A stretch of 64,000 bases of DNA, taken from assembly GCA_003339415.1 (NCBI GenBank), contig PDHQ01000040.1, positions 131,696 to 195,695 on the forward strand. The letters run 5' to 3'. This DNA is from Ophiocordyceps camponoti-saundersi (nom. inval.). Its lineage: Eukaryota > Ascomycota > Sordariomycetes > Hypocreales > Ophiocordycipitaceae. Below the pieces are notes generated by a model. The model was given only the letters and a program-made list of their open reading frames with translations. It did no database searches and was not told the DNA's origin. The position numbers and the translations under genes are program-made. Of the stretch, positions 1 to 64,000 are shown piece after piece. The first letter of the stretch is position 1. Each line of letters starts with the position of its first letter.

Positions 1-1778
1 TAGACTACCTATACATGCTGCGAACGACGTTATCACAAAGTGTTTAAATGTTCTGCCACAACGACCTCGGAAAGCTTAAATGTGATGATAGTAGATCCTA
101 GCATACTTCGGATGAAAGAGATTATGGTTTGGGTTTCTGGCCTGGATGGTTTGAGGGACCGTATGGAGGCGCCTTGGGTATGTGGTGCTTCAGGGGGGAG
201 AAGAAGACGGGCTGCGATGCCGCGTGGTCGATGACCTGGTGCTGAGGTGGTGATTTCTGGTCCCTGAATAGCTACGGATACTGCCAAAGCAGAGGCCAAG
301 ACCTACATGCATGCCTAGGTACTATTCAGTGCATATTTCTTTATGGCCTTTACGAAGAACATCTCTTGTTAATATAATAGCTCCGGTTTCTTCCATCTCT
401 TGACCCTAACCCTATGTACGCAGGGTAGGTAAAAGTAAACAGTATGTATGTAAGCTCCGTTACCCGGGTTAGGGTGGATGCTCAACGCTGTTGAAGGGGT
501 GGGGACGGTCCATGAAAACAAACGAAGCAAAGCCGCTTCCACCAACAGGTGTGGTTGTGGCACAAAGTTGTTATGTGTGCATATGTATGTATGTATTGTA
601 TGTATGTATGTGCATGCATGTGAAAAGAAGGCCTGCTTTCGACAACGACGTCGCTGATAGAATGCAATCCGTAGTTACGCAGGACTTGATATTCTTTCCT
701 CTTTTAGGTCCTGTTCGCCAGGCCCAGTTTCTAACTGTCTACCCGCCTATTATCCGTACGTCCCTGCCTACCTACTCACCAAACTGTGGCTATTCCGGTC
801 TAGGGGTGGGGGAAAAACAGAGAATCAGCTTTTTTTAGACGGTGGGCTCTGCACAGAACTCTCTCTCTGTCGCCTGTGGCTTTGAGCTTTCGGTCGGTCG
901 TACCCAAGTAAGCCAGAACGCCGTGGCCGCGAATCAGTCTGTGGTTAATTATTATTATTATTATTATTTTCAACGGCCGTGGTCACTGCTTTTCTTCTCT
1001 CTCTCTCTCCCTCTCTCTCTTTAACCGTCTGAAGTGCCTTCTACCAACAAAGCATCTATGGATAATAGTGCCTACCCACCTACCAGCTGTCCCCTCTCGC
1101 ACCTTCACACCTGTATTTTACCTGCCTGCTACCTAGCACTAGGCCCTACCGCCTACCATCTCCTCTCCTACCTACCCCCTCCATGCTCTGCCCCCTCTTC
1201 CCCCCCTCCCCCCCCCCTCCCCCCCCCTCCTTAGCCAGCAGTAAGGATGCTCCACCAGCATATACAGCACAGATACCCTCTTACTAGCCAAAACTGTGAA
1301 CAAACAAAAGTAGAACAAAAGTCTTTCCCACACATTAAATGTCCACCCTGTTAGCAAGAGTCGGCACGCAACAACCCCTTTTGCGCACCTCCTTCTCAAA
1401 TCCCTCGTCACCCATCATCCAGTGGGTTTTTGTTTTTTTTTTTATCCCGACAAGCTTCTTCGTCGTCTCTCCGCCACAAACGCCCGTCCGTGATACGCCC
1501 AGACCTTGTTGACGATTCCTCTCACATCCTTGTGACGTCGCCTTAACCGGCCTCTCCCTGGTTCTGTCCGATAGGAGGACTTTGCCTCGTTCCCTTTTCT
1601 TTTCTTGCCTCTTCTCTCTCGCGCGCCGCTCCCCCGCCAACCATCTTCTTTCCCCCCCACCGCTGCGTTTCGACTTCGCCTCGTGCGATTCACACGTGCA
1701 ATTCGACCGACGGAACCGCTCGGGCGATTGGCAGACAGAATTGAAGCCGCATGACGAGACGCTCTTCGACGCGCAATC
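1..1778. other. Intergenic region and leader upstream of importin beta
   Basis: No convincing gene was found. The stretch holds simple repeats: TGTA-type repeats at about 582-620, ATT repeats at 947-970, CT-rich DNA at 993-1020 and C-rich tracts at 1200-1230. The last 300 bases before the importin start are CT-rich, as is usual for fungal promoters and 5' leaders. Open frames here are short, low-complexity and lack recognisable domains. Confidence 0.6.
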
Positions 1779-4735
1779 ATGTCGAGCTCAGAGATTAATC
1801 AGGTGCTCGCCAACTCGCTATCTCCGGGTGAGTTTTTTTTTAAATCCTTCCCACGGCGGAGGAGGACAGAAAAAAAGAGCCATTGCTGACACTTTTGGCG
1901 TCACCTTTTGCCAGACGCGAATCTGCGAAATGCCGCTGAGCAGCAGCTTGGCCAAGCAGCCGAGAGCAATTTCGTGCGTCTAGACGTCATGTCGCGCGTC
2001 GTCGCCGGGATCCCGTTACTGACGCTGCTCGTTGTTCTAGCCGCTCTACCTGGCTACGCTCGTCCAGGAACTCGCAAACGACCAAGCAGATGGCTCCATC
2101 CGTGCCGCCGCCGGTCTGGCTTTGAAAAACGCCTTCACCGCTAGAGATTTACCCCGTCATCAGGAACTGCAGGCCAAGTGGCTGCAACAGACGGACGACG
2201 AGACCAAAAACCGTGTCAAGCAGCTGACTCTGCAAACCCTCTCCTCGTCCAACGCCCAGGCTGGAAATGCTGCCGCTCAGGTCATATCGTCCATCGCTGC
2301 CATCGAGCTGCCTCGTCAACAGTGGTCCGATCTCATGCCCTTCCTCGTTAAGAACGTCAGCGAGGGCGCAGATCACCAGAAGCAGGCCTCGTTGACCACC
2401 ATCGGCTATATATGCGAGAGCCAAGACTCGGAGCTGCGCTTGGCCCTCGTTTCCCACTCCAACGCCATCCTCACGGCTGTCGTTCAGGGCGCACGCAAGG
2501 AGGAGGCGAATCGTGAGGTCCGTCACGCTGCCATGACCGCCCTCGGTGACTCTCTCGAGTTTGTCGGAAACAACTTCAAGCACGAGGGTGAGCGTAACTA
2601 CATCATGCAGGTTGTCTGCGAGGCAACTCAGGCCGACGACTCGAGGATCCAGCAGAGTGCCTTTGGCTGCCTGAACCGCATCATGAACCTATACTACGAA
2701 AACATGCGCTACTACATGGAAAAGGCCCTCTTCGGCTTGACCATTCTCGGTATGAAATCGGACGACGAGGACGTGGCCAAGCTAGCTGTTGAGTTCTGGT
2801 GCACTGTTTGCGAGGAGGAGCTCTCTATCGAGGACGACAACAGCCAGGTCGAAAGTTCCGAACACATGCGCCCGTTCTTCAACTTCTCTCGCGTTGCCGC
2901 CAACGAAGTGGTCCCAGTGCTGCTCATGCTCCTGACGAAGCAGGACGAAGATGCCTCTGACGACGAGTACAACCTGTCTCGCGCCGCCTACCAGTGCCTT
3001 CAGCTCTTTGCCCAGGCCGTCGCATCTACCATCATCGCACCGGTCCTGCACTTTGTCGAGAACAATCTTCGCGACGAGGACTGGCATCGCCGGGACGCTG
3101 CCGTCGCCGCTTTTGGTGCCATCATGGAGGGACCGGACGAAAAGGTCCTCGAGCCCATCGTCAAGCAGGCGCTGCCTATCCTCATCACCATGATGAACGA
3201 CGAATCCCTTCAGGTCCGGGACTCGACCGCCTACTCTCTGGGCCGCGTCACCGAGGCCTGCTCACAGTCTATTGATCCCAACGTCCACCTGCCGACCCTG
3301 ATCGAGTCTCTGTTCAAGGGCCTCATGAGCAATGCCAAGATGGCACCCTCATGCTGCTGGGCCCTCATGAACCTGGCAGAGCGCTTCTCCACCGACCTCG
3401 GCTCCAGCTCAAACCCTCTCACGACACACTTCAACCAGGCCGTCAGCTCCCTACTCGACGTAACGGCCCGGCAAGATGCCGACACGTCGGTGCGAACCGC
3501 CGCTTATGAGGTTCTCAACGCTTTCGTGCAGAACGCAGCCACGGATAGCTTGCCGGCCGTCGCCTCCCTCTCCGAGGTTACTCTCAAGCGGCTCGAGGAG
3601 ACGGTCCCTCTGCAAGCGCAGGTCGTCAGCGTCGAGGACAAGATCACTCTTGAGGAGATGCAAACCAGCCTCTGTACCGTGCTGCAGGCCATCATCCTGC
3701 GCCTCGAGGAGGAGATTGCGCCGCAGGGCGATCGCATCATGCAGGTCCTACTCCAGATACTCAGCACCGTGGGCAATAAGTCGAGCGTGCCCGAGGCCGT
3801 CTTCAGCACTATCAGCGCGCTTTCGACTTCGATCGGGGAGGATTTTGTCAAGTACATGGATGCTTTCGCCCCTTTCCTCTACAATGCCCTCGGCAACCAG
3901 GACGAGCCCAGCCTCTGCTCGATGGGCATCGGGCTCGTCAGCGACATTACACGCGCCATGAACGAACGTAGCCAGCCGTACTGCGATAACTTTATGAACT
4001 ATTTGCTCAACAACTTGAGGGTTTGTCTTCCATTTCTCTCCGGCTTCACGTGAATCATTGGCTAACTCGTTCGGTAGAGCACGGTCCTCTCGAATCAGTT
4101 CAAGCCCGCTATCCTCCAGTGCTTCGGCGACATTGCTGGCGCCATCGGTGGACACTTCGAGACGTACCTCTCCGTCGTGGCCCAGGTCCTAGACCAGGCT
4201 TCTACCGTGGTGGCCACTCCCGAGGGTTCGTACGAGATGGTGGATTACGTGATATCGCTCCGCGAAGGTATCATGGATGCCTGGGGCGGAATCATTGGCG
4301 CCATGAAGGCCAGCGGCAAGAGTAAGTGCGCGTTTGATACTTTCAGCCAGTCCCCGCGCTTAACCTCGTCTGCAGCCCAGGGCCTTCAACAATACGTGCC
4401 ACTTATCTACAACCTTCTTGGCCAGATCGCGACGGATATGAACCGAAGTGAGTCGCTAATGCGCGCTTCTATGGGGGTCATCGGGTAAGTGTAGCCGTCT
4501 GACGATGAGACGATGCGCCAGCTAACCTGTCTTGTTCTCTAGGGACCTGGCCGACGCCTACCCCAACGGCGAGCTCGTCGATGCCTTCTTCCGACAGGAA
4601 TGGCTGTCGGCTATGATTAAGGAGACCAAGACCAACCGTGACTATCAGCCACGGACGATCGAGACGGCTCGCTGGGCTCGCGAACAGGTCAAGCGCCAAC
4701 TGGGCGGCACACAGGCTGTCATGGCCCAGATATGA
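1779..4735 (+). CDS. kap95: Importin subunit beta-1 (karyopherin Kap95)
   Basis: Nuclear import receptor that carries importin-alpha/NLS cargo through the pore and releases it on binding Ran-GTP. Six exons fit splice signals and frame: 1779-1827, 1915-1973, 2041-4020, 4078-4321, 4376-4484 and 4543-4735, giving 877 residues, the usual family length. The N-terminus starts MSSSEINQVLAN and continues into an importin-beta N-terminal (Ran-binding) region. The rest is a run of HEAT repeats, with an acidic-loop-like stretch near DEDASDDEYN. The ATG at 1779 is chosen because it joins in phase to exon 2 (DANLRNAAEQQL) and exon 3 (PLYLATLVQEL). The first two exons are short, as often seen in Sordariomycete orthologues. 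Single-copy essential housekeeping gene; the identification rests on sequence similarity along the whole length. Confidence 0.96.
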
Positions 4736-4911
4736 GGCCGCAAGCTCCTTATGGAGTGAGTGTTGGGGAAACTTTCTTCGCCCTGGCCGTTCCGTTCCAT
4801 CTTCATGGCTTGGCCTAGGCTAGCCTGTGGTTGACGGCGTGAAAGTTTCCCCCCTTGCTACCCCCTTTTCCCACTCCCCAAAGAAAATGCCTCCCCAGAA
4901 AATCCCCTTTA

Positions 4912-4974
<63 letters not shown>

Positions 4975-4990
4975 CAACACCCCCCCCAAC

Positions 4991-5024
<34 letters not shown>

Positions 5025-6588
5025 TCTCTTCCACCCCTTCTTCACTTCCTGGTCGATTATCCCCCTCCCCCTTTCCCCCTTCCCCCCCCTCACTACACGA
5101 TTTCACACGACGCTTCCACATGTACATAGACGTCATTGTCACTTCAGTAATCACAATACCCTATCATATCGCAGCAAAACTCCATTTTTCCTATCTTTCT
5201 TTTTCCTCGTCTCCTTCCCTTTCGACGTGGGCGGTAGTACACCGACAGGAGATGATCATGTTAGCTCGGGCGGAGAAGGGATAGAGATATCATGTAATGC
5301 CACACGCGGATTTCTCAAGGAAAAAAAAAGCGGTGGCAGCGGCACAGTCATGTAGAGAAGGGCAGGGAGTACTGGCAGTTGCTACGTTTCCATTTCTCGT
5401 CTTCTTCTTGTTCGGGGAGTGTTTATCTTTACTCTTGCGGTCTTGGATGCCTTTCAAGTGAAATGGGTTCATGTGTCCTAGATAGACTCGCAGCGTAACA
5501 TGAAGCTTTTCATACCTTGAGTGTGAATATGCTCTCTCCTATGCTGAACGTGATTTATGAAACTTATGGAGGTAGGTTTACCACGTATGGGGATACGTCC
5601 GTATATAACCACCTGATTCGTAGGCAGGTATGCTTTGATACACGTTGCTGGCTCGTTTGCATGTGAGCGTGAGTGAGGGCGTAGTCTGTAGATAGATGGA
5701 AAATAGGATTAAGATATAGAGATGAGGTACATATATATATATGATGCGGGGATAAAGTGGTGGTGGAAATCGATGCAGTTACCCGCAGGCCCTGGGCTGG
5801 CCAGTAGATGGCATGGAACAGAAAAGATTGGAGACGGCTGCCTGAGAAAAGATACTCAAGAACCTAGGTTGTTTACTTTCTTAATGAGTTGTTTACTGTA
5901 GTTCTCCTCCGATGATTGTTCTTGCTGCAGTGGACTGGGAACCTAGACGGTTTATCAACACGCCTTTCCGTTAATGTTGTGTCGTTTATCTCTGGAGATT
6001 CTAAGAAACTCGACAAAAACTCCTATCTTGATGCCGGGTTGGTCATCTTCTAGGGTGAAAGAATACGGGTAATCTATCGAAATGGCTGTGCGTGAAGGTT
6101 GTGTCAACGACTACCTATGCGTTATTCGAGGAGAAATACGCCAGTTAACGTGTTAGGTTTGACCTAGTGACCGCTCACACAAGTGATTTCGGTAGGGCTT
6201 AACCTGCTGAGCGGGTTTCCTGGAACTTACTCACCGTGGAGTTTGGCTTTGGTTGTGCGTGCGAGGATGACAGGAGCAGGGGAGGGGGGAAAAGGGGAAG
6301 TACTATAGATTGATGATTCACTCACCTTTTACCGCCAAACATACCCCCCTCGAGAAACACCTTCTACACGTAAAATGGGCTGAGAAGGTGCTGTAGACGC
6401 GTTGAAAGACCTTCCGAAAGATGCACTACTTACTTCCTGACCCAAGGAGCAGAAGAGGTCTATTCAAGGACGTGTTTCCTCCCCCGTGATGCATTCTCTC
6501 CTCTCCTCATACACTGACAATTCTCGATTTCTCTGCAAGAACTTGCCCTTCCCCCCTTCCTGAAGACACACAGTCTTATCTTAATCAG
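4736..6588. other. Intergenic region, importin 3' side, with homopolymer tracts
   Basis: No gene recognised over about 1.85 kb. It includes the importin 3' UTR, a poly-C block described separately, and otherwise unremarkable AT/GC-mixed DNA. Open frames through the C tract encode only polyproline or polyglycine and are rejected. Confidence 0.6.
4913..5022. repeat. Long poly-C tracts (60 C and 30 C)
   Basis: An uninterrupted run of 60 C residues (4913-4972) is followed by a few A-containing bases, a short C run, and another 30 C (4993-5022), inside a wider C/T-rich segment 4840-5090. It lies about 180 bp after the importin stop codon, probably in or just beyond the 3' UTR. Such a run can form G-quadruplex or i-motif structures and is difficult to sequence, so its exact length in the assembly is uncertain. 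Confidence 0.95.
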
Positions 6589-7310
6589 ATGCCATCCGCC
6601 GTCCCTTCGAGCCCTACATTCAATCCATCACAACCAGGTTCATCAGAAACGAGCTGCCGTCTCTTATCTGGAGATACGCCGAGGTGTGCCAGGCTCTAAA
6701 AAGCGGCGCCATCGACACGCCAACAGCGATGTCCAGCAAAGAGACTTGATCGAAGAGTTCGAAAAGGAAAGGGAAGAGTTGACTGCCCTGTTAGAAAACA
6801 CTCGAAAGAAACACGAAAGGACTCTGGAAGAGTACCGACCTAGAGAGCCAGGAGAAAGAGATCGAGTTACCCGGCAACAGACGCGTGATATCGCAAGGTC
6901 ATGATCAACTAACGCGTTTGCCGGATTTCCCTACCTTTTCCCTACCTTTCTCGTCACGCCTTTCACCTTTCCCTGCCCCTCATCCTTACCTCTCATCTCC
7001 CCATCTGGGGGAGTCCCATGACATCCCCGACACTCAAAATATGAGGTCGACCGAATTCTCGACACAAGTAAAGTTAAAAAAGGACGAGGGACTACAAGAA
7101 CCGAACATCTCATCGGTTGGAAAGGGATACCCAAGCAGTAATAACTAATGGGTTGCCTTTGACGACTTTCAACAGAAGGATATGATGAAGGAAGTCGAAA
7201 AGGAACGGGAAGACAAACAGCGCGTAAGAAGCGTGAAAGAACACTGAAAGAATACAGGCCCGAAGATCCTGGAGAAGAAGCTGATCAGGTTGCCTGGCAA
7301 CGGGGTTGGA
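6589..7310 (+). pseudogene. Degenerate coiled-coil gene remnant with duplicated segment
   Basis: A 72-codon frame at 6686-6904 encodes a charged, helical peptide with KKRRHRH, EEFEKEREEL, KKHERTLEEYRP and EPGE. A second diverged copy of the same segment lies at 7187-7309 (EVEKERED, then after a frame change ERTLKEYRPEDPGEE). The two copies also match at DNA level (6752-6885 versus 7187-7309), including GAAAAGGAA, AGGACTCTGGAAGAGTAC versus AGAACACTGAAAGAATAC, and CCGGCAACAG versus CTGGCAACGG. The frame is interrupted in copy two, and I could not join the copies with convincing introns. It may be a decayed gene or a multi-exon gene with an unresolved model. Family not recognised. Confidence 0.35.
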
Positions 7311-7556
7311 TTGCTCTTCGTTCTTCTTTTTATGCCCTGGTGATGCGCGGCGATACCCCTTTGCGAGACTGTGGCGACGTTGGATTGTTGTTTTCTTTGG
7401 AGATTTTCAGATGCTCAATCGCAATCATCTTTGAACCTCCTTCATTCAGTCAATGACCGTACACTGAAACGTGATGCCTCGTAAATCGTCGTGACCCTTT
7501 GCTAACTAAAAACTCTCTACATACACACACACACACATACCTGCCTGCGCAACTAC

Positions 7557-10500
7557 CTACTCCCCAGTCACCGTCTCGGGACAAGTCAAGTGACCCTTTG
7601 CAATCTGATGTTCCCAAAACGCATCCCAAGTCCTCCAAACCTCTCGACTTCCGTCAAAGCACTCGTCATGTCCGCACACAAACCCCCCTCTCGCAGCAAA
7701 CGGCAAGTCATAGATGTCGTGGCAGACGGGGCAGGACTTTGAAGCTATTTCCAAGACTGTGTCCTGCTTGTTTGTTCGCTCTGTGGAGGACGTCTTGATG
7801 GCCTCGGTGAAGTGCGTGTGAGCCATGGTTATTCGTAGCAAGTCATACGCAGACTTTAGTTTATCCTCTTGATCTTCCTCAAAACCGAGGGAGAGCAGAA
7901 CAGCTCGTTCGGCATTGTCCATTAAGAGACACCATGCATCTTCCTCGGCTGCTAGATGCGTCGTAAAGTATGAGATCATCATGATGGTGTCGACCAACAT
8001 GTCTGTTACCTCGGCCGATGGCGAGAGGTCTTCAAGTAGCCTCCGCACCGAGGCGTCTGTCCCGGTGCAAAACTCTAGACGTAGCTTCGTTCGTATGACG
8101 TCCGCTAGGGCGAATCCGTCCATCGTTTGACACCAGACGGCGTCTTCGCAGATTATTGGTCCATCGGCAGAAGGATGGTAAGCCTCCAGCAGTTCAGACT
8201 CTTCAGACTCCTGGCTGGAGACTGAGTCTGTTTCCAAGGTGTTTCCAGGTTTGTTCCAGAGTAGTTGCTTGCTTCGTATCGGGCTGATGGCTACGTTTGG
8301 AGACTCGACCTCGATGGTTGGATCATATGGTGGACTTGGGTCAGGAGAAGAGTCACCCGCCCCTTCGGCTCTTCTATCAGAAGACGGAGGAGAAGCCGGC
8401 CTTGGGGAAGAGACCTTGAAGCTCGCATCAACAGGCGGCATTGAAGAATCGTGCTTTCCTATTTGGCCTTTCCCTGTTAGGATGTAACGCTCGCCATGTG
8501 CCATTGAAGGGCAATCTTCCATTTCAGAAGATGACGATGACGACGACTTCCCCTCAGATGATGGAAGAGGTAGGCCGACTTTGAACCTCCCATCTTCGTA
8601 TGACGGGACGTTAAACATTCCATCCCCGCGATATTCCCTATGTCTCAATGTTTGGCGTTCTGCCCTTCTGTAAGATGAAGACGGCGGCGGCTTCCTCTCA
8701 GACGGCGAAGGAGGTGGTACACAACACGGTGGAGGTGGAGGTGGAGATGGCATTTCGAGACTCCAAGTTGGGGCCCCGGACCGATGTTCACGGTCGCCTG
8801 GATGTGGCAGGTTCAGATTGTGTGTCCTCCCTGCTGATCCCGCCATAGGCTCTGCAGGCTCATTGTAGACGACGGCAAGGTCACTATATTGACGTGGGGA
8901 CGACTCCGGGGGCGGCATCGGGCAAGGATCAGAATCGGCCCAGTCGACGCCGACAAAGTCGTCGCCATAGTATTCGCTAGAATCATCGCCAGAGTCGTCT
9001 TCAGAGTCTTCGAAGCTGAGAAACTCCAGCAGATCAATCTGTTGAAACGGACTCTTGTAGAGATCAACCTCGTGAGCCTGTCTATCGTCTGCCACGGCTA
9101 CGAAGCTCGTCCACTTGCTGGCGACGGAGTATCTGATGCCGAGAGACTCTGCGTTTACTCGTACAAGGGCAGGTTCGGAACCTTGCGTCTTCGTCTCTTG
9201 GTCTAGGTCGAGGAGGATTGCTTTGGCTGCGAGATGGTGCATCGTCCCTCCGTTGGAGTTGACGGTCTCGACGTCAAGGGTATAAGTCTTCTTCTTAGCC
9301 CCCTCTGTCGTCGTGTGAAGAAACACCTTTTCCGGTGGTTTGCCGTTGCCGCGAAGATCGATGAGAATGAAGATCGACTTGTAGTTGTACGGGTGAAGAG
9401 GAGGAATCGGAAAAGGGGCTTGTATGAAGGGAACCAGTGATGGGTCTTGCAACTGTTCCGCTCCAAACTTAAAGTCCGAAAGACTCTTCCTTTCGTATCT
9501 TGGCTCGAGACTGACGTCGAAAGTCCAGCTGTTAGGTTCCATAGCAGAGCGTAGCAGGCGGTTAAATCGACCCTCCCAACGAGGACGCTTCACAACGTCG
9601 ACGACATCGCAGTAACCGCCACCAAGTCTAGCTATGCCCTCGACCATGTGATGCGAGACCATATCGCCAATACCAAGCGTGAAGAAGCGAACCTTGTCAC
9701 CCAGATCTCTCCGCGTATTCCACACAAACGAGATGATGTCGTCGTCGTCACCGACTTCGCCATCGGTGAGGAGGATGATTTGCGTCGAAGCTCGGCTCTC
9801 CATCCTGTGATTCAGGGCCGACTCCAGCGCGAGAAGCACTTCCGTCCCGCCCATGTCGGCGTTGATATAGGGGATATGTGACCTGGCGTCTTTGATCTTC
9901 TCAGCGTCAGAGGCGGGTTGCGATTCGTGCCATAGGCCTCGCACTTCGCTGCCAAAGGAGATGATGTTGAAGACGCAGGTTCGCGGTAAGCCGGATAGGG
10001 CCAGGGCCATGGCGGCGCGCATGGTGTCGATCTTGAGCCTGCCGTCGCCCTGGTTGGTCCAGCCCATGGATCCGGACCTGTCGAGGAGGAAGAGGATCTC
10101 GCCCGTGAAGCTCTGAGGCTGAACTGCGTTATTGAAGACGTCGTTTGGCCTCACGTGGACCATCAGAGCAGCGTGTCCGCTGTTATTGGTTGGGGCCAGC
10201 ACAGCTCGCGACCGCAGCCGTTCACCTTGAAGCATCTGAAGGACGAGAACAAAGTCTTTCTTTAAGATGGCTGAGTCGGAAGCGTAGTGCCAGACGAACT
10301 GCATCTGAGGCTTGTCTGCAGATGGCTGTGCCAGGCTCGCCAGCTCTGCTAAGCTGGTAGTGACCTGCTTCCGGGCAGACTCACGGCCCTCATAGCTGAC
10401 TTGATGCTCGGACTCGACACGACAACCCTCGGGGTTGATGGATCCGTCGTCGAGGACCCGGATCCAGAGGTCTAATTTGTTACCCGGAAGATCAGGAGCA

Positions 10501-11291
10501 GGAGCTTTGGCAGCCGGGGTGCCGTATCGAGGCGCGATCGACAGAGGTATCGTGATATCGAGGCCTTCGGATTTCTCTTCTTCCATGGTCACGACTTTGA
10601 GCTCGTGAACATATGAAAGCTTCACCTCAACCGTCGTCTTGGCAGGGATGTTACCCAGCGATATCTCGAGGATCTCCGGCGTAATCTCCTCCAAGACGCC
10701 TGCCGTCTCGCGCTTCTCTCTACGAGCCTTTTCGAACTCTTGTCTCGCCTGTTCCCTTGGTTTCACCACCCCCTTAAGAAAACGAACGTCTCCGATGGTG
10801 CACTCGAACGAAGTGACGACGGCTCCGTCATAAACCGGGAACGTATGACGAGCTTCGGGGATGTCGATCGTCGATGGGTTGTGATAGCTTTGTCGAAGTT
10901 CCGTCACGGCGATGATGCCATCGACTGTCACGTCCGCCGCAACGCTGAGAAGCGGGAGGCAGAAAGTCACAGGAGAGGCCGCTTTCTTCCCAGAGGGGTC
11001 CTCTGATGACGACGGCTGGTCATCCGAATCTGTCAACGGTGAACTCAGACTCTTGGCGAAGATGGGGAAAACGTTGTAGCCATCTTCTGTGTCTTCTGAA
11101 GGAGTCGCAGTCGCGAGATTGACGAATGGCGTCGTGCTTGGTAGCCCCTGTAGATTATGATGGTATGACACCTGCGGCTGCTTCTGCTTACCCTTTGAAG
11201 GGCGAACATCAGTAACCGCGGTGCTCGGATCGGCTGGTAGAGAGAATAAGACGCCTGAAGCCAGACGCTTGGTCAGTTGTCTTCGACTCAT
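7557..11291 (-). CDS. VIT and von Willebrand factor A domain protein
   Basis: Single-exon gene of 1244 residues. After a poorly conserved N-terminus comes a VIT (vault/inter-alpha-trypsin-like) domain around residues 110-240 (AVVTSFECTIGDVRFLKG, then YVHELKVV). A vWA domain follows at about 395-580 with an intact MIDAS metal site (D404-x-S-x-S in LLDRSGSMGW, then LLTDGEVGDDDD). Residues about 780-1080 are disordered, rich in Pro/Ser/Asp. The C-terminal 130 residues have a conserved-looking helical part ending in a Cys/His-rich segment (CPVCHDIYD, CGHDECFD). Fungal VIT-vWA proteins are widespread, cytosolic and mostly of unknown role; metal-dependent adhesion or complex assembly is the usual guess. 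It is transcribed divergently from the protease gene, with 316 bp between the start codons. Confidence 0.9.
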   Translation of the reverse strand: MSRRQLTKRLASGVLFSLPADPSTAVTDVRPSKGKQKQPQVSYHHNLQGLPSTTPFVNLATATPSEDTEDGYNVFPIFAKSLSSPLTDSDDQPSSSEDPSGKKAASPVTFCLPLLSVAADVTVDGIIAVTELRQSYHNPSTIDIPEARHTFPVYDGAVVTSFECTIGDVRFLKGVVKPREQARQEFEKARREKRETAGVLEEITPEILEISLGNIPAKTTVEVKLSYVHELKVVTMEEEKSEGLDITIPLSIAPRYGTPAAKAPAPDLPGNKLDLWIRVLDDGSINPEGCRVESEHQVSYEGRESARKQVTTSLAELASLAQPSADKPQMQFVWHYASDSAILKKDFVLVLQMLQGERLRSRAVLAPTNNSGHAALMVHVRPNDVFNNAVQPQSFTGEILFLLDRSGSMGWTNQGDGRLKIDTMRAAMALALSGLPRTCVFNIISFGSEVRGLWHESQPASDAEKIKDARSHIPYINADMGGTEVLLALESALNHRMESRASTQIILLTDGEVGDDDDIISFVWNTRRDLGDKVRFFTLGIGDMVSHHMVEGIARLGGGYCDVVDVVKRPRWEGRFNRLLRSAMEPNSWTFDVSLEPRYERKSLSDFKFGAEQLQDPSLVPFIQAPFPIPPLHPYNYKSIFILIDLRGNGKPPEKVFLHTTTEGAKKKTYTLDVETVNSNGGTMHHLAAKAILLDLDQETKTQGSEPALVRVNAESLGIRYSVASKWTSFVAVADDRQAHEVDLYKSPFQQIDLLEFLSFEDSEDDSGDDSSEYYGDDFVGVDWADSDPCPMPPPESSPRQYSDLAVVYNEPAEPMAGSAGRTHNLNLPHPGDREHRSGAPTWSLEMPSPPPPPPCCVPPPSPSERKPPPSSSYRRAERQTLRHREYRGDGMFNVPSYEDGRFKVGLPLPSSEGKSSSSSSSEMEDCPSMAHGERYILTGKGQIGKHDSSMPPVDASFKVSSPRPASPPSSDRRAEGAGDSSPDPSPPYDPTIEVESPNVAISPIRSKQLLWNKPGNTLETDSVSSQESEESELLEAYHPSADGPIICEDAVWCQTMDGFALADVIRTKLRLEFCTGTDASVRRLLEDLSPSAEVTDMLVDTIMMISYFTTHLAAEEDAWCLLMDNAERAVLLSLGFEEDQEDKLKSAYDLLRITMAHTHFTEAIKTSSTERTNKQDTVLEIASKSCPVCHDIYDLPFAARGGFVCGHDECFDGSREVWRTWDAFWEHQIAKGHLTCPETVTGE

Positions 11292-11607
11292 GATGCTGTT
11301 TGTCTTGGTTACACGGAGCTTTGGCTGTAGAGAAAGCGGGGAAGTGATGGGGGTTTCTTACTATATTATACGGATATACCGAGTGTGAATAGATGGTCAG
11401 ATATCGCCTTGTCTTGGTCAATATTATGCAGTGATACTCAGCCATCATGTAGTCATCCTCAGCCTTCACCGGAAGGGTATGTATCTGCATATACAGATGA
11501 CCAGGTAGTTGCACAGCCAATGTCATCATCATCATAACCCCTCATATCCGAAGCCTCACTCTCTCTCCAGACGCAGCCAAGACAGTCGATGGAAAAGTCC
11601 GGACACG

Positions 11608-14600
11608 ATGACCAGTGAAATCGCCATCTGGAACTGTAAAGACATCCTTCATCTGGTGGCGAATCTCAGCCACGACAGGGCGAAACAAGTCTCCTCTGCA
11701 CTCTGCGTCCCATTGGAGTCTCTGCAAGCGATTCTCAGAACGTCCCGTGATAGGGCTGATAGCTTCAACGACGACTTGGTTGAATTCTCTTTTCGGAACT
11801 GCAACGAGTTTCTCTTATGCTTGGAGAGATTCTTGCGGGAGCCGGTCGTCGATCCTGACGATGATGGCTTTCTGGTTGCGTTGGAGTCACAGAGGAGTGG
11901 CTTGCTTGACGCTACCAATATCGTCATCCTGGCGATGGGCGTCAAGTTTGAGCATGTTGAGAGGTTGCACTTGTTTCGTGCTGTTTGTTTCTCTTGATCA
12001 AGACAGTAAACTGATCTTCTATAGCCTCGATCGAGATATAGCCAAGACGCAGCTTCAGATGCTCAAACTGGGATTCGACTCTATTTCTACCATGCTTTTC
12101 GAGTCCGCCGGAGCTATTTTCTACGACGCAAGAGGAGGACACACCAATGACGAAACCTTTATAGTGGGAGAGGTGGACATGCTCGACCTTCTCAGTTCCA
12201 ATTGGCCGACGCCTCCAACCGAACTCATCAGTCCCAACTTGCCGACGACTCGAACCGTTTGTCCCAAGGCATCGTTTCCCCGAAACATGACAAGGGAGAA
12301 GAGAATTCAACGCATCAGATTGAATTGCCTTTGTGACAAGACGGAAGGCTCTCACGATAACCTTCTCGAATATGAAGGTAAGAGTTGGCTCGCCGAAAGA
12401 CAAGGGCCGTATCAAATGCTCTTCTTCGTACACGACTAACGTGGTTGAATCAGTAACGCCATATACCTACTTGGTCGAAAACGTCTATGACCGAACCTGG
12501 CGTATGCGCTTGCACAAGCCTCGTTCCCAGAGGACTGTTTTCCTGGTCATGTCTGGCATCTCTTACAAGGGCAAGCACGAAAACATCTTACTTCTCATTC
12601 TACACCCTCTCTAATATTCCTTTCTACAGAGTGCGAAAAGCTCAGAGAGTTGTGGGAGTTACTCACGCTCCAGCTCTCGTCAAGAATGTCCAAGGTGTCC
12701 AAAATGCCTTCCAAGGAAGCCGTCACGGCAGACATGTACGTCTTCACAAGTCTTTGCGTCTAAACTTGTCCTGATTCTCATTTTCATTTAACCTCAAAGA
12801 ACAGTTTTTCTGGACTCAACAGAGAAAACACCTTCCAAGGTGGAGGTGGAAACATCGCATGGTAGGATGCCACTTGAGGGGAAGCCGACTATCATGAGAC
12901 TGTATCACTACTCGCAGTCCGTCGAGCCTCTTTGCGAATGGATTCCGAGCTCTACCTTCAAGTTGATGTTATTCCGGCCTTCGAATGAGGCTGTCTCTGT
13001 AGATGACGATGACGTCTTGACAGTCACAGGTGAGTTATCTAGGAGGGTTTGGGTCTGTGCCAATCAGCAAAGTCTCTGATGTTGAATTCACAGCATCCAA
13101 GGAATCAAGCATAGTTCGTGAATCTGGCCGGATGGGAACGCTAGGGGTAACTTTGAAAGACGTTCATGTTGATCAGAACCAAGTAACTCTCCCAAAGGCC
13201 AATGTGAAACTGCAGTTCGGTTCTATACATTGTCAGTTTCTCCCAGAGGGAAAGATGACTGCCTCTATATACTCACAACGTCTTTCGGTCTTTCTATAGG
13301 TGCTGCCATCTTTGCGGCGCAGTTTGAGGCTTTCAGGAACCGGCTGCTACAGATATGGGCTCAGAGACCTTTCGGAGATGAGGTTGAAGTTTACAAACGG
13401 TCAGCACTATATTCCCCTTGACCAGACCGACCTCCTTTACTTGATGTGAGCTGAAGAACGAAAACAGAGAATACGATGGCGCACCTGGTCACTATGCCGA
13501 AGATGCTCAGCTACGCGTTGTCGTCGTATCCGGACCCCCAAAGTCCAATCAAAGCAATCTCAGAATGATCATGGCAAAGAAAGGCGTCCCTAAATGGCTT
13601 TGTATAGACTGTGAGTGCATTTTAACCGGCTTCAACCCCTTTCTGATCATGAAATAGTCGAAGACAAGGCACTCAAGGTTGTCAAAAGAGGCCTGCTCGA
13701 GTCTCTAGATCTCGTGCGGTTATGGATGGTAGAAGAAGACGACAAGGGAAAACTACTCGTCTACCAGACAAACTGGAAAAAGATGATGGCTCAGGCCGTG
13801 GAAACGAGACGAATAACTCGAGTTGCTAATACGGGAGGCACTCAGCTGATAAGGTTGGAGGACTTTAACTCGAAACCCGAAGTAACATAACTAGAGCTAA
13901 CTTGATCTTTCACATAGAGAACAGCAGCAAACATCGGATGAGTGGGAAGACCGCATCGAGAGCGTCAAGATGGCTCTCGAGGCATCAGACACAGTGAAAG
14001 GAACGTACAAACGGGTGAAAGTCTGCGTCATCGACACAGGCTTCGACCCGAAGAACAAGAACAAAAGCCGGATCGTCTCCTACAAGGACTTTGCCGAGCC
14101 GAACAGGACGGACATGTGTGATTTGACGCATCACGGCACCTTCTCGGCGAACCTCATCCTTTCCATCTACGACGAATGCGAGCTCTACGTTGCGCGCGTT
14201 TTCACGACGAGCAACACGGATGAAGTGAAGGAACCGGAGTTGATGGCCAAGGCGAGTTTCTACCTTTCGACGTGAGGGAGATGGAAACAGAGAGAAGCGG
14301 TTTAACATGCTAACCTCACCTGAAAACTCACAGGCCATAGAATGGGCCATCGACAGCCCGCAAAACGTCGACATCATCAGCATATCAGCCGGTTTCAGCA
14401 AGCACTCGCCCACGGTCGAAAGCGCCGTGCAAAAAGCCAGCTGCGCCAACAAGCTCGTCTTCGCAGCGGCAGCCAACTGGGGGAACAAAGACCTAGTAGC
14501 CTTCCCAGCGCGTCACGCCCTTCACACCATCTGCATCTTCGCGACGGACGTCATCGCCAAGGCGTCCAGCTTCAACCCTGAAGGAAGGGAGAGGGCGCAT

Positions 14601-14945
14601 AACTTCGCTGTCCTGGGAGAGGGATTTCCGGACCCGAAGGACGCGAGGAGGAGGCTTAAGGGTACGAGTATGGCTACGGCGGCGGCGGCGGGGATTGCTG
14701 CTTTCGTCGTTGACTTTTCGAGGCATGGCGATAATCGGGCGTCTATCATTAGGGCGGCTGATGTCGGGAGGATGGCTGGTATGATTGCCGTCTTCGAGGC
14801 CATTTCTAGGCCTTGTGGTGGCTATAAGTGCGTTTCGCTTTCGAATCTTTTGCCGAGTAACTTTGAGGCTTTGTCCTGGAGGGCGGGCGAGTTGAGGACG
14901 TATGCGAGGCTGGCGATTTCGAGGGCTATGGATAGGGCTATGTAA
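11608..14945 (+). CDS. Subtilisin-like (S8) serine protease, HET-Q2-type, paired with gasdermin
   Basis: Eleven exons join in frame: 11608-11963, 12025-12377, 12454-12570, 12630-12735, 12800-13029, 13094-13231, 13300-13399, 13468-13610, 13658-13853, 13918-14251 and 14334-14945. They give 894 residues. The C-terminal third is a peptidase S8 domain with Asp619 (VCVIDTG), His652 (THHGT), oxyanion Asn739 (AAAANWG) and Ser803 (KGTSMATA). There is no signal peptide, so it should act inside the cell. Residues 1-270 are mostly helical and 280-470 look beta-rich; neither is recognised, and no NB-ARC or NACHT P-loop was seen. Introns 3 (12571-12629) and 10 (14252-14333) fit only GC-AG junctions. Known family logic: fungal gasdermins are commonly encoded beside S8 proteases that cleave them (HET-Q2/HET-Q1). 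The stop lies 41 bp from the convergent gasdermin stop. Catalytic assignment is strong; partnership is inferred from context. Confidence 0.85.
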
Positions 14946-14986
14946 TGAAGCGTGTTGTTTTCTCAACTTCTCGTCTGAAATCAGCT

Positions 14987-15941
14987 TCAAGACTCTTCTT
15001 TCCAGTACACGTCGTCCATCACGACAGCCTCGCCAGCCTCTTCGTCGTCTATGACCTTGAAGTTCTCCAGTCCCTCATCCTTGATGACGAGGCCCAGATC
15101 AACCTCGTCTTCATCTCCCACGCCAAAAGTAGCCCTGTGCGTAAAGGGATCGAGAGACCAGTCGGTCATGAGGACTCCCTTGTGGACTTTGGCCAGTCGT
15201 ACCGCCCAGATGAAGTCGGACATGTTGCCTTCTTCCGTCTCACGCGGTGCCTCGTTACTGTACTGGGCTGTAGCTTCAGCTGTAGCGACGGCCGGTACCT
15301 TGCTATCATTTCATCGAAAGAAAGATGATTAGCATCGAGAGATCGATTCTCCGCGGTGTATAAGAGAAAAGGGGGGACGTATATACTCACACCTGTGGCC
15401 CGCCCCCCGTCTCGGTTCCGCTCGCAGCCCTCGTCGACCGCTTCCCAGCCCTCGCAACTTTGATGCCAGTGATGATGAAGAAGCTCCAATCCTTCTTATC
15501 CTCGACATGATCCTTGACAAGAGCCATGCGAAGACACTGCTCGACATAAGGACGATTAGGCTGAACAAAGTAGGTATCAAGCCTTTCAAACTCCTCATAC
15601 TCGTCCACCGACCTCTGAAAAGCAAACCGAATGCTCGCCTTGACGGAGACGAGGCCAAGAGCAGCGGCAATCGTACCACCGGCGCCGAGAGCGAAGCCCC
15701 ATCCCGTCCTTTGACCGTCGTGCCACTTGAAATGGATCGACTCCGACTTGAAGACGGTCATGCGGGCGGGGAAGGCGACGACTTCGCCCCCGTTGATGGG
15801 GAAGTCGATGTGTTTGAGGTCCGGGATGATGTGGCCGAGGCAGATGGGCGTCTTGGTGTCGTCGCCGTCGCCTGCGAGGATCCTTTCCTCTGGGCCTGGA
15901 GGGTAGTGAGTCTGACGGAGCTTGAACCAGACCTTTTCCAT
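14987..15941 (-). CDS. Fungal gasdermin-like pore-forming protein (RCD-1/HET-Q1 family)
   Basis: Two exons (15941-15391 and 15302-14987, intron 15390-15303 with GTGAGT...TAG) give 288 residues, close to the length of HET-Q1. Family-like features: no signal peptide; a glycine/alanine-rich amphipathic stretch at 80-100 (GWGFALGAGGTIAAAL) followed by a strand-forming segment; YVEQCL at 132-137; and WSFFIITGIKVARAG at 152-166, similar to the conserved strand of fungal gasdermins. Residues 170-210 are a loop. A final basic/hydrophobic segment (IWAVRLAKVHKG) precedes a very acidic tail, 245-288. In the known system, cleavage near the C-terminus removes about 5 kDa, and the N-terminal part oligomerises into plasma-membrane pores that kill the cell. 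Here F237 and F243 lie at the expected place (inference). Family call is by pattern recognition, not by search. Confidence 0.75.
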
Positions 15942-16311
15942 GATTGTTTTTTCGTGAAGGAGGGTTTTCTCTTGATGGGGAGGAGAGGAACGGGAGTTGC
16001 AGGAGATGAGGACGGAGCTGAGATGAAGGCGGGGGGGGGGGGGGTCAATATATAGGGATGCATACAGGTATGTAAGACGCTGGGCTGCTTCATCTGTGTA
16101 GGTAGAATCTCACTTGCATGTTACACAGACGAATAGTGGAAGTCTCTGTCTTATGCAGTATCTTCAGCTGCTCCATCATCTCTACCTACTATCTAGGCAT
16201 ATACGGCAATTCTCTCTGTTGTCCCATAACATCCAGCCCCCCTTTGCACAAAAACTCAACTCGCCCAATGCCGTCATGGCCTCCTAGTTGTCAAAACTAT
16301 CTGTACCGACC
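15942..16311. other. Gasdermin promoter and BTB gene 3' side
   Basis: No gene. Contains the presumed promoter and leader of the gasdermin-like gene (minus strand), a run of 13 G at about 16032-16044, and the 3' flank of the BTB gene. Confidence 0.6.
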
Positions 16312-17382
16312 TTAGACGTACTTGACAATGAAGCCAAGAAGAGCCGTGGAAAGCTCACTGCAGCGACCAACAAGTTCGCGAAACTCCTCATTCTTCCACA
16401 ATTTCTTAACTTTGCAAGCGGCATACAAACCGACGAGGTGACGAATCACCTCCGGCACAGGGCCAGTAAAGACCAGCGCGATGAGCGGGACCAAATCTCC
16501 AGCGCGCTCCTTGAAGAAATGAAAACGGAGCAAGAGCTTGTGAAGCTTAAGCAGGGCGATCTGAGCCAGTCGCTCGAGTCCGTACCGGTCACTAAAGATA
16601 TAAAGCCTAGCATGGGCGAGAAAGACCTCGGTGTAGTTTTCTGCCTGGCACTTATTGGCGCGAGCCTTGTAGGCGAAGAAGTGCTCGGGAACAAGAGGAA
16701 AGTCGTTGATGAACTCGAGTCCTCGAAGGTAATAAAAGGCCTCCCAGAGTCGGTTGCAGATGGGATACTCTCCAAGGCTGGAGATGGCATCCGGCACGGC
16801 ATCTGCGGACACGTGAACTAGAGGCTGGACGAGGGTGTAGCGGTTGCCCAGGTCAGGTTCGTTACCGGGTTGATCGGAAGCCTGATCACCGTCACGAGCG
16901 TTACGATCCATGTTCTGGAGATCGGCGTCCAGAGTGACGGCCGCCTCGTCGTAGTCTCCAGTGTAGGCGTACTGGCAGAAGCGGATGAAGGTCTGCTCAT
17001 CCGTGTCGCACCAAAAGGCCTTTTTATCGTCTGCTTCGCGGAAGGATCCGTTCATGAGGGAGTTGAGGACGGGGGATTGCTTAGCGAAGAGATCTGCGTG
17101 GACGACGAACTCTCGCTCGTTTGGGCCGACGGCGAAGGTGAACATGGTCGAGCTCAAGATGCTGTTGTGTGCGTTTGTGGTTTTGAAACCCGACGCGTCA
17201 GTCACGTCACGTCTCTCTCCCCCGGGGGTGGGTAAATCTCAGATAGGCGAGATGAAAGCAACAAGGCAAGGGAAATCATACTCTCCAAAGGGAACGGCGT
17301 TGGAAGCTCGGCCCTGGTTCTCGGGCTCCCTCTGGCCTCTGTTGCCTCGACGGTCCTGGCTTTCCGAGCGAGACGAAGACAT
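16312..17382 (-). CDS. BTB/POZ domain protein
   Basis: Two exons: 17382-17282 and 17161-16312, with a 120-nt intron (GTATGA...ACAG), giving 316 residues. Residues 1-35 are polar and disordered. A BTB/POZ domain follows at about 36-110 (TFAVGPNEREFVVHADLFAKQSPVLN, then LMNGSF and FWCDTDEQTFIRFCQYAYTGDY). The C-terminal half is helical with KANKC and FIFSDRYGLERLAQIALLKLH-type sequence, typical of the large, lineage-expanded fungal BTB family. Such proteins dimerise and may serve as Cullin-3 adaptors, but most fungal members are uncharacterised. The first ATG of exon 2 frame lies inside the BTB fold, so the upstream exon start at 17382 is preferred. It is tandem with, and upstream of, the gasdermin-like gene. 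Confidence 0.85.
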
Positions 17383-18749
17383 GGTCAAGGCTTGTTTTGA
17401 ATTCTTGGTTGAATCTTTGATAGATGGACGGAAGGGACGAGATGAAAGAGAACTGTCTTTGATAAAGGGAAATAGGCAGCAAGGATCAAGGCTTGATGGA
17501 TGAGATGCTTGACCAGGGGGGGGGGGGTGTGAGGGGAAGGGAAAACAAAACTGGGGGGGAGATGAAGAGAGAGATGAAGGGGAAAGAATTTTGAGGGGGG
17601 GGGGCTGGAGAGGTTCGATGGGCTTCTCTAGGTGGGTGAACAGGTTCCAGGGGAGGTGTAGGCATAGCAAACGCCCAAGTAACGGCTTTCAAGACCACCA
17701 CCCTTTTATGCCTATGGCTCTGAATCGAGGAACCTGTGCTTCTCCTTACCCGGAGCCCTTTTCCCTCTTCTCCCCCCTCCCCCTTTTCTTCTAAGACCCC
17801 GTGACTTGAATTCCCCGTTTGCATCGACGGCAGAGATTTCAGCACGTGCTGGCTGTCTGATTCTGATAGGTAGGTATCTTGAATCTTCTCCTCGAGACCC
17901 CCTCCCCGTGACTTGGATAGGCTGTGAAGAGAAAGGCTCCCCCCCCGAAGGCAGAAGATAGGCTGTAAACACACCCTATACACACAAGCTGAGGTGAGAG
18001 ATGCGTTGTGATGTTTGGGATTTTGTGCTTTTTGTGTTGTTTTTTTGGTGTTGACAGCCACGATGTGTATTTCTTCTACAAGCATAACACGACTGATGAC
18101 TCCTATAGACACAGCTGCAGCAGCTAGCTTGGGTTCCTTCGACCATCTTTTACAGGCTTCTTTCTCTTTCCACATGCTGAAAGAGTGAGTGCCACTGTTG
18201 ATATCGTAGCCTGTCTCGGTGCCCTTACGTCCACACACACAAGGTAACAGCATCGACTTCATCGCCATCAGCCATCTGAAAATTTACGCACGAGATTTTT
18301 GATTCTCCCCGTCAATCATTCCTACGAAGTTCTGTCCGATCAGTCTAGTGAACATCTCCAAGCTGTGCCCAGTTGGTGATGATCACTGATAGTCTCTACT
18401 CATAGCACCTACAAGGTTCATCTCCACAGCAAGGGGGTGGAATCCAAGGGGGTAGCAGCCGATTGGATCTGCATACATATGTACATACATATAGTTTATG
18501 CCGAGGCTCGGCAAATGTCACTGCAGCCTTTCAGCTTGGTGAGACGTGACAAGAGGTGACGTGGACCCTGGGGAAGTCAAAGCAGGCGCTAGAATTCATA
18601 CATACATAAGCCTCGGCTCCGTCTCCGTGTCTCACCCCCCTTGGACCTTTGAACCTCGTCTTCAACCTCGACTTCAACCTTCAACCTCGACCGTCGTCCA
18701 TTCATTCCCTTGCCAGAAACACAAACGATAGCATACCGATCAAAACACC
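17383..18749. other. Intergenic region between divergent BTB and thioesterase genes
   Basis: About 1.4 kb between divergently transcribed genes, presumably holding both promoters. G-rich runs occur at 17517-17527, 17555-17560 and 17594-17604. The segment just before the thioesterase start is rich in CTTCAACCT-type repeats (18650-18690). Long open frames here are low-complexity and not believed. Confidence 0.55.
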
Positions 18750-19886
18750 ATGGATCACGACTGCGGCCCTACACTGCTCCCTCCGCCCCTCGCCGACCCC
18801 AACAAGTCGCCCATCGAGGAGAAGCTCGAAGTAACAGCCCTGGCCGTGCTGGGTCCCGTCCGTCTCTCTCCCCGCTCCTTGCTTCCATCTCCCCTCTTCT
18901 CTTTCCCAAAGAGAGAGCCTCGTGACTGACGGATAGAGGCCGGGGGAGAGGGAGAGAGACCGAGGTCGGCAGAGGACGGCGTAGGACATCTTCACCAATG
19001 CCCAGCCCGTAAGGCTACCGGCCGGAGCGCGCGGCATCTTCGGCGGCGCCGTCATCGCCATGAGCCTCGCCTCGGCCCAAAAGACCGTTCCGGACTCGCT
19101 GGTAGCTCACTCGTGCCATTGTTACTTTCTTCTCCCCGGCGCCGCCTCCGTCCCGCTTCTATTCCACGTCGAGCGCGTTCGAGACGGCCGATCGTTCGCG
19201 ACGCGCACCGTCCAGGCTCGTCAACGGGGCCGCTGCGTCTTCACCATGACCGTCAGCTTCGTCCGCAACGGGGCTTCGGGTAGGGCTCACGTCCGGCACG
19301 CTGCGCCCATGCCTGCGGACGCGGGGCCGCCTCCGCCTGACGACTGGGCGGACGAGCCCGCGCATCAGGGACAGCGTAGGCCGTATGTGCTGACGCCGGC
19401 TGTGGAGGCGCGGCGCGTCCAACAGGAGTACGGTCAGGGGGTTCGTCCTGATCAACGGGCTGTGCATCAATGGTTTCGTTGTCGGGGGACCATCTCTGCC
19501 GAGGGCGGACAGGATGCTCATCGGAATGCGTTGGCGTACATCTCGGATGCCTTCTTCATCGCTGGTGTCGGCCTCGTTCATCCGGAGAGGCCGAGGATGG
19601 GCATGGTCGTCAGCTTGGATCATACCATCTATTTCCATTCGGATCGGATCGCTGCTGATGACTGGATGTTTACCGAGACCATCTCTCCCTGGGCTGATGA
19701 AGATCGTGGCTTCGTTATTCGACGCATCTTTCATAGGGATGGCACCTTGTTGGCTACGTGCGTGCAAGAGGTATGAGTTGTCTTTGTCTTTGATTATTTT
19801 CTTCTCCTCTCCTCTGCTTACCGTTTCTTCAACAGGGTGTCGTGAGATTGGCTCGAGAAGAGGATCAGAAAGCTTCCAAACTGTAG
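18750..19886 (+). CDS. Peroxisomal acyl-CoA thioesterase (TesB/ACOT8-type)
   Basis: Three exons (18750-18857, 18985-19770, 19836-19886) give 314 residues. It hydrolyses acyl-CoA to free acid and CoA and supports peroxisomal beta-oxidation. The double hot-dog TesB fold is recognisable: IEEKLEVTALAVLGP at the N-terminus, GARGIFGGAVIAMSL, FHVERVRDGRSFATRTVQA, FTMTVSFVRNG, and in the second half LVHPERPRMGMVVSLDHTIY with DDWMFTETISPWA. The protein ends in Ala-Ser-Lys-Leu, a classic PTS1 peroxisome signal carried by the tiny third exon. Intron 1 has a GTCCGT donor, unusual but in phase; reading through it meets a stop, which supports splicing. Well-conserved single-copy enzyme. Confidence 0.92.
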
Positions 19887-21170
19887 CAGTGAAGAAGATA
19901 TTGGCGGGGGGATCTCTAGGGGGTGTCTCTACGGGGGTGTAGGGGGGAAAGGGGGGTGTCAACCTTCACTGCCATCCATCCTATCAACGGCTCACAGGGG
20001 GATGGAAACCTCTCTACAAGGGTTCTCATTCTTCTGTATTGCTCTAGAGCGGTGATTGGTTCGATCTCAAGCCCTTAGATTATAGGGAGCAGCTGTCGTC
20101 AAAGATGGATTCATACACAAGCCCTACTGTGAATGTGCAGGGCGTTGAACAACGCTGACTTGCAAACGCCGACACCCAGTAACGGTCCCTAAGCTTCCAT
20201 AGAAATCTTCCCCCCCCCTCCCTCTACCCTTTTCCTCTCCCCCCTCCTCTCTTCTTCTCTTCCACCTCTTCTCTCCCACCTCTTCTCTTCCACCTCTCCC
20301 TCCCACCTCTCCCCTCCCACCTCTTCCTTTCGTCTCCTCCTTTCTTCTCTTCACCACTCCCTCCTCACAACACAACTCAGCAGAGCGAGACATTCCGTCC
20401 TTGCTGAAGCCTTCATCCCCTTTCCCTTGCATCGTCTTTCTTCCCATTCCTTCTTTTCCCTCTTCTCTCTCGACGGCTCGTCGTTCTCGCAGACGACGAA
20501 GCCTTCGACGAGAGAAAAACTTTTCCTGCCATCAGAATCATCATCAAATCATCTCCCCAGACCGTTTTTCCTTCTTTGCAAAGCCCTTCCTTATCCTTTG
20601 ACGAAGAGTTAGTTCCCTCTCTTCTGCTTTCTGCTCAGCTTCGTCGTCGTCGGCTTGGAAGACAACGCTGACGACTGGTTTTTTTTCAAACACTGAAGAG
20701 TTTCCCCCAGCATTACACTCTCTGCCCTTGAGAAGCGAGGCAGGCCATAGCATTGTTCTTCTGCCTTGTATTTCTTTCTTCTTTGCAGAGGTTCGTGCCT
20801 TGTTCTGGGCTTTTCGTCCCGACTGGTCAGACTGACGAAGAATTTGCATCAACAACTTCAGATCAAACCACTTCACCTGGTCGCTTTGGAGACATCGTCA
20901 ACTCAAGAGCCCCTTCCAGTACAGCTTTCTTGATTGTTTCCATCTTTCAGATCATCTTGAGCCTTGAAGAAATTTCCAAAATCGTCACCCTCTCTCTGCT
21001 GTTGAGGCTGGTTTTTGCTCCCGTGGGAGCTTCGTCTTTTCCAATGAAGGGTTGGTGCACAACTTCACTTGAAACTATCAATATCAACACCTCCCGCTAA
21101 CCATGGACCGTTGCAAAAAACCATAGACAAAAAGGGTCGAGGTCGGGGAGTGTTGTTGATAATCATCAAC
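19887..21170. other. Intergenic region and long pyrimidine-rich leader
   Basis: No protein gene supported. 20209-20420 is a dense CT-rich (TCTTCCACCTC-type) segment. 20450-21100 appears to be promoter and leader of the following large gene, and open frames through it have no domains. A short upstream ORF at 21103-21126 is listed separately. Confidence 0.55.
21103..21126 (+). promoter_or_regulatory. Short upstream ORF in a good start context
   Basis: An eight-codon frame including stop (MDRCKKP then TAG) starts in the context CTAACCATGG, stronger than the main start, and ends 44 bp before the ATG of the large disordered protein. If the transcript covers it, it could dampen translation of that gene. 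Inferred from sequence only. Confidence 0.4.
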
Positions 21171-24100
21171 ATGTGTCGACGAACTGTTCACTTCAACGCC
21201 ACCTGTGCCCACTCACAGATCTCCGGACAACTGGACGACAGCAATACATCGAATAGAACGGCAGCCTGTCGCGAATGTATTTACTACGTGAACGTGGTGG
21301 CACATTTCTGTGATGACTGTGTCAAGTGCTGCATCCGAAGAAGCCAATACCCTTCAACTCGATTCATCTTCAGTCTCTGGAACAATGGATCTTGCACCAG
21401 CCAGATTGACATGATCGTCAACGGAACCCAGGTCGAGGTGCAGGAGGACTTTGCTGAAGCCAAGGCTCTACTCAACCGTTACGGCAAGGACATGTTTAAC
21501 ATGTGGAACAACGGAGTTCGCAACAAGGGAGCTGAAATCGTCGTTGACCAGACCCAGGATGAGGTCAAGGAAGACTTAGCCGAAGCCAAGGCTCTCCTGA
21601 ACAGTTACGGAAAGGATATGGAATTCCAACAAGGAACTAACAAGGGATGGGATCTCTATCAGGCTCAGCTCCTCGGCGTCGTCGAAACTAGAGATCGGGC
21701 ATACATCGCCAATCCCTTCCTAGACGCCGCTTCCATTCCCGGCTACAGTCGAATTCTCGCTGCGGCCGCTGCGCAGGCAGAACGAGGAGCTCGGAACACC
21801 CCCAATCCTCGAAACCAGGCTCGTCGGGGAAATGCTCAGGGCAATCGGACGGCTCAGACTGCGGCTCCTGCAGGGAATCCGTCTTCCGTCTCGCAGGGAA
21901 CTACAGGACAGCCTGCTATCCCGCATTCGAACCCTCAGGGCAACAGGGGACAGGCTACTCCCCAGCCTTCGAGCTCTCAGGACAATTCAGCGCAGCCCAG
22001 TGCTCAGCATGCCGGTGATCGATTCTACCCGGGGATGCCTCCTCCACCTGCTGGCTTCGAGGAGGAATATGCGAGATACGGACTGACCGTTCCCCCACAT
22101 CTCAGGAGACAGCCGCCCCGATCACAGAGCGCAGTCTTGCCTGAGGACGAGGCCCGTTCCGAGTTTGAAAACCAGGCCGGCTACCAGCCCATCTCGGCCC
22201 CTGCGAGTGTTGGACCGTCTGCCGCTCAGAACCCGGGCTTTCAGGCTCCGGTTCCTGATGCCAATGCTGCGTTGCCTGGTGGACACAATGATCAGACCGG
22301 ATTCAATCCCGTCCCGAACCCTACGAACATGGCACCGCCGCCCGTCCCTCAAAGCTTCGCCTATCAGGCTCCGGGTTCGTCTCCTTACTATATGTCTCCG
22401 ATTCCCGCTGGGACAGACGACCAGTCGGGCTTCTATTACTCTCCAAGCGTGGGATCACCCTACTACCAAGGCTACCGTTCCAGTACTGGTAACGAACATC
22501 CAGCATCACCTCAGTTCACTGACGCGTATCCGTCTGAGTATCCCCCGCCTCCGGCCGGTTTTGAGAACCAGCTTCCCCTGAATGTTTACCATTCTTCTGT
22601 CCCTGGTTCTTGGCCTATGAACCCTCATCAAGTTGAAAGCTATAACCAGCATCATTTTCATCGGGCTCCTATCGCAGAACCACGGCTGCCTCCTCCCGGT
22701 TTCTCCGCCCATGAAGAAGCAGGATTTGCAGATTACCAGACATTCGCAGCTCACGGTCCGCTGCCTTGGGACAATGGGGGCTTCTCGTTCCCTCCTGCCA
22801 TTGCCCCTCAGGGCGGGTTCGTTCAGGGGGCGGCTCATTTGAGCTTTGACATAGGCGAACCCATAACTCAGGGTCTCGCCTCTCCTTATAATACAGGAAT
22901 CCCGGTCTCTCAGTTCAGTGGAGGAGCAACCCAGACATATCCAACCCAGACGTACCAACCCTCGACGGATCACAGTTTGGAGACAACTACGGATTCAAAC
23001 ACGGCTAGAGGCCGACTTGATCCCCAAGCCCCGGTCTTCCAGAGCAGGGGAGGAGCCGCAACGGATTCTCAGAATCCAGGCTACCGAGCTTCAGTCGCTC
23101 AGGGAGGAGACAATGCCGCCGCGACTACTCAGACCGCTGCCCCTCAGGCCACGGCTCCTCAGCCTCCAGCTACTCGTGGCAGAGGAACCGCCGTCACGGC
23201 CTCTCAGCCTCCGGTTCCTCAAGTTCCAGCCGCCCAGGGCAGAGAGAATACGGCCACAGCCTCTCAAGCTCCTCGTTCTGAAGCTCCAGCTTCTCAGGGA
23301 AGACGAAATGCCGCACAGACTCCAGTTACTCAACCTAGTGGAGAGACGACGAGCGTGCAGAATCAGGCCGGTCAGCCCAGCACGGGAGCTTCTTCCTCGC
23401 AGGAAAACGCCCGAGCTCGCGTTCCTACCCTGTCCGCTCATGACTTCTTTCGACGGCAGGCGTCCTCACGGGCTCCTCGTCCGATCAACGAGACAGCTTC
23501 GTCCTCTCAGGCCAGTAGCAGCCTTCCGGCCGTGTCTCAAGCTGACGTCCTTCTGAGCTCGACTGGAAGACGATCTCGGCCTCGTGCCAACGCCGCAAGG
23601 GCATCGGCCTCTCAGGAAAATCCCGCAACTTCGGCTGGACAGCCCACGGCTCACGGAGGCTCTGGGCAGATGGGTAGTTCTTCCGGCCTGACCACGAGAC
23701 AGATTTCGGCTCTGGCTCTCGCTCATCTGCGTCCTTTGGGCACTCCGACCCCGGCCCAGGCACTTGCAGGCGGTTCCAGGAGGTCCTCGGCTTTCGCGGT
23801 CCCGGCCCAGACTCCGGCCAGCCAGGCGTCGGGCAGGTCTCGTTCGAACTCGCAAGCCCAGCCTCAAGTTCCCAATAGTCAGGTTTCGAGGTCCTCTGGT
23901 TCACAGCCAGCGGCTTCAGCTACGACCACGACTCGGCGAACTGCTCAGATAGGTCAGTCCGCCCCAGCACAGATTGGAGCCGCGCTTCGACCGGTTGTAC
24001 CCCGTCAGATCCTCAGACGACCGACCGCTGCGGATGCCCCGTCCGGAGAAGCTTCAGCTTCGGCGACCAATGTCGGAGCAGCAGAGGCAAATTCAACGTC

Positions 24101-25913
24101 GGGTAGGTCCTTTGGATCGCAGTCCACGACTCCGACCCCGAGTCAGCACCAGATGGGAACGTCGGCTGCTCCGCAAGTCAACGGAGTAAATGGCCAGGCT
24201 GAGGCAATCGTCAGAGCTCCGATCCCCCAAGGCATTGCGAGAGTCCAGACTCTGGAGAACGTTGGAGGAAACGGAAATCCCCAGGACAGGCCTATTCCCT
24301 TGGCCTTGTACGGCGATGACGAGGCTTCGTCCGGCCGATCTGTGAACGGGTTCGCAAGTTTCACAGACGCTTCCAGCACGCCGCGACCCAGGACGGCTCT
24401 CTCGATAGCCCTGTCTGAAATCATCGCCAGTGCCCGCCAGAATCAAGGCAGTGATGATGACGACATCTACTCTGGGCCCAACGATTACGCGGTCCAGCCG
24501 CCGACGAACTCGGCCGTCACGTCTCAGACGGAGAGTGAAGGGTCTGTGAACGGCATGTACAACCCGGCTTGGCAACGACCGAGTTCCTTGATCACGAATG
24601 GCGATCATAACTTGACCAACGGCGCACAACGGGCTTTCAGCCATTTCAGACCCATCTCCCCATTCACGAACGGCAACAATCACCTCGTCAATGGAAATAG
24701 CGGCGCTTTCAGTCGAGGCAACCCTTTCGGCCCCAACGGCAACGCGTTCGGAAACTCCAACCACGTCAATCACAACGGAACTGTTCCCAACGGAGTCAAC
24801 ACGAATCCCTTCAGCACGGGTACCAGTTTCAACAACAACTTTGCCAGCAGCGCGATCCCCAACAACACGAGCAACCCATTCGGCATTCCCGAGTTCTTCC
24901 GCGCCGTCGACTCCAATACCGACGAGGAAATGCCTTCTTCTCGCGGCGCCTTTCACAACCCCAGTAACACTTTCGGAACCGATAACAGGCGGTTGACTGA
25001 CATTTCGTTTGGCGACATTCGCTGGGATGATGGGACGGGCGCGACGCCGAGGCAGGGTAATCAGTTTGCGACTGTGACCCGGCTCACGAATGGGAACACG
25101 TTTGGCGATATTGACGCGGCTTATCGAAGAGGCGCGGCCGCCGGCCAGAACTCTGCTTTCAATACTCATCAGTTTGGCAACCGGGTCGGCGGGTTTGGCA
25201 GCAGCGTCCAGACTAATCCAAACGGCAACTCGTTCAGCAACGCCGGCAATCCGTTCGCGACCAATGGCCAGGCTGCTGGCAACAATCAGGGTAATCGAAG
25301 CGGCGCGTTCAATCCCTTCAGCACGGCAAATGCAGCCAGCAACCATGTCAATGGAAACGTCCCTAACAATCCGTTCGGCGCCGGTAACAACAACCAAACG
25401 AATGCGAACGTGGCACAGGCCCCAGAACAGGTCAGTGGTGGCGCCAGGAGGGACCGCAGGGGAGCAGCGAGGAGCGGCATGCCGCCAACATTGCGTCGAG
25501 AGGACGCCAACCTTGGCGACACCGAGAACAACGACTTGATCGTCAATCGAGTCACCATTGATTACGTACCTCTTCCCAATCTCTGGGCGAGCATGGCTTT
25601 ACCCACCGTCGGAAACACCGACTGCGGCAACCAACCCGAGAGATCCCAGCCCGGCTTGGGCGACGGAATTTCTCGTCTGGCAGAGAGACAGGAGACGCAG
25701 GCTCGGGCTGCTGTTCCTGCCAACGCCCAGTCTACTCCTCAGGCAAATGTGAACACGACTGACAGTGAAGCCCCGGCTGGGGTCAATGCCGCACCTGTAC
25801 GAGGCGAGGCTGCGGTGGGAGAGATTCTTCAAGAATTCCTCGATGATATGATTGCTACGGCCATGACTGAGGCTTACGACGTGCCAGAGCAGGAGTCGGC
25901 TGAGAAAGAGTAG
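21171..25913 (+). CDS. Large, mostly disordered protein with Cys-rich N-terminus and NPF motifs
   Basis: Single exon, 1580 residues; the first in-frame ATG is at 21171. Residues 1-65 are Cys/His-rich (MCRRTVHF, CAHS, CRECIYYV, HFCDDCVKCC) and may bind metal. About residues 80-150 contain an imperfect tandem repeat (QEDFAEAKALLNRYGKDM / KEDLAEAKALLNSYGKDM) separated by WNNG-type linkers. The remaining 1400 residues are low-complexity. A Pro/Gln/Ala region contains several PPPPAGFE copies and Tyr-rich stretches. An Ala/Ser/Gln/Arg region follows. Residues about 1130-1440 are Asn/Gly-rich with many Asn-Pro-Phe tripeptides (NPFGPNGNAFGN, NPFSTGTSF, NPFATNGQ). A short helical acidic end closes the protein. 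Function unknown; NPF motifs are classical EH-domain ligands in endocytosis, so an adaptor or scaffold role is a guess. Confidence 0.8.
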   Translation: MCRRTVHFNATCAHSQISGQLDDSNTSNRTAACRECIYYVNVVAHFCDDCVKCCIRRSQYPSTRFIFSLWNNGSCTSQIDMIVNGTQVEVQEDFAEAKALLNRYGKDMFNMWNNGVRNKGAEIVVDQTQDEVKEDLAEAKALLNSYGKDMEFQQGTNKGWDLYQAQLLGVVETRDRAYIANPFLDAASIPGYSRILAAAAAQAERGARNTPNPRNQARRGNAQGNRTAQTAAPAGNPSSVSQGTTGQPAIPHSNPQGNRGQATPQPSSSQDNSAQPSAQHAGDRFYPGMPPPPAGFEEEYARYGLTVPPHLRRQPPRSQSAVLPEDEARSEFENQAGYQPISAPASVGPSAAQNPGFQAPVPDANAALPGGHNDQTGFNPVPNPTNMAPPPVPQSFAYQAPGSSPYYMSPIPAGTDDQSGFYYSPSVGSPYYQGYRSSTGNEHPASPQFTDAYPSEYPPPPAGFENQLPLNVYHSSVPGSWPMNPHQVESYNQHHFHRAPIAEPRLPPPGFSAHEEAGFADYQTFAAHGPLPWDNGGFSFPPAIAPQGGFVQGAAHLSFDIGEPITQGLASPYNTGIPVSQFSGGATQTYPTQTYQPSTDHSLETTTDSNTARGRLDPQAPVFQSRGGAATDSQNPGYRASVAQGGDNAAATTQTAAPQATAPQPPATRGRGTAVTASQPPVPQVPAAQGRENTATASQAPRSEAPASQGRRNAAQTPVTQPSGETTSVQNQAGQPSTGASSSQENARARVPTLSAHDFFRRQASSRAPRPINETASSSQASSSLPAVSQADVLLSSTGRRSRPRANAARASASQENPATSAGQPTAHGGSGQMGSSSGLTTRQISALALAHLRPLGTPTPAQALAGGSRRSSAFAVPAQTPASQASGRSRSNSQAQPQVPNSQVSRSSGSQPAASATTTTRRTAQIGQSAPAQIGAALRPVVPRQILRRPTAADAPSGEASASATNVGAAEANSTSGRSFGSQSTTPTPSQHQMGTSAAPQVNGVNGQAEAIVRAPIPQGIARVQTLENVGGNGNPQDRPIPLALYGDDEASSGRSVNGFASFTDASSTPRPRTALSIALSEIIASARQNQGSDDDDIYSGPNDYAVQPPTNSAVTSQTESEGSVNGMYNPAWQRPSSLITNGDHNLTNGAQRAFSHFRPISPFTNGNNHLVNGNSGAFSRGNPFGPNGNAFGNSNHVNHNGTVPNGVNTNPFSTGTSFNNNFASSAIPNNTSNPFGIPEFFRAVDSNTDEEMPSSRGAFHNPSNTFGTDNRRLTDISFGDIRWDDGTGATPRQGNQFATVTRLTNGNTFGDIDAAYRRGAAAGQNSAFNTHQFGNRVGGFGSSVQTNPNGNSFSNAGNPFATNGQAAGNNQGNRSGAFNPFSTANAASNHVNGNVPNNPFGAGNNNQTNANVAQAPEQVSGGARRDRRGAARSGMPPTLRREDANLGDTENNDLIVNRVTIDYVPLPNLWASMALPTVGNTDCGNQPERSQPGLGDGISRLAERQETQARAAVPANAQSTPQANVNTTDSEAPAGVNAAPVRGEAAVGEILQEFLDDMIATAMTEAYDVPEQESAEKE

Positions 25914-27152
25914 AGGGAGAAGCGTGAGAGAGTCTGCATATGTATATATGAGTTGACATTACGTTGCAGGCACCGATGGAGACGTTATGGAAGGCGGGTG
26001 AAGGAAAAAGGGTTGGAGTCGTTGTAGGCTTGACTCTGGTTGGTGATGGGCAGGGATGATGAGCTATGGGGAGGAAGGGGGGGTGTGTGGCAGTGAAGGG
26101 CGGGTGGTGTAAGCGCCGTGTATGTAAGTTATCCTAACCGACTCCTCGCTAGTAGGCGGTTTAGGCAGACGGAGCGGGAGAGACGGAACGGAGAGACCAG
26201 ACAGAGAGACGGATAGAGATAACAGAGACAGAGAGAGACAATAAAATGAATGGCGTCGAGATATACTTTGCCATGCCGTGCCGAGGTATGGCCCGTATGG
26301 GTTGTGTAGGTACGGATAAATGCGCATAAAATCAAGCTTCAGATCCATCCATCCTCCGTTTCCCCAAATCTCGGCAGCTCCCGAGACGCGGGTATCCATC
26401 CATCCCGTTGATCCATACATATGTCCATCCATCCATGCTGACATAACTTTACTTTCCCTGTCCAGAGCCACAGAGGCATTAGTAAGGATAACCACTGGAA
26501 AGAGAAGCAACGAAAAGGGAATGATGATGATGATGACGATGATGATGACGACGACGCACGTGCAGGCAGGCAGTAAGCAAAAGCAAGCAAGGCCAGCCAG
26601 CCAAAACAAATACGAATACTACCAAAAATCCCTTCCCTTACAGATTACACTTGAAGAGGCCGAATCCCGGTCCTTGCTGCGCCACCACACGTTGCCCGAC
26701 TGGCAACCCCCCACACTCAAGCAAGCAACAGGGCCACCCACCACCCCTGTCTCATTCACCAACTCGCTTTCTCTTCTTGTTTCTCTCTCTGCTCTCACTT
26801 TCACTTTCACTCTTACACACTCACTCTCTCTGTGGAAATAAAACGAGTTGTCTAACGGTGATTCATCGCCACAGACATCATCATCATCACCACCCCTTTT
26901 TCTTCTTTCCACCATGTACAGCGTTCTGAACAAATAGCGTCATCTCGTGCCAGCAATACCATCATCATCATCATCATCATCATCATAAACCCTCAGCCTC
27001 ATCATTCCCTTCCTCTTCCCTTTCTCTTTCCCTCCTCCTTCCCTCCCCTTCCCTTCCCCCTCCTCCTCTTCCAAAACCACCACTCACCACATAAACGTAC
27101 ATACAAACCAGTTAACCACAACAAAGGAAAAAAAAAAACAGATCAAGGAGTC
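25914..27152. other. Intergenic region with microsatellites
   Basis: No gene supported in 1.2 kb. Contains ATG/ACG-type trinucleotide repeats at 26520-26556, CATC-type repeats at 26395-26440, an ATC array at 26959-26987 and long CT-rich stretches (27000-27070) before the aspartic protease. Frames encoding polyserine, polymethionine or polyhistidine arise from these repeats. Confidence 0.6.
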
Positions 27153-27228
27153 ATGCTCCTTCTCCTCACCACCCTCATCGTCTCCGTATCAGCCGGCCAC
27201 CTCTCCGTCCCGATCCACCGCCAAGACC

Positions 27229-27260
<32 letters not shown>

Positions 27261-28765
27261 CTCCTCGCAACAACAACGATAACAACAAAACTCGACCGCC
27301 GCGCCGGATCGATAAATCTAGAAGCCTTCAATAACCTCACAGGAGGTGGTTTCTACGCCCAATTCTCCGTCGGAACTCCTCCGCAACCGCTCTCCTTTCT
27401 CCTCGACACCGGCAGCAGCGACACATGGGTGAACTCAGTGGACGCGAGCCTCTGTCACAACGCCCAGCAACAGACGAGCCAAGATGCCTGGTGTTTACCT
27501 CAGTGTCTGCTTTCCCCTCCCTTCGCTTTCCTTCTTTTTTTCACATGTAGACACGCTGACTCCTTTCTTTTACACCGAGCAGTCAACCCCCAAGCCAGCT
27601 CCTCCTATCACGTCCTCGAACAGGGAGGCTTTAACATAAGCTATCTCGACCAGAAGCATGTCTCCGGCGATTACTTCTCCGATAGCGTCACCATAGGCGA
27701 TAAGGTCATTCGTAATCAGCAGCTCGGTCTCGCCCTCGACTCGACTCGTCCCACCGGCATCATGGGCCTTGGCTTCAGCTCCAACGTCGCCGCCCGAACG
27801 CCTTACCCGGTCGTCATCGACAACATGGTTTCGCAAGGACTGATCAACTCGGCCGCCTTCAGCCTCTATCTGGTGAATACAAAACCCTTCCATCCTTTAT
27901 TCGACTCGAGACTAATCAAAAGCCCCCTTTTTCTTCTCGTTAGAACGACATCAACGCAAAATCAGGCACCATCCTCTTCGGAGCCATCGACACGGAAAGG
28001 TACTACGACCGCCTCGTCTCCCTCCCCATCCTCTCCAGCCCGCTCCTAGGAGGCCACGCCACAGCCTTCACAGTCCGCCTACGAAGCTTCTCCGCCGCCG
28101 GCGACAGGGTACGAGGCCAAGCCGTCGGCGCAGTCCTCGACTCAGGCTCTACAATCTCCCTCCTACCGCCTTCGCTGATGGCGAGTCTCAACCGTCGGTA
28201 CAACGTGGTGAACGCGCAGGACTTCCCCGCCCCGCTGATAGACTGCGCCCATCGAGACGACAAGGGGACGACGTTCGACTTTGAGTTTGACGGCGTCACC
28301 ATTCGCGTTCCTATTAGGGAGATGATCATCGACGCCTTTCCTGACGAGGCTCAGCAGGCTATCCGCAACTCGGGCGGAAACTCCCCGCTGGCGGGCTGGC
28401 AGTCCGTATGTGCCTTTGGCATCGGCTCGACTGCTAGCTATGGCATCAACTCGGAAAGCTTCGCCCTGCTCGGCGACACCTTCATAAGGAGCGCCTACGT
28501 CCTCTACGACCTCGCCAATCGCCAGATCGGCATTGCTCAGGCCAAGGTTGAGTCTTCCAAGTCTAACATTGTCGAGATCGCAAAGGACGCCAGACAGATT
28601 CCCTCCAACGCCGGTGCAGGTTAGACGTCTTTCCATCTTCTTCCCGTTGTACTCTAACCAACTGTCTGCACAGAAAATGACGGTGCCTCCGCACCCAGTC
28701 CGCTTTCGAGATCTGTACTGCTCCTAGTCGCCGTCGCCGCCACCTCTTTGCTACTGCTGCTGTAG
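27153..28765 (+). CDS. GPI-anchored pepsin-like aspartic protease (yapsin/OpsB type)
   Basis: Four exons (27153-27492, 27583-27872, 27944-28619, 28674-28765) give 465 residues. There is a signal peptide at 1-14 (MLLLLTTLIVSVSAG). A His/Gln-rich propeptide (25-38) ends near KLDRR (46-50), a likely Kex2-type site. The A1 peptidase core has both catalytic aspartates: Asp85 in LLDTGSSDTW and Asp276 in AVLDSGSTISLL. IMGLGFSS and FALLGDTFIRSAYVLYD are also typical. The C-terminus is Ser-rich, followed by a hydrophobic tail (SVLLLVAVAATSLLLLLL), as in GPI-anchored yapsins that process cell-wall or secreted proteins. The final exon alone supplies this anchor signal. Intron 1 could use other acceptors; the chosen one restores FNPQASSSY, the usual pepsin pattern. 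Confidence 0.9.
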
Positions 28766-29315
28766 ACCTCTTCCCCCCCCCCCCCCCCTTCAACCCGTAT
28801 AAACCACTTCAATCTCCCCAATAGCTGTCGATTATGAGCCTGGAGCGTGGCGTTCGCTATGGAGGTCTTACCACCATCTTTACACCATAAATTTCAGTAC
28901 ATACCTACCTACATACATCGTACATACGTTCAACGCCGCGACCATCTCGTCCATGTCATCATCGTCGAGTCCTCCTCCATCATACTCCTATCTACCTAGG
29001 CAGCTCTTGTTCTCTTGATAAAGTCACCAAATCCCATCTTCACTCTTCACTTTTGGTTTAATTGCTTTCGTCGTTGCTCAATGTATCTGCTTTTTACTCA
29101 CAAGCCGAGGTGCAGCAGCTTCTCCCCTACATCCATAACCCTTCCCTTGTCTCTTCATCTACCATCAAGAAGAAGATCCTCACGACAGTGGCCGCACAAG
29201 GTAGAAGAAAGATTACACCTACATAAATCTCACATAAAAGAAGCCAAGCACGATATCCCCGAGAAGCCTCTCTCGTCAAATATAGCCGCCCCGAAAACCC
29301 GTACCAACGACTCGT
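28766..29315. other. Intergenic 3' region between convergent genes
   Basis: No gene. It includes a run of about 15 C at 28775-28789, TACCTACCTACATACATCG-type repeats at 28905-28930 and CTACCTAGGCAG at 28992. It serves as the 3' flank of two convergent genes. Confidence 0.6.
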
Positions 29316-32033
29316 TTACTCCATCTTGCTGTAACGCTCGCGAGCCTTCTGTTGTGCCGCCGTGAGGTAGCTGTTGTAGCTGTCTGTTGTGCGTCCCTCG
29401 GCAACTTCGACCGCGTCGCCGAGCTTCCCACCCTCTGCGCCGAGGCCGACGCCGTCTTTGTATGCGTTGACCGTCAGAGCCTCGGTGACTCCCCCGCCCT
29501 GGGCCCCGAGTCCGCTGCCGACAGACCAGCCCATCTTGGCCAGCATGCCCGCGCCCTTTGACTCGGCCGGCTTCTTGCCTTCTTCCTTGGCCTCCTGCGT
29601 CTGCTCCTGCTGCGCCGGCTTCGTCTCTGGTTTGTCAGGCTGGTTGTGCGCCTCACGTCGCTCCTTGGCCCGGTCGCGGTATTGTGCCGTGTCCGCCGCC
29701 GCCGCCGCCGCCAAGGCCAAGTTCTCATCGCGAATACGTATCCGAGGCAGCGCCTTGCTTACCTTCTCCGGGTCCTGCGTCGCCCTCTGGTGCCTCTTGG
29801 ACTTCTCGTGTCTGTTGACTTCGTCCACTGTCTTATATCTCTCCGAACAGATCAGGCAAAGGAGCATTTCGCGATAAACATAAGAAACCTCTGCGTCACC
29901 CCCAGCCTCCGTCTTCTCCGGCTGGGCCGCCGGCTGCTCCGCTTTGGCCGACTGCGGTTTGGCCGCCGTCTCAGGGGTTGTCTTGCCCGTCAGCGAGAAT
30001 TTGACCGACGCGCCGCGCGGCAGCTCGCCCGCCGCAGGGCCCTGGGCGATTTCCTCGTGTCTGCGTTGCCAAAAGGCCATCTGTGCCGCCATGACAGGAG
30101 CCTTCTTGGCGGTCGGGTCGGCCAAGGGATCGTCCGCCTTACGCTTCTTGGATTTTTGACCATCTGCCTTCTCTGCCGCCGTCTTTGTCGCTTCGTCGTC
30201 CCAAGGAAGAGGATCCGCCGCCACAACCTTAGGGCTCGCATACAAATCAAGATCTCGATATCTGACTCGCAGAGCCGGGTTGAAGATGGGCGTAAACGAC
30301 ATGAATTCGATCTCGGGCGTTATGGGTCGATCCTCCGGGATGAAGACGCCGAGGTGAATCAGTCCAATAGTTACCGGTTTGCCGGCAATCTCGAATGAGC
30401 GCGTCATTTGGTACTTCTTCAAGGCTTGATGCGCGTCGCCTTTGGTCCAGAACTCGGCGAAGCCATACGGCAACTTGTCCTCGGTGCCGACCTTGCGCAT
30501 GAGGAACACGCGATGCAGCGAGCCGGGCCGCGCCCCGAAGCCAGCACCGTCCACGGAAGGCGCCGTCGACTTGAGCTTGGGTGCCTCGTCCTTGGGCTTG
30601 TCTGCCTTGACAAGTTCGAGTCGTTTCATCTCCTGCGCTAGCATATCCTCGTCCATGTGCGGCGGCAACGGATAGACGCAAAGGATCTGCACCTTGCTAT
30701 CCCCCTCCCTGGCGATATCGTGAGATCCAGTGCGCTCCAAAGTTCCCCCATTGGCTGAACGAGGTGCATGTAAGCCATACTGAACTAGTCGTCTCCAAGG
30801 CCATCCGTACATACCCGGAGCAGCATTGCACCGCTTGCAGTGGATGCGCGAGGCAAAATTGCGGTATCCGCACTGCAACGAGCGTTAGCCGGCCAAGTAC
30901 GAATATCACACATGCAGGGGCAACACGTACTGATGCGCAATTCCAGTCAGTACCGCCCGAAACCTGCTGAGCCTCCCTCTCACCGCCGTGGCTGCGAGCA
31001 AAATGGATGAAGACCTGAAACTTGCCATCTGGCACGTCATCAGTCGAGTGCAGCATATGGATGAGGAGTTTTGGGAAATGCTCCTTGACGAAGACAGTGG
31101 CATCGTCAACGGTTTTGAACTGGACAAATGCTCTGGAGCTGGCCGCAGAGTGTATAACTCGTACGTCTATGGTCGGGAACTGAACTGCGATGGACGAGCC
31201 AAGAAGGCCATCGCGTAGCTACATGAATGTTAGCTATGTTCAAGGCGTGCAATGAATGACAACCTACCATGGGGTTTGTAATAGTACGGGGGATGCCCTC
31301 TAACATGACCGTATCAGTCGGCCTTCCGGCGTCGCGAATGCGGCTGCGGGACTGGCTTCTCCGATGACGCTCATGTCCGTTGTCATCGCCGTGAAAGCGG
31401 CTTCTCCGGTCGTCTCCGCGCTGAGGCTCGTCTCCGTCACGAGGTCCACGAGCACGCGAGTGCCGACGATCAGGTTCTCGTCGATAGCCATCGTCATACA
31501 TGTCCTGGTAGTTCCGCTTGTCCTGATAATTGGGCATGTGGTGAGAATATCTTTCCTCACGATAGGAAGGCTCATCGGCGTAGTCATGTTCGTCTCGATG
31601 GTAATCTTGTTCGTCCCGGTCATCAAAGCGCGGGCGACGCGACTCCCCATCACGGTTCGAAGTGTATCCATCGCCTCGCGCACGGTAGCGATCGTCACGG
31701 CGGTCATCATAGAAGTCCCTATCGCGATCCCCGGCGTCGCGAGTATGACGCGAGTATCTCCCCTGCTGATCGCCGTATGGATTCATATCTTGCCTCGGAG
31801 ATCGGGCAGATTCCCGTCGCCCCGTGGGTAAGTTAGCTCTCATAACTCAGGATAAACTCTTAGGATGGCTCCTCAGGTGCTGTCAAGGCGCAGGCTGTGG
31901 CTTTACCCTGCCGCGAACGGTAGAAGTCGTCGACGTCGTCTCTGAAGCCTGCGTCGTCGTCTTTGTCGCGGTACGGGCCAGGGTTGTGGTGTCGCCCGCG
32001 GCTGGGGGATCGTGAGGGGTAGTCGTCGTACAT
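29316..32033 (-). CDS. RNA-binding protein with RRM, RanBP2 zinc finger and G-patch (RBM5/RBM10-like)
   Basis: Five exons (32033-31907, 31836-31268, 31218-30931, 30872-30815, 30754-29316) give 826 residues. An Arg/Asp/Ser-rich RS-like N-terminus (1-215) precedes RRM1 (about 217-318: VMLEGIPRTITNPM, RAFVQF). Then come a RanBP2-type zinc finger split by an intron (DWNCASCGYRNFASRIHCKRC), RRM2 (about 367-470: KVQILCVYPLPPHM, YGFAEFW), a C2H2 finger (about 640-665: CLICSERYKTVDEVNRHEKSKRH) and a C-terminal G-patch (about 745-790: GMLAKMGWSVGSGLGAQ). This domain order matches animal RBM5/RBM10, spliceosome-associated regulators acting in the A complex; the G-patch would activate a DEAH helicase such as Prp43. 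Nuclear role inferred from family. It is divergent from the molybdopterin gene, 512 bp apart. Confidence 0.9.
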
Positions 32034-32545
32034 AGCGAAGGCTAGGGACCCCACGGTCGCTCGGGTCGGCGGGCAGCGCAAGAAGAGAGGGAGGGATATG
32101 GGCGAGGGGGAAACGCCAAGGGTGTTGAGGGTTGACGATGTTTTTCTCCTCTTGTCTTTTCCCAAGGTGGGCGAAAGAAGCGAGCAGTTGGCGGCTGGTG
32201 GAGAAGATAAAATGATGACATATCTATGCTGAGTCAGCTTCTTCCTGTGCTAGCCCGTACCGTCGGCCGTATCTTCACGACGAAGGCGACACGGCAGATA
32301 GAGGCGAAGATGACTTTTCTAGTACCTACATTCAGCTTCGATACATCTGCCGGATGTGCCACAAACGCGGAGATGCTGCACAATCCAGAAGCCTTCCATA
32401 ACATCCTTGCTGATGCCATTGTTTTCGTCGGCAGCTTCTGCGGCCGCCGAGACCCGGCACCGGACCGACTCAGCCCTTGTCATGACGAGTGGCAGATCCC
32501 CGCTCTTCAGGCCAACCCCTCTCCTCAATAACAATAAACCTCATC
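32034..32545. other. Divergent promoter region
   Basis: Shared upstream region for the RNA-binding protein (minus) and molybdopterin synthase (plus) genes. No domain-bearing frame was found; a CCTCATCATGG context precedes the molybdopterin start. Confidence 0.55.
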
Positions 32546-33092
32546 ATGGCCGAAGACGAGATATGGGAGCTCTCCAGAGACGGATGCCACGTCTCTTTGA
32601 CGAAAGAGAACCTTAGCGTCGAAGCTGTTATGGATAGAGTCCGCAGCCCCGAAGCCGGCGCAATTGTCCTCTTCGTCGGTAAGCAACCAATTGTCTCCTC
32701 CGGCTTTCTTCTTACGACGTCAGCTAACTTATCGCGCTGCAGGTACGACGCGCGATAACTTCGCCGGTAAAGCGGTTAAGGAGCTTCAATACACGGCGTA
32801 CAACGGGCTCGCTTTGCGGACGATGCTGACCATCGCCGAGGACATACGGCAAAGGCACGGGCTCAAGGGTATCGCCATGGTTCATCGTCTCGGCACCGTC
32901 CCCATCGGTGAGGAGAGCATCCTGATTGCCGTCTCGGCACCGCACAGGCAGGCCGCGTGGAGGGCGGGAGAGGAGGCGCTTGAGGCTTGCAAGGCAAAAG
33001 TTGAGGTCTGGAAGCGCGAGGAGTTTCACGACGGTAACGGCGTGTGGCGGGCGAATCGGGACGGCATAGCAGGACAACGGATTGATCGCTAA
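32546..33092 (+). CDS. cnxH: Molybdopterin synthase catalytic (large) subunit, MoaE/MOCS2B
   Basis: Two exons (32546-32678, 32743-33092) give 160 residues. It inserts the two sulfurs into cyclic pyranopterin monophosphate to make molybdopterin, working with a small thiocarboxylated subunit (MoaD/CnxG) in the cytosol. MoaE motifs are present: GAIVLFVGTTRDNFAGK, LQYTAYNGLA, the H92-R93 motif in VHRLGTVPIGEESILIAVSA, H112-R113, and lysines K128 and K135 in CKAKVEVWKREEF corresponding to the active-site lysines. The product is needed for nitrate reductase and xanthine dehydrogenase. Length and motifs are complete. The symbol follows Aspergillus usage. Confidence 0.95.
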
Positions 33093-33239
33093 AAATATCA
33101 TTACAAGTATTCAGTGGTCGGGCGAATCAGCCCTGACGATGAAGCCGCAACGCTGATGCCATCCGAATATGCCTGATTGGTATCCCATAATTCTCATTCC
33201 TCGCTGTTCCGTGAATCTCGCGCAACCACTATCGGCACC

Positions 33240-33775
33240 TCAACTCTGATATTTGGGTGGAGGCTCTTGAATCCATTCCATGGGACAAGGTGGCGGATGG
33301 CAAAGACCCGGGCGGCGGCCATACATACCTGACATCAAGTCAGCAAGAAAACTTACTCTACGCAACGTCCTCGCAGCGTCACTTACTGATGTGTCCGCTA
33401 TATGCCTGAGCGTACGTCATGGTTTCCCCCAGACCGTCAACCTCGATGGGCTCCGTGAGCGCAGATGGGTAGACGACAATGCCATACTCCATGAACAGTC
33501 CATCCCAAAACATGTGCGGCAGGCTGCGAGGTAGAGCATGAGATGTCGTACTCGACCTCGGCCAGCTCGGGACCTTACCTGTACTGGCCTTGCCTTATGC
33601 AGGCATGGACAAACAGACACACCGTCTCGAGGACCAACTCGCCATCCTCGATGGCGCGGTCAAGTTGCTCGCCGTCCAGTGCACATATGCGTTTTAGCCT
33701 CTCCAGGGAGTAATGGCGAGCCTTGTTCCATCCTTTGGCAATGATGGCCAGATCCTGTTGGGGCAGATGTTCCAT
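33240..33775 (-). CDS. Small conserved-looking protein of unknown function
   Basis: Three exons (33775-33579, 33523-33387, 33328-33240) join in phase to 140 residues. It starts MEHLPQQDLAIIAKGW and continues with a helical, charged section (LERLKRICALDGEQLDRAIE). Exon 2 reads SLPHMFWDGLFMEYGIVVYP and ends MTYAQAYSGHI; exon 3 is short and Pro-rich (GRRPGLCHPPPCPMEWIQEP). Introns carry good consensus (GTAAGG...GCAG, GTAAGT...TCAG). The aromatic-rich exon 2 and in-phase splicing favour a real gene, but the family is not recognised. The frame is open upstream to an ATG at 33931 that would add a hydrophobic leader; I chose the nearer start. Faces the molybdopterin gene tail to tail, 147 bp apart. 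Confidence 0.65.
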
Positions 33776-34363
33776 GATGGCGATGTTCGAGAAGATGTTG
33801 AAATGTGGCTGACCAGGAAGTAGGTATTGAGGTAGGTAGGCAGGTGGTGAAAGAGGACAGCGGACGAGAAAGAGAAACAAAAGCGAAATAAAAGCAAGGC
33901 GATGAAGGAGAAGTTGGAACCGAGGCCTCACCTCCTTTCGACGTTAAGCACCTTGACGGTTGAAGGGCACATGAGGTCCGGGGGTAACCCTAGCAGTAGT
34001 CAGGCAGGCAGCTGTTTCTTTCCTAGATACATGCTGTTCCTTGCTCTCTGTTTGGGATTAGCCAGAGCCATTATCTATAAGGGTAGTAATCGCGGTAGCG
34101 AAACCCTTGCTTGCTAACCATCAAGGTGCATCGTGAACAGCCATAATCATGTGCGTCATCAACACCACCAACCACTAATGGGCAGTGTATGTGAGTAGGT
34201 GGGTGGAGATGGTTAGATGAGCCCAATGAGCAAATAGGGCTATCCAACGCCATCGAATTAGAGCCGCATGGCGAGCAGACTACATGTACATCCATAACCG
34301 CGCAGCAAAGACTAAACAAACACACTACAACAGGTATCATCCATCTCTCTCGCCTCTCAGATT
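33776..34363. other. Intergenic region
   Basis: Upstream of the small protein and downstream of the ferric reductase gene. GGTAGGTATTGAGGTAGGTAG-like repeats lie near 33825-33842. No gene seen. Confidence 0.55.
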
Positions 34364-36691
34364 TCACAGGGCAAAGTTCTCGGTATGTAGGAACAGCTCT
34401 TCCAGCTCGTCGTCGCCCCAGATGGTAGCCTGTAGCCTGGCAACGGTATTGGCTACGCCCTCACGCATCGACGGCGGACCGCAGACGAAGACGGCCGTCC
34501 GTCTGCCTAGGATGCCCCGGCCGTCGGTCCCGCCAGTCGCCCACTGACGGAGCATGTGGCCCAGCTGCGGACGGCCGTACTCGATGGTCCATCCGCCGTC
34601 CATCTGGTGGGGGATCGGGAAGGCGAACCGAACCAGGCTCTTCTGCAACTCCGTCGGCGTCTCCGGAAAGCCGAAATCGAAGCCGGCGGGCGGTCCAAAG
34701 GTCGAGACCGGCCGCCTCTTGATGGCTGCTTCGTCAACGTACCGGAGATGGGCCAACTCAGGGGCTCGTACGTCGCTCTCGGTCGGACCGTTGCCACCTC
34801 CCGGAGAAGAGCTTCCCTCCGGAGCCGGAGGAGGAGGAGGCTGATGCTGATGCTGCAGGTAGCGCTGTTGCGGCAGCGCCGTGATGCGATCCTCGTCCTC
34901 GGCACGAAGCTCGCGCTCGCGGTCGGCATCCCCCTGAGCTTCGGCCATGATCAGGGCCGAGTTCCGCTTAGAGGCGATGCCGGCGACGAAACCGTCCAGC
35001 TTGTCATGCAGCATGTGGTTCAGCGCCCGAGGGTTCTGATGATGGTAATCCGTCAAGTCATCCGCGTTCGGACGATGGCGCACGGCCGACGTCAGGAAGA
35101 ACTTGCAGATGACGCTCTCGGGAGGCGCCGACTCCTGACAGATGCGCAGCTCCTCGCGGAACCAGTCCATAGCCTCGAAGCGCTTGAGCGCCCAGACGAC
35201 CATAACCTTGCGGGTGATTGCTTTCCCGTCTCGCATCCGCTTCACGAGATTCAACAGCTGCGACATGAGCGAGGTGATGCCGCTCCCACCAGCAATGAGA
35301 ATGCACGTATCAAAGGCCGCCAGTTCGCGTCGCATGCCTCCGTAAGGACCGTCGAGAAATGCGCGATATGTGTGCAGCGGACCCTTGGCTATGGCCGTCT
35401 GTAGTAGTCTTTGAGTGAAGCCGCGGTAGGGCTTGAAGACGAGGACGCAGTCGCGGTAGTTCTCCCCATAGTCCGATGGAAAGTCGTCGCTGCAAAGAGA
35501 AGCTATCGTGAACGGGTGGTTGCCCAGTAGCGAGATGGCCGGCATTCGCAGGTAGACGTACTGGCCCGGCCGCCAGCGTATCTGTGTTGGGATCGTCAGC
35601 TTGATAGCATTATCCGCCAGCAGCGTGATGGCGGCTTCGTCTCCGACCAGAAAAGACAGTCGCCCTGGCCGACTCCAGTTAAGCTTGAAGAAGAAGCGGG
35701 CGAGGTAGCAAACAACCCAGATGACGATGGTGGCGTAGAGATAGTCCCACGTCAGCAGATAATTCTTAGTATGCCAGAATAGCAGGCCGACGTAGACGAT
35801 GCCGGCCGGCACGTGTAGCACGACAAAGGCCTCAAAGGCCGTCCTTCGAATCCAAGGAAGAGACGCAACGCATAACCAGGCCAGCGGCACGAAACAAGCG
35901 ACACCAGTGCCGTAGATGAAGCCGCTGCCGTCCGGAAACAGCTGATTAAAGACCGACATGCCGTCGTCTCGCCACACCGGCTGGACATAAAACGGCACCA
36001 TGTGAACCAAGACCAACAGCAGACAGAGATAGCCAAGCCAGCGATGAATGACGTTGAGCCGGTCAGGGCCGATGCCAACGATGAGCGTCAGCAAGTTGGC
36101 CTTCATGCTGGTTGCGATGATCCACGGCGTCATGGCCACTGCCAACATGCCGGCGCGGATGGCCACGGGCGGCGACCCGAAGCGAATGCTCTGCCAGTAT
36201 AGCGGCTGTTGTAGAAAGCAGTAGAGAGTCACCATTGCCACGGCCACGGCAGCGCAGGCCAGAACGGCCAAGGACGACGAAGTGAACCGATGCTTGCGCC
36301 ACACCAGGTCCGGAATCGGCCGGTAGAAGATCCAGCGGAACAGAGCGAGCGTATCGTTGACCCAACTCACGGACGAGAAGTGCGCTCTCGGCCGAAACTG
36401 CTTATGGCCAAGGCCGGGCCCATCAGGGAAGAAGCCATGATGTTGCGTGCCGGGAGACGCAGAATAGTGCTGTTCGACCTCATGCTTGTATATCGCTTGC
36501 CGTATCTTATCCTGCCACAGGTGCCAGATGCGAACGATGACGACGACGGCCACGACAGCCAGTGCCAAGTATGTCCATCCCAAGCCGTATCGTCCTGCCC
36601 GAGACCACGGGTCTACGGCGTCAGCCTGCACCAGCCCCGGAGGACTGGTCGGCGTCAACGGTATATCGATGCGTCGCGCGAGGCCGGCCAT
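34364..36691 (-). CDS. Ferric/cupric reductase transmembrane protein (FRE/NOX superfamily)
   Basis: Single exon, 775 residues. Transfers electrons from NADPH through FAD and two hemes across the plasma membrane to reduce Fe3+ or Cu2+ for uptake. An N-terminal membrane helix (YLALAVVAVVVIVRIWHLW) is followed by the ferric-reductase transmembrane domain (about 130-320), with paired heme-ligand histidines in HRWLGYLCLLLVLVH (about 214-228) and VVLHVPAGIVYVGLLFWH. Then come an FAD-binding FR-type domain with HPFTIAS (about 391) and an NAD-binding domain with LIAGGSGITSLMSQL (about 464-478) and a C-terminal VFVCGPPSMREGV. Residues about 600-680 form a Gln/Pro/Ser-rich insertion in the nucleotide-binding half. 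Intact; length normal for fungal metalloreductases. Confidence 0.93.
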   Translation of the reverse strand: MAGLARRIDIPLTPTSPPGLVQADAVDPWSRAGRYGLGWTYLALAVVAVVVIVRIWHLWQDKIRQAIYKHEVEQHYSASPGTQHHGFFPDGPGLGHKQFRPRAHFSSVSWVNDTLALFRWIFYRPIPDLVWRKHRFTSSSLAVLACAAVAVAMVTLYCFLQQPLYWQSIRFGSPPVAIRAGMLAVAMTPWIIATSMKANLLTLIVGIGPDRLNVIHRWLGYLCLLLVLVHMVPFYVQPVWRDDGMSVFNQLFPDGSGFIYGTGVACFVPLAWLCVASLPWIRRTAFEAFVVLHVPAGIVYVGLLFWHTKNYLLTWDYLYATIVIWVVCYLARFFFKLNWSRPGRLSFLVGDEAAITLLADNAIKLTIPTQIRWRPGQYVYLRMPAISLLGNHPFTIASLCSDDFPSDYGENYRDCVLVFKPYRGFTQRLLQTAIAKGPLHTYRAFLDGPYGGMRRELAAFDTCILIAGGSGITSLMSQLLNLVKRMRDGKAITRKVMVVWALKRFEAMDWFREELRICQESAPPESVICKFFLTSAVRHRPNADDLTDYHHQNPRALNHMLHDKLDGFVAGIASKRNSALIMAEAQGDADRERELRAEDEDRITALPQQRYLQHQHQPPPPPAPEGSSSPGGGNGPTESDVRAPELAHLRYVDEAAIKRRPVSTFGPPAGFDFGFPETPTELQKSLVRFAFPIPHQMDGGWTIEYGRPQLGHMLRQWATGGTDGRGILGRRTAVFVCGPPSMREGVANTVARLQATIWGDDELEELFLHTENFAL

Positions 36692-37813
36692 TCCTTGGTC
36701 GACAACATGGGCCGCTTCTCAACTGCGCACCACCATGGCCCGGACAGATGGTCGAGGGGGGGGGGGGCGTCAAAAAGGGAACAGAAACAAGACGGTAGCA
36801 CGGACCGGAACAGGGGGGGGGGGTTAGAAAAGGCGGTTGGGCCACCTGCGGAGGAGAAGCAGCAGGCGCTGATATATCCGAGCAAACGTCCATCCATCCA
36901 CGCTGGAGTTGGGCGGCTGACGCTGGCTCGAGATTGGCTGCCACATCTCATTTTCCCACCCTTGTCAAGCAAAGACTTGCCAGCGAACTTTTCCCTCCTC
37001 TCCTCCCTCTCTGTTCCTTTTTCCTTTCTCTTTATTATTGCTGCTCTTATTCACCCTGGACGTCGGATTGGGCGGCCGCATACCCGGCGCATAGGCGAAG
37101 ATACAGGACCGGCGCCAAAAGATGGTTCCTGATTCGCTCCGAGCCGGTGGCACCTTTCTTGTCACCTCCAGTCTGCTTTCGGGTCTTCGCATGAACCGAC
37201 CCCAATGCGAGCCTGCTGTGTAGTGCCGGCTGTGAGTTGTCGGCACGGCTGAAGCCCATCTCCTACATGATGTATAAGTGTAGGGCTTTATGAGTAGGGA
37301 GGCCCGCGTCCGTATGCTACGTTGTAAGCACGTCATGCCGGTAACCAAGATGTATGCAATATATGTAATCGCACTCATTTGCAGAGCTCCCCTCTGCCAG
37401 GCTGTCAGCGGCGTTGCTGTCAGCGGAAATGAAGCCTGTTGTTTTCCGTCTTCCGTCTTCTTACTCGTATTCGTAAACATTCGCAAGATAAGATCGCGAT
37501 TGTTATCAGTTAATCAGCATCTGCGATTTTGACGCCCCATGTGGCCGTAGGCCACGTGCGTGTGCACGTGACACGCCCATCCACACATGTATTAGCTTAG
37601 CTCGGCCATGCAGGGCTCTGGCCACAGAATACAAGATCATCACATCCCACACTCATCGTGCCACCGTACACCCCACGAGGCTGCGCAGCCAACGACTCAT
37701 CCTTCACCTTTCGTGCTTTCCGTCAAACCTCTGTTAATACCTTTTGATATCTTCTCTCTCCGTCTGGCGCTCTCTTATACCAGGCCTCTTTCGTGGGGAC
37801 GCAAGTCGGCGCC
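36692..37813. other. Divergent promoter region between ferric reductase and exosome genes
   Basis: About 1.1 kb with no supported gene. G runs at 36758-36768 and 36812-36822. A GGCCGTAGGCCACGTGCGTGTGCACGTGACACG segment (37540-37575) has CACGTG-type E-boxes and short inverted repeats, a plausible regulatory site for Rrp43. Confidence 0.5.
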
Positions 37814-38830
37814 ATGGGACTCTCCCGTGCCACCTTCGCCAAGCTCTCGCCTTACCCCTACCTCCTCGCTAACCTTGAGCCATCTGACAATGCCGTCGCG
37901 CCCGCCCGAAGCAACGGCCGCGCCCCGGACGAGCCTCGACCGCCGACGGTGAATCTCTCGAGCCTTACATATACGCAGGGTAGCGCCGTTGTGCGCATGG
38001 GGAACACCACTGCCATCTGCGGCGTGCGCGGCGAGACCATCTTGACGCGGGACATCCCCAACTACAATGCCGCCAATGTCGAAACCGAACTGAGCGATTA
38101 TAACCTGATCGTGCCTAATGTCGACTTGATGACCGGCTGCGCTCCCCAGTTTTTGCCCGGGGGTCCCCCGTGTGTACTCCAGCAGACGCTCAGCTCGCAG
38201 ATATACACCCTCCTTCACAGCTCGAGCCTCATAGAGCCTGACCAGCTACGGATACGGTATAAGCAACCTGAAGTCGACGAGGACCAGTCCATGGTTGACG
38301 ACACCGAGGTAGCGGTCGAGACCACCGATCAGCGAGTGGCTGCTTATTGGGTGCTCTTCATCGACATCGTCTTCATCTCTTTCGACGGCAACCCCTTCGA
38401 CACTGCCTGGGCTGCCGTTCTGGCCGCACTGGGCGACACCAAGCTGCCGCGCGCAACATACGATGCCGACAAGGAGCTCGTCTTCTGCACAAGAGAGAAC
38501 CCTAGACCCCTGATCATAACCGGCATGCCCGTTGCCTGTACCGTTTCCGTCTTCACCGGCCGGGAAACAGACCGGCCTACAAGCGGCAAACATTGGCTAC
38601 TGTTGGATCCAGACATGATGGAGGAGTCTCTATGCGACGAGAGCGCCACTATCGTCGTCGACTGCACCGACGGTGAGATGCGGATATTGTCGCTGTCCAA
38701 GCATGGAGGCATAGTCTTGTCGCCCAAGGCGCTGCAGTCGGAGGTGTTTTTGGGTTGGGCGAAGAGGCGGTGGAAGGAAGTGATTGCTGCCATCAAAGCC
38801 CAGCCGGCGTCAGAAAATTACGCTCTCTAG
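37814..38830 (+). CDS. RRP43: Exosome complex subunit RRP43 (RNase PH-like)
   Basis: Single exon, 338 residues from the ATG at 37814; an in-frame ATG 21 bp upstream is possible. A non-catalytic RNase PH-fold ring subunit of the nuclear and cytoplasmic 3'-5' exosome (rRNA maturation, mRNA decay). Typical features: FAKLSPYPYLLANLE at the N-terminus (exosome subunits start FxxLxPxxYxxxFL), GSAVVRMGNTTAICGVRGE, a PNVDLMTGCAPQFLPGG segment, WVLFIDIVFISFDGNPFDTAWAAVLAAL, and a C-terminal LLLDPDMMEESLCDESATIVVD. An acidic insertion (VDEDQSMVDDTEV) lies mid-protein. RRP42 or RRP45 are alternatives, but the N-terminal pattern and PLIITGMPVACTVSVF fit RRP43 best. Confidence 0.88.
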   Translation: MGLSRATFAKLSPYPYLLANLEPSDNAVAPARSNGRAPDEPRPPTVNLSSLTYTQGSAVVRMGNTTAICGVRGETILTRDIPNYNAANVETELSDYNLIVPNVDLMTGCAPQFLPGGPPCVLQQTLSSQIYTLLHSSSLIEPDQLRIRYKQPEVDEDQSMVDDTEVAVETTDQRVAAYWVLFIDIVFISFDGNPFDTAWAAVLAALGDTKLPRATYDADKELVFCTRENPRPLIITGMPVACTVSVFTGRETDRPTSGKHWLLLDPDMMEESLCDESATIVVDCTDGEMRILSLSKHGGIVLSPKALQSEVFLGWAKRRWKEVIAAIKAQPASENYAL

Positions 38831-39196
38831 GTAGGTAGTTGCGAGTATTGCAAGAGTTGGCAACTCAGTAAGTGCAGTGTGTCAACCATTCGAACCACCG
38901 TCTCAGGCTTTATTCGACGGCAGTAGATACCGGCAGACAGATTGATCTACCGCTTGACAACGAATTGTATACGCAGCGCATCGCCTACGTGCAAAAAGGC
39001 GCGGCGCGTTGCGGGTGGGCGGTTGTTGAAGTCGTGAAAGGGCTATGAGATTTTTTGCACCATTAAACCCATCGTCACGTGTTGAGTCATGCATTTACCC
39101 CGGAGACACCTTTTCCCCCATTCCGACGCACACTTCTTCGTTCCGCCCCTTCTTTGCCCTGACGCGCCTCGCTTAACATCCCATCATCGCACTCCC
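38831..39196. other. Intergenic region
   Basis: 3' flank of the exosome gene, starting with a CTAGGTAGGTAG motif directly after the stop, then the promoter of the Rab escort gene. No gene seen. Confidence 0.55.
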
Positions 39197-40937
39197 ATGG
39201 ATTCCCTCGCGGAAACGCGCTGGGACGTCATTATTAACGGCACTGGCCTTCAGCAATCGCTTCTGGCATTGTAAGCCTCGGGAACTCTCAATATGACGAG
39301 ACCGCCCCCGACTGACCAGCAGAGCGCTGTCGCGGTCCGGTAAGGCAATCCTCCATGTCGACGCCAACGGCTACTACGGCGCAGCCGATGCCGCCCTGAG
39401 TCTGGACGAGGCCGAAGAGTGGGCGGAAAAACACCAATCGCAAGATGCCGATGCCGCCTTTTCCGCGGCGCGCGTCGTCAGCGCTCGCGACGAGGGCGTC
39501 CTGTCGCCGGCGCGGGCCTATTCCCTTGCCCTCGCCCCGCAGCTGATTCATGCTCGGTCGCCGCTCATCGCGCAGCTGGTGTCGTCGAGGGCTTATCGCC
39601 AGCTTGAATTTCTCGCTGTTGGACCATTGTACCTCTTCCGATCGTCTAGCGACGGCTCACCGGTGCCGACGCTTAGGCGAGTGCCGTCGACTCGTGAGGA
39701 CCTCTTTGCCGACGCGTTGATTCCACCTCGGTCTAAGCGGCGGTTGATCAAATTTCTCAAATTCGTCGTCGAGTATGACGCCGCGCCGCAGACGGACTTG
39801 TGGAAGCCGAAGGCCGATGAGCCACTGGCTAGCTTTTTGGAATCAGAATTTGGACTTGATGGCGAGCTCATATCCTATGTCGTCATTCTGACTCTCAGTC
39901 TCGACGCCAACATCTCGGTTGAAGCTGGTCTTGCCGCGATACACCGTCATCTGACTTCGATGGGCACCTTTGGTCCTGGCTTCGCCGCTGTCTACCCCAA
40001 ATGGGGTGGCATGTCTGAGCTCGCCCAAGTGGGATGCCGAGCCGGTGCTGTGGGCGGCGCTGTCTACGTGCTCGGCACCGGCGTTTCGAAATCGCAGCCG
40101 CACACTGGCAGTGAAGATGCCGGTGTCGAGGTGACCCTTTCCAGTGGCGTGACCGTTAAAACGGGTGCTCTCATCGAGAGTAGCAACAGGCGCTCCGGGA
40201 CGAGTGTTGGCGTGAGTCGGCTGGTAGTCGTTGTCGACTCTAGTTTCCCATCTCTATTCGAGCCGGCCGTCGAGGATACCCCTACTCCCTGTGTGACGGT
40301 GGTTGGGTTCCCTTCAGGGTCTATCGTCGCCTCGGATAACACGACCTCCGTCACACCGACATTCGCCATGGTGCACTCGAGTGATACAGGCGAATGTCCT
40401 GTTGGGCAGTGTGAGTCAATGTCGCTGATCTCCTTTTTTTTCTCTTGTGACCTGATGATCTATAACAATCTTATCTACATTGCCTGAAAAATCGTGATGT
40501 CAACAATTCCTTCAGTCTGACCGCATAACTCTCCCTAACACTCTTATCAAAACTACTCTGGGCCAGTGACATAAACTCACACGTTTGCAGGCGTCATCTA
40601 TCTCAGCACAATGTCAAATCCCAGCTCGCAGGCCGTGTTGGAGACGGCCCTCGATTCTCTCCTGACAAGCTTATCAGCGGACGAGAATCTCAAGCCACGG
40701 CGACTATTCCAGCTCGCGTACGAACAAGCAGCCGGTCCGGGCTCATTCTCCGTCCAAGGCAGAGTAGGCACCTTTGCGCTTCCGCCGCTCGATCTTCTCA
40801 CCTTTCCTGACGATGTCCTGCATTCCGTACGAGAGGCTTGGCTGCACGTCGTCGGTGCCGAGGCAGGCGACGAAGAGTACATGGTCTTTGAAGATAGAGA
40901 AGACGTTGCGGACGAGGAAGATGTGTCCGCAGACTAG
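39197..40937 (+). CDS. Rab escort protein (Rab geranylgeranyltransferase component A, Mrs6-like)
   Basis: Three exons (39197-39270, 39323-40410, 40591-40937) give 502 residues. It presents newly made Rab/Ypt GTPases to the Bet2/Bet4 prenyltransferase and delivers them to membranes. The GDI/REP fold is recognisable: WDVIINGTGLQQSLLALALSRSGK (FAD-fold-like first motif without a flavin role), LHVDANGYYG, YRQLEFLAVGPLYLFR, LLAFLKFVVEY-like KRRLIKFLKFVVEYD, and YPKWGGMSELAQVGCRAGAVGGAVYVLG. The degenerate LNGTGL motif and the extended acidic C-terminus indicate REP rather than Rab GDI. Intron 1 interrupts the first nucleotide-fold motif. Identification by motif order; normal length for fungi. Confidence 0.88.
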
Positions 40938-41609
40938 GCCAGTTCTCTGCAATGTATGATTTTCTTTGTTATCACGATTGGACGCTACGAGTCATGAATG
41001 GGGAAGATTGTCTTGAATTACTATACATACACAGCCATCTGTCATGCGGACGTGAGTCCTCAGTCTTACCGCCGTGCTCCTCATCCCTCACGTTAGTAAT
41101 AGCGAAACCCAAGCGAGTCCCATACCATCTCTCCGCTCAAGACCCAAAGTCCCCAATCAAGAGCCGAAGTAAAAGGCAGGAAAAGAAAACGAGAAAAGCT
41201 TTCCATCCTGCTCGTCTCATTTCCTTCCTGTGACTTGAAATCCCTCGTGACGAATGTGGAAATTCGCGCTGACGATATCCTCTCGAAAGGGGGTTAGAAA
41301 AAAGAAAAGCCTGACTTGCTTTTCCTACCTCGAAGACTGACGCTCAATCTCGTCTCCATAGCATGGGGTCAGGAGAGAAAAATATAAGGGATGAGGTGAA
41401 AGAGACAAAAAAAAAAATCAAGAATCAAAAGCTGTGAAAAATGTGATCCAGTTGCCCTCCAGCAAAGATGCAAATCGTCCCATGACAGAAGAGATAGGAA
41501 AGAGAAGAAATTCAGATGGAAGGATGAAAACGAAAGTCGGGAAGAAGATGGTGGGAAAGAAAAGAAAATGTAGATGAAAGGGGAAAAAAAGGGGGGGGAG
41601 GCGACAGCT
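40938..41609. other. Intergenic region between convergent genes
   Basis: About 670 bp between the convergent Rab escort and Rec8 genes; A-rich stretches (41397-41420, 41580-41600). No gene supported. Confidence 0.6.
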
Positions 41610-43759
41610 TCATTCATCGTGACCCTCCACCGCAAGAGGCGGGAAGCCAACACGGATAGCACCAAACGGCTCATTCCGATCCGCTCCGTCCTGCTTGACG
41701 GCGACAACGCCCTTGGTGGCGAGCGAGAGGACATGGAGGAAAGCCTGGGCAGCGACGGCCCTACTCTGCGTCCCCGGAGCGGCAAGGTCGTCAAAGTCGA
41801 GCCACCGACGACCGTCGTCAGCCTCGGCCACGGCCCGGCCAGAGCCGTATTCGAGAAAGGCCTGGCTGGCCTGATCGAGCCCCGAAGCGTTCGCCCACGA
41901 GGCCTGTACGGGCTCCTCCATGGACGAAGGTTCCTCCCCGCCATACGGCGTGTCGGCGGCGACGTCGCTGCGGCGCTCGATGGAGGCCATGGCGCTGCCG
42001 CGGCCGTGGAGCGGGCTCGGCGTGACGATGGTCTTCCGCGCGCTGTGGGCCACCGATCCGGGACGGCTCCAGGGCATCACGGAAGAGGAGCGGCCTTCCT
42101 CGAGGGGCTGGGCCGCGTCCATGCCCATCTCGGGCGTTGGCGGGTCGTCGAGCAGCGGCGGTCTGCTGTTGTCGCCGTCGCGTCCCATCTCTGCGTCCCC
42201 ATCGACTTTCTGTCGAACGTTGCGCTCCTCGTCTTTCTCCTGGGAGAAGGCTTCGTCCGACGTTCGCCGCCTGCCTCTCTTATCTTCCAAGTCGAGGCTC
42301 GGACAGAGATGGGCCTCGAGTGCTTGGCCCGCAAACTCGCTGGCGAGGGGATGAGCCTGTCCGATGCTGCCCTGCGGGACGCCGATGCCGGCGATTCCAT
42401 TGCCATATAGCAGCGCATAGGCGTTCTTTCTGGCCTGTCCGGGCGTCGTTGTTGTCGTCTTGAGGCGCTTGCGGCTGGCGTCCATGTTCTCGACATAATC
42501 TCGCGTCCAGGCGCGAAACTCGCCGCGCGAGACATGGCCGGCCGTGTCAAGCATCGTGACGACTTTGCGCGGGCGTCCACGCTTATTCGCGGCTGATGCC
42601 TGCTCTGTAACTGTCGACGAGGTCTTCACCCATGGATCCGAGTCCTTTTCGATCGACGGACGAATAGCCGAAGCGTCAACGTCCGCGAGCGCCGCCTCGT
42701 CCGACATCAACACCTGCCCAACTCCACCATCTGGCAGCTGCTGGCTCTCAGGCTCTTCAAATCCAAGCCTGTCATCGTCGCGAGACGGGGGTGCTCGGTG
42801 GTGAGGGGCAGCCGCGGGAGGAAGCTCGTCCTCGGCGAAGCCGATCAGGTTGCCCTGAGCATCAAAGTCGAGGTCAATGCCCATGTGATCCAGCGCTTCG
42901 TGTTCAAAGGCCGGAAACTCGGCCCCATCCTCGGCGTCCCTACCGTGCTTTACCAGTGGCGAGCTGCGACCCCTCATCTCCGAAGGCAGACGGTAGCTGT
43001 CGGGACGCGAGGAAGAAGACGGCAACCCGAGAGACGGAAAGGCGGCGTCTCCGTGCCCTGACGAGACGCTGATCTGGCTCCTGCCGCCAGCGGGCGTCAT
43101 GAAAGAGAAGTTCCTGGACGATCCCTGGCTTGGGACGCCGACGAGACTCTGGCTTCCGAGAAGCGAGTCCAAGCTGGGAAGGGCGCTGAATAGATCGAAG
43201 CTGGGATCATCCTGCAGAACGATGAGATGACGCCTGGGAGGTGTGGTCAGCTTCTTACTTCCTACCCGTCTATCTCTCCCCTCTTCACTTACTTTGTCTT
43301 TCCAGCTTGAGGGTCAGTCTCGTTGGTTTGCAAAACGCGGAAGAAAGTCATCATGTCCGACTGCGTCTTCTCCGCGTCCGACAGCACGTATCGACACTGC
43401 TCAGAAAAGACGCGAGAGACACCATAGAGCAGGCTTCCCTGAAGACGTAGCGCCAGAGGAGCGCCAGGGTTGATGATGGTCTCGCACGCTTTGGGGACGT
43501 CAACCTCCTGAACCGCCTTTTTGGAAAGCCGCTTCAGGCCCCCGCCCCCTTTACTGAGTCCCGTACCTCGTGCCATCGTCGCTGCGAGCCTGGATAAGAA
43601 AGATGTAAGTAACATGCTTTGTGGGCGAGGCAGGGGAAAAGAAGCTCGCACCAGATGGTAGCGACGCCATGCTGCGTGCTGCTGAGGACTATCATCATTG
43701 TCAGCGGTTGGGATTGTGATGAGAAGACTTCGAAACGTACTCTCGTGGCTGTAGAACAT
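41610..43759 (-). CDS. rec8: Meiotic cohesin kleisin Rec8
   Basis: Four exons (43759-43741, 43688-43652, 43589-43293, 43233-41610) give 658 residues. The first two exons are tiny (19 and 37 nt) yet join exactly to the hallmark MFYSHEILSSTQHGVATIWLAATM of Rad21/Rec8 N-terminal domains. This is followed by VDVPKACETIINPGAPLALRLQGSLLYGVSRVFSEQCRYVLSD, which matches fungal Rec8 rather than Rad21/Scc1. The middle is disordered (possible separase-cleavage and phosphorylation region). The C-terminus (about 590-658: WLDFDDLAAPGTQSRAVAAQAFLHVLSLATKGVVAVKQD) is the winged-helix that binds the Smc1 head. Function: closes the cohesin ring in meiosis, supporting sister cohesion and monopolar attachment. 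Its intact state suggests a retained sexual cycle (inference). Confidence 0.93.
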
Positions 43760-44835
43760 GATGAAGTCCCTAAAGAAGTTCTTCTACAGCTCTTGATATG
43801 GCCATGTGGCGTCGTTGTGGGCAATGTTGATGTTACCCTCTCTTTGCTGGTGGTGAGAAAAGAGAGGTCTGTCGCGTGGCGCGTTACGCGCTTGTAGGCG
43901 TTCTTTGGGCGCGGCTTCCTTCTATAGAAGTGACTGCCTTCCTGTCTACGCGTGTGCTGCGATTGGGTGCCTTGATCCTCAGGCAGTCATGATGGCCCGG
44001 GGGGTAGAGGAGATAGGAAGGCGATAGGGGTGGCGATAGATGATAAGCTTCTTCGCCTTCACGAGGTTTACTTGGTAGCCATCTTGCACAGCTTGCATTG
44101 GCTTAAGGATGCCGTCGCCATATATGATTTCATACAGAAGAGAGAATCAAGATAGCATCGTTGCTGAACTCATAAGAGCCTCTCAAGCAATCTGCTCACC
44201 CCTGAACTCTCTAGTCGCAATTTATATGAGGCCAGTGATATCGAAGACAGGAAGATGCCACTGGCTTCGAGACATCAACGCTCTCATCTCTCGGAAAGAA
44301 CAAGTACGAGATATCAGAACATGTAAATACATGCAAACCCATCTCGTAGGTGTTAGGCAACTGGCTCTCCTTGTCTTGACGTGAAGGTCGTGTTTCTCGT
44401 CGGTGAACAGCTTGGAAACCGGTCTCAGTAGGAAACGCCCGAGCCAAGGTATACCTTCTCTGCTCTTGCCGTCCCCTGTGTCTGGCTCATACGTTCGTGC
44501 GAACCATTTCCATCGTCGCTGAATACATCACGCATTCACTAGAGGCAAACCGTATGATGATATGCGATCACGTCTCGGTAAAAAAATGACTCTATAAATC
44601 CATACACGCATAGAAATAGACAAGATATAACTCCAATGATCATAGCACTACAGTAATTCGTTATTATGTCCTCCTACAGAAATATTCATGCCGGTCATAG
44701 ATAGTATGTAACACGAAGACACTTCCGCAACTCCTCCGCTGCCAACGGTCACAACCGCCCGCAACAGAAAACCCACCTTAAGAACAAACAATAGGCTATC
44801 CATAGTAAAGCCCATCAATCATAACGAAGAAGCCC
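43760..44835. other. Intergenic region
   Basis: Rec8 upstream side and the 3' flank of the oxysterol-binding protein gene. No convincing gene; frames at 44109-44447 are short and domain-less. Confidence 0.55.
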
Positions 44836-47800
44836 TCACGAGTAGATAGACTCCAGTCCAGCCCACGCCTTCTCCGGATCCCCCTTCGGCCCAGCCATGT
44901 CTCTCTGCTCCCAGTACTTGCCGTTGAACTTCCAATACTCCTCGCCTGTAATTGAACACTTCTCACGGCTGAACCAGGCAGGTACAAACTCCTCCCCGCG
45001 AGCCTCACGCTCCCGCCTTCGATCTCGCTGCCTCTCCTCCAGTCGGTTCTTCTCGTCGGCGGCGAGGTCGTACTCGCCGTCTTCCATCGCCCGCTGGTCC
45101 GGGCGTAGCCGAGAGTCAGTGGGCGCCAGCCAGGGACGTAGCTTATCGTCGATGTGGTTAAAGGTCAGAACAAAAGGCGTCAAGTTGAAGGGGATACCCG
45201 CGGGACGCTCGTGCGCTTCCCAAACCAGGTACGCCCGGTTCGGATCCGTCAGTCCTGCAGAGCCATCAACGCCTCCGTCTTTGGGCTCCTCCACCGTCGC
45301 TTCGAAGCCTGGCGTCAGGCGGGCGTAAATCTTGGAATTCCATCGCCCGCCCATGCTGAAGCGTACCTGGCCTTCGCTGTCGACAATCTTGCCGACGACT
45401 TGGTAGGCGCTGGACGCCTTCCAACCGCGCGGCTTGAATTCGAGATAGGCCACCTCTCCCGTCGTCCAGTTCTTGATTTCCATGGGTCCGTAATTGTCGA
45501 CCGTCGGGTTTCCCGTAATGATGCCGATAACCGAAGACGTCACCTTCTTCCAGGTATAGAGATCCTCGCGCCCGCCCGCCTTGGGCCTCAGCCGCAGGAA
45601 CCAGGTTCCGAGCGGGTTGATGTCAAACGACTTGCCGTAAAATTTGGACCGCACCGCCGACTCGCCCCAATACGTCCAGTGGGGTGATTCGGCCCATGCC
45701 GCGCCGATGGGGGGGTGATGGCTGACCTGCTCGATGAAGAAGCGGTAGTTCTTGTCCGGCCGCACGTATTCGAACGTCTCCCCCAGGAGTGGGTTGAAGG
45801 GCTTGGCCACCCGGCCGATGGTGGATGCGTATTCGCTCGCCGCAAAGGCAGCTACGTAGATGAGCCGCTCGATAGAGTCGGCTCGGTCGACAGCCCGGTC
45901 CAGCAAGTCAGCGTACTCCATGTCTTCGCCGCAGCGGTACAATAGTGATGTCGGCTCGTTGAAGGATACAGGCAGCGTCATCTTGGTCATGTCCTTGCCG
46001 ATCATAGACTTGAGGATGCCCTAACCCGTCGAGTCAGTATTAGGGAAAACGAGACGTAGAGACGTCAGATCTCACCCAGAGCGACACCTTGGGTCGGTCG
46101 TCCGCGTCCATCTTGAGTCTATGTCTGATGCCATTCTCGTATCCCCTAAAGGACGAGCTTATATCGACCCCGGAGACGATAACCCCGTCAGTCTCGTCGC
46201 TCGGTTCATCCACCGGTAGCGGCTCGACCTCGACCTCTCCGGCGTCGACGGCGTCAAAGAACTCGTCCCCCGCTTCAGATTCGCTCTCCGAGAGTTGACC
46301 AAGCTGATCGAGCGCCGTGCCCCTTCGGCCCTGATTCCTGAGCGACTTGATGTCCACCTCGGCCTCGGACTGCGGCTTCTCGATCGTTGGCGTCTGGTTG
46401 GCCGAGCCGACGCCGCCGGCCACCATAACCTCCTTGAGCGCTTTTTTCGTCAGCCTCCGCTTCGTCTCGGTCTCGCCCATGCGCGTCTCGAGCTCTTCCT
46501 GTTCGCGTGCCACCCGCTGCATGCTCTCTTCCCACATGCGCCGCATGTTGGCCTCGCGGTCGAGGCGATATTGCCAGTACGCGTCGCGGTCCCGAGATAT
46601 ACGAAGTAGGTCCCCCACAAGCCCCGTCAGGCTGCGCGTGGCAGCATCGTACGTTGACAAAGCTTGCGTCACCTTGACGTCCGACAGGGGAGTCGAGGGA
46701 TTCTGGGCGAGATCCGCCTGCAGAGCCGCATGGACGGCCGACATGGTCTCCAGTTGTAGCTTGGCCGACTGTGCAGTGATGTTGAGCGCGTCCTTTGTAG
46801 CGCCAGGCTCCTCGCGAACGCTTCTTTCGTCGTAGTCGTCGTCGTCGTCATGCTGATCTCCCGGCAGCGTCTGTCCGGGAGCCCTGGAGGCGGCGTCGGC
46901 CTCAGTGCCGGCGCCCGTTAGCTCGTCGTCGTCGTCATCGACGCTGCCCGCCGTCGGTGTCCTGATTTGGGACAATGGACGGCTGGGCGCGTGAGACGGG
47001 TTCTTCTGGAGATCTGAGAGGCTCGCGCTTTCGCTGTGCGAATCGTGTACCGATAGGTTGCTGCTCTGCTCTGCCTTGGCTTGCTTAAGAAACTCCGCGG
47101 TGCGCGAGGCCCTGCGCTCTTCTTCCTTGGCCTGATCCTTCGTCCACTGGATGGAGTTGTTGAGGGCCCAAAACCAGCGCTTGGCTTCCACCTCGTGATT
47201 AGCCTTGAGCGTGTACTTGACCGAGGACTTGCCAATAATCTCAAACTTGGTCTTCTCGTCGGCGCTCATGTGCAGCTTGGCGATCCTCATGTTTATAGCG
47301 CCCCGACAGGCCGAGCCGGCATCATCCTGGTGCTTATAATAGCTCAGCACTCCGTCCTCGAGCACGAACCAGCGAAGCTGGTAGCCCTTTCGGTAGTTTG
47401 TCCACTTCTTGAGGTAGCCTTTGATCTCGCGGGCCTCCTTGCCGGCCATGAGGTCCGCAGGGCCTGTCGGGGAGACGTTATTCGAGGCGGCGTGGCCCAA
47501 GACGGCCTTTTCCTGTATTCCCCTCTGGGCGGCGACGGCGGCGGGCGAATTCTTGAGAATGGCTTTCACGCCGTCGTCGTTGGTGACGGACTGGGGAAGC
47601 TTGCCCTTGCGGTCGCGGCGGAACGGGTCGCCGCCATGGAGCAGCAGAACCTCGATGAGGTGTGTGTCCTTGTTGCGGGCGGCCTCGTGAAGTAGAGTGC
47701 CGCCTGAGCGGACGGTGGCGGACTCGGAGACGAATTCGGGGCTATTGATGTCGAGCACCGTCTTCAACCGGGGTTCCTCCAACACGCGTGCGAGAGCTTC

Positions 47801-48599
47801 GTAGTCCCTGCGGGCGACGAGTCCCTGGACCTGTGCGACCTTGGCCTCGGTATAGAGAGAGCGAGACAGCTGTAGGAGCTGGAAAATTTCGGGATTACGG
47901 GCCACGTCGATTGGCAACTTGGTCTGAGCATTTGCGACAGCGTCATTGATGTCTTTGCGGTCGAGTAGCATCTTGACGACGGGAGTTCGGCCATTAATGG
48001 CAGCAACGTGTAGCGGCGTGTTGCCGTCTTTATCACGGGCATTTACGTCGACTCCAAGGCCGTTGGACAAAACGTACTCGACGACGGGTAGCTCGGCACA
48101 TTGGATGGCCAGGTGCAGGACGGTGGTGTCTAGGAGCGGCCCAGAGCTGTACCCGGAGGTCGAAGCAGAGCCCATGGTAGATATGGAAGCATTACTGGGA
48201 CGGCGACCGGTGTCAGCGTTATCGCGCATGGCCTTGGAGATGGACGCGGTGTCGCCGCTTCGAAGAGCCTCGACGACTCGAAACTTGCGCATCGACTGCT
48301 CGAGGCTGGCCGTCTTGTCGGGGATGGGTCTAAGCTGTGAAGGCGGCTGCGGCGATCTGGCCAGAGCTGCGGACGGTTTGGAGACATGACCTCGGGTTGG
48401 GGGCTGCTGCGAGGCCTGTTTTCGCGGCGATTTGATACTACTACCGTCTTCAGAGCCAGACTCGTCATCACGCGCTTCCTTGCGACGAAGTATCGAGAAG
48501 GCAGCAGCTGACATGGAGCGCCGATGTGAGCTGCTAAAGAGTGATTCGTCAGCCCTGGGAACCCATATCGCGGGAATGGACCTACCTTGCGTCCGACAT
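44836..48599 (-). CDS. Oxysterol-binding protein, Osh1/Osh2 type (ankyrin, PH, FFAT, ORD)
   Basis: Three exons (48599-48586, 48533-46076, 46020-44836) give 1218 residues; exon 1 is only 14 nt but restores [12 protein letters not shown] in frame. Lipid-transfer protein exchanging sterol or PI4P at ER contact sites. Order: Ser-rich N-terminus, ankyrin repeats (about 130-330: [20 protein letters not shown]), PH domain (about 360-460: [25 protein letters not shown]), disordered and coiled-coil region, FFAT-like motif EFFDAVD at 762-768 preceded by acidic residues (VAP binding), then the OSBP-related domain from about 825 with the fingerprint EQVSHHPP at about 921-928. The architecture equals yeast Osh1/Osh2. 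All key motifs are intact. Confidence 0.95.
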
Positions 48600-49836
48600 G
48601 GTGAGGAGTTGTCGAAGGGTCTCTCGACGCGAGCGTCACGGGAAAGGTCACGCTGGATAATGCAGCAACGGACGATGGCGTCTTAGCCTGGATGCAATCT
48701 CCGTCCAAAAATGAAGCTCCCGTGCAGATACACGATCAGTGCAGAGTTGAGCGGCGATTGATGAGAGACATGTCGTTGGAGAATGACTGCAGTTCGAAGT
48801 AGGTGGCTTTAACTTCAGGGTAGGTTGGCGCCTGCTTTGTGATGTCAGCCGCCGACCGTCATCGGGGAGGGTCTCCATGACGTCATGATGAAGGTTACCT
48901 AGGTAGGTAGGTAGGTGGCTCACAAAGATGGCCAACTCGGCGGAAGTGACCACGCTCGGGTTCGAGATTCGCGAGACAAATGGCCAACAGAGGTTTCTTT
49001 AGGGCTGTTAGGGGCGTAGGTTTCATCATGATGAGGAAGTAGCTCTTCAAGAGCATAGAAAGAGTTGCTCCAGCTGAAGAGCCATGGTCGAGAGCCAGGG
49101 TCGAGACACAACAACACCAGGTTGGTTAGTGATAGATCTTCCTCGTCAGGAATAGTATGGTTTTGTTGTCGTTTTCTCTTTCATACCGCAGTCTGCTATA
49201 AGTGGTGTTTGCCAGTTGACACCAGCTTCAGTAGTTTTTGTTACACCATCCTACGCCAGTCAACCAACTTTGCTGTACCTCATCGTCTCTTCTTCAGCGT
49301 TGCATCAAAGATCCATCGGTTGGTGGAGATACCTACTGATTCAGTGGGGGATTGATTGCCAGTGGGATCTCGTATATATATATATATATATATATAGTAT
49401 ATATATGTATGTACATCTGTATGTATGCATAGAGTTTATTCACAGTTTCGGCTGGAACCAGTGTTAGGCTACGGAGACCAACACGGCATCGGCAATGTAG
49501 AGTGAACAAATGAGGAGGAAACGAAGCAGACAGGATTTGCGTTTCGTTTGTTCATCTGAGAGCCAATCCCGCCGTGCTGATGAAACTTGCAGCTGCTTCA
49601 TCAACATCAACATGAAAGAGCAAACGAATGGAAGTCCACCAAGATGGCAATCTATATCTCAGAGCATCCAGTTGAAGAAAGCTTCCGCAACGGCTATCGA
49701 AGCAGCTTTTGCCCTTTATCCGCTAGCTAGCTACCTTTACAACACCAGACATATACCCTCTAAGCAACCTTCTTCTGAGGACTGTGAAGTAGTAGGGAGG
49801 ACTCGACTGCCTAACTCCAGTTCGAATCCAAGCTGC
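48600..49836. other. Intergenic region with CCTAGGTAGG repeats and TA array
   Basis: No gene seen. ACCTAGGTAGGTAGGTAGGT at 48897-48915 and a TATATA array at 49374-49395. This marks the beginning of the gene-sparse right third of the window. Confidence 0.55.
49374..49407. repeat. TA dinucleotide microsatellite
   Basis: Alternating TA of about 22 bases interrupted by G, followed by a second TATATATGTATGTA run. Simple repeat, probably non-functional. Confidence 0.9.
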
Positions 49837-50274
49837 TTAAATGCATCGTCCGTGTCGAAGCGTCTTCCCCGAAGGACATCGGCACATGGCCGAGTCAACA
49901 CGCTCGTCAATAATAGTGTACCGAGTAATACCACCAGATTTCTCGCATGCTTCACTCCATATGCGCATCTTAGGAGAAGGTTCCCAGTATGTCGGGTTAT
50001 GTTTACCGTCATTGCAATAAAGGCCCTTCGATTCCCAGAAAAACCAGCAGCCTCCGCCGTACTTTTTGCAGCAGTCTTCACCGGGGTAAACGCCTTTACC
50101 GTTCTTGCATATATTCTCCCAAGACGATTCATGTGTCGATGTATAGGCGTTTCCGAAACCGAATCCGCAGTCCGTCCATTGGCAGTTAGAGCCTAGGCTG
50201 TTTTTGCACCATTGGCCGACTGAAAGCACCGGGACGAAGGCAGTTGCAGCCAGAAGAACGGTGATCAAGTTCAT
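49837..50274 (-). CDS. Small secreted cysteine-rich protein (12 Cys)
   Basis: Single exon, 145 residues. A clear signal peptide (MNLITVLLAATAFVPVLSVG, cleavage near residue 20) leads a mature chain of about 125 residues with 12 cysteines, including a CC pair (EDCCKKYGGGC) and a final CRCPSGKTLRHGRC. Even cysteine count, high Gly/Trp/Lys content and small size fit an apoplastic or host-facing effector or antimicrobial protein stabilised by up to six disulfides. No family is recognised. It stands alone in a gene-poor region, with no gene within 1.2 kb, a setting typical for effectors. Coding status is supported by the signal peptide and cysteine pattern; function is unknown. Confidence 0.75.
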   Translation of the reverse strand: MNLITVLLAATAFVPVLSVGQWCKNSLGSNCQWTDCGFGFGNAYTSTHESSWENICKNGKGVYPGEDCCKKYGGGCWFFWESKGLYCNDGKHNPTYWEPSPKMRIWSEACEKSGGITRYTIIDERVDSAMCRCPSGKTLRHGRCI

Positions 50275-52635
50275 TTTAGGGTGAAATATGTACTATGGGC
50301 AAATCGATACGGAATGTGAGGGCGTCCAACGGCTGGAGTGATAGTCATGTGTATTAGGAGAAGTTGAGATGAGCAGAACAGGACACAGGGCCAGTGTATA
50401 AATATAAAATCCAGAAGAGCAGTAGAAATATACAGACGTACCTTGACTCAAATACGAGCTCGTATGGGGAAAGGTTCAGAAGTGCCTGATGATGGGAAGG
50501 ATGCCAGCATTCTGTATGCATATGTATATATATATACATATATATAGTAGGATGTTGTACGTATGTAGATCGTATGTATAGCGGTGGTGAATCAAGAAAC
50601 CATCTTGAGTTGCGCAGGTGTTGTTGCTCTCTTACATGGTTAAGAATGATGGGTCGTCACGACATGTGGACAGAGACGTTTATCATGGCGGTATGGACCA
50701 GAATAAAATTCGATGGCGACGAGCTCTCGAGCATACTGGTTATTTGCATCTTCCTGAGCACCTTTATTTAGAAGCTACGAAGTCTGTCCTGTCACCGGGC
50801 AGAGGGTGGCAGTCGGGATCATGTGGGATGCAAGCTTTCTTGAGGCGCAAATTTAAGCTTATTGCGGTCACGGTCAATGCCTCGCTTACGGATGGGGAAT
50901 TTCGTCACGCTTGCTTCTATTTCGAGGCCTCACCTCGTACATATGTAGGAAGGCATGTATACACAAACACTTACACAAGCAGACTTGATATATATAACCA
51001 GCTAGCTTTGGCAACGCGTCTGCAAAGCCTCACTTGTTCATCTTTACTACAGCCTTACAAGCACCCTGTGCTGCGAAAAACCATCTCTTGCTGATAATTG
51101 CTATTGCTCTTTGCTCGGATACTTGCTCACGACTATACCCTTTCTCATCTGCCAAGATAAACCCCTTGACAGGGCTACCAGGTCGTCTCAAAACCATAGT
51201 TCTCGTATAATGGAGAAGCATGCGGCAACTTTTCCAAGAGCGCCGGATTAGCGTTATGTCGTTACAAGATGTTATGCGATATAACATGCATCTGACAACT
51301 CTTATCTGAGAATCATGCGCATCGTCCCCTTTCAACTGTCGCGTCGTCGTCACCCTCCTTAACACCGATTGGACAGGTACAAGGTTTTTCATCCTTCCAC
51401 CTCCGGATCACACTGCGTCAAGGATACGGATCCCACCCAGAGGGTCGGGTCACGCCCATGGGATCAGTTCATAAAGTTTCAGAAGGAGCTCTTTAAACCT
51501 TTCTAGCCCCTTGGCGAGAGTAGCTTGCAAGGTCTCTGAGGGTAAGATGAATAAAGGGGGCATCGTCAAAGAGATGAACGGGCCTCAGAAGCCGACTGTA
51601 TCCTGTAGCACATGGGGTGAAGAAGAGCGCCAATCTATACCCCTAGCCGTGCTGACCGCGCCTGCTCACAGGTTAATATGCACCCTTTTCCCAGTTCAAC
51701 TACCTAGGTACCTAGGTAGGTGAGAGCGGACGAGGAGGTAGTGCCCGGCCGACGATCCCGCATGCCGCCGACGCTCATCCGCCCTACTCCCGAAGCCCCG
51801 CGACCCCTTCTATGCCCCACTTTCCTCAATCGGTGTTGTCCGTAGCCGTGCCAGCGGACTTGTTGGAGATGCGGCCGTGGCTCTTTGGGGGGGGGAGAGG
51901 CAAGGAGGGAGATGATGGAATATGTGTATGCAGTAGATGTGAACCATCTCTGATGATTTGGAAGAAGGGAGTTGCTAACAGACTGTACCCGCAGGTTCCG
52001 GGTGCAAGGGTTGCTAAAGAACTCGTTGCTTGGGCTGGAAGAAGGGAGATGCCAGCCCGAAAGCCGGCAAAGCTGCCGCCGGAAGAAGGGTACGAAGCAG
52101 GCCGACCTCGGGTGATGTTGATGGGTAGGTAGGTAGCTAAGCTGGCCATAGCGGTCAAGCTACGGATTTCAGGCTCAGGGCAGGGAAAAACAAGAGACAG
52201 GCAAAGGCGAGTTCGAGCCCAGTCTCTACGGGTAATTGACAGAGGATTAGCCCTTACAATTTGTTCAGCCAGTGGCCAACGACCGGGACTCTGAACCGTT
52301 TAGTCTGAACCCACTCTCAGATAGCATGGAGAACTCAAGCGCCGAGGGTGCCAAAAGCAGTCCTGGTCGATGAACTGCAGGATAAAGACGTTGCAGGACA
52401 TCAGCTACTGACGGATTTCGATCTTGAACTGGTCGATCCTTCATCACTCTCGAGCTGCATTAACACCGCGACTGCCAAGGGCGTCAATAGCAGCCCGGGT
52501 CAACGGGACGCAGGATGGAGATGCTCAAGGACATTGTATGGCAGAACCTCATTCATGGATTAAGAGCAACTTTCTCTATAAAAGACTCGTCATCGATCTT
52601 AACTGATATAGCTATATACAGATGATAAGCATAGT
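50275..52635. other. Gene-poor region
   Basis: 2.4 kb without a supported gene. TA-rich repeat at 50522-50548, a TACCTAGGTACCTAGGTAGGTG palindromic cluster at 51702-51723 and GTAGGTAGGTAG at 52124-52135. Frames here are short and without domains. Confidence 0.5.
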
Positions 52636-53658
52636 TCAGCTCCCCCAAATCAAGCTCGCCCAGATGCCCAACAAGGAACCAAATCTCCGAAAAGCGCGTA
52701 TAATCCATCGCTTGAAGGGGTAAAGGAAGGAAAGCAGATTGATACCCTTTCTTTCAGAAGTTGAGATATGCTGCTTCCTTTCAGAGATTGAGATATACTG
52801 CTTCAATTCAGAGATCGAGATATGCTGCTTCGGACGTATCACCCTTCTAGCGAGGAGGACGACAGGGTCACCCCCAAACAATAAATAGTGACGCGTCCAT
52901 TGAGAGGATCCAAATCGACGAGTTCGAAGCTCATCCACGTACCGAGGCGCAGGGGAAACGTCGCCGATAATCTCGCGATAGTCATCCCCCAAGATGGAGG
53001 AATAATCTTGGGCGCCGCTCCCTACGCAGTCTCTGCGTCGACACCGGCTACATGGACGATCTTCTATCCTGTAGTCGGGCCCAGGCTGGAGATTATGCCG
53101 GAGATGGGGGATGCGCATTGCCTGATATTCTCGCGTATAGTACATGGGATGGCGGTCGCCAGATGCAAAGTAGCCTTCTCGGTGTGAATTCCGGCAACAC
53201 GGACAACGGCTGTCTTCGAGTATGTGCTTGAAGGCCACGAAATTGCTGCTGGCGTCTGAATAAAGATGCTCAGGCGGCATATAAAATCCATCGTCGTCTG
53301 AAAATCTCGAAGCATGATAATTAATATTTGCGATGACTGGTTCATTTCCATGCCTCATCTGTGTTCCTCCCTGCTGTAGGACCCCGTGTTCCTGCTCATG
53401 CTCGTTGTTTGCTTCGTCTTCAGAGTCCTCATACTCCTCCGTCGGTGGCGTTATGAGGTCGGGGAGAGTCGACCTCGTCCGGGCAGGGCTAGAATTCGAC
53501 GAGGACGACCTGTCATAACCATGTTCTTTGCATAAGAAATAAGTCGCCATTGCGAGCTCTAAGAGCGTTTTGCTGGCGCGATCCGTCACACACTTGTCGC
53601 ATGGACATAGAGGACATGGCCGGCAGCAGGTCTCGTTCGGCTCCCCGTTAGGAGCCAT
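52636..53658 (-). CDS. Hypothetical acidic/Cys-containing protein with short C-terminal repeats
   Basis: Single open frame of 340 residues from an ATG in context GGGAGCCATGG read on the minus strand. The N-terminus is Cys-rich (CCRPCPLCPCDKC), perhaps a metal site. It is followed by an acidic linker (EEYEDSEDEANNEHEQEHG), a central part with paired Cys (CPCCRNSH, CSRCRRRDC) and, near 280-310, three copies of a nine-residue unit (ISISELKQY, ISISERKQH, ISTSERKG) encoded by a 27-bp tandem DNA repeat. The C-terminus is basic and hydrophobic. No known family. Length and composition suggest a real but lineage-specific gene; a missed intron is possible. Confidence 0.55.
   Translation of the reverse strand: MAPNGEPNETCCRPCPLCPCDKCVTDRASKTLLELAMATYFLCKEHGYDRSSSSNSSPARTRSTLPDLITPPTEEYEDSEDEANNEHEQEHGVLQQGGTQMRHGNEPVIANINYHASRFSDDDGFYMPPEHLYSDASSNFVAFKHILEDSRCPCCRNSHREGYFASGDRHPMYYTREYQAMRIPHLRHNLQPGPDYRIEDRPCSRCRRRDCVGSGAQDYSSILGDDYREIIGDVSPAPRYVDELRTRRFGSSQWTRHYLLFGGDPVVLLARRVIRPKQHISISELKQYISISERKQHISTSERKGINLLSFLYPFKRWIIRAFRRFGSLLGIWASLIWGS
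52755..52833. repeat. 27-bp tandem repeat, three copies, inside coding sequence
   Basis: Three imperfect copies of AGAGATTGAGATATACTGCTTC-like DNA sit head to tail, in phase with the reading frame of the 340-residue protein, so copy number could change protein length without frameshift. Confidence 0.85.
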
Positions 53659-55144
53659 GGCGGTCGGGGAATGATGTTGAACAGTCGGTTACTCTTTCTG
53701 ATTGGAAAGAAGAACTGAAGTCTTCTTAGTTCTTCCGATCTAGCCTGGACTGACGGTGATGGCGATGTCACCGGGTTGCGGATTGACGCGATAGACGGGC
53801 GTGGTAAGAAACGGAGGATTTCATGGGCGACATCAGTCCCTTATTAAATAGGATATGAGCAGTGAGTCACTCAGGAGGGTTTATAGAGAGTCTTCGGGTT
53901 GATGATGTCAAATGCATCTCTGAATCCTGTAATGACCTTGGCCTTACATTTACTCCCTACGTTAGTAGGTATTATCATCCGCGAAGCCGCAGCTACATAT
54001 TGCGTGGCAGAAGGGCTGCAGATAGGAGGACGACAGAGGCTAGGTGGCCTACCTATGTCCCTCACTTTTCCTCTCTGTAGCCTGACCCCCTTTTCATTCT
54101 TATACCGTCATACGTACGTACACATACTCGACTGTGCGTGTCTTCCCCCCCCTTTACGTGTTATGGGTTACTACATACTAACTATATACTCCCACCTACC
54201 TGGGGGTATAGGCCAGGCTGTCGTCCAAAAAACCTTGTTTCTGATGCACTACGTCCTCCTTTCAACCGAGTTATCAGGGAAAGGTCCGTACACGCCTAGG
54301 TGATAGGTAAGTATGTAGCCCTGACGAGCCCGAACGATCCGCCAGATGGGAAGACGACCCTTGATGGAAGTGATTCAAGCTGAGGCGATATCCGCTTCCA
54401 CCCTCTGATGCATAACTCCATCTCAGGCAAACCGCGTTCACAGATTCAAGGCTCGATAGGGTTCCTTCTGCTCGGATTATTCGCGTGGGCAATTAATATC
54501 TACCCAAGCAGTTTGCACAAGAGGAGTGGTCATTTGTTGTTAACTTCAGGACAAGGTACAAGCAAGTCCAAAGCAATACTAGCAAGGCTTAAGTGAAGCT
54601 ACCAAGGCTCAAGCAGCTGAGGAATAGTAAAAGTATTTGCTCCAGACCAGAAAGATTCTTTCACCTGCAACCCGGACCTAGCGCCGGCAAGCTAGGATAA
54701 CTCCGCTGTCAAAAACAACAAAGACTGTTCACACACCTTAGCTGGAAGGCAGAATCCCAGGATGATCCAACTTATTCAAGCTCCATGCAAGCTGAAACCA
54801 TCGTCTCTTGGTAAGCTAGCCGTGACTTGTAGGCAGATTCCTTATCTTTCCGCCGAGGTTGAGTTCTAAGCCTTAAAGGGGAGCAAGAGGAGGTAACTTG
54901 CTGGAGAAAGAAACTCAAAGCAACTCCCTCTTAGCATATTCAGTGTATATAGAGTGTAAGTAGCTTGCATGGAAAATGAAATCCGTCACATGTTTTCATA
55001 TGTAGTTGTCGACTGTCTCTGTATGTACGACAAAAAAAAGCAGCAATAGAGCCTAATCTCCATCTCAACACATGTTTCTTAAGTTTCCGAGCAAATCCAT
55101 CCTTCCGGTCATGTCATAGAGTCGTGATAGTGGTCGATAGCAAT
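53659..55144. other. Gene-poor region
   Basis: No gene supported in 1.5 kb. Contains CCCACCTACCTGGGGG at 54190-54205 and CGCCTAGGTGATAGGTAAG at 54294-54312. Confidence 0.5.
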
Positions 55145-55351
55145 TCAAAAGCAGCCGCCACGGCGACCATCCCAACGTCTGCGATTATCCTCACAGACAC
55201 AGATCTTGACCCTCGGATCCCAACGCGTGCCGGGGAAGATGACGCATTCTCTCTCACGGGCTTCAAGAGCGTTGTCGGCTTTGTCTTCGTTTAGAGGGTG
55301 GGCGAGGCCAGAGACGGCGAGCGTAGCGAGAAGGAGGTTGGACAGGAACAT
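55145..55351 (-). CDS. Small secreted peptide, 68 residues, four Cys
   Basis: Signal peptide MFLSNLLLATLAVSGLAHP (cleavage near residue 17-18), an acidic propeptide-like part ending in EARERE, then a basic domain with four cysteines (C36, C51, C53, C67) and many Arg residues (NRRRWDGRRGG). The pattern resembles small secreted cysteine peptides or effectors. The frame is complete with an ATG start and a TGA-free run to the stop. The upstream 150 bp are AT-rich with a TATATAAT-like box (55374-55382). Function unknown; short length keeps confidence moderate. Confidence 0.6.
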   Translation of the reverse strand: MFLSNLLLATLAVSGLAHPLNEDKADNALEARERECVIFPGTRWDPRVKICVCEDNRRRWDGRRGGCF

Positions 55352-57554
55352 GATGAGCGGAGAGCTGTCGTTTAATATATAATGGAAAGTGTTTGTTCTT
55401 CAGTCTTTGCAATAGATGAGATTTTGTAGTTGATGATATCGAACAACGACAAGAAGAGATGCAGTATTTATACGTTTGGATGCCTTGGCAATTCAGATGA
55501 GAAAGATCAAGTGCTCACTGGTGTGATATCCATCACACGTTAGTGCACACGAATGACAAAAGGAGTTGTCGTCGATCCGTAAGACCTAGAGGCATAGGCA
55601 GTGGAATTTGGAGATAAGCCGTCGCAGTCGGACTTCATCCTATGGTGCCGATTGCCGAGTCTGACAAGGCATTCAGCCGTATTGGATGTGAAGTTGGAGG
55701 AGAAGCACGGATTAGTTGCGAGATCTACGAGTCAGCCGCTGCCCAAGGCAAGACACGTCATAAATAGAAATAAGCTCCCTTGCATTCAGTGAAGCTGGCA
55801 GTTTTTACATCAGATTCTCCTCAACCCTTGGAGTAAAGTCTAGAGCTATATCTTCAAGGCGTTTCCTCATAGCCCAAGGCAGCAATTCGTCAGCCGCGGG
55901 TTTCGCCTTGACGATACATGCAGGTAGCAAAGAGATTGTTGCGGTCTCCTGTTTCTGTCACAGACGCAGCTCAGAGATGGTCAGATAATAATAACCACTA
56001 CAAGGGCGCTGCCGTGACCAAACAACAGCCTCTTTCCAGCAGTTATGAACGTACATACATACTTATACACACATACAAAATACGCCTGTTGCACAAACTA
56101 TGCCGAGTTGCCATTCCGATATGCCGTACTTGAACAAAACCCACCTTGACTCGTATAGTGTTCCCCTAAAGCTGCCCCATACTCGGTTAGCTCCGCCGTC
56201 CGTCCTGGAAAAGAGAGGAAGAAAAGCAGCAAGGGATACTTCGGCACATAAGAGCCGGTTCGGAGGGGCCCGGAACATCTCGAGGGTGAATAGAGAGGAG
56301 CGACGGAATTGAAGCCGAGTTGCACGACCAACTCGAAGCTGCATCAAGCATCTCGGGAGAATCGCAAAGAGTGCATCCCGCCGAAGATCTTGGATGACGT
56401 CACGTCAAGTTTCACTGACAGATGGCCCGGCTTCGTAAGATTTGCATATCCGGCTCCATGGGGAAAAGTGAGGCAATAAGCATAATCTTGATGCAACTTT
56501 CTTCAGCGAGCAGGGTTTAAACGTCTCTTTGCTTGCGCCCCCCTTTTTCCTCCGCTGCGAATCCGAGAGTGATTTGCGCATTGGAATGTTTGGACGTGTT
56601 TGTTTGAGGACACGTTGGCCGGTAGAGTTGCCTGTCGCTTCCCCGTAGCGCCACCTCCTCACTGATACCGGGGAGAGGGTTATCCTGCGGAGGTGTCTAC
56701 GATTAGTTTTGGTGAAAGACGACTCGCTAAGCCGCTGGGGTACTTACTAGTAACCTCTGCAGTCAACATGTTGTCGGTGGCTTCGCGAGTCGCGGATTCG
56801 CTTTTTGAACATGGCCGATTCAGGTGCTCCAGTGATGTTGACGCGGGCTGGAAGCAAAAGACAATCAGCTCTATGTATGTAAGAGTTGGTGAGATGTGAA
56901 CGGCTTATTCTCACACCTAGTTATCATGTATATATAATGCATCTCTCTTATCCTCTACCATGCATTGTCCTGCGTTTCTGATCTCCCCCCTTCTATTCCA
57001 CTCTGTTCTCCTCCTCCGCAACCTGCTTTGCCATCCTGACCCTCCCCTCCTTTGACCCCCATAACCCCCAACAATATGGAAATTATGCACGCTCAAGGCC
57101 CACTCGTGCCCATTTATCTTGACCCTCTGACACATTCCTTTTTATTCCTTTATTGCTTATTGTCGTTCCTCTAATTGTGGCGGATCGAACCACCTCGCAT
57201 TGCTTGCATGTATCTACATACACATGTATCCAAAGTCTAATATTCCTTGCCAATGACATTCCCGTATCCCTTGAAGAGAGGCAGAGAGAGAGAGAGAGAG
57301 AGAGATGGAGAAAGCATTCTCTGCATGAGGAAAGTGTCGTCATAAAGGGGGCCAACGTGGATCTCACTGAACCCTGAAACTACCTAGATAGATGCACGAG
57401 TCAGTATGGCCCATAAAACAGCGTTGAAGGCTGTTCTTCAGTAGCTAGTTTTGACCGCAATTGTTGTTCTTGGAGGCCTCAGGTCTTGAAATACTCTTCC
57501 ACTCCCGTATGTATGCTTCATTAGACTCCCAGACTGTCTTTACCACAACCGGCC
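55352..57554. other. Gene-poor region
   Basis: 2.2 kb without a supported gene. AG microsatellite at 57282-57305; several 60-95 codon frames lack domains. Confidence 0.5.
57282..57305. repeat. AG dinucleotide microsatellite
   Basis: About twelve AG units in an otherwise mixed sequence 250 bp upstream of the hydroxylase-dehydrogenase gene. GAGA-type tracts near fungal promoters can be regulatory, but nothing further supports that here. Confidence 0.85.
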
Positions 57555-58793
57555 ATGGCTCTCCACGACGAGGTCTTCTACTTAATGCCATCACTACTCT
57601 CGAGACAACATCTATATCTTGTCGCTTTATGCACCAGTCATTACCTTGTTGGATCCTTCTTCTTCGATCTAATCCATTGGCTCTCCCACAACTGTCACAG
57701 GTCCTCGTTCCGTGCCCTACGACTGCTCGCCCAGGCTCACTCAGTCCACCACCGATTCTTCGACAGAAACCTACAATTCAACCACAAGTTTCGCCTGCAA
57801 AACATCTTCACCCACTTGACGTTGGAGCTATCATGTCAAGTCGTTGGCAGCGTCCTCAGCTGGCTACTCAGTCGGCTCTTGATTGACAAGACTCGACTGC
57901 TACTGAATCGAGACCTGGTCTTGGTTCTGGCCTTTCAAGTCGCCCGGGCTTGTGTCGTCGCGTGGAACTCCGGATACGACAAGAACCACATCCCGTACTC
58001 GAAGCTACCCAAAGATCCGCACTTCTTTCTCGTCGGTCCTCAATATCATGCTTTGCATCACATCGACCCCGTCAACTACTTTGGATCAACAACGCGATTG
58101 ATGGATTGGATATTCGGCACCTCTTTTACATTCCGAGGCAGACGAGTGGCGATGACGGGACACGGCGGAGCCTTGGGTCAGGCTCTCGCTAAACAGCTCC
58201 GTCGACAGGGCGTCACGTCCATCAAGCCTATAAAGTATGGTGTCGACTGGACTTTCGATGATTACTCGAAGCTCGAATCCATCCTCGCCGATATCGACAT
58301 CTTGATCTTAGCACACGGATCCAAGAACAGCAAAGACGCCTTTGAAGCAAACTGCACATCTGCCAGAACCATCATCGAGATTTTCCGCAAAACTAGTTCT
58401 CGTTCCAAGTCAAAGATACTGCCAGAAGTATGGTACGTCGGTAGTGAAGCCGAGTTTCACGGCTCCTGGATAGACAGCATGAAAGACTACACGGATTCGA
58501 AACGTGCCTTTGCTCGCTTCGCCCGGGCTTACTATGATGATGAGGCCTTCAACTATCGGCACATCGTCCCCGCGGCCTTCAAATCACCCATGGGTCCGGC
58601 TCTCGTCTCGGCTGATTGGGCTGCTAGAGTTGCCCTGTGGTGGATATCTCGGGGGGCAAGATACGTGCCGGTGACGTATACCGGATTCGCTTACGCCAAT
58701 TACTTGCGATTCATGTATTGGGTGAAGCCTTCTGGAGCGCCAGCTGACGCGGCTCAATCACGCTTGACTGGGGCTGATCCGGTAAAGATATGA
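57555..58793 (+). CDS. Fatty acid/sterol hydroxylase fused to short-chain dehydrogenase
   Basis: Single exon, 412 residues. Residues about 20-190 form a membrane di-iron fatty-acid-hydroxylase/sterol-desaturase domain with three histidine clusters: H41/H45/H48 (HWLSHNCH), HSVHH at 62-66 and YHALHH at 164-169, plus hydrophobic helices. Residues about 195-400 are a short-chain dehydrogenase: cofactor motif TGHGGALG (201-208), LAHGS (252-256, the NNAG-like strand) and YTDSK (Tyr312/Lys316, the catalytic YxxxK). Both active sites look intact, so one chain could hydroxylate a lipid and oxidise or reduce the product. This order is known in bacteria as bifunctional sterol desaturase/short-chain dehydrogenase. 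Absence of introns and a gene-poor location make transfer from bacteria a reasonable hypothesis. Substrate unknown. Confidence 0.85.
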   Translation: MALHDEVFYLMPSLLSRQHLYLVALCTSHYLVGSFFFDLIHWLSHNCHRSSFRALRLLAQAHSVHHRFFDRNLQFNHKFRLQNIFTHLTLELSCQVVGSVLSWLLSRLLIDKTRLLLNRDLVLVLAFQVARACVVAWNSGYDKNHIPYSKLPKDPHFFLVGPQYHALHHIDPVNYFGSTTRLMDWIFGTSFTFRGRRVAMTGHGGALGQALAKQLRRQGVTSIKPIKYGVDWTFDDYSKLESILADIDILILAHGSKNSKDAFEANCTSARTIIEIFRKTSSRSKSKILPEVWYVGSEAEFHGSWIDSMKDYTDSKRAFARFARAYYDDEAFNYRHIVPAAFKSPMGPALVSADWAARVALWWISRGARYVPVTYTGFAYANYLRFMYWVKPSGAPADAAQSRLTGADPVKI

Positions 58794-61755
58794 TGCCAAT
58801 GAGTTGAGGACCGAAGAGCTGAGTCTGTGCTTCATTGCTGCTGCTGGGGAAAGTGATTCGTTCAATAGACATTGCGTTCTCGCTGGCGCCCTTGCAACAA
58901 CTAACAAGAGATGCTGGACCTGAGAGAGAAGGTATCCGTAACTGCAATCAACATATGCTGTGCCGGCAACTGACCTCTCAAACGACTACACGTCAATTAT
59001 GACCACAGATGCATGTGGTACTGGACGACATCATGTAGCCCGTTCAGCCCAAGAACTAAGAGGAAGCAAAAATCGCCTCAACCAACCGTCTCAATGCAGA
59101 GTCATGGCTTCTGGCGAGGATATGAAAACTCAGCTTTCGCGGGATGAATGTTCCAGGGGTAAGACGGGACGAGGTTCAATCAGGACGAAGCGTGTCATTT
59201 ACCTGCTGCTATCATCCGCAGTTGTACTTCTTCTCGAAACTGGCCACGGCGACGCAGAACAAAGCGTATAAGCGATAACGAGCCGTACGCGAGGCAAGAG
59301 AACAGAGAATAGTTGGCAAATGAGATGAAGGAAGCTGTGAAAACAACCAAGGGAAATTATCCAGTTGAATATGGTTACATCAACTCTTGAACTTCAAGAT
59401 CAGGCGGAGTGCTGTAGCGAGGTTGCTAGGAGAAAGAATTAGCCTAAACAGCTAGTTTCAGTAGAGTTGCCAGGAAGAGAGACCAGCATCTAGTACATCA
59501 ACGCGTCAAGCCAACCCGCGACTATGTATATGTGATGTTCATCCTTGTGAAACTAGTATAACAGCCCTTTTCGGCTCTGTCGTTACAAGTCCGGTCAGGT
59601 CAAGTCGTGCAGGCGTCGGTTGTGATAACCACACGTCGACAGACTTATCAGATACCTAAATACACGTAAGCGCACCTCTCGTTTGGCTTCCCTTGACATG
59701 TCCGGTCCAAAACCAGAGCAGAGCCGTCCTCTTCAACATCATCATCTTCAAACTACATAGCGAGGACAGGCGAGAAGCTCAAACGTCGATTCTGAGCTTC
59801 TCCTCTGGTGTTTCGGCCACATGGATCTCCCGCGCAATCGGCTCCCTTGCAACAAGGGTTTTGGAAACTAATTCCGTGGAAAAGCCTGTTGTTAAAGAAG
59901 CTAGAGTATCATCTGTGATCTCCGGGATATTTTTTAACCCATGGTTGGCGGAGTCCAAGTTCTACCGCTGACTGGCTGCAATAAACATGGCATGCCTCAA
60001 CGCCAGCTCACAAGCCTGATGCGTAATAATGTCCGCCTTGGGAGGCCAAGAAGTTGCCTACAGGAATTAGAATTTGGGCGCTTGTGTCGTCTCGGGCATC
60101 TGCGTCGTCCTCGATGCGTTTCGCATCCTCACCGTCTTCTTCACCACAAACTGTCACTCCTTCGATGCAGCCTTTCTTATGATTCGGTATAGCCTCCTTA
60201 TAATCTTCGAGTCATGAATCACCTTTATAGAGCGGATACTCCAGATACTCCAGCATACCTCCGATACTCGTATAGAAAACCCAGGCGCAGTGAAAAAAGG
60301 CCTTATCGCCGAGGGAAGGCTAATGGCGAGAGGGAGAATAGCGCAACTCTTCCTTTATACTAAATGAATACTCGATAGTAATCCAGGGTGTTTCGAAGCA
60401 AAAGGTACAAGGAGTGGTGAGATACTTTAACGGAGAGGGTTGATACTTCTTCTGACGTAGGTTGGGACGGGATCACGTGTGAGACGTGACAGACATTTAG
60501 AGTCTACAGAGTGTGCAAGTTGAAGTTGACAAGACGACCGGAGACTTGCTTGAGGCCTCGAAATAGAGCGTCGGGATAACTGATGGGCATCTTGAACGAG
60601 TCAGACCTTTCCTCAGAGACGAACTATACGAATCATCAACGAGGCTGAGCTTTTTAATCTTCAAGGCAGGCATTGCTAGCTGACGTTGCGTCGTCGTGGC
60701 GCCAAGGAAATGCGATTTACGGCCCACTACTTACTTGTTCGCATTCTTACCAGCCTTTGCTATGCGAGCTTAAGGCGACGGATACAAAAGTTTAGCAGCA
60801 CTGATAAATTGACGACGGCGAGGCTGGAGTTGATAGAGCTCAATGTCGAGGAACTTGTTAGAAACTAAGGGACAGCTCACACGCCGAAAAGGAGGCTATC
60901 TGGATTTTCACTTTATCGCATGGCAACAACGTAGACCGCGTATAACTCCCGTGTCCTTGAGGCGGAAGGAAAAGTGAGCCGTAAATAGACACTTGCAATC
61001 GAACAGAAGTTGAAACCTTGAAACGGACGGCTTTCAGTCCCGGCAAAGCGACGTTCCAATCACTTGTCGTCCTCCGATTGGTAACAGGATAGAAGTCATG
61101 TGGCGATGAGTTGTTCCAAAGTTACACATGCATAAAGACCTTTGAATGCCGAGGGGGTTTTCGTAGAAGTGCCTCGTGTTAACTGCCAACCTTCAACCTG
61201 AAGTCTTGCCATTCCACAGATCTGTATATATTTTTAGCCATCATCATGCAACTGTGTATGTATGTATGTGTAACAGCCCAAGTCTTATTTTCCGGGTGCA
61301 TCTTTTTTTTCCAGACCACTGTGATGCTCATGATCTGTGCCATGACTGCTTCAGTCTGTCGCCTTTGACGCTTATAACTGGAAACACTTTCTGTCCTTCC
61401 ATGAAGCAGAGGTTTCTTTAATACCTGTGTACTATCTTTCTCCTTCTATCCAACGAGCCTTTCCAAACGCGCGTTCTGACTCTTCAGACTTGGTTCCGGT
61501 CAGCCGGTCCGGCTGCCGATAACCTTGTTCTTTTCGTATCGGCATACGTACTTCAGGAAGCATAGCCACGACAGTCTTCAGCTTCTAATATGCGAATCCC
61601 ACAGAGTTGTCTTGGCCAGACGAAAGGCGTGTCTGCTGGGTATAAATTGACGGTAAATCCGGCCAGATCATCTCATCTGACACCGTCGTCAATCACCTCT
61701 CATTCGAAGCCCCTCGATCACTTCTCATCTGATAATCCCAATCACTTCTTGAAAA
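58794..61755. other. Gene-poor region
   Basis: Almost 3 kb without a supported gene. Frames of 60-100 codons show no signal peptide or domain, and no transposase or reverse-transcriptase motif was seen. A TATAAAT-like box (61641-61647) lies about 110 bp before the next start. Confidence 0.5.
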
Positions 61756-63706
61756 ATGCGCTTGACCAACCTCGTCGCTGCAAGCATGCCTTTGTGGCTC
61801 TCCTTGCTAGACTCTACCAACGCCCTTCGCTTGCCGGGTGAATTGCGAGACATCAACTCCAGAGGGCCCCCTGAAGATGCTGCTCGTCTGTCCCGCCGTG
61901 CAGACGATCCGTCAAAGCCTGGTCCGAGTGGCTATCAGCCTGGACCCAGCAGAGGCCGGCGAGCTTTTCTGGGTTATAGGACCGTGCATGAAGTAAGACA
62001 TCTTGATGGTATGCCCCGCCTATGTAGTGACTGAAGCCAAACTGTGTCTAGGAGCAAGCAAGGCGCTACATGGCCGCGGGGACTCTTACCGACGACGGAA
62101 ATCCTGGCGGCCGCGGTATGATGCAGACTGGTAGAGGGGTCTACCTCTCAGCCGGTATAGGCGACTGGGACATGTTTCAGGATGATTGGTTTGTTGCCCT
62201 CCCTTCCTGCGACCGTTGTTCCCCAGCTCACCAAGTCGGCCAGGTATTGTGCTGTTTTTGCCGATAGAGATGCCCTGGACAACGTGCCGGTTGTCTGGCT
62301 CAATGACAACCTCTGGGAGGGACACACCAGAAATATGGACCCTACCGAAGAGATAGACAACTACATCAGAGGACGGTTTCCGAATCAGGATCCCCAAAGG
62401 GTCATTCGCACGTCGTACATCGAAGACCGTATTCCCTCGTGGCAGCTGGTCATTCCTTTCCAACTTTTGAACGAACATAATGGAGGCTTGGGCATAACGG
62501 TCGTATGTGCAAAGACCAAGGCGGAGCTCCAACAGAAAATCAGGGGCATGGTTCCGCAGGATGGGACGAGTGACGTTATCCTCCCTGAGGACGCTTTGCC
62601 GGGTACTGCCTCAGGGAGTCCAGGTGGAACACCGAGTGGAAGTTCAACTTCAAGTTCAAGCTCAGGTGAGCCACAAGTCAGATGTTTCAAGAGGAGAGCG
62701 ACGGCGAGAAGAAAAGCAGCTGACAACAGCACGAAAACCCAGAAGAAGAAGAGGAAGCTACCTGTCCCGCTCCGCAGCTAGATTTGCCCGCCGTGCTTGA
62801 AAGTGACCGTACGCAGTACTCCCACCGAACCAAGACTGGCACCCCTATACTGACTTGACCAGCCCTCCTCCGGCAACAGATGTGGCGAGCTGTCCGCAGA
62901 TACTCAGGCTTGAGTTTGGATGACTTGAGGAGAGTTTTTCCCACCTGGGATGAAAGCGCAGTCGTCAACCTCAGCCTTCTGATTGCTTCGCTGGCAACTG
63001 GCCCTTGCGCGTCCCTCTCAAAGGACCGCAAATGGTACAAGAGGTCGGGCGTAGACGCTGTCATTCATCAAAGTATGATGATTAAAAATCGCTGTTAATG
63101 AAAGCCCAGCTAATTAACTAACACTTGACAGAGCGTGGAAAGGCTGGATGCTGTGTCCTTCCTCCCAACCTCCCGAAAAGCCTCGAAATGATCCGGGAAA
63201 AAGACGCCTGCAGCAGTATCAAGTCCCTCGAGGTTGCTGTCACGATGGCTGATGAGATGGGCGCGGGAACTTACGATACACTGGGTTTCGGCGTCGGCAA
63301 GAAAACCGCCATGGTCGCTGAAGGACTCTCGGCAGGGAAAACCAAGTCGAAACCCATCAACCTCAAAGAACACTTCGGTTCAGATGTCGTGCCCTTGAAG
63401 GACATCACGAGGGTCACCTTGGTTGAAATCGGTGCCCTTGTGATGATGAAGGACAGTGACTGGACGCTTCAAGGTACATTCTTTCCCCGATTCTCGTTGT
63501 GTTTGGTCCGTTGATTAAGTCTTCTAGGCATCACTATGACGGCGGAATGCGCCGGATCGTCCAAATCCATGAAATTGACCAAGTTTGAAAAGGTTGAGAA
63601 GCAAATACCGACCCCTAAGGTGGGTGAGATGGTGCAGGCTTGGCATGGAGACGTAACGCCCGCCGACTGGAAAGTGACGGCTTACAGAGTCCGTGTAGCT
63701 CATTAA
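61756..63706 (+). CDS. Secreted ADP-ribosyltransferase/enterotoxin-like protein
   Basis: Six exons (61756-61992, 62052-62188, 62244-62665, 62908-63072, 63132-63473, 63528-63706) join to 493 residues without stops. Signal peptide at 1-23 (LVAASMPLWLSLLDSTNA), then an Arg/Pro-rich linker. The first domain starts at about 70 with GYRTVHE (Arg75), then GRGVYLS (106-112) and, across an intron, DDWYCAVFAD. This layout recalls the Arg and strand motifs of ART-fold, enterotoxin A-like proteins common in Hypocreales. A Ser/Gly-rich linker follows (about 255-265). The C-terminal half (RRVFPTWDESAVVNLSLL, KAGCCV, WHGDVTPADW) resembles extensions of those fungal proteins. The catalytic Glu was not located with certainty, and intron 62666-62907 is the least certain junction. 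Function in host interaction is inferred. Confidence 0.6.
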
Positions 63707-64000
63707 TTGCCCTACACAAAATATTCGTAGATAATAGAGATTGGTCGGCGGTTGTTATCGATCATATCACGTTTTTGCTACAGTGTTTGAAGCACATCGA
63801 GGATATACTAGTACGAGAAATCCAAGTCTCAATAAGGAGGTTACTTTGGTGTTGATGGTTGGCAGATGCTTGACTCGAAGCCAGCGCGAGAACCTGTGCC
63901 TAGGGACCAGGGGTAAAGCAAAGCCTCTGTAGGTAGTGAAATCGCTCGTTCGGTCTCACACAATCTGATAGCATCAGATCGTTTGATCTCATGGGTTGGT
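63707..64000. other. Downstream flank to window end
   Basis: Nothing recognisable; a GTAGGTAGTG motif lies near 63929. Confidence 0.5.

Follow-up and report, generated by a model that had tools for sequence, protein, structure and literature searches.

Introduction

In Podospora anserina, the gasdermin HET-Q1 (reported as 278 aa) works together with HET-Q2, an S8 protease of 388 aa (PMC10989679). HET-Q2 probably cuts HET-Q1 at F238, a cut by which the gasdermin loses ~5 kDa (PMC10989679, PMC12881547). The other well-described gasdermins are RCD-1-1 and RCD-1-2 of Neurospora crassa, with 257 and 244 aa respectively; as described in PMC12881547, RCD-1 works without cleavage and needs its two alleles to meet. 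According to PMC10197012, ~80% of fungal gasdermin genes cluster with a protease gene and ~63% with an S8 protease, and two-gene clusters of a gasdermin and an S8 protease receptor are published there as fGSDM/Q2L. Bacterial gasdermin systems share the gasdermin fold and likewise combine it with a protease neighbour and a short inhibitory domain (PMC12881547).

The window analysed here is a stretch of 64,000 nucleotides (C344:131696-195695) within the 45.7-Mb assembly of Ophiocordyceps camponoti-saundersi. This fungus infects ants. Two adjoining genes in the window had been predicted to form a het-Q2/het-Q1-type module, in which an S8 protease acts upon a gasdermin. The inference of such a pair is supported by sequence, by predicted fold and by a recurrent S8 neighbour in other genera. 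Our main reading is that the locus encodes a fungal gasdermin with a dedicated S8 protease receptor, that is, an fGSDM/Q2L two-gene cluster, and we assign it a probability of about 0.87.

Comparison with HET-Q1/HET-Q2 showed both likeness and difference. Here, too, a gasdermin of similar length (288 aa) is accompanied by an S8 protease, and 45 residues follow the Phe at the proposed cut site, as against ~40 after the Phe reported for HET-Q1, giving a ~5-kDa tail in each. The two gasdermin sequences, however, are only distantly related, and the protease of the window, with 897 aa and a long N-terminal region, differs so much from the 388-residue HET-Q2 that 'Q2L receptor' is the better name. 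Thus the original prediction holds for the gasdermin/S8 pair, but the gasdermin, despite a HET-Q1-type tail, is RCD-1-like in sequence, and the protease is of the Q2L kind and not HET-Q2-sized. RCD-1-1 and RCD-1-2, although shorter, are the closest in sequence and fold to the window gasdermin. The pair belongs to an already described kind; it is notable for an RCD-1-like gasdermin that has a tail like that of HET-Q1 and an S8 protease beside it. Literature searches, within a reach that leaves out most subscription papers, found no paper on this locus, and the papers naming both Ophiocordyceps and gasdermin were, by title, medical, pharmacological or food papers.

Results and Discussion

The gasdermin gene

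The gene was assigned from sequence homology and predicted fold as follows:

14987..15941, (-) strand: fungal gasdermin gene, 288 aa
15941..15391, (-) strand: gasdermin exon 1
15390..15303, (-) strand: gasdermin intron, the only one, 88 bp, GTGAGT..TAG
15302..14987, (-) strand: gasdermin exon 2

Its product was identical over 288/288 aa to the annotated protein P0001 (CP533_3732, Ophiocordyceps camponoti-saundersi). The landmarks that first drew attention to it, WSFFIITGIKVARAG, YVEQCL and a Gly/Ala-rich stretch, were all found in the translation. When this single sequence was searched against the PDB by phmmer, RCD-1-1 was matched with an E of 5.5e-35, and HET-Q1 was not among the matches up to E 10. 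When the gasdermin profile was used, RCD-1-1 (E 1.2e-75) was again far closer than HET-Q1 (E 4.2e-10). In our view, the greater similarity to RCD-1 tells to which branch the protein belongs and not how it is controlled. Unlike these fungal proteins, none of the bacterial gasdermins in the PDB was matched by the profile up to E 10. The predicted model is of moderate quality (mean pLDDT 68.5, with 87/288 residues below 50), and in structure comparison its fold matched the pores of RCD-1 and of bacterial and animal gasdermins. The gasdermin N-domain fold, on which the original prediction had been staked, was therefore recovered from the predicted model, and sequence gave the same identification. 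By sequence and by model, the 288-residue protein is a fungal gasdermin with a pore-forming domain of the RCD-1 branch.

The S8 protease gene

The gene model of the protease is a predicted one, with exon choices guided by the homologues P0103-P0105 and by the deposited model P0102:

11608..14945, (+) strand: S8 (subtilisin-like) protease gene, 11 exons, 897 aa
11608-11972, 12025-12377, 12454-12570, 12630-12735, (+) strand: protease exons 1-4
12800-13029, 13094-13231, 13300-13399, 13468-13610, (+) strand: protease exons 5-8
13658-13853, 13918-14251, 14334-14945, (+) strand: protease exons 9-11
12571-12629, 14252-14333, (+) strand: introns 3 and 10, GC-AG in the predicted model

P0102 has 877 aa and is marked partial. 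It lacks three residues at the N terminus and most of exon 3, has K for IE where exon 11 begins, and carries six additional residues at the exon 5/6 junction. Since P0103, P0104 and P0105 all keep the exon 3 stretch and IE (or similar), the 897-residue model was favoured. A splice model of 890 aa was dropped, as its exon 4 lay in a different frame from that of the homologues.

A Pfam search located the catalytic domain, within which the active-site codons are:

14009..14714, (+) strand: Peptidase_S8 domain (PF00082), residues 614-821, across intron 10
14033..14035, (+) strand: catalytic Asp622 codon
14132..14134, (+) strand: catalytic His655 codon
14475..14477, (+) strand: oxyanion-hole Asn742 codon
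14667..14669, (+) strand: catalytic Ser806 codon

Hence, an S8 protease is present where it had been placed, with a length of 897 instead of 894 aa, and the residues announced as Asp619, His652, Asn739 and Ser803 are all there under numbers higher by 3. In the alignment of the window model with 101 matches, D622, H655, N742 and S806 were conserved in 102, 100, 99 and 97 of the 102 sequences, respectively. The protein possesses what marks a Q2L: an S8 domain in which Asp, His, Ser and the oxyanion Asn are all present, and a gene that adjoins a gasdermin gene. Simple hydropathy detected no signal-like or membrane stretch, in agreement with the cytosolic look ascribed to the protease; the top 19-residue mean (1.43) was located within the catalytic domain. 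The relative P0103 also has the S8 domain, and it served for modelling the fold in place of the protease of the window.

The N-terminal region of the protease

More than half of the protease lies ahead of the S8 domain:

11608..13936, (+) strand: N-terminal region, residues 1-589, candidate sensor/regulatory part

Over these ~590 residues, the Pfam scan of the window protease gave no family above cut-off. The earlier observation that the N-terminal 600 residues match no sensor domain is accordingly borne out at the Pfam level. Its unusualness is not, because the 18 annotated Q2L architectures cover only roughly a third of ~1,500 published proteins (PMC10197012). The region differs from the annotated Q2L types in having no Pfam match to TPR, ANK, WD40 or NLR sensor domains, none of which is a required feature of a Q2L. 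We place it in the unannotated majority of Q2L architectures, as a candidate sensor.

The predicted model of P0103 has an N-terminal helical part (~1-138) followed by beta-rich segments with helices. When the full P0103 model was used for a fold search, the best 50 matches in each list were all S8 proteins. The DUF7580-S8 proteases (PF24476; e.g., P0149 and P0151) have a related catalytic domain and a similar length, but PF24476 had no match in the window protease at Pfam E up to 1. A divergent DUF7580 was also rejected by profile comparison of the N-terminal regions (31 rows against 17 DUF7580-S8 proteins), in which the probability was 0.1%. The secondary structure of the beta-rich segments suggested repeated PH-like modules; sequence comparison gave this no support, the internal-repeat profile comparisons being 0.1% (m2/m3), 0.1% (m2/m4) and 1.0% (m3/m4). 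PH_CERLI1 appeared as a single weak match (E 0.034) in 1 of the 38 members of the protease alignment (38 of 101 rows), and was not recovered among 10 proteins rescanned. In P0104, MLKL_N was matched weakly (E 3.5), which was taken as chance.

The gasdermin tail and the proposed mechanism

In the profile search, the match to RCD-1 stopped near gasdermin residue 241. Just beyond it lie two predicted features:

15125..15127, (-) strand: Phe243 codon, predicted P1 of the activating cleavage, from HET-Q1 F238
14990..15124, (-) strand: predicted inhibitory C-terminal tail, residues 244-288, 45 aa, 5.0 kDa, net charge ~-14

Among 58 aligned gasdermins (58 of 101 rows, window protein included), 50 have a Phe at the position equivalent to 243, and in 57 that position is followed by 39 or more residues. 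The sole exception to the latter is P0096 of Neurospora hispaniola, an RCD-1-2-like protein (E 1.6e-132) with 7 residues. Relatives keep the tail and the protease that are absent from RCD-1. The window protein, with 288 aa and its 45-aa tail, falls outside the tail-less RCD-1 form of ~244-257 aa, and has the short C-terminal tail after a putatively cleavable Phe that is typical of HET-Q1. As position, size and residue resemble the F238 site of HET-Q1, Phe243 is the natural prediction for the cut site. By this analogy, an activating cleavage after Phe243 is predicted to free 5.0 kDa, and the acidic tail is predicted to be inhibitory.

A mechanism may then be proposed. The tail would keep the gasdermin inactive until the N-terminal region of the protease sensed a non-self or danger cue and activated the S8 domain. 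The latter would cut the gasdermin after Phe243, and the freed 243-residue part, like HET-Q1 in its reaction with HET-Q2, would oligomerise in the plasma membrane and kill the cell. Such a reaction may serve allorecognition between strains, defence against parasites or another purpose.

The same module could also be employed for ends other than killing in allorecognition or defence, such as controlled secretion or developmental lysis. PMC12881547 mentions secretion as a role of such clusters that awaits study; according to the same source, however, the two fungal gasdermin systems characterised so far both bring about death in allorecognition, and we consider another use unlikely.

Less probable still is an action like that of RCD-1, independent of cleavage, in which two antagonistic alleles would meet after hyphal fusion and the protease would be incidental or regulatory. 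That RCD-1-1 and RCD-1-2 are the closest solved relatives speaks for it. Against it, the gasdermin has kept the conserved 45-residue acidic tail that the RCD-1-2-like P0096 does not have, and its S8 neighbour recurs across genera. Because the gasdermin is nearer to the cleavage-independent RCD-1, the case for control by cleavage rests on the tail and on the neighbouring protease.

Linkage of the two genes

The two genes are convergent, as the original prediction had it, with the protease stop ending at 14945 and the gasdermin stop beginning (plus strand) at 14987:

14946..14986, no strand: gap between the two stop codons, 41 bp

Across the 45.7 Mb there were 31 S8 exon matches; at this density, a given gene has a ~0.7% chance of lying no more than 5 kb from one in either direction. 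The comparison of the two families covered 66 gasdermin rows (of 101) and 48 protease rows (of 101), mostly locus-tagged and clustered at 90%. At least 19 of the 66 gasdermin rows were apparently on the same contig as a protease row, judged by equal length of the longest contig, and in 13 of these 19 the two locus tags were no more than 2 apart; the other 47 had no partner among the protease rows compared. Adjacent pairs were found in O. unilateralis (XA68_13556/13557), Hirsutella (HIM_02316/02315), Trichoderma (TRIATDRAFT_319911/319912), Pestalotiopsis (KJ359_001919/001918), Talaromyces (BHQ10_009569/009570), Fusarium (FACUT_7406/7407) and Cryomyces (B0A49_07279/07278). P0022 and P0190 share a contig but have tags far apart and are not adjacent. 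For P0001, P0002, P0009, P0039 and P0052 the tags were indecisive on adjacency, which for P0001 is seen in the window itself. An S8 neighbour thus recurs beside gasdermin homologues in other genera.

Chance adjacency was rejected on the ~0.7% odds together with this recurrence. A reading of the neighbour as a housekeeping subtilisin with no relation to the gasdermin is barely credible: the genome does hold those 31 S8 exon matches, but 13 gasdermin rows have a protease tag so close by, and among the matches listed for the window protease at E<=0.1, only those on contigs C77 and C110 lie outside its own gene.

Other gasdermins in the genome

Two more gasdermins were found, on C77 and C333. The one on C77 matched the HET-Q1 pore (E 7.7e-4) and stands behind a phosphorylase-family ORF (PNP_UDP_1, E 5.8e-14) to which it could be spliced in frame; a convergent DUF7580-S8 protease lies 2.9 kb from it. 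The one on C333 matched HET-Q1 (E 2.1e-6), and on its contig, which ends ~6 kb beyond the gasdermin, there was no S8 or CHAT match. Protease linkage may therefore not be universal. In all, the genome has at least three gasdermins from two branches, and an S8 protease lies close to two of these gasdermins.

Divergence across the pair

The window proteins were compared with their counterparts in relatives. For P0104/P0002, identity was 88% in the catalytic domain and 86% in the gasdermin N-part; the corresponding values were 75% and 69% for P0105/P0003, and 57% and 64% for P0108/P0005. The helical and middle regions of the protease gave 58% and 63% for P0104 (the latter leaving out 95 gapped positions), 46% and 51% for P0105, and 11% and 23% for P0108. 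Hence, the gasdermin N-part has changed at about the same pace as the catalytic domain, and the helical and middle regions of the protease have changed faster. N-terminal differences per site were 1.6-3.4 times those of the catalytic domain among six relatives and 1.9-3.4 times within Ophiocordyceps, rough figures that come from differing gene models and from 6/101 proteases and 6/101 gasdermins. Such a pattern is expected if the catalytic domain and the gasdermin hold each other in place and the N-terminal region tracks a changing cue; weaker constraint on that region would fit it equally well.

Relation to RCD-1 and significance

In a tree of 44 of the 58 aligned gasdermins and one outgroup, the Neurospora protein P0096 joined 33 tail-bearing sequences (support 85/81), with other tail-bearing ones outside. 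Its branch was long (1.91) and that of the outgroup longer (5.32), with the rooting flagged as unsure by the program. On these sequences, the topology would fit, but does not prove, a loss of tail and protease by RCD-1. An origin of rcd-1 by pseudogenisation has already been proposed (PMC10197012). Tentatively, and at somewhat less than even odds, the gene pair may show the RCD-1 lineage in its ancestral state, under control of a protease. RCD-1 of Neurospora would then have become an allele-versus-allele system by losing the S8 partner together with the acidic inhibitory tail, and the ~590-residue N-terminal region of the partner proteases would be a sensor architecture not yet described and characteristic of this Q2L branch.

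The pair places a complete-looking pyroptosis-like module in a lineage of ant-infecting Ophiocordyceps. With one gene pair, two questions become testable, namely, what cue a Q2L receptor responds to and how RCD-1 relates to the protease-controlled majority.

Gene models in the window

The S8 protease gene of the window contains two probable GC-AG introns (12571-12629 and 14252-14333), which the deposited protein model, P0102, appears to have missed. A neighbour of the protease/gasdermin pair, a minus-strand ORF (7557-11291), codes for a 1244-aa protein with VIT and VWA domains.

Other loci of the source genome

The following features lie on other contigs of the source assembly (G000); L012, L041, and L042 are stretches of contigs C77, C333, and C110, respectively, and coordinates are positions within each stretch.

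L012 1528-3326 (G000:C77, about 289.0-290.8 kb): PNP_UDP_1 phosphorylase-family ORF, then HET-Q1-like gasdermin ORF
L012 3838-4482: Fic/DOC-family ORF (PF02661, E 4e-9), between the C77 gasdermin and a DUF7580-S8 protease
L041 4944-5762 (G000:C333, 611.4-612.3 kb): third gasdermin of the genome, HET-Q1-like (9uv9 match, E 2.1e-6)
L042 2761-6022 (G000:C110): DUF7580-S8 protease

On C77, the HET-Q1-like gasdermin and the DUF7580-S8 protease are convergent. Judged from the sequence, the PNP_UDP_1 and gasdermin ORFs there can be joined into one fusion gene: an ordinary intron (2510-2571 or 2510-2580 of L012) could splice them in frame, and the product would be a phosphorylase-gasdermin fusion of 578 or 575 aa. 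The stop of the PNP_UDP_1 ORF and the ATG of the gasdermin ORF are 72 bp apart, and the two may instead be separate genes.

No S8 or CHAT match was found on C333, which ends about 6 kb past its gasdermin, possibly an orphan fungal gasdermin. Three genome searches for gasdermins gave no match on C110, the contig that carries the L042 protease.

Distribution of fungal gasdermins

In the tree of 44 gasdermins and one outgroup, those of Talaromyces, Aspergillus, Exophiala, and Cryomyces were scattered among the ones from Sordariomycetes. Such patchy mixing of fungal classes suggests that the gasdermin cluster was lost in some lineages or transferred between them.
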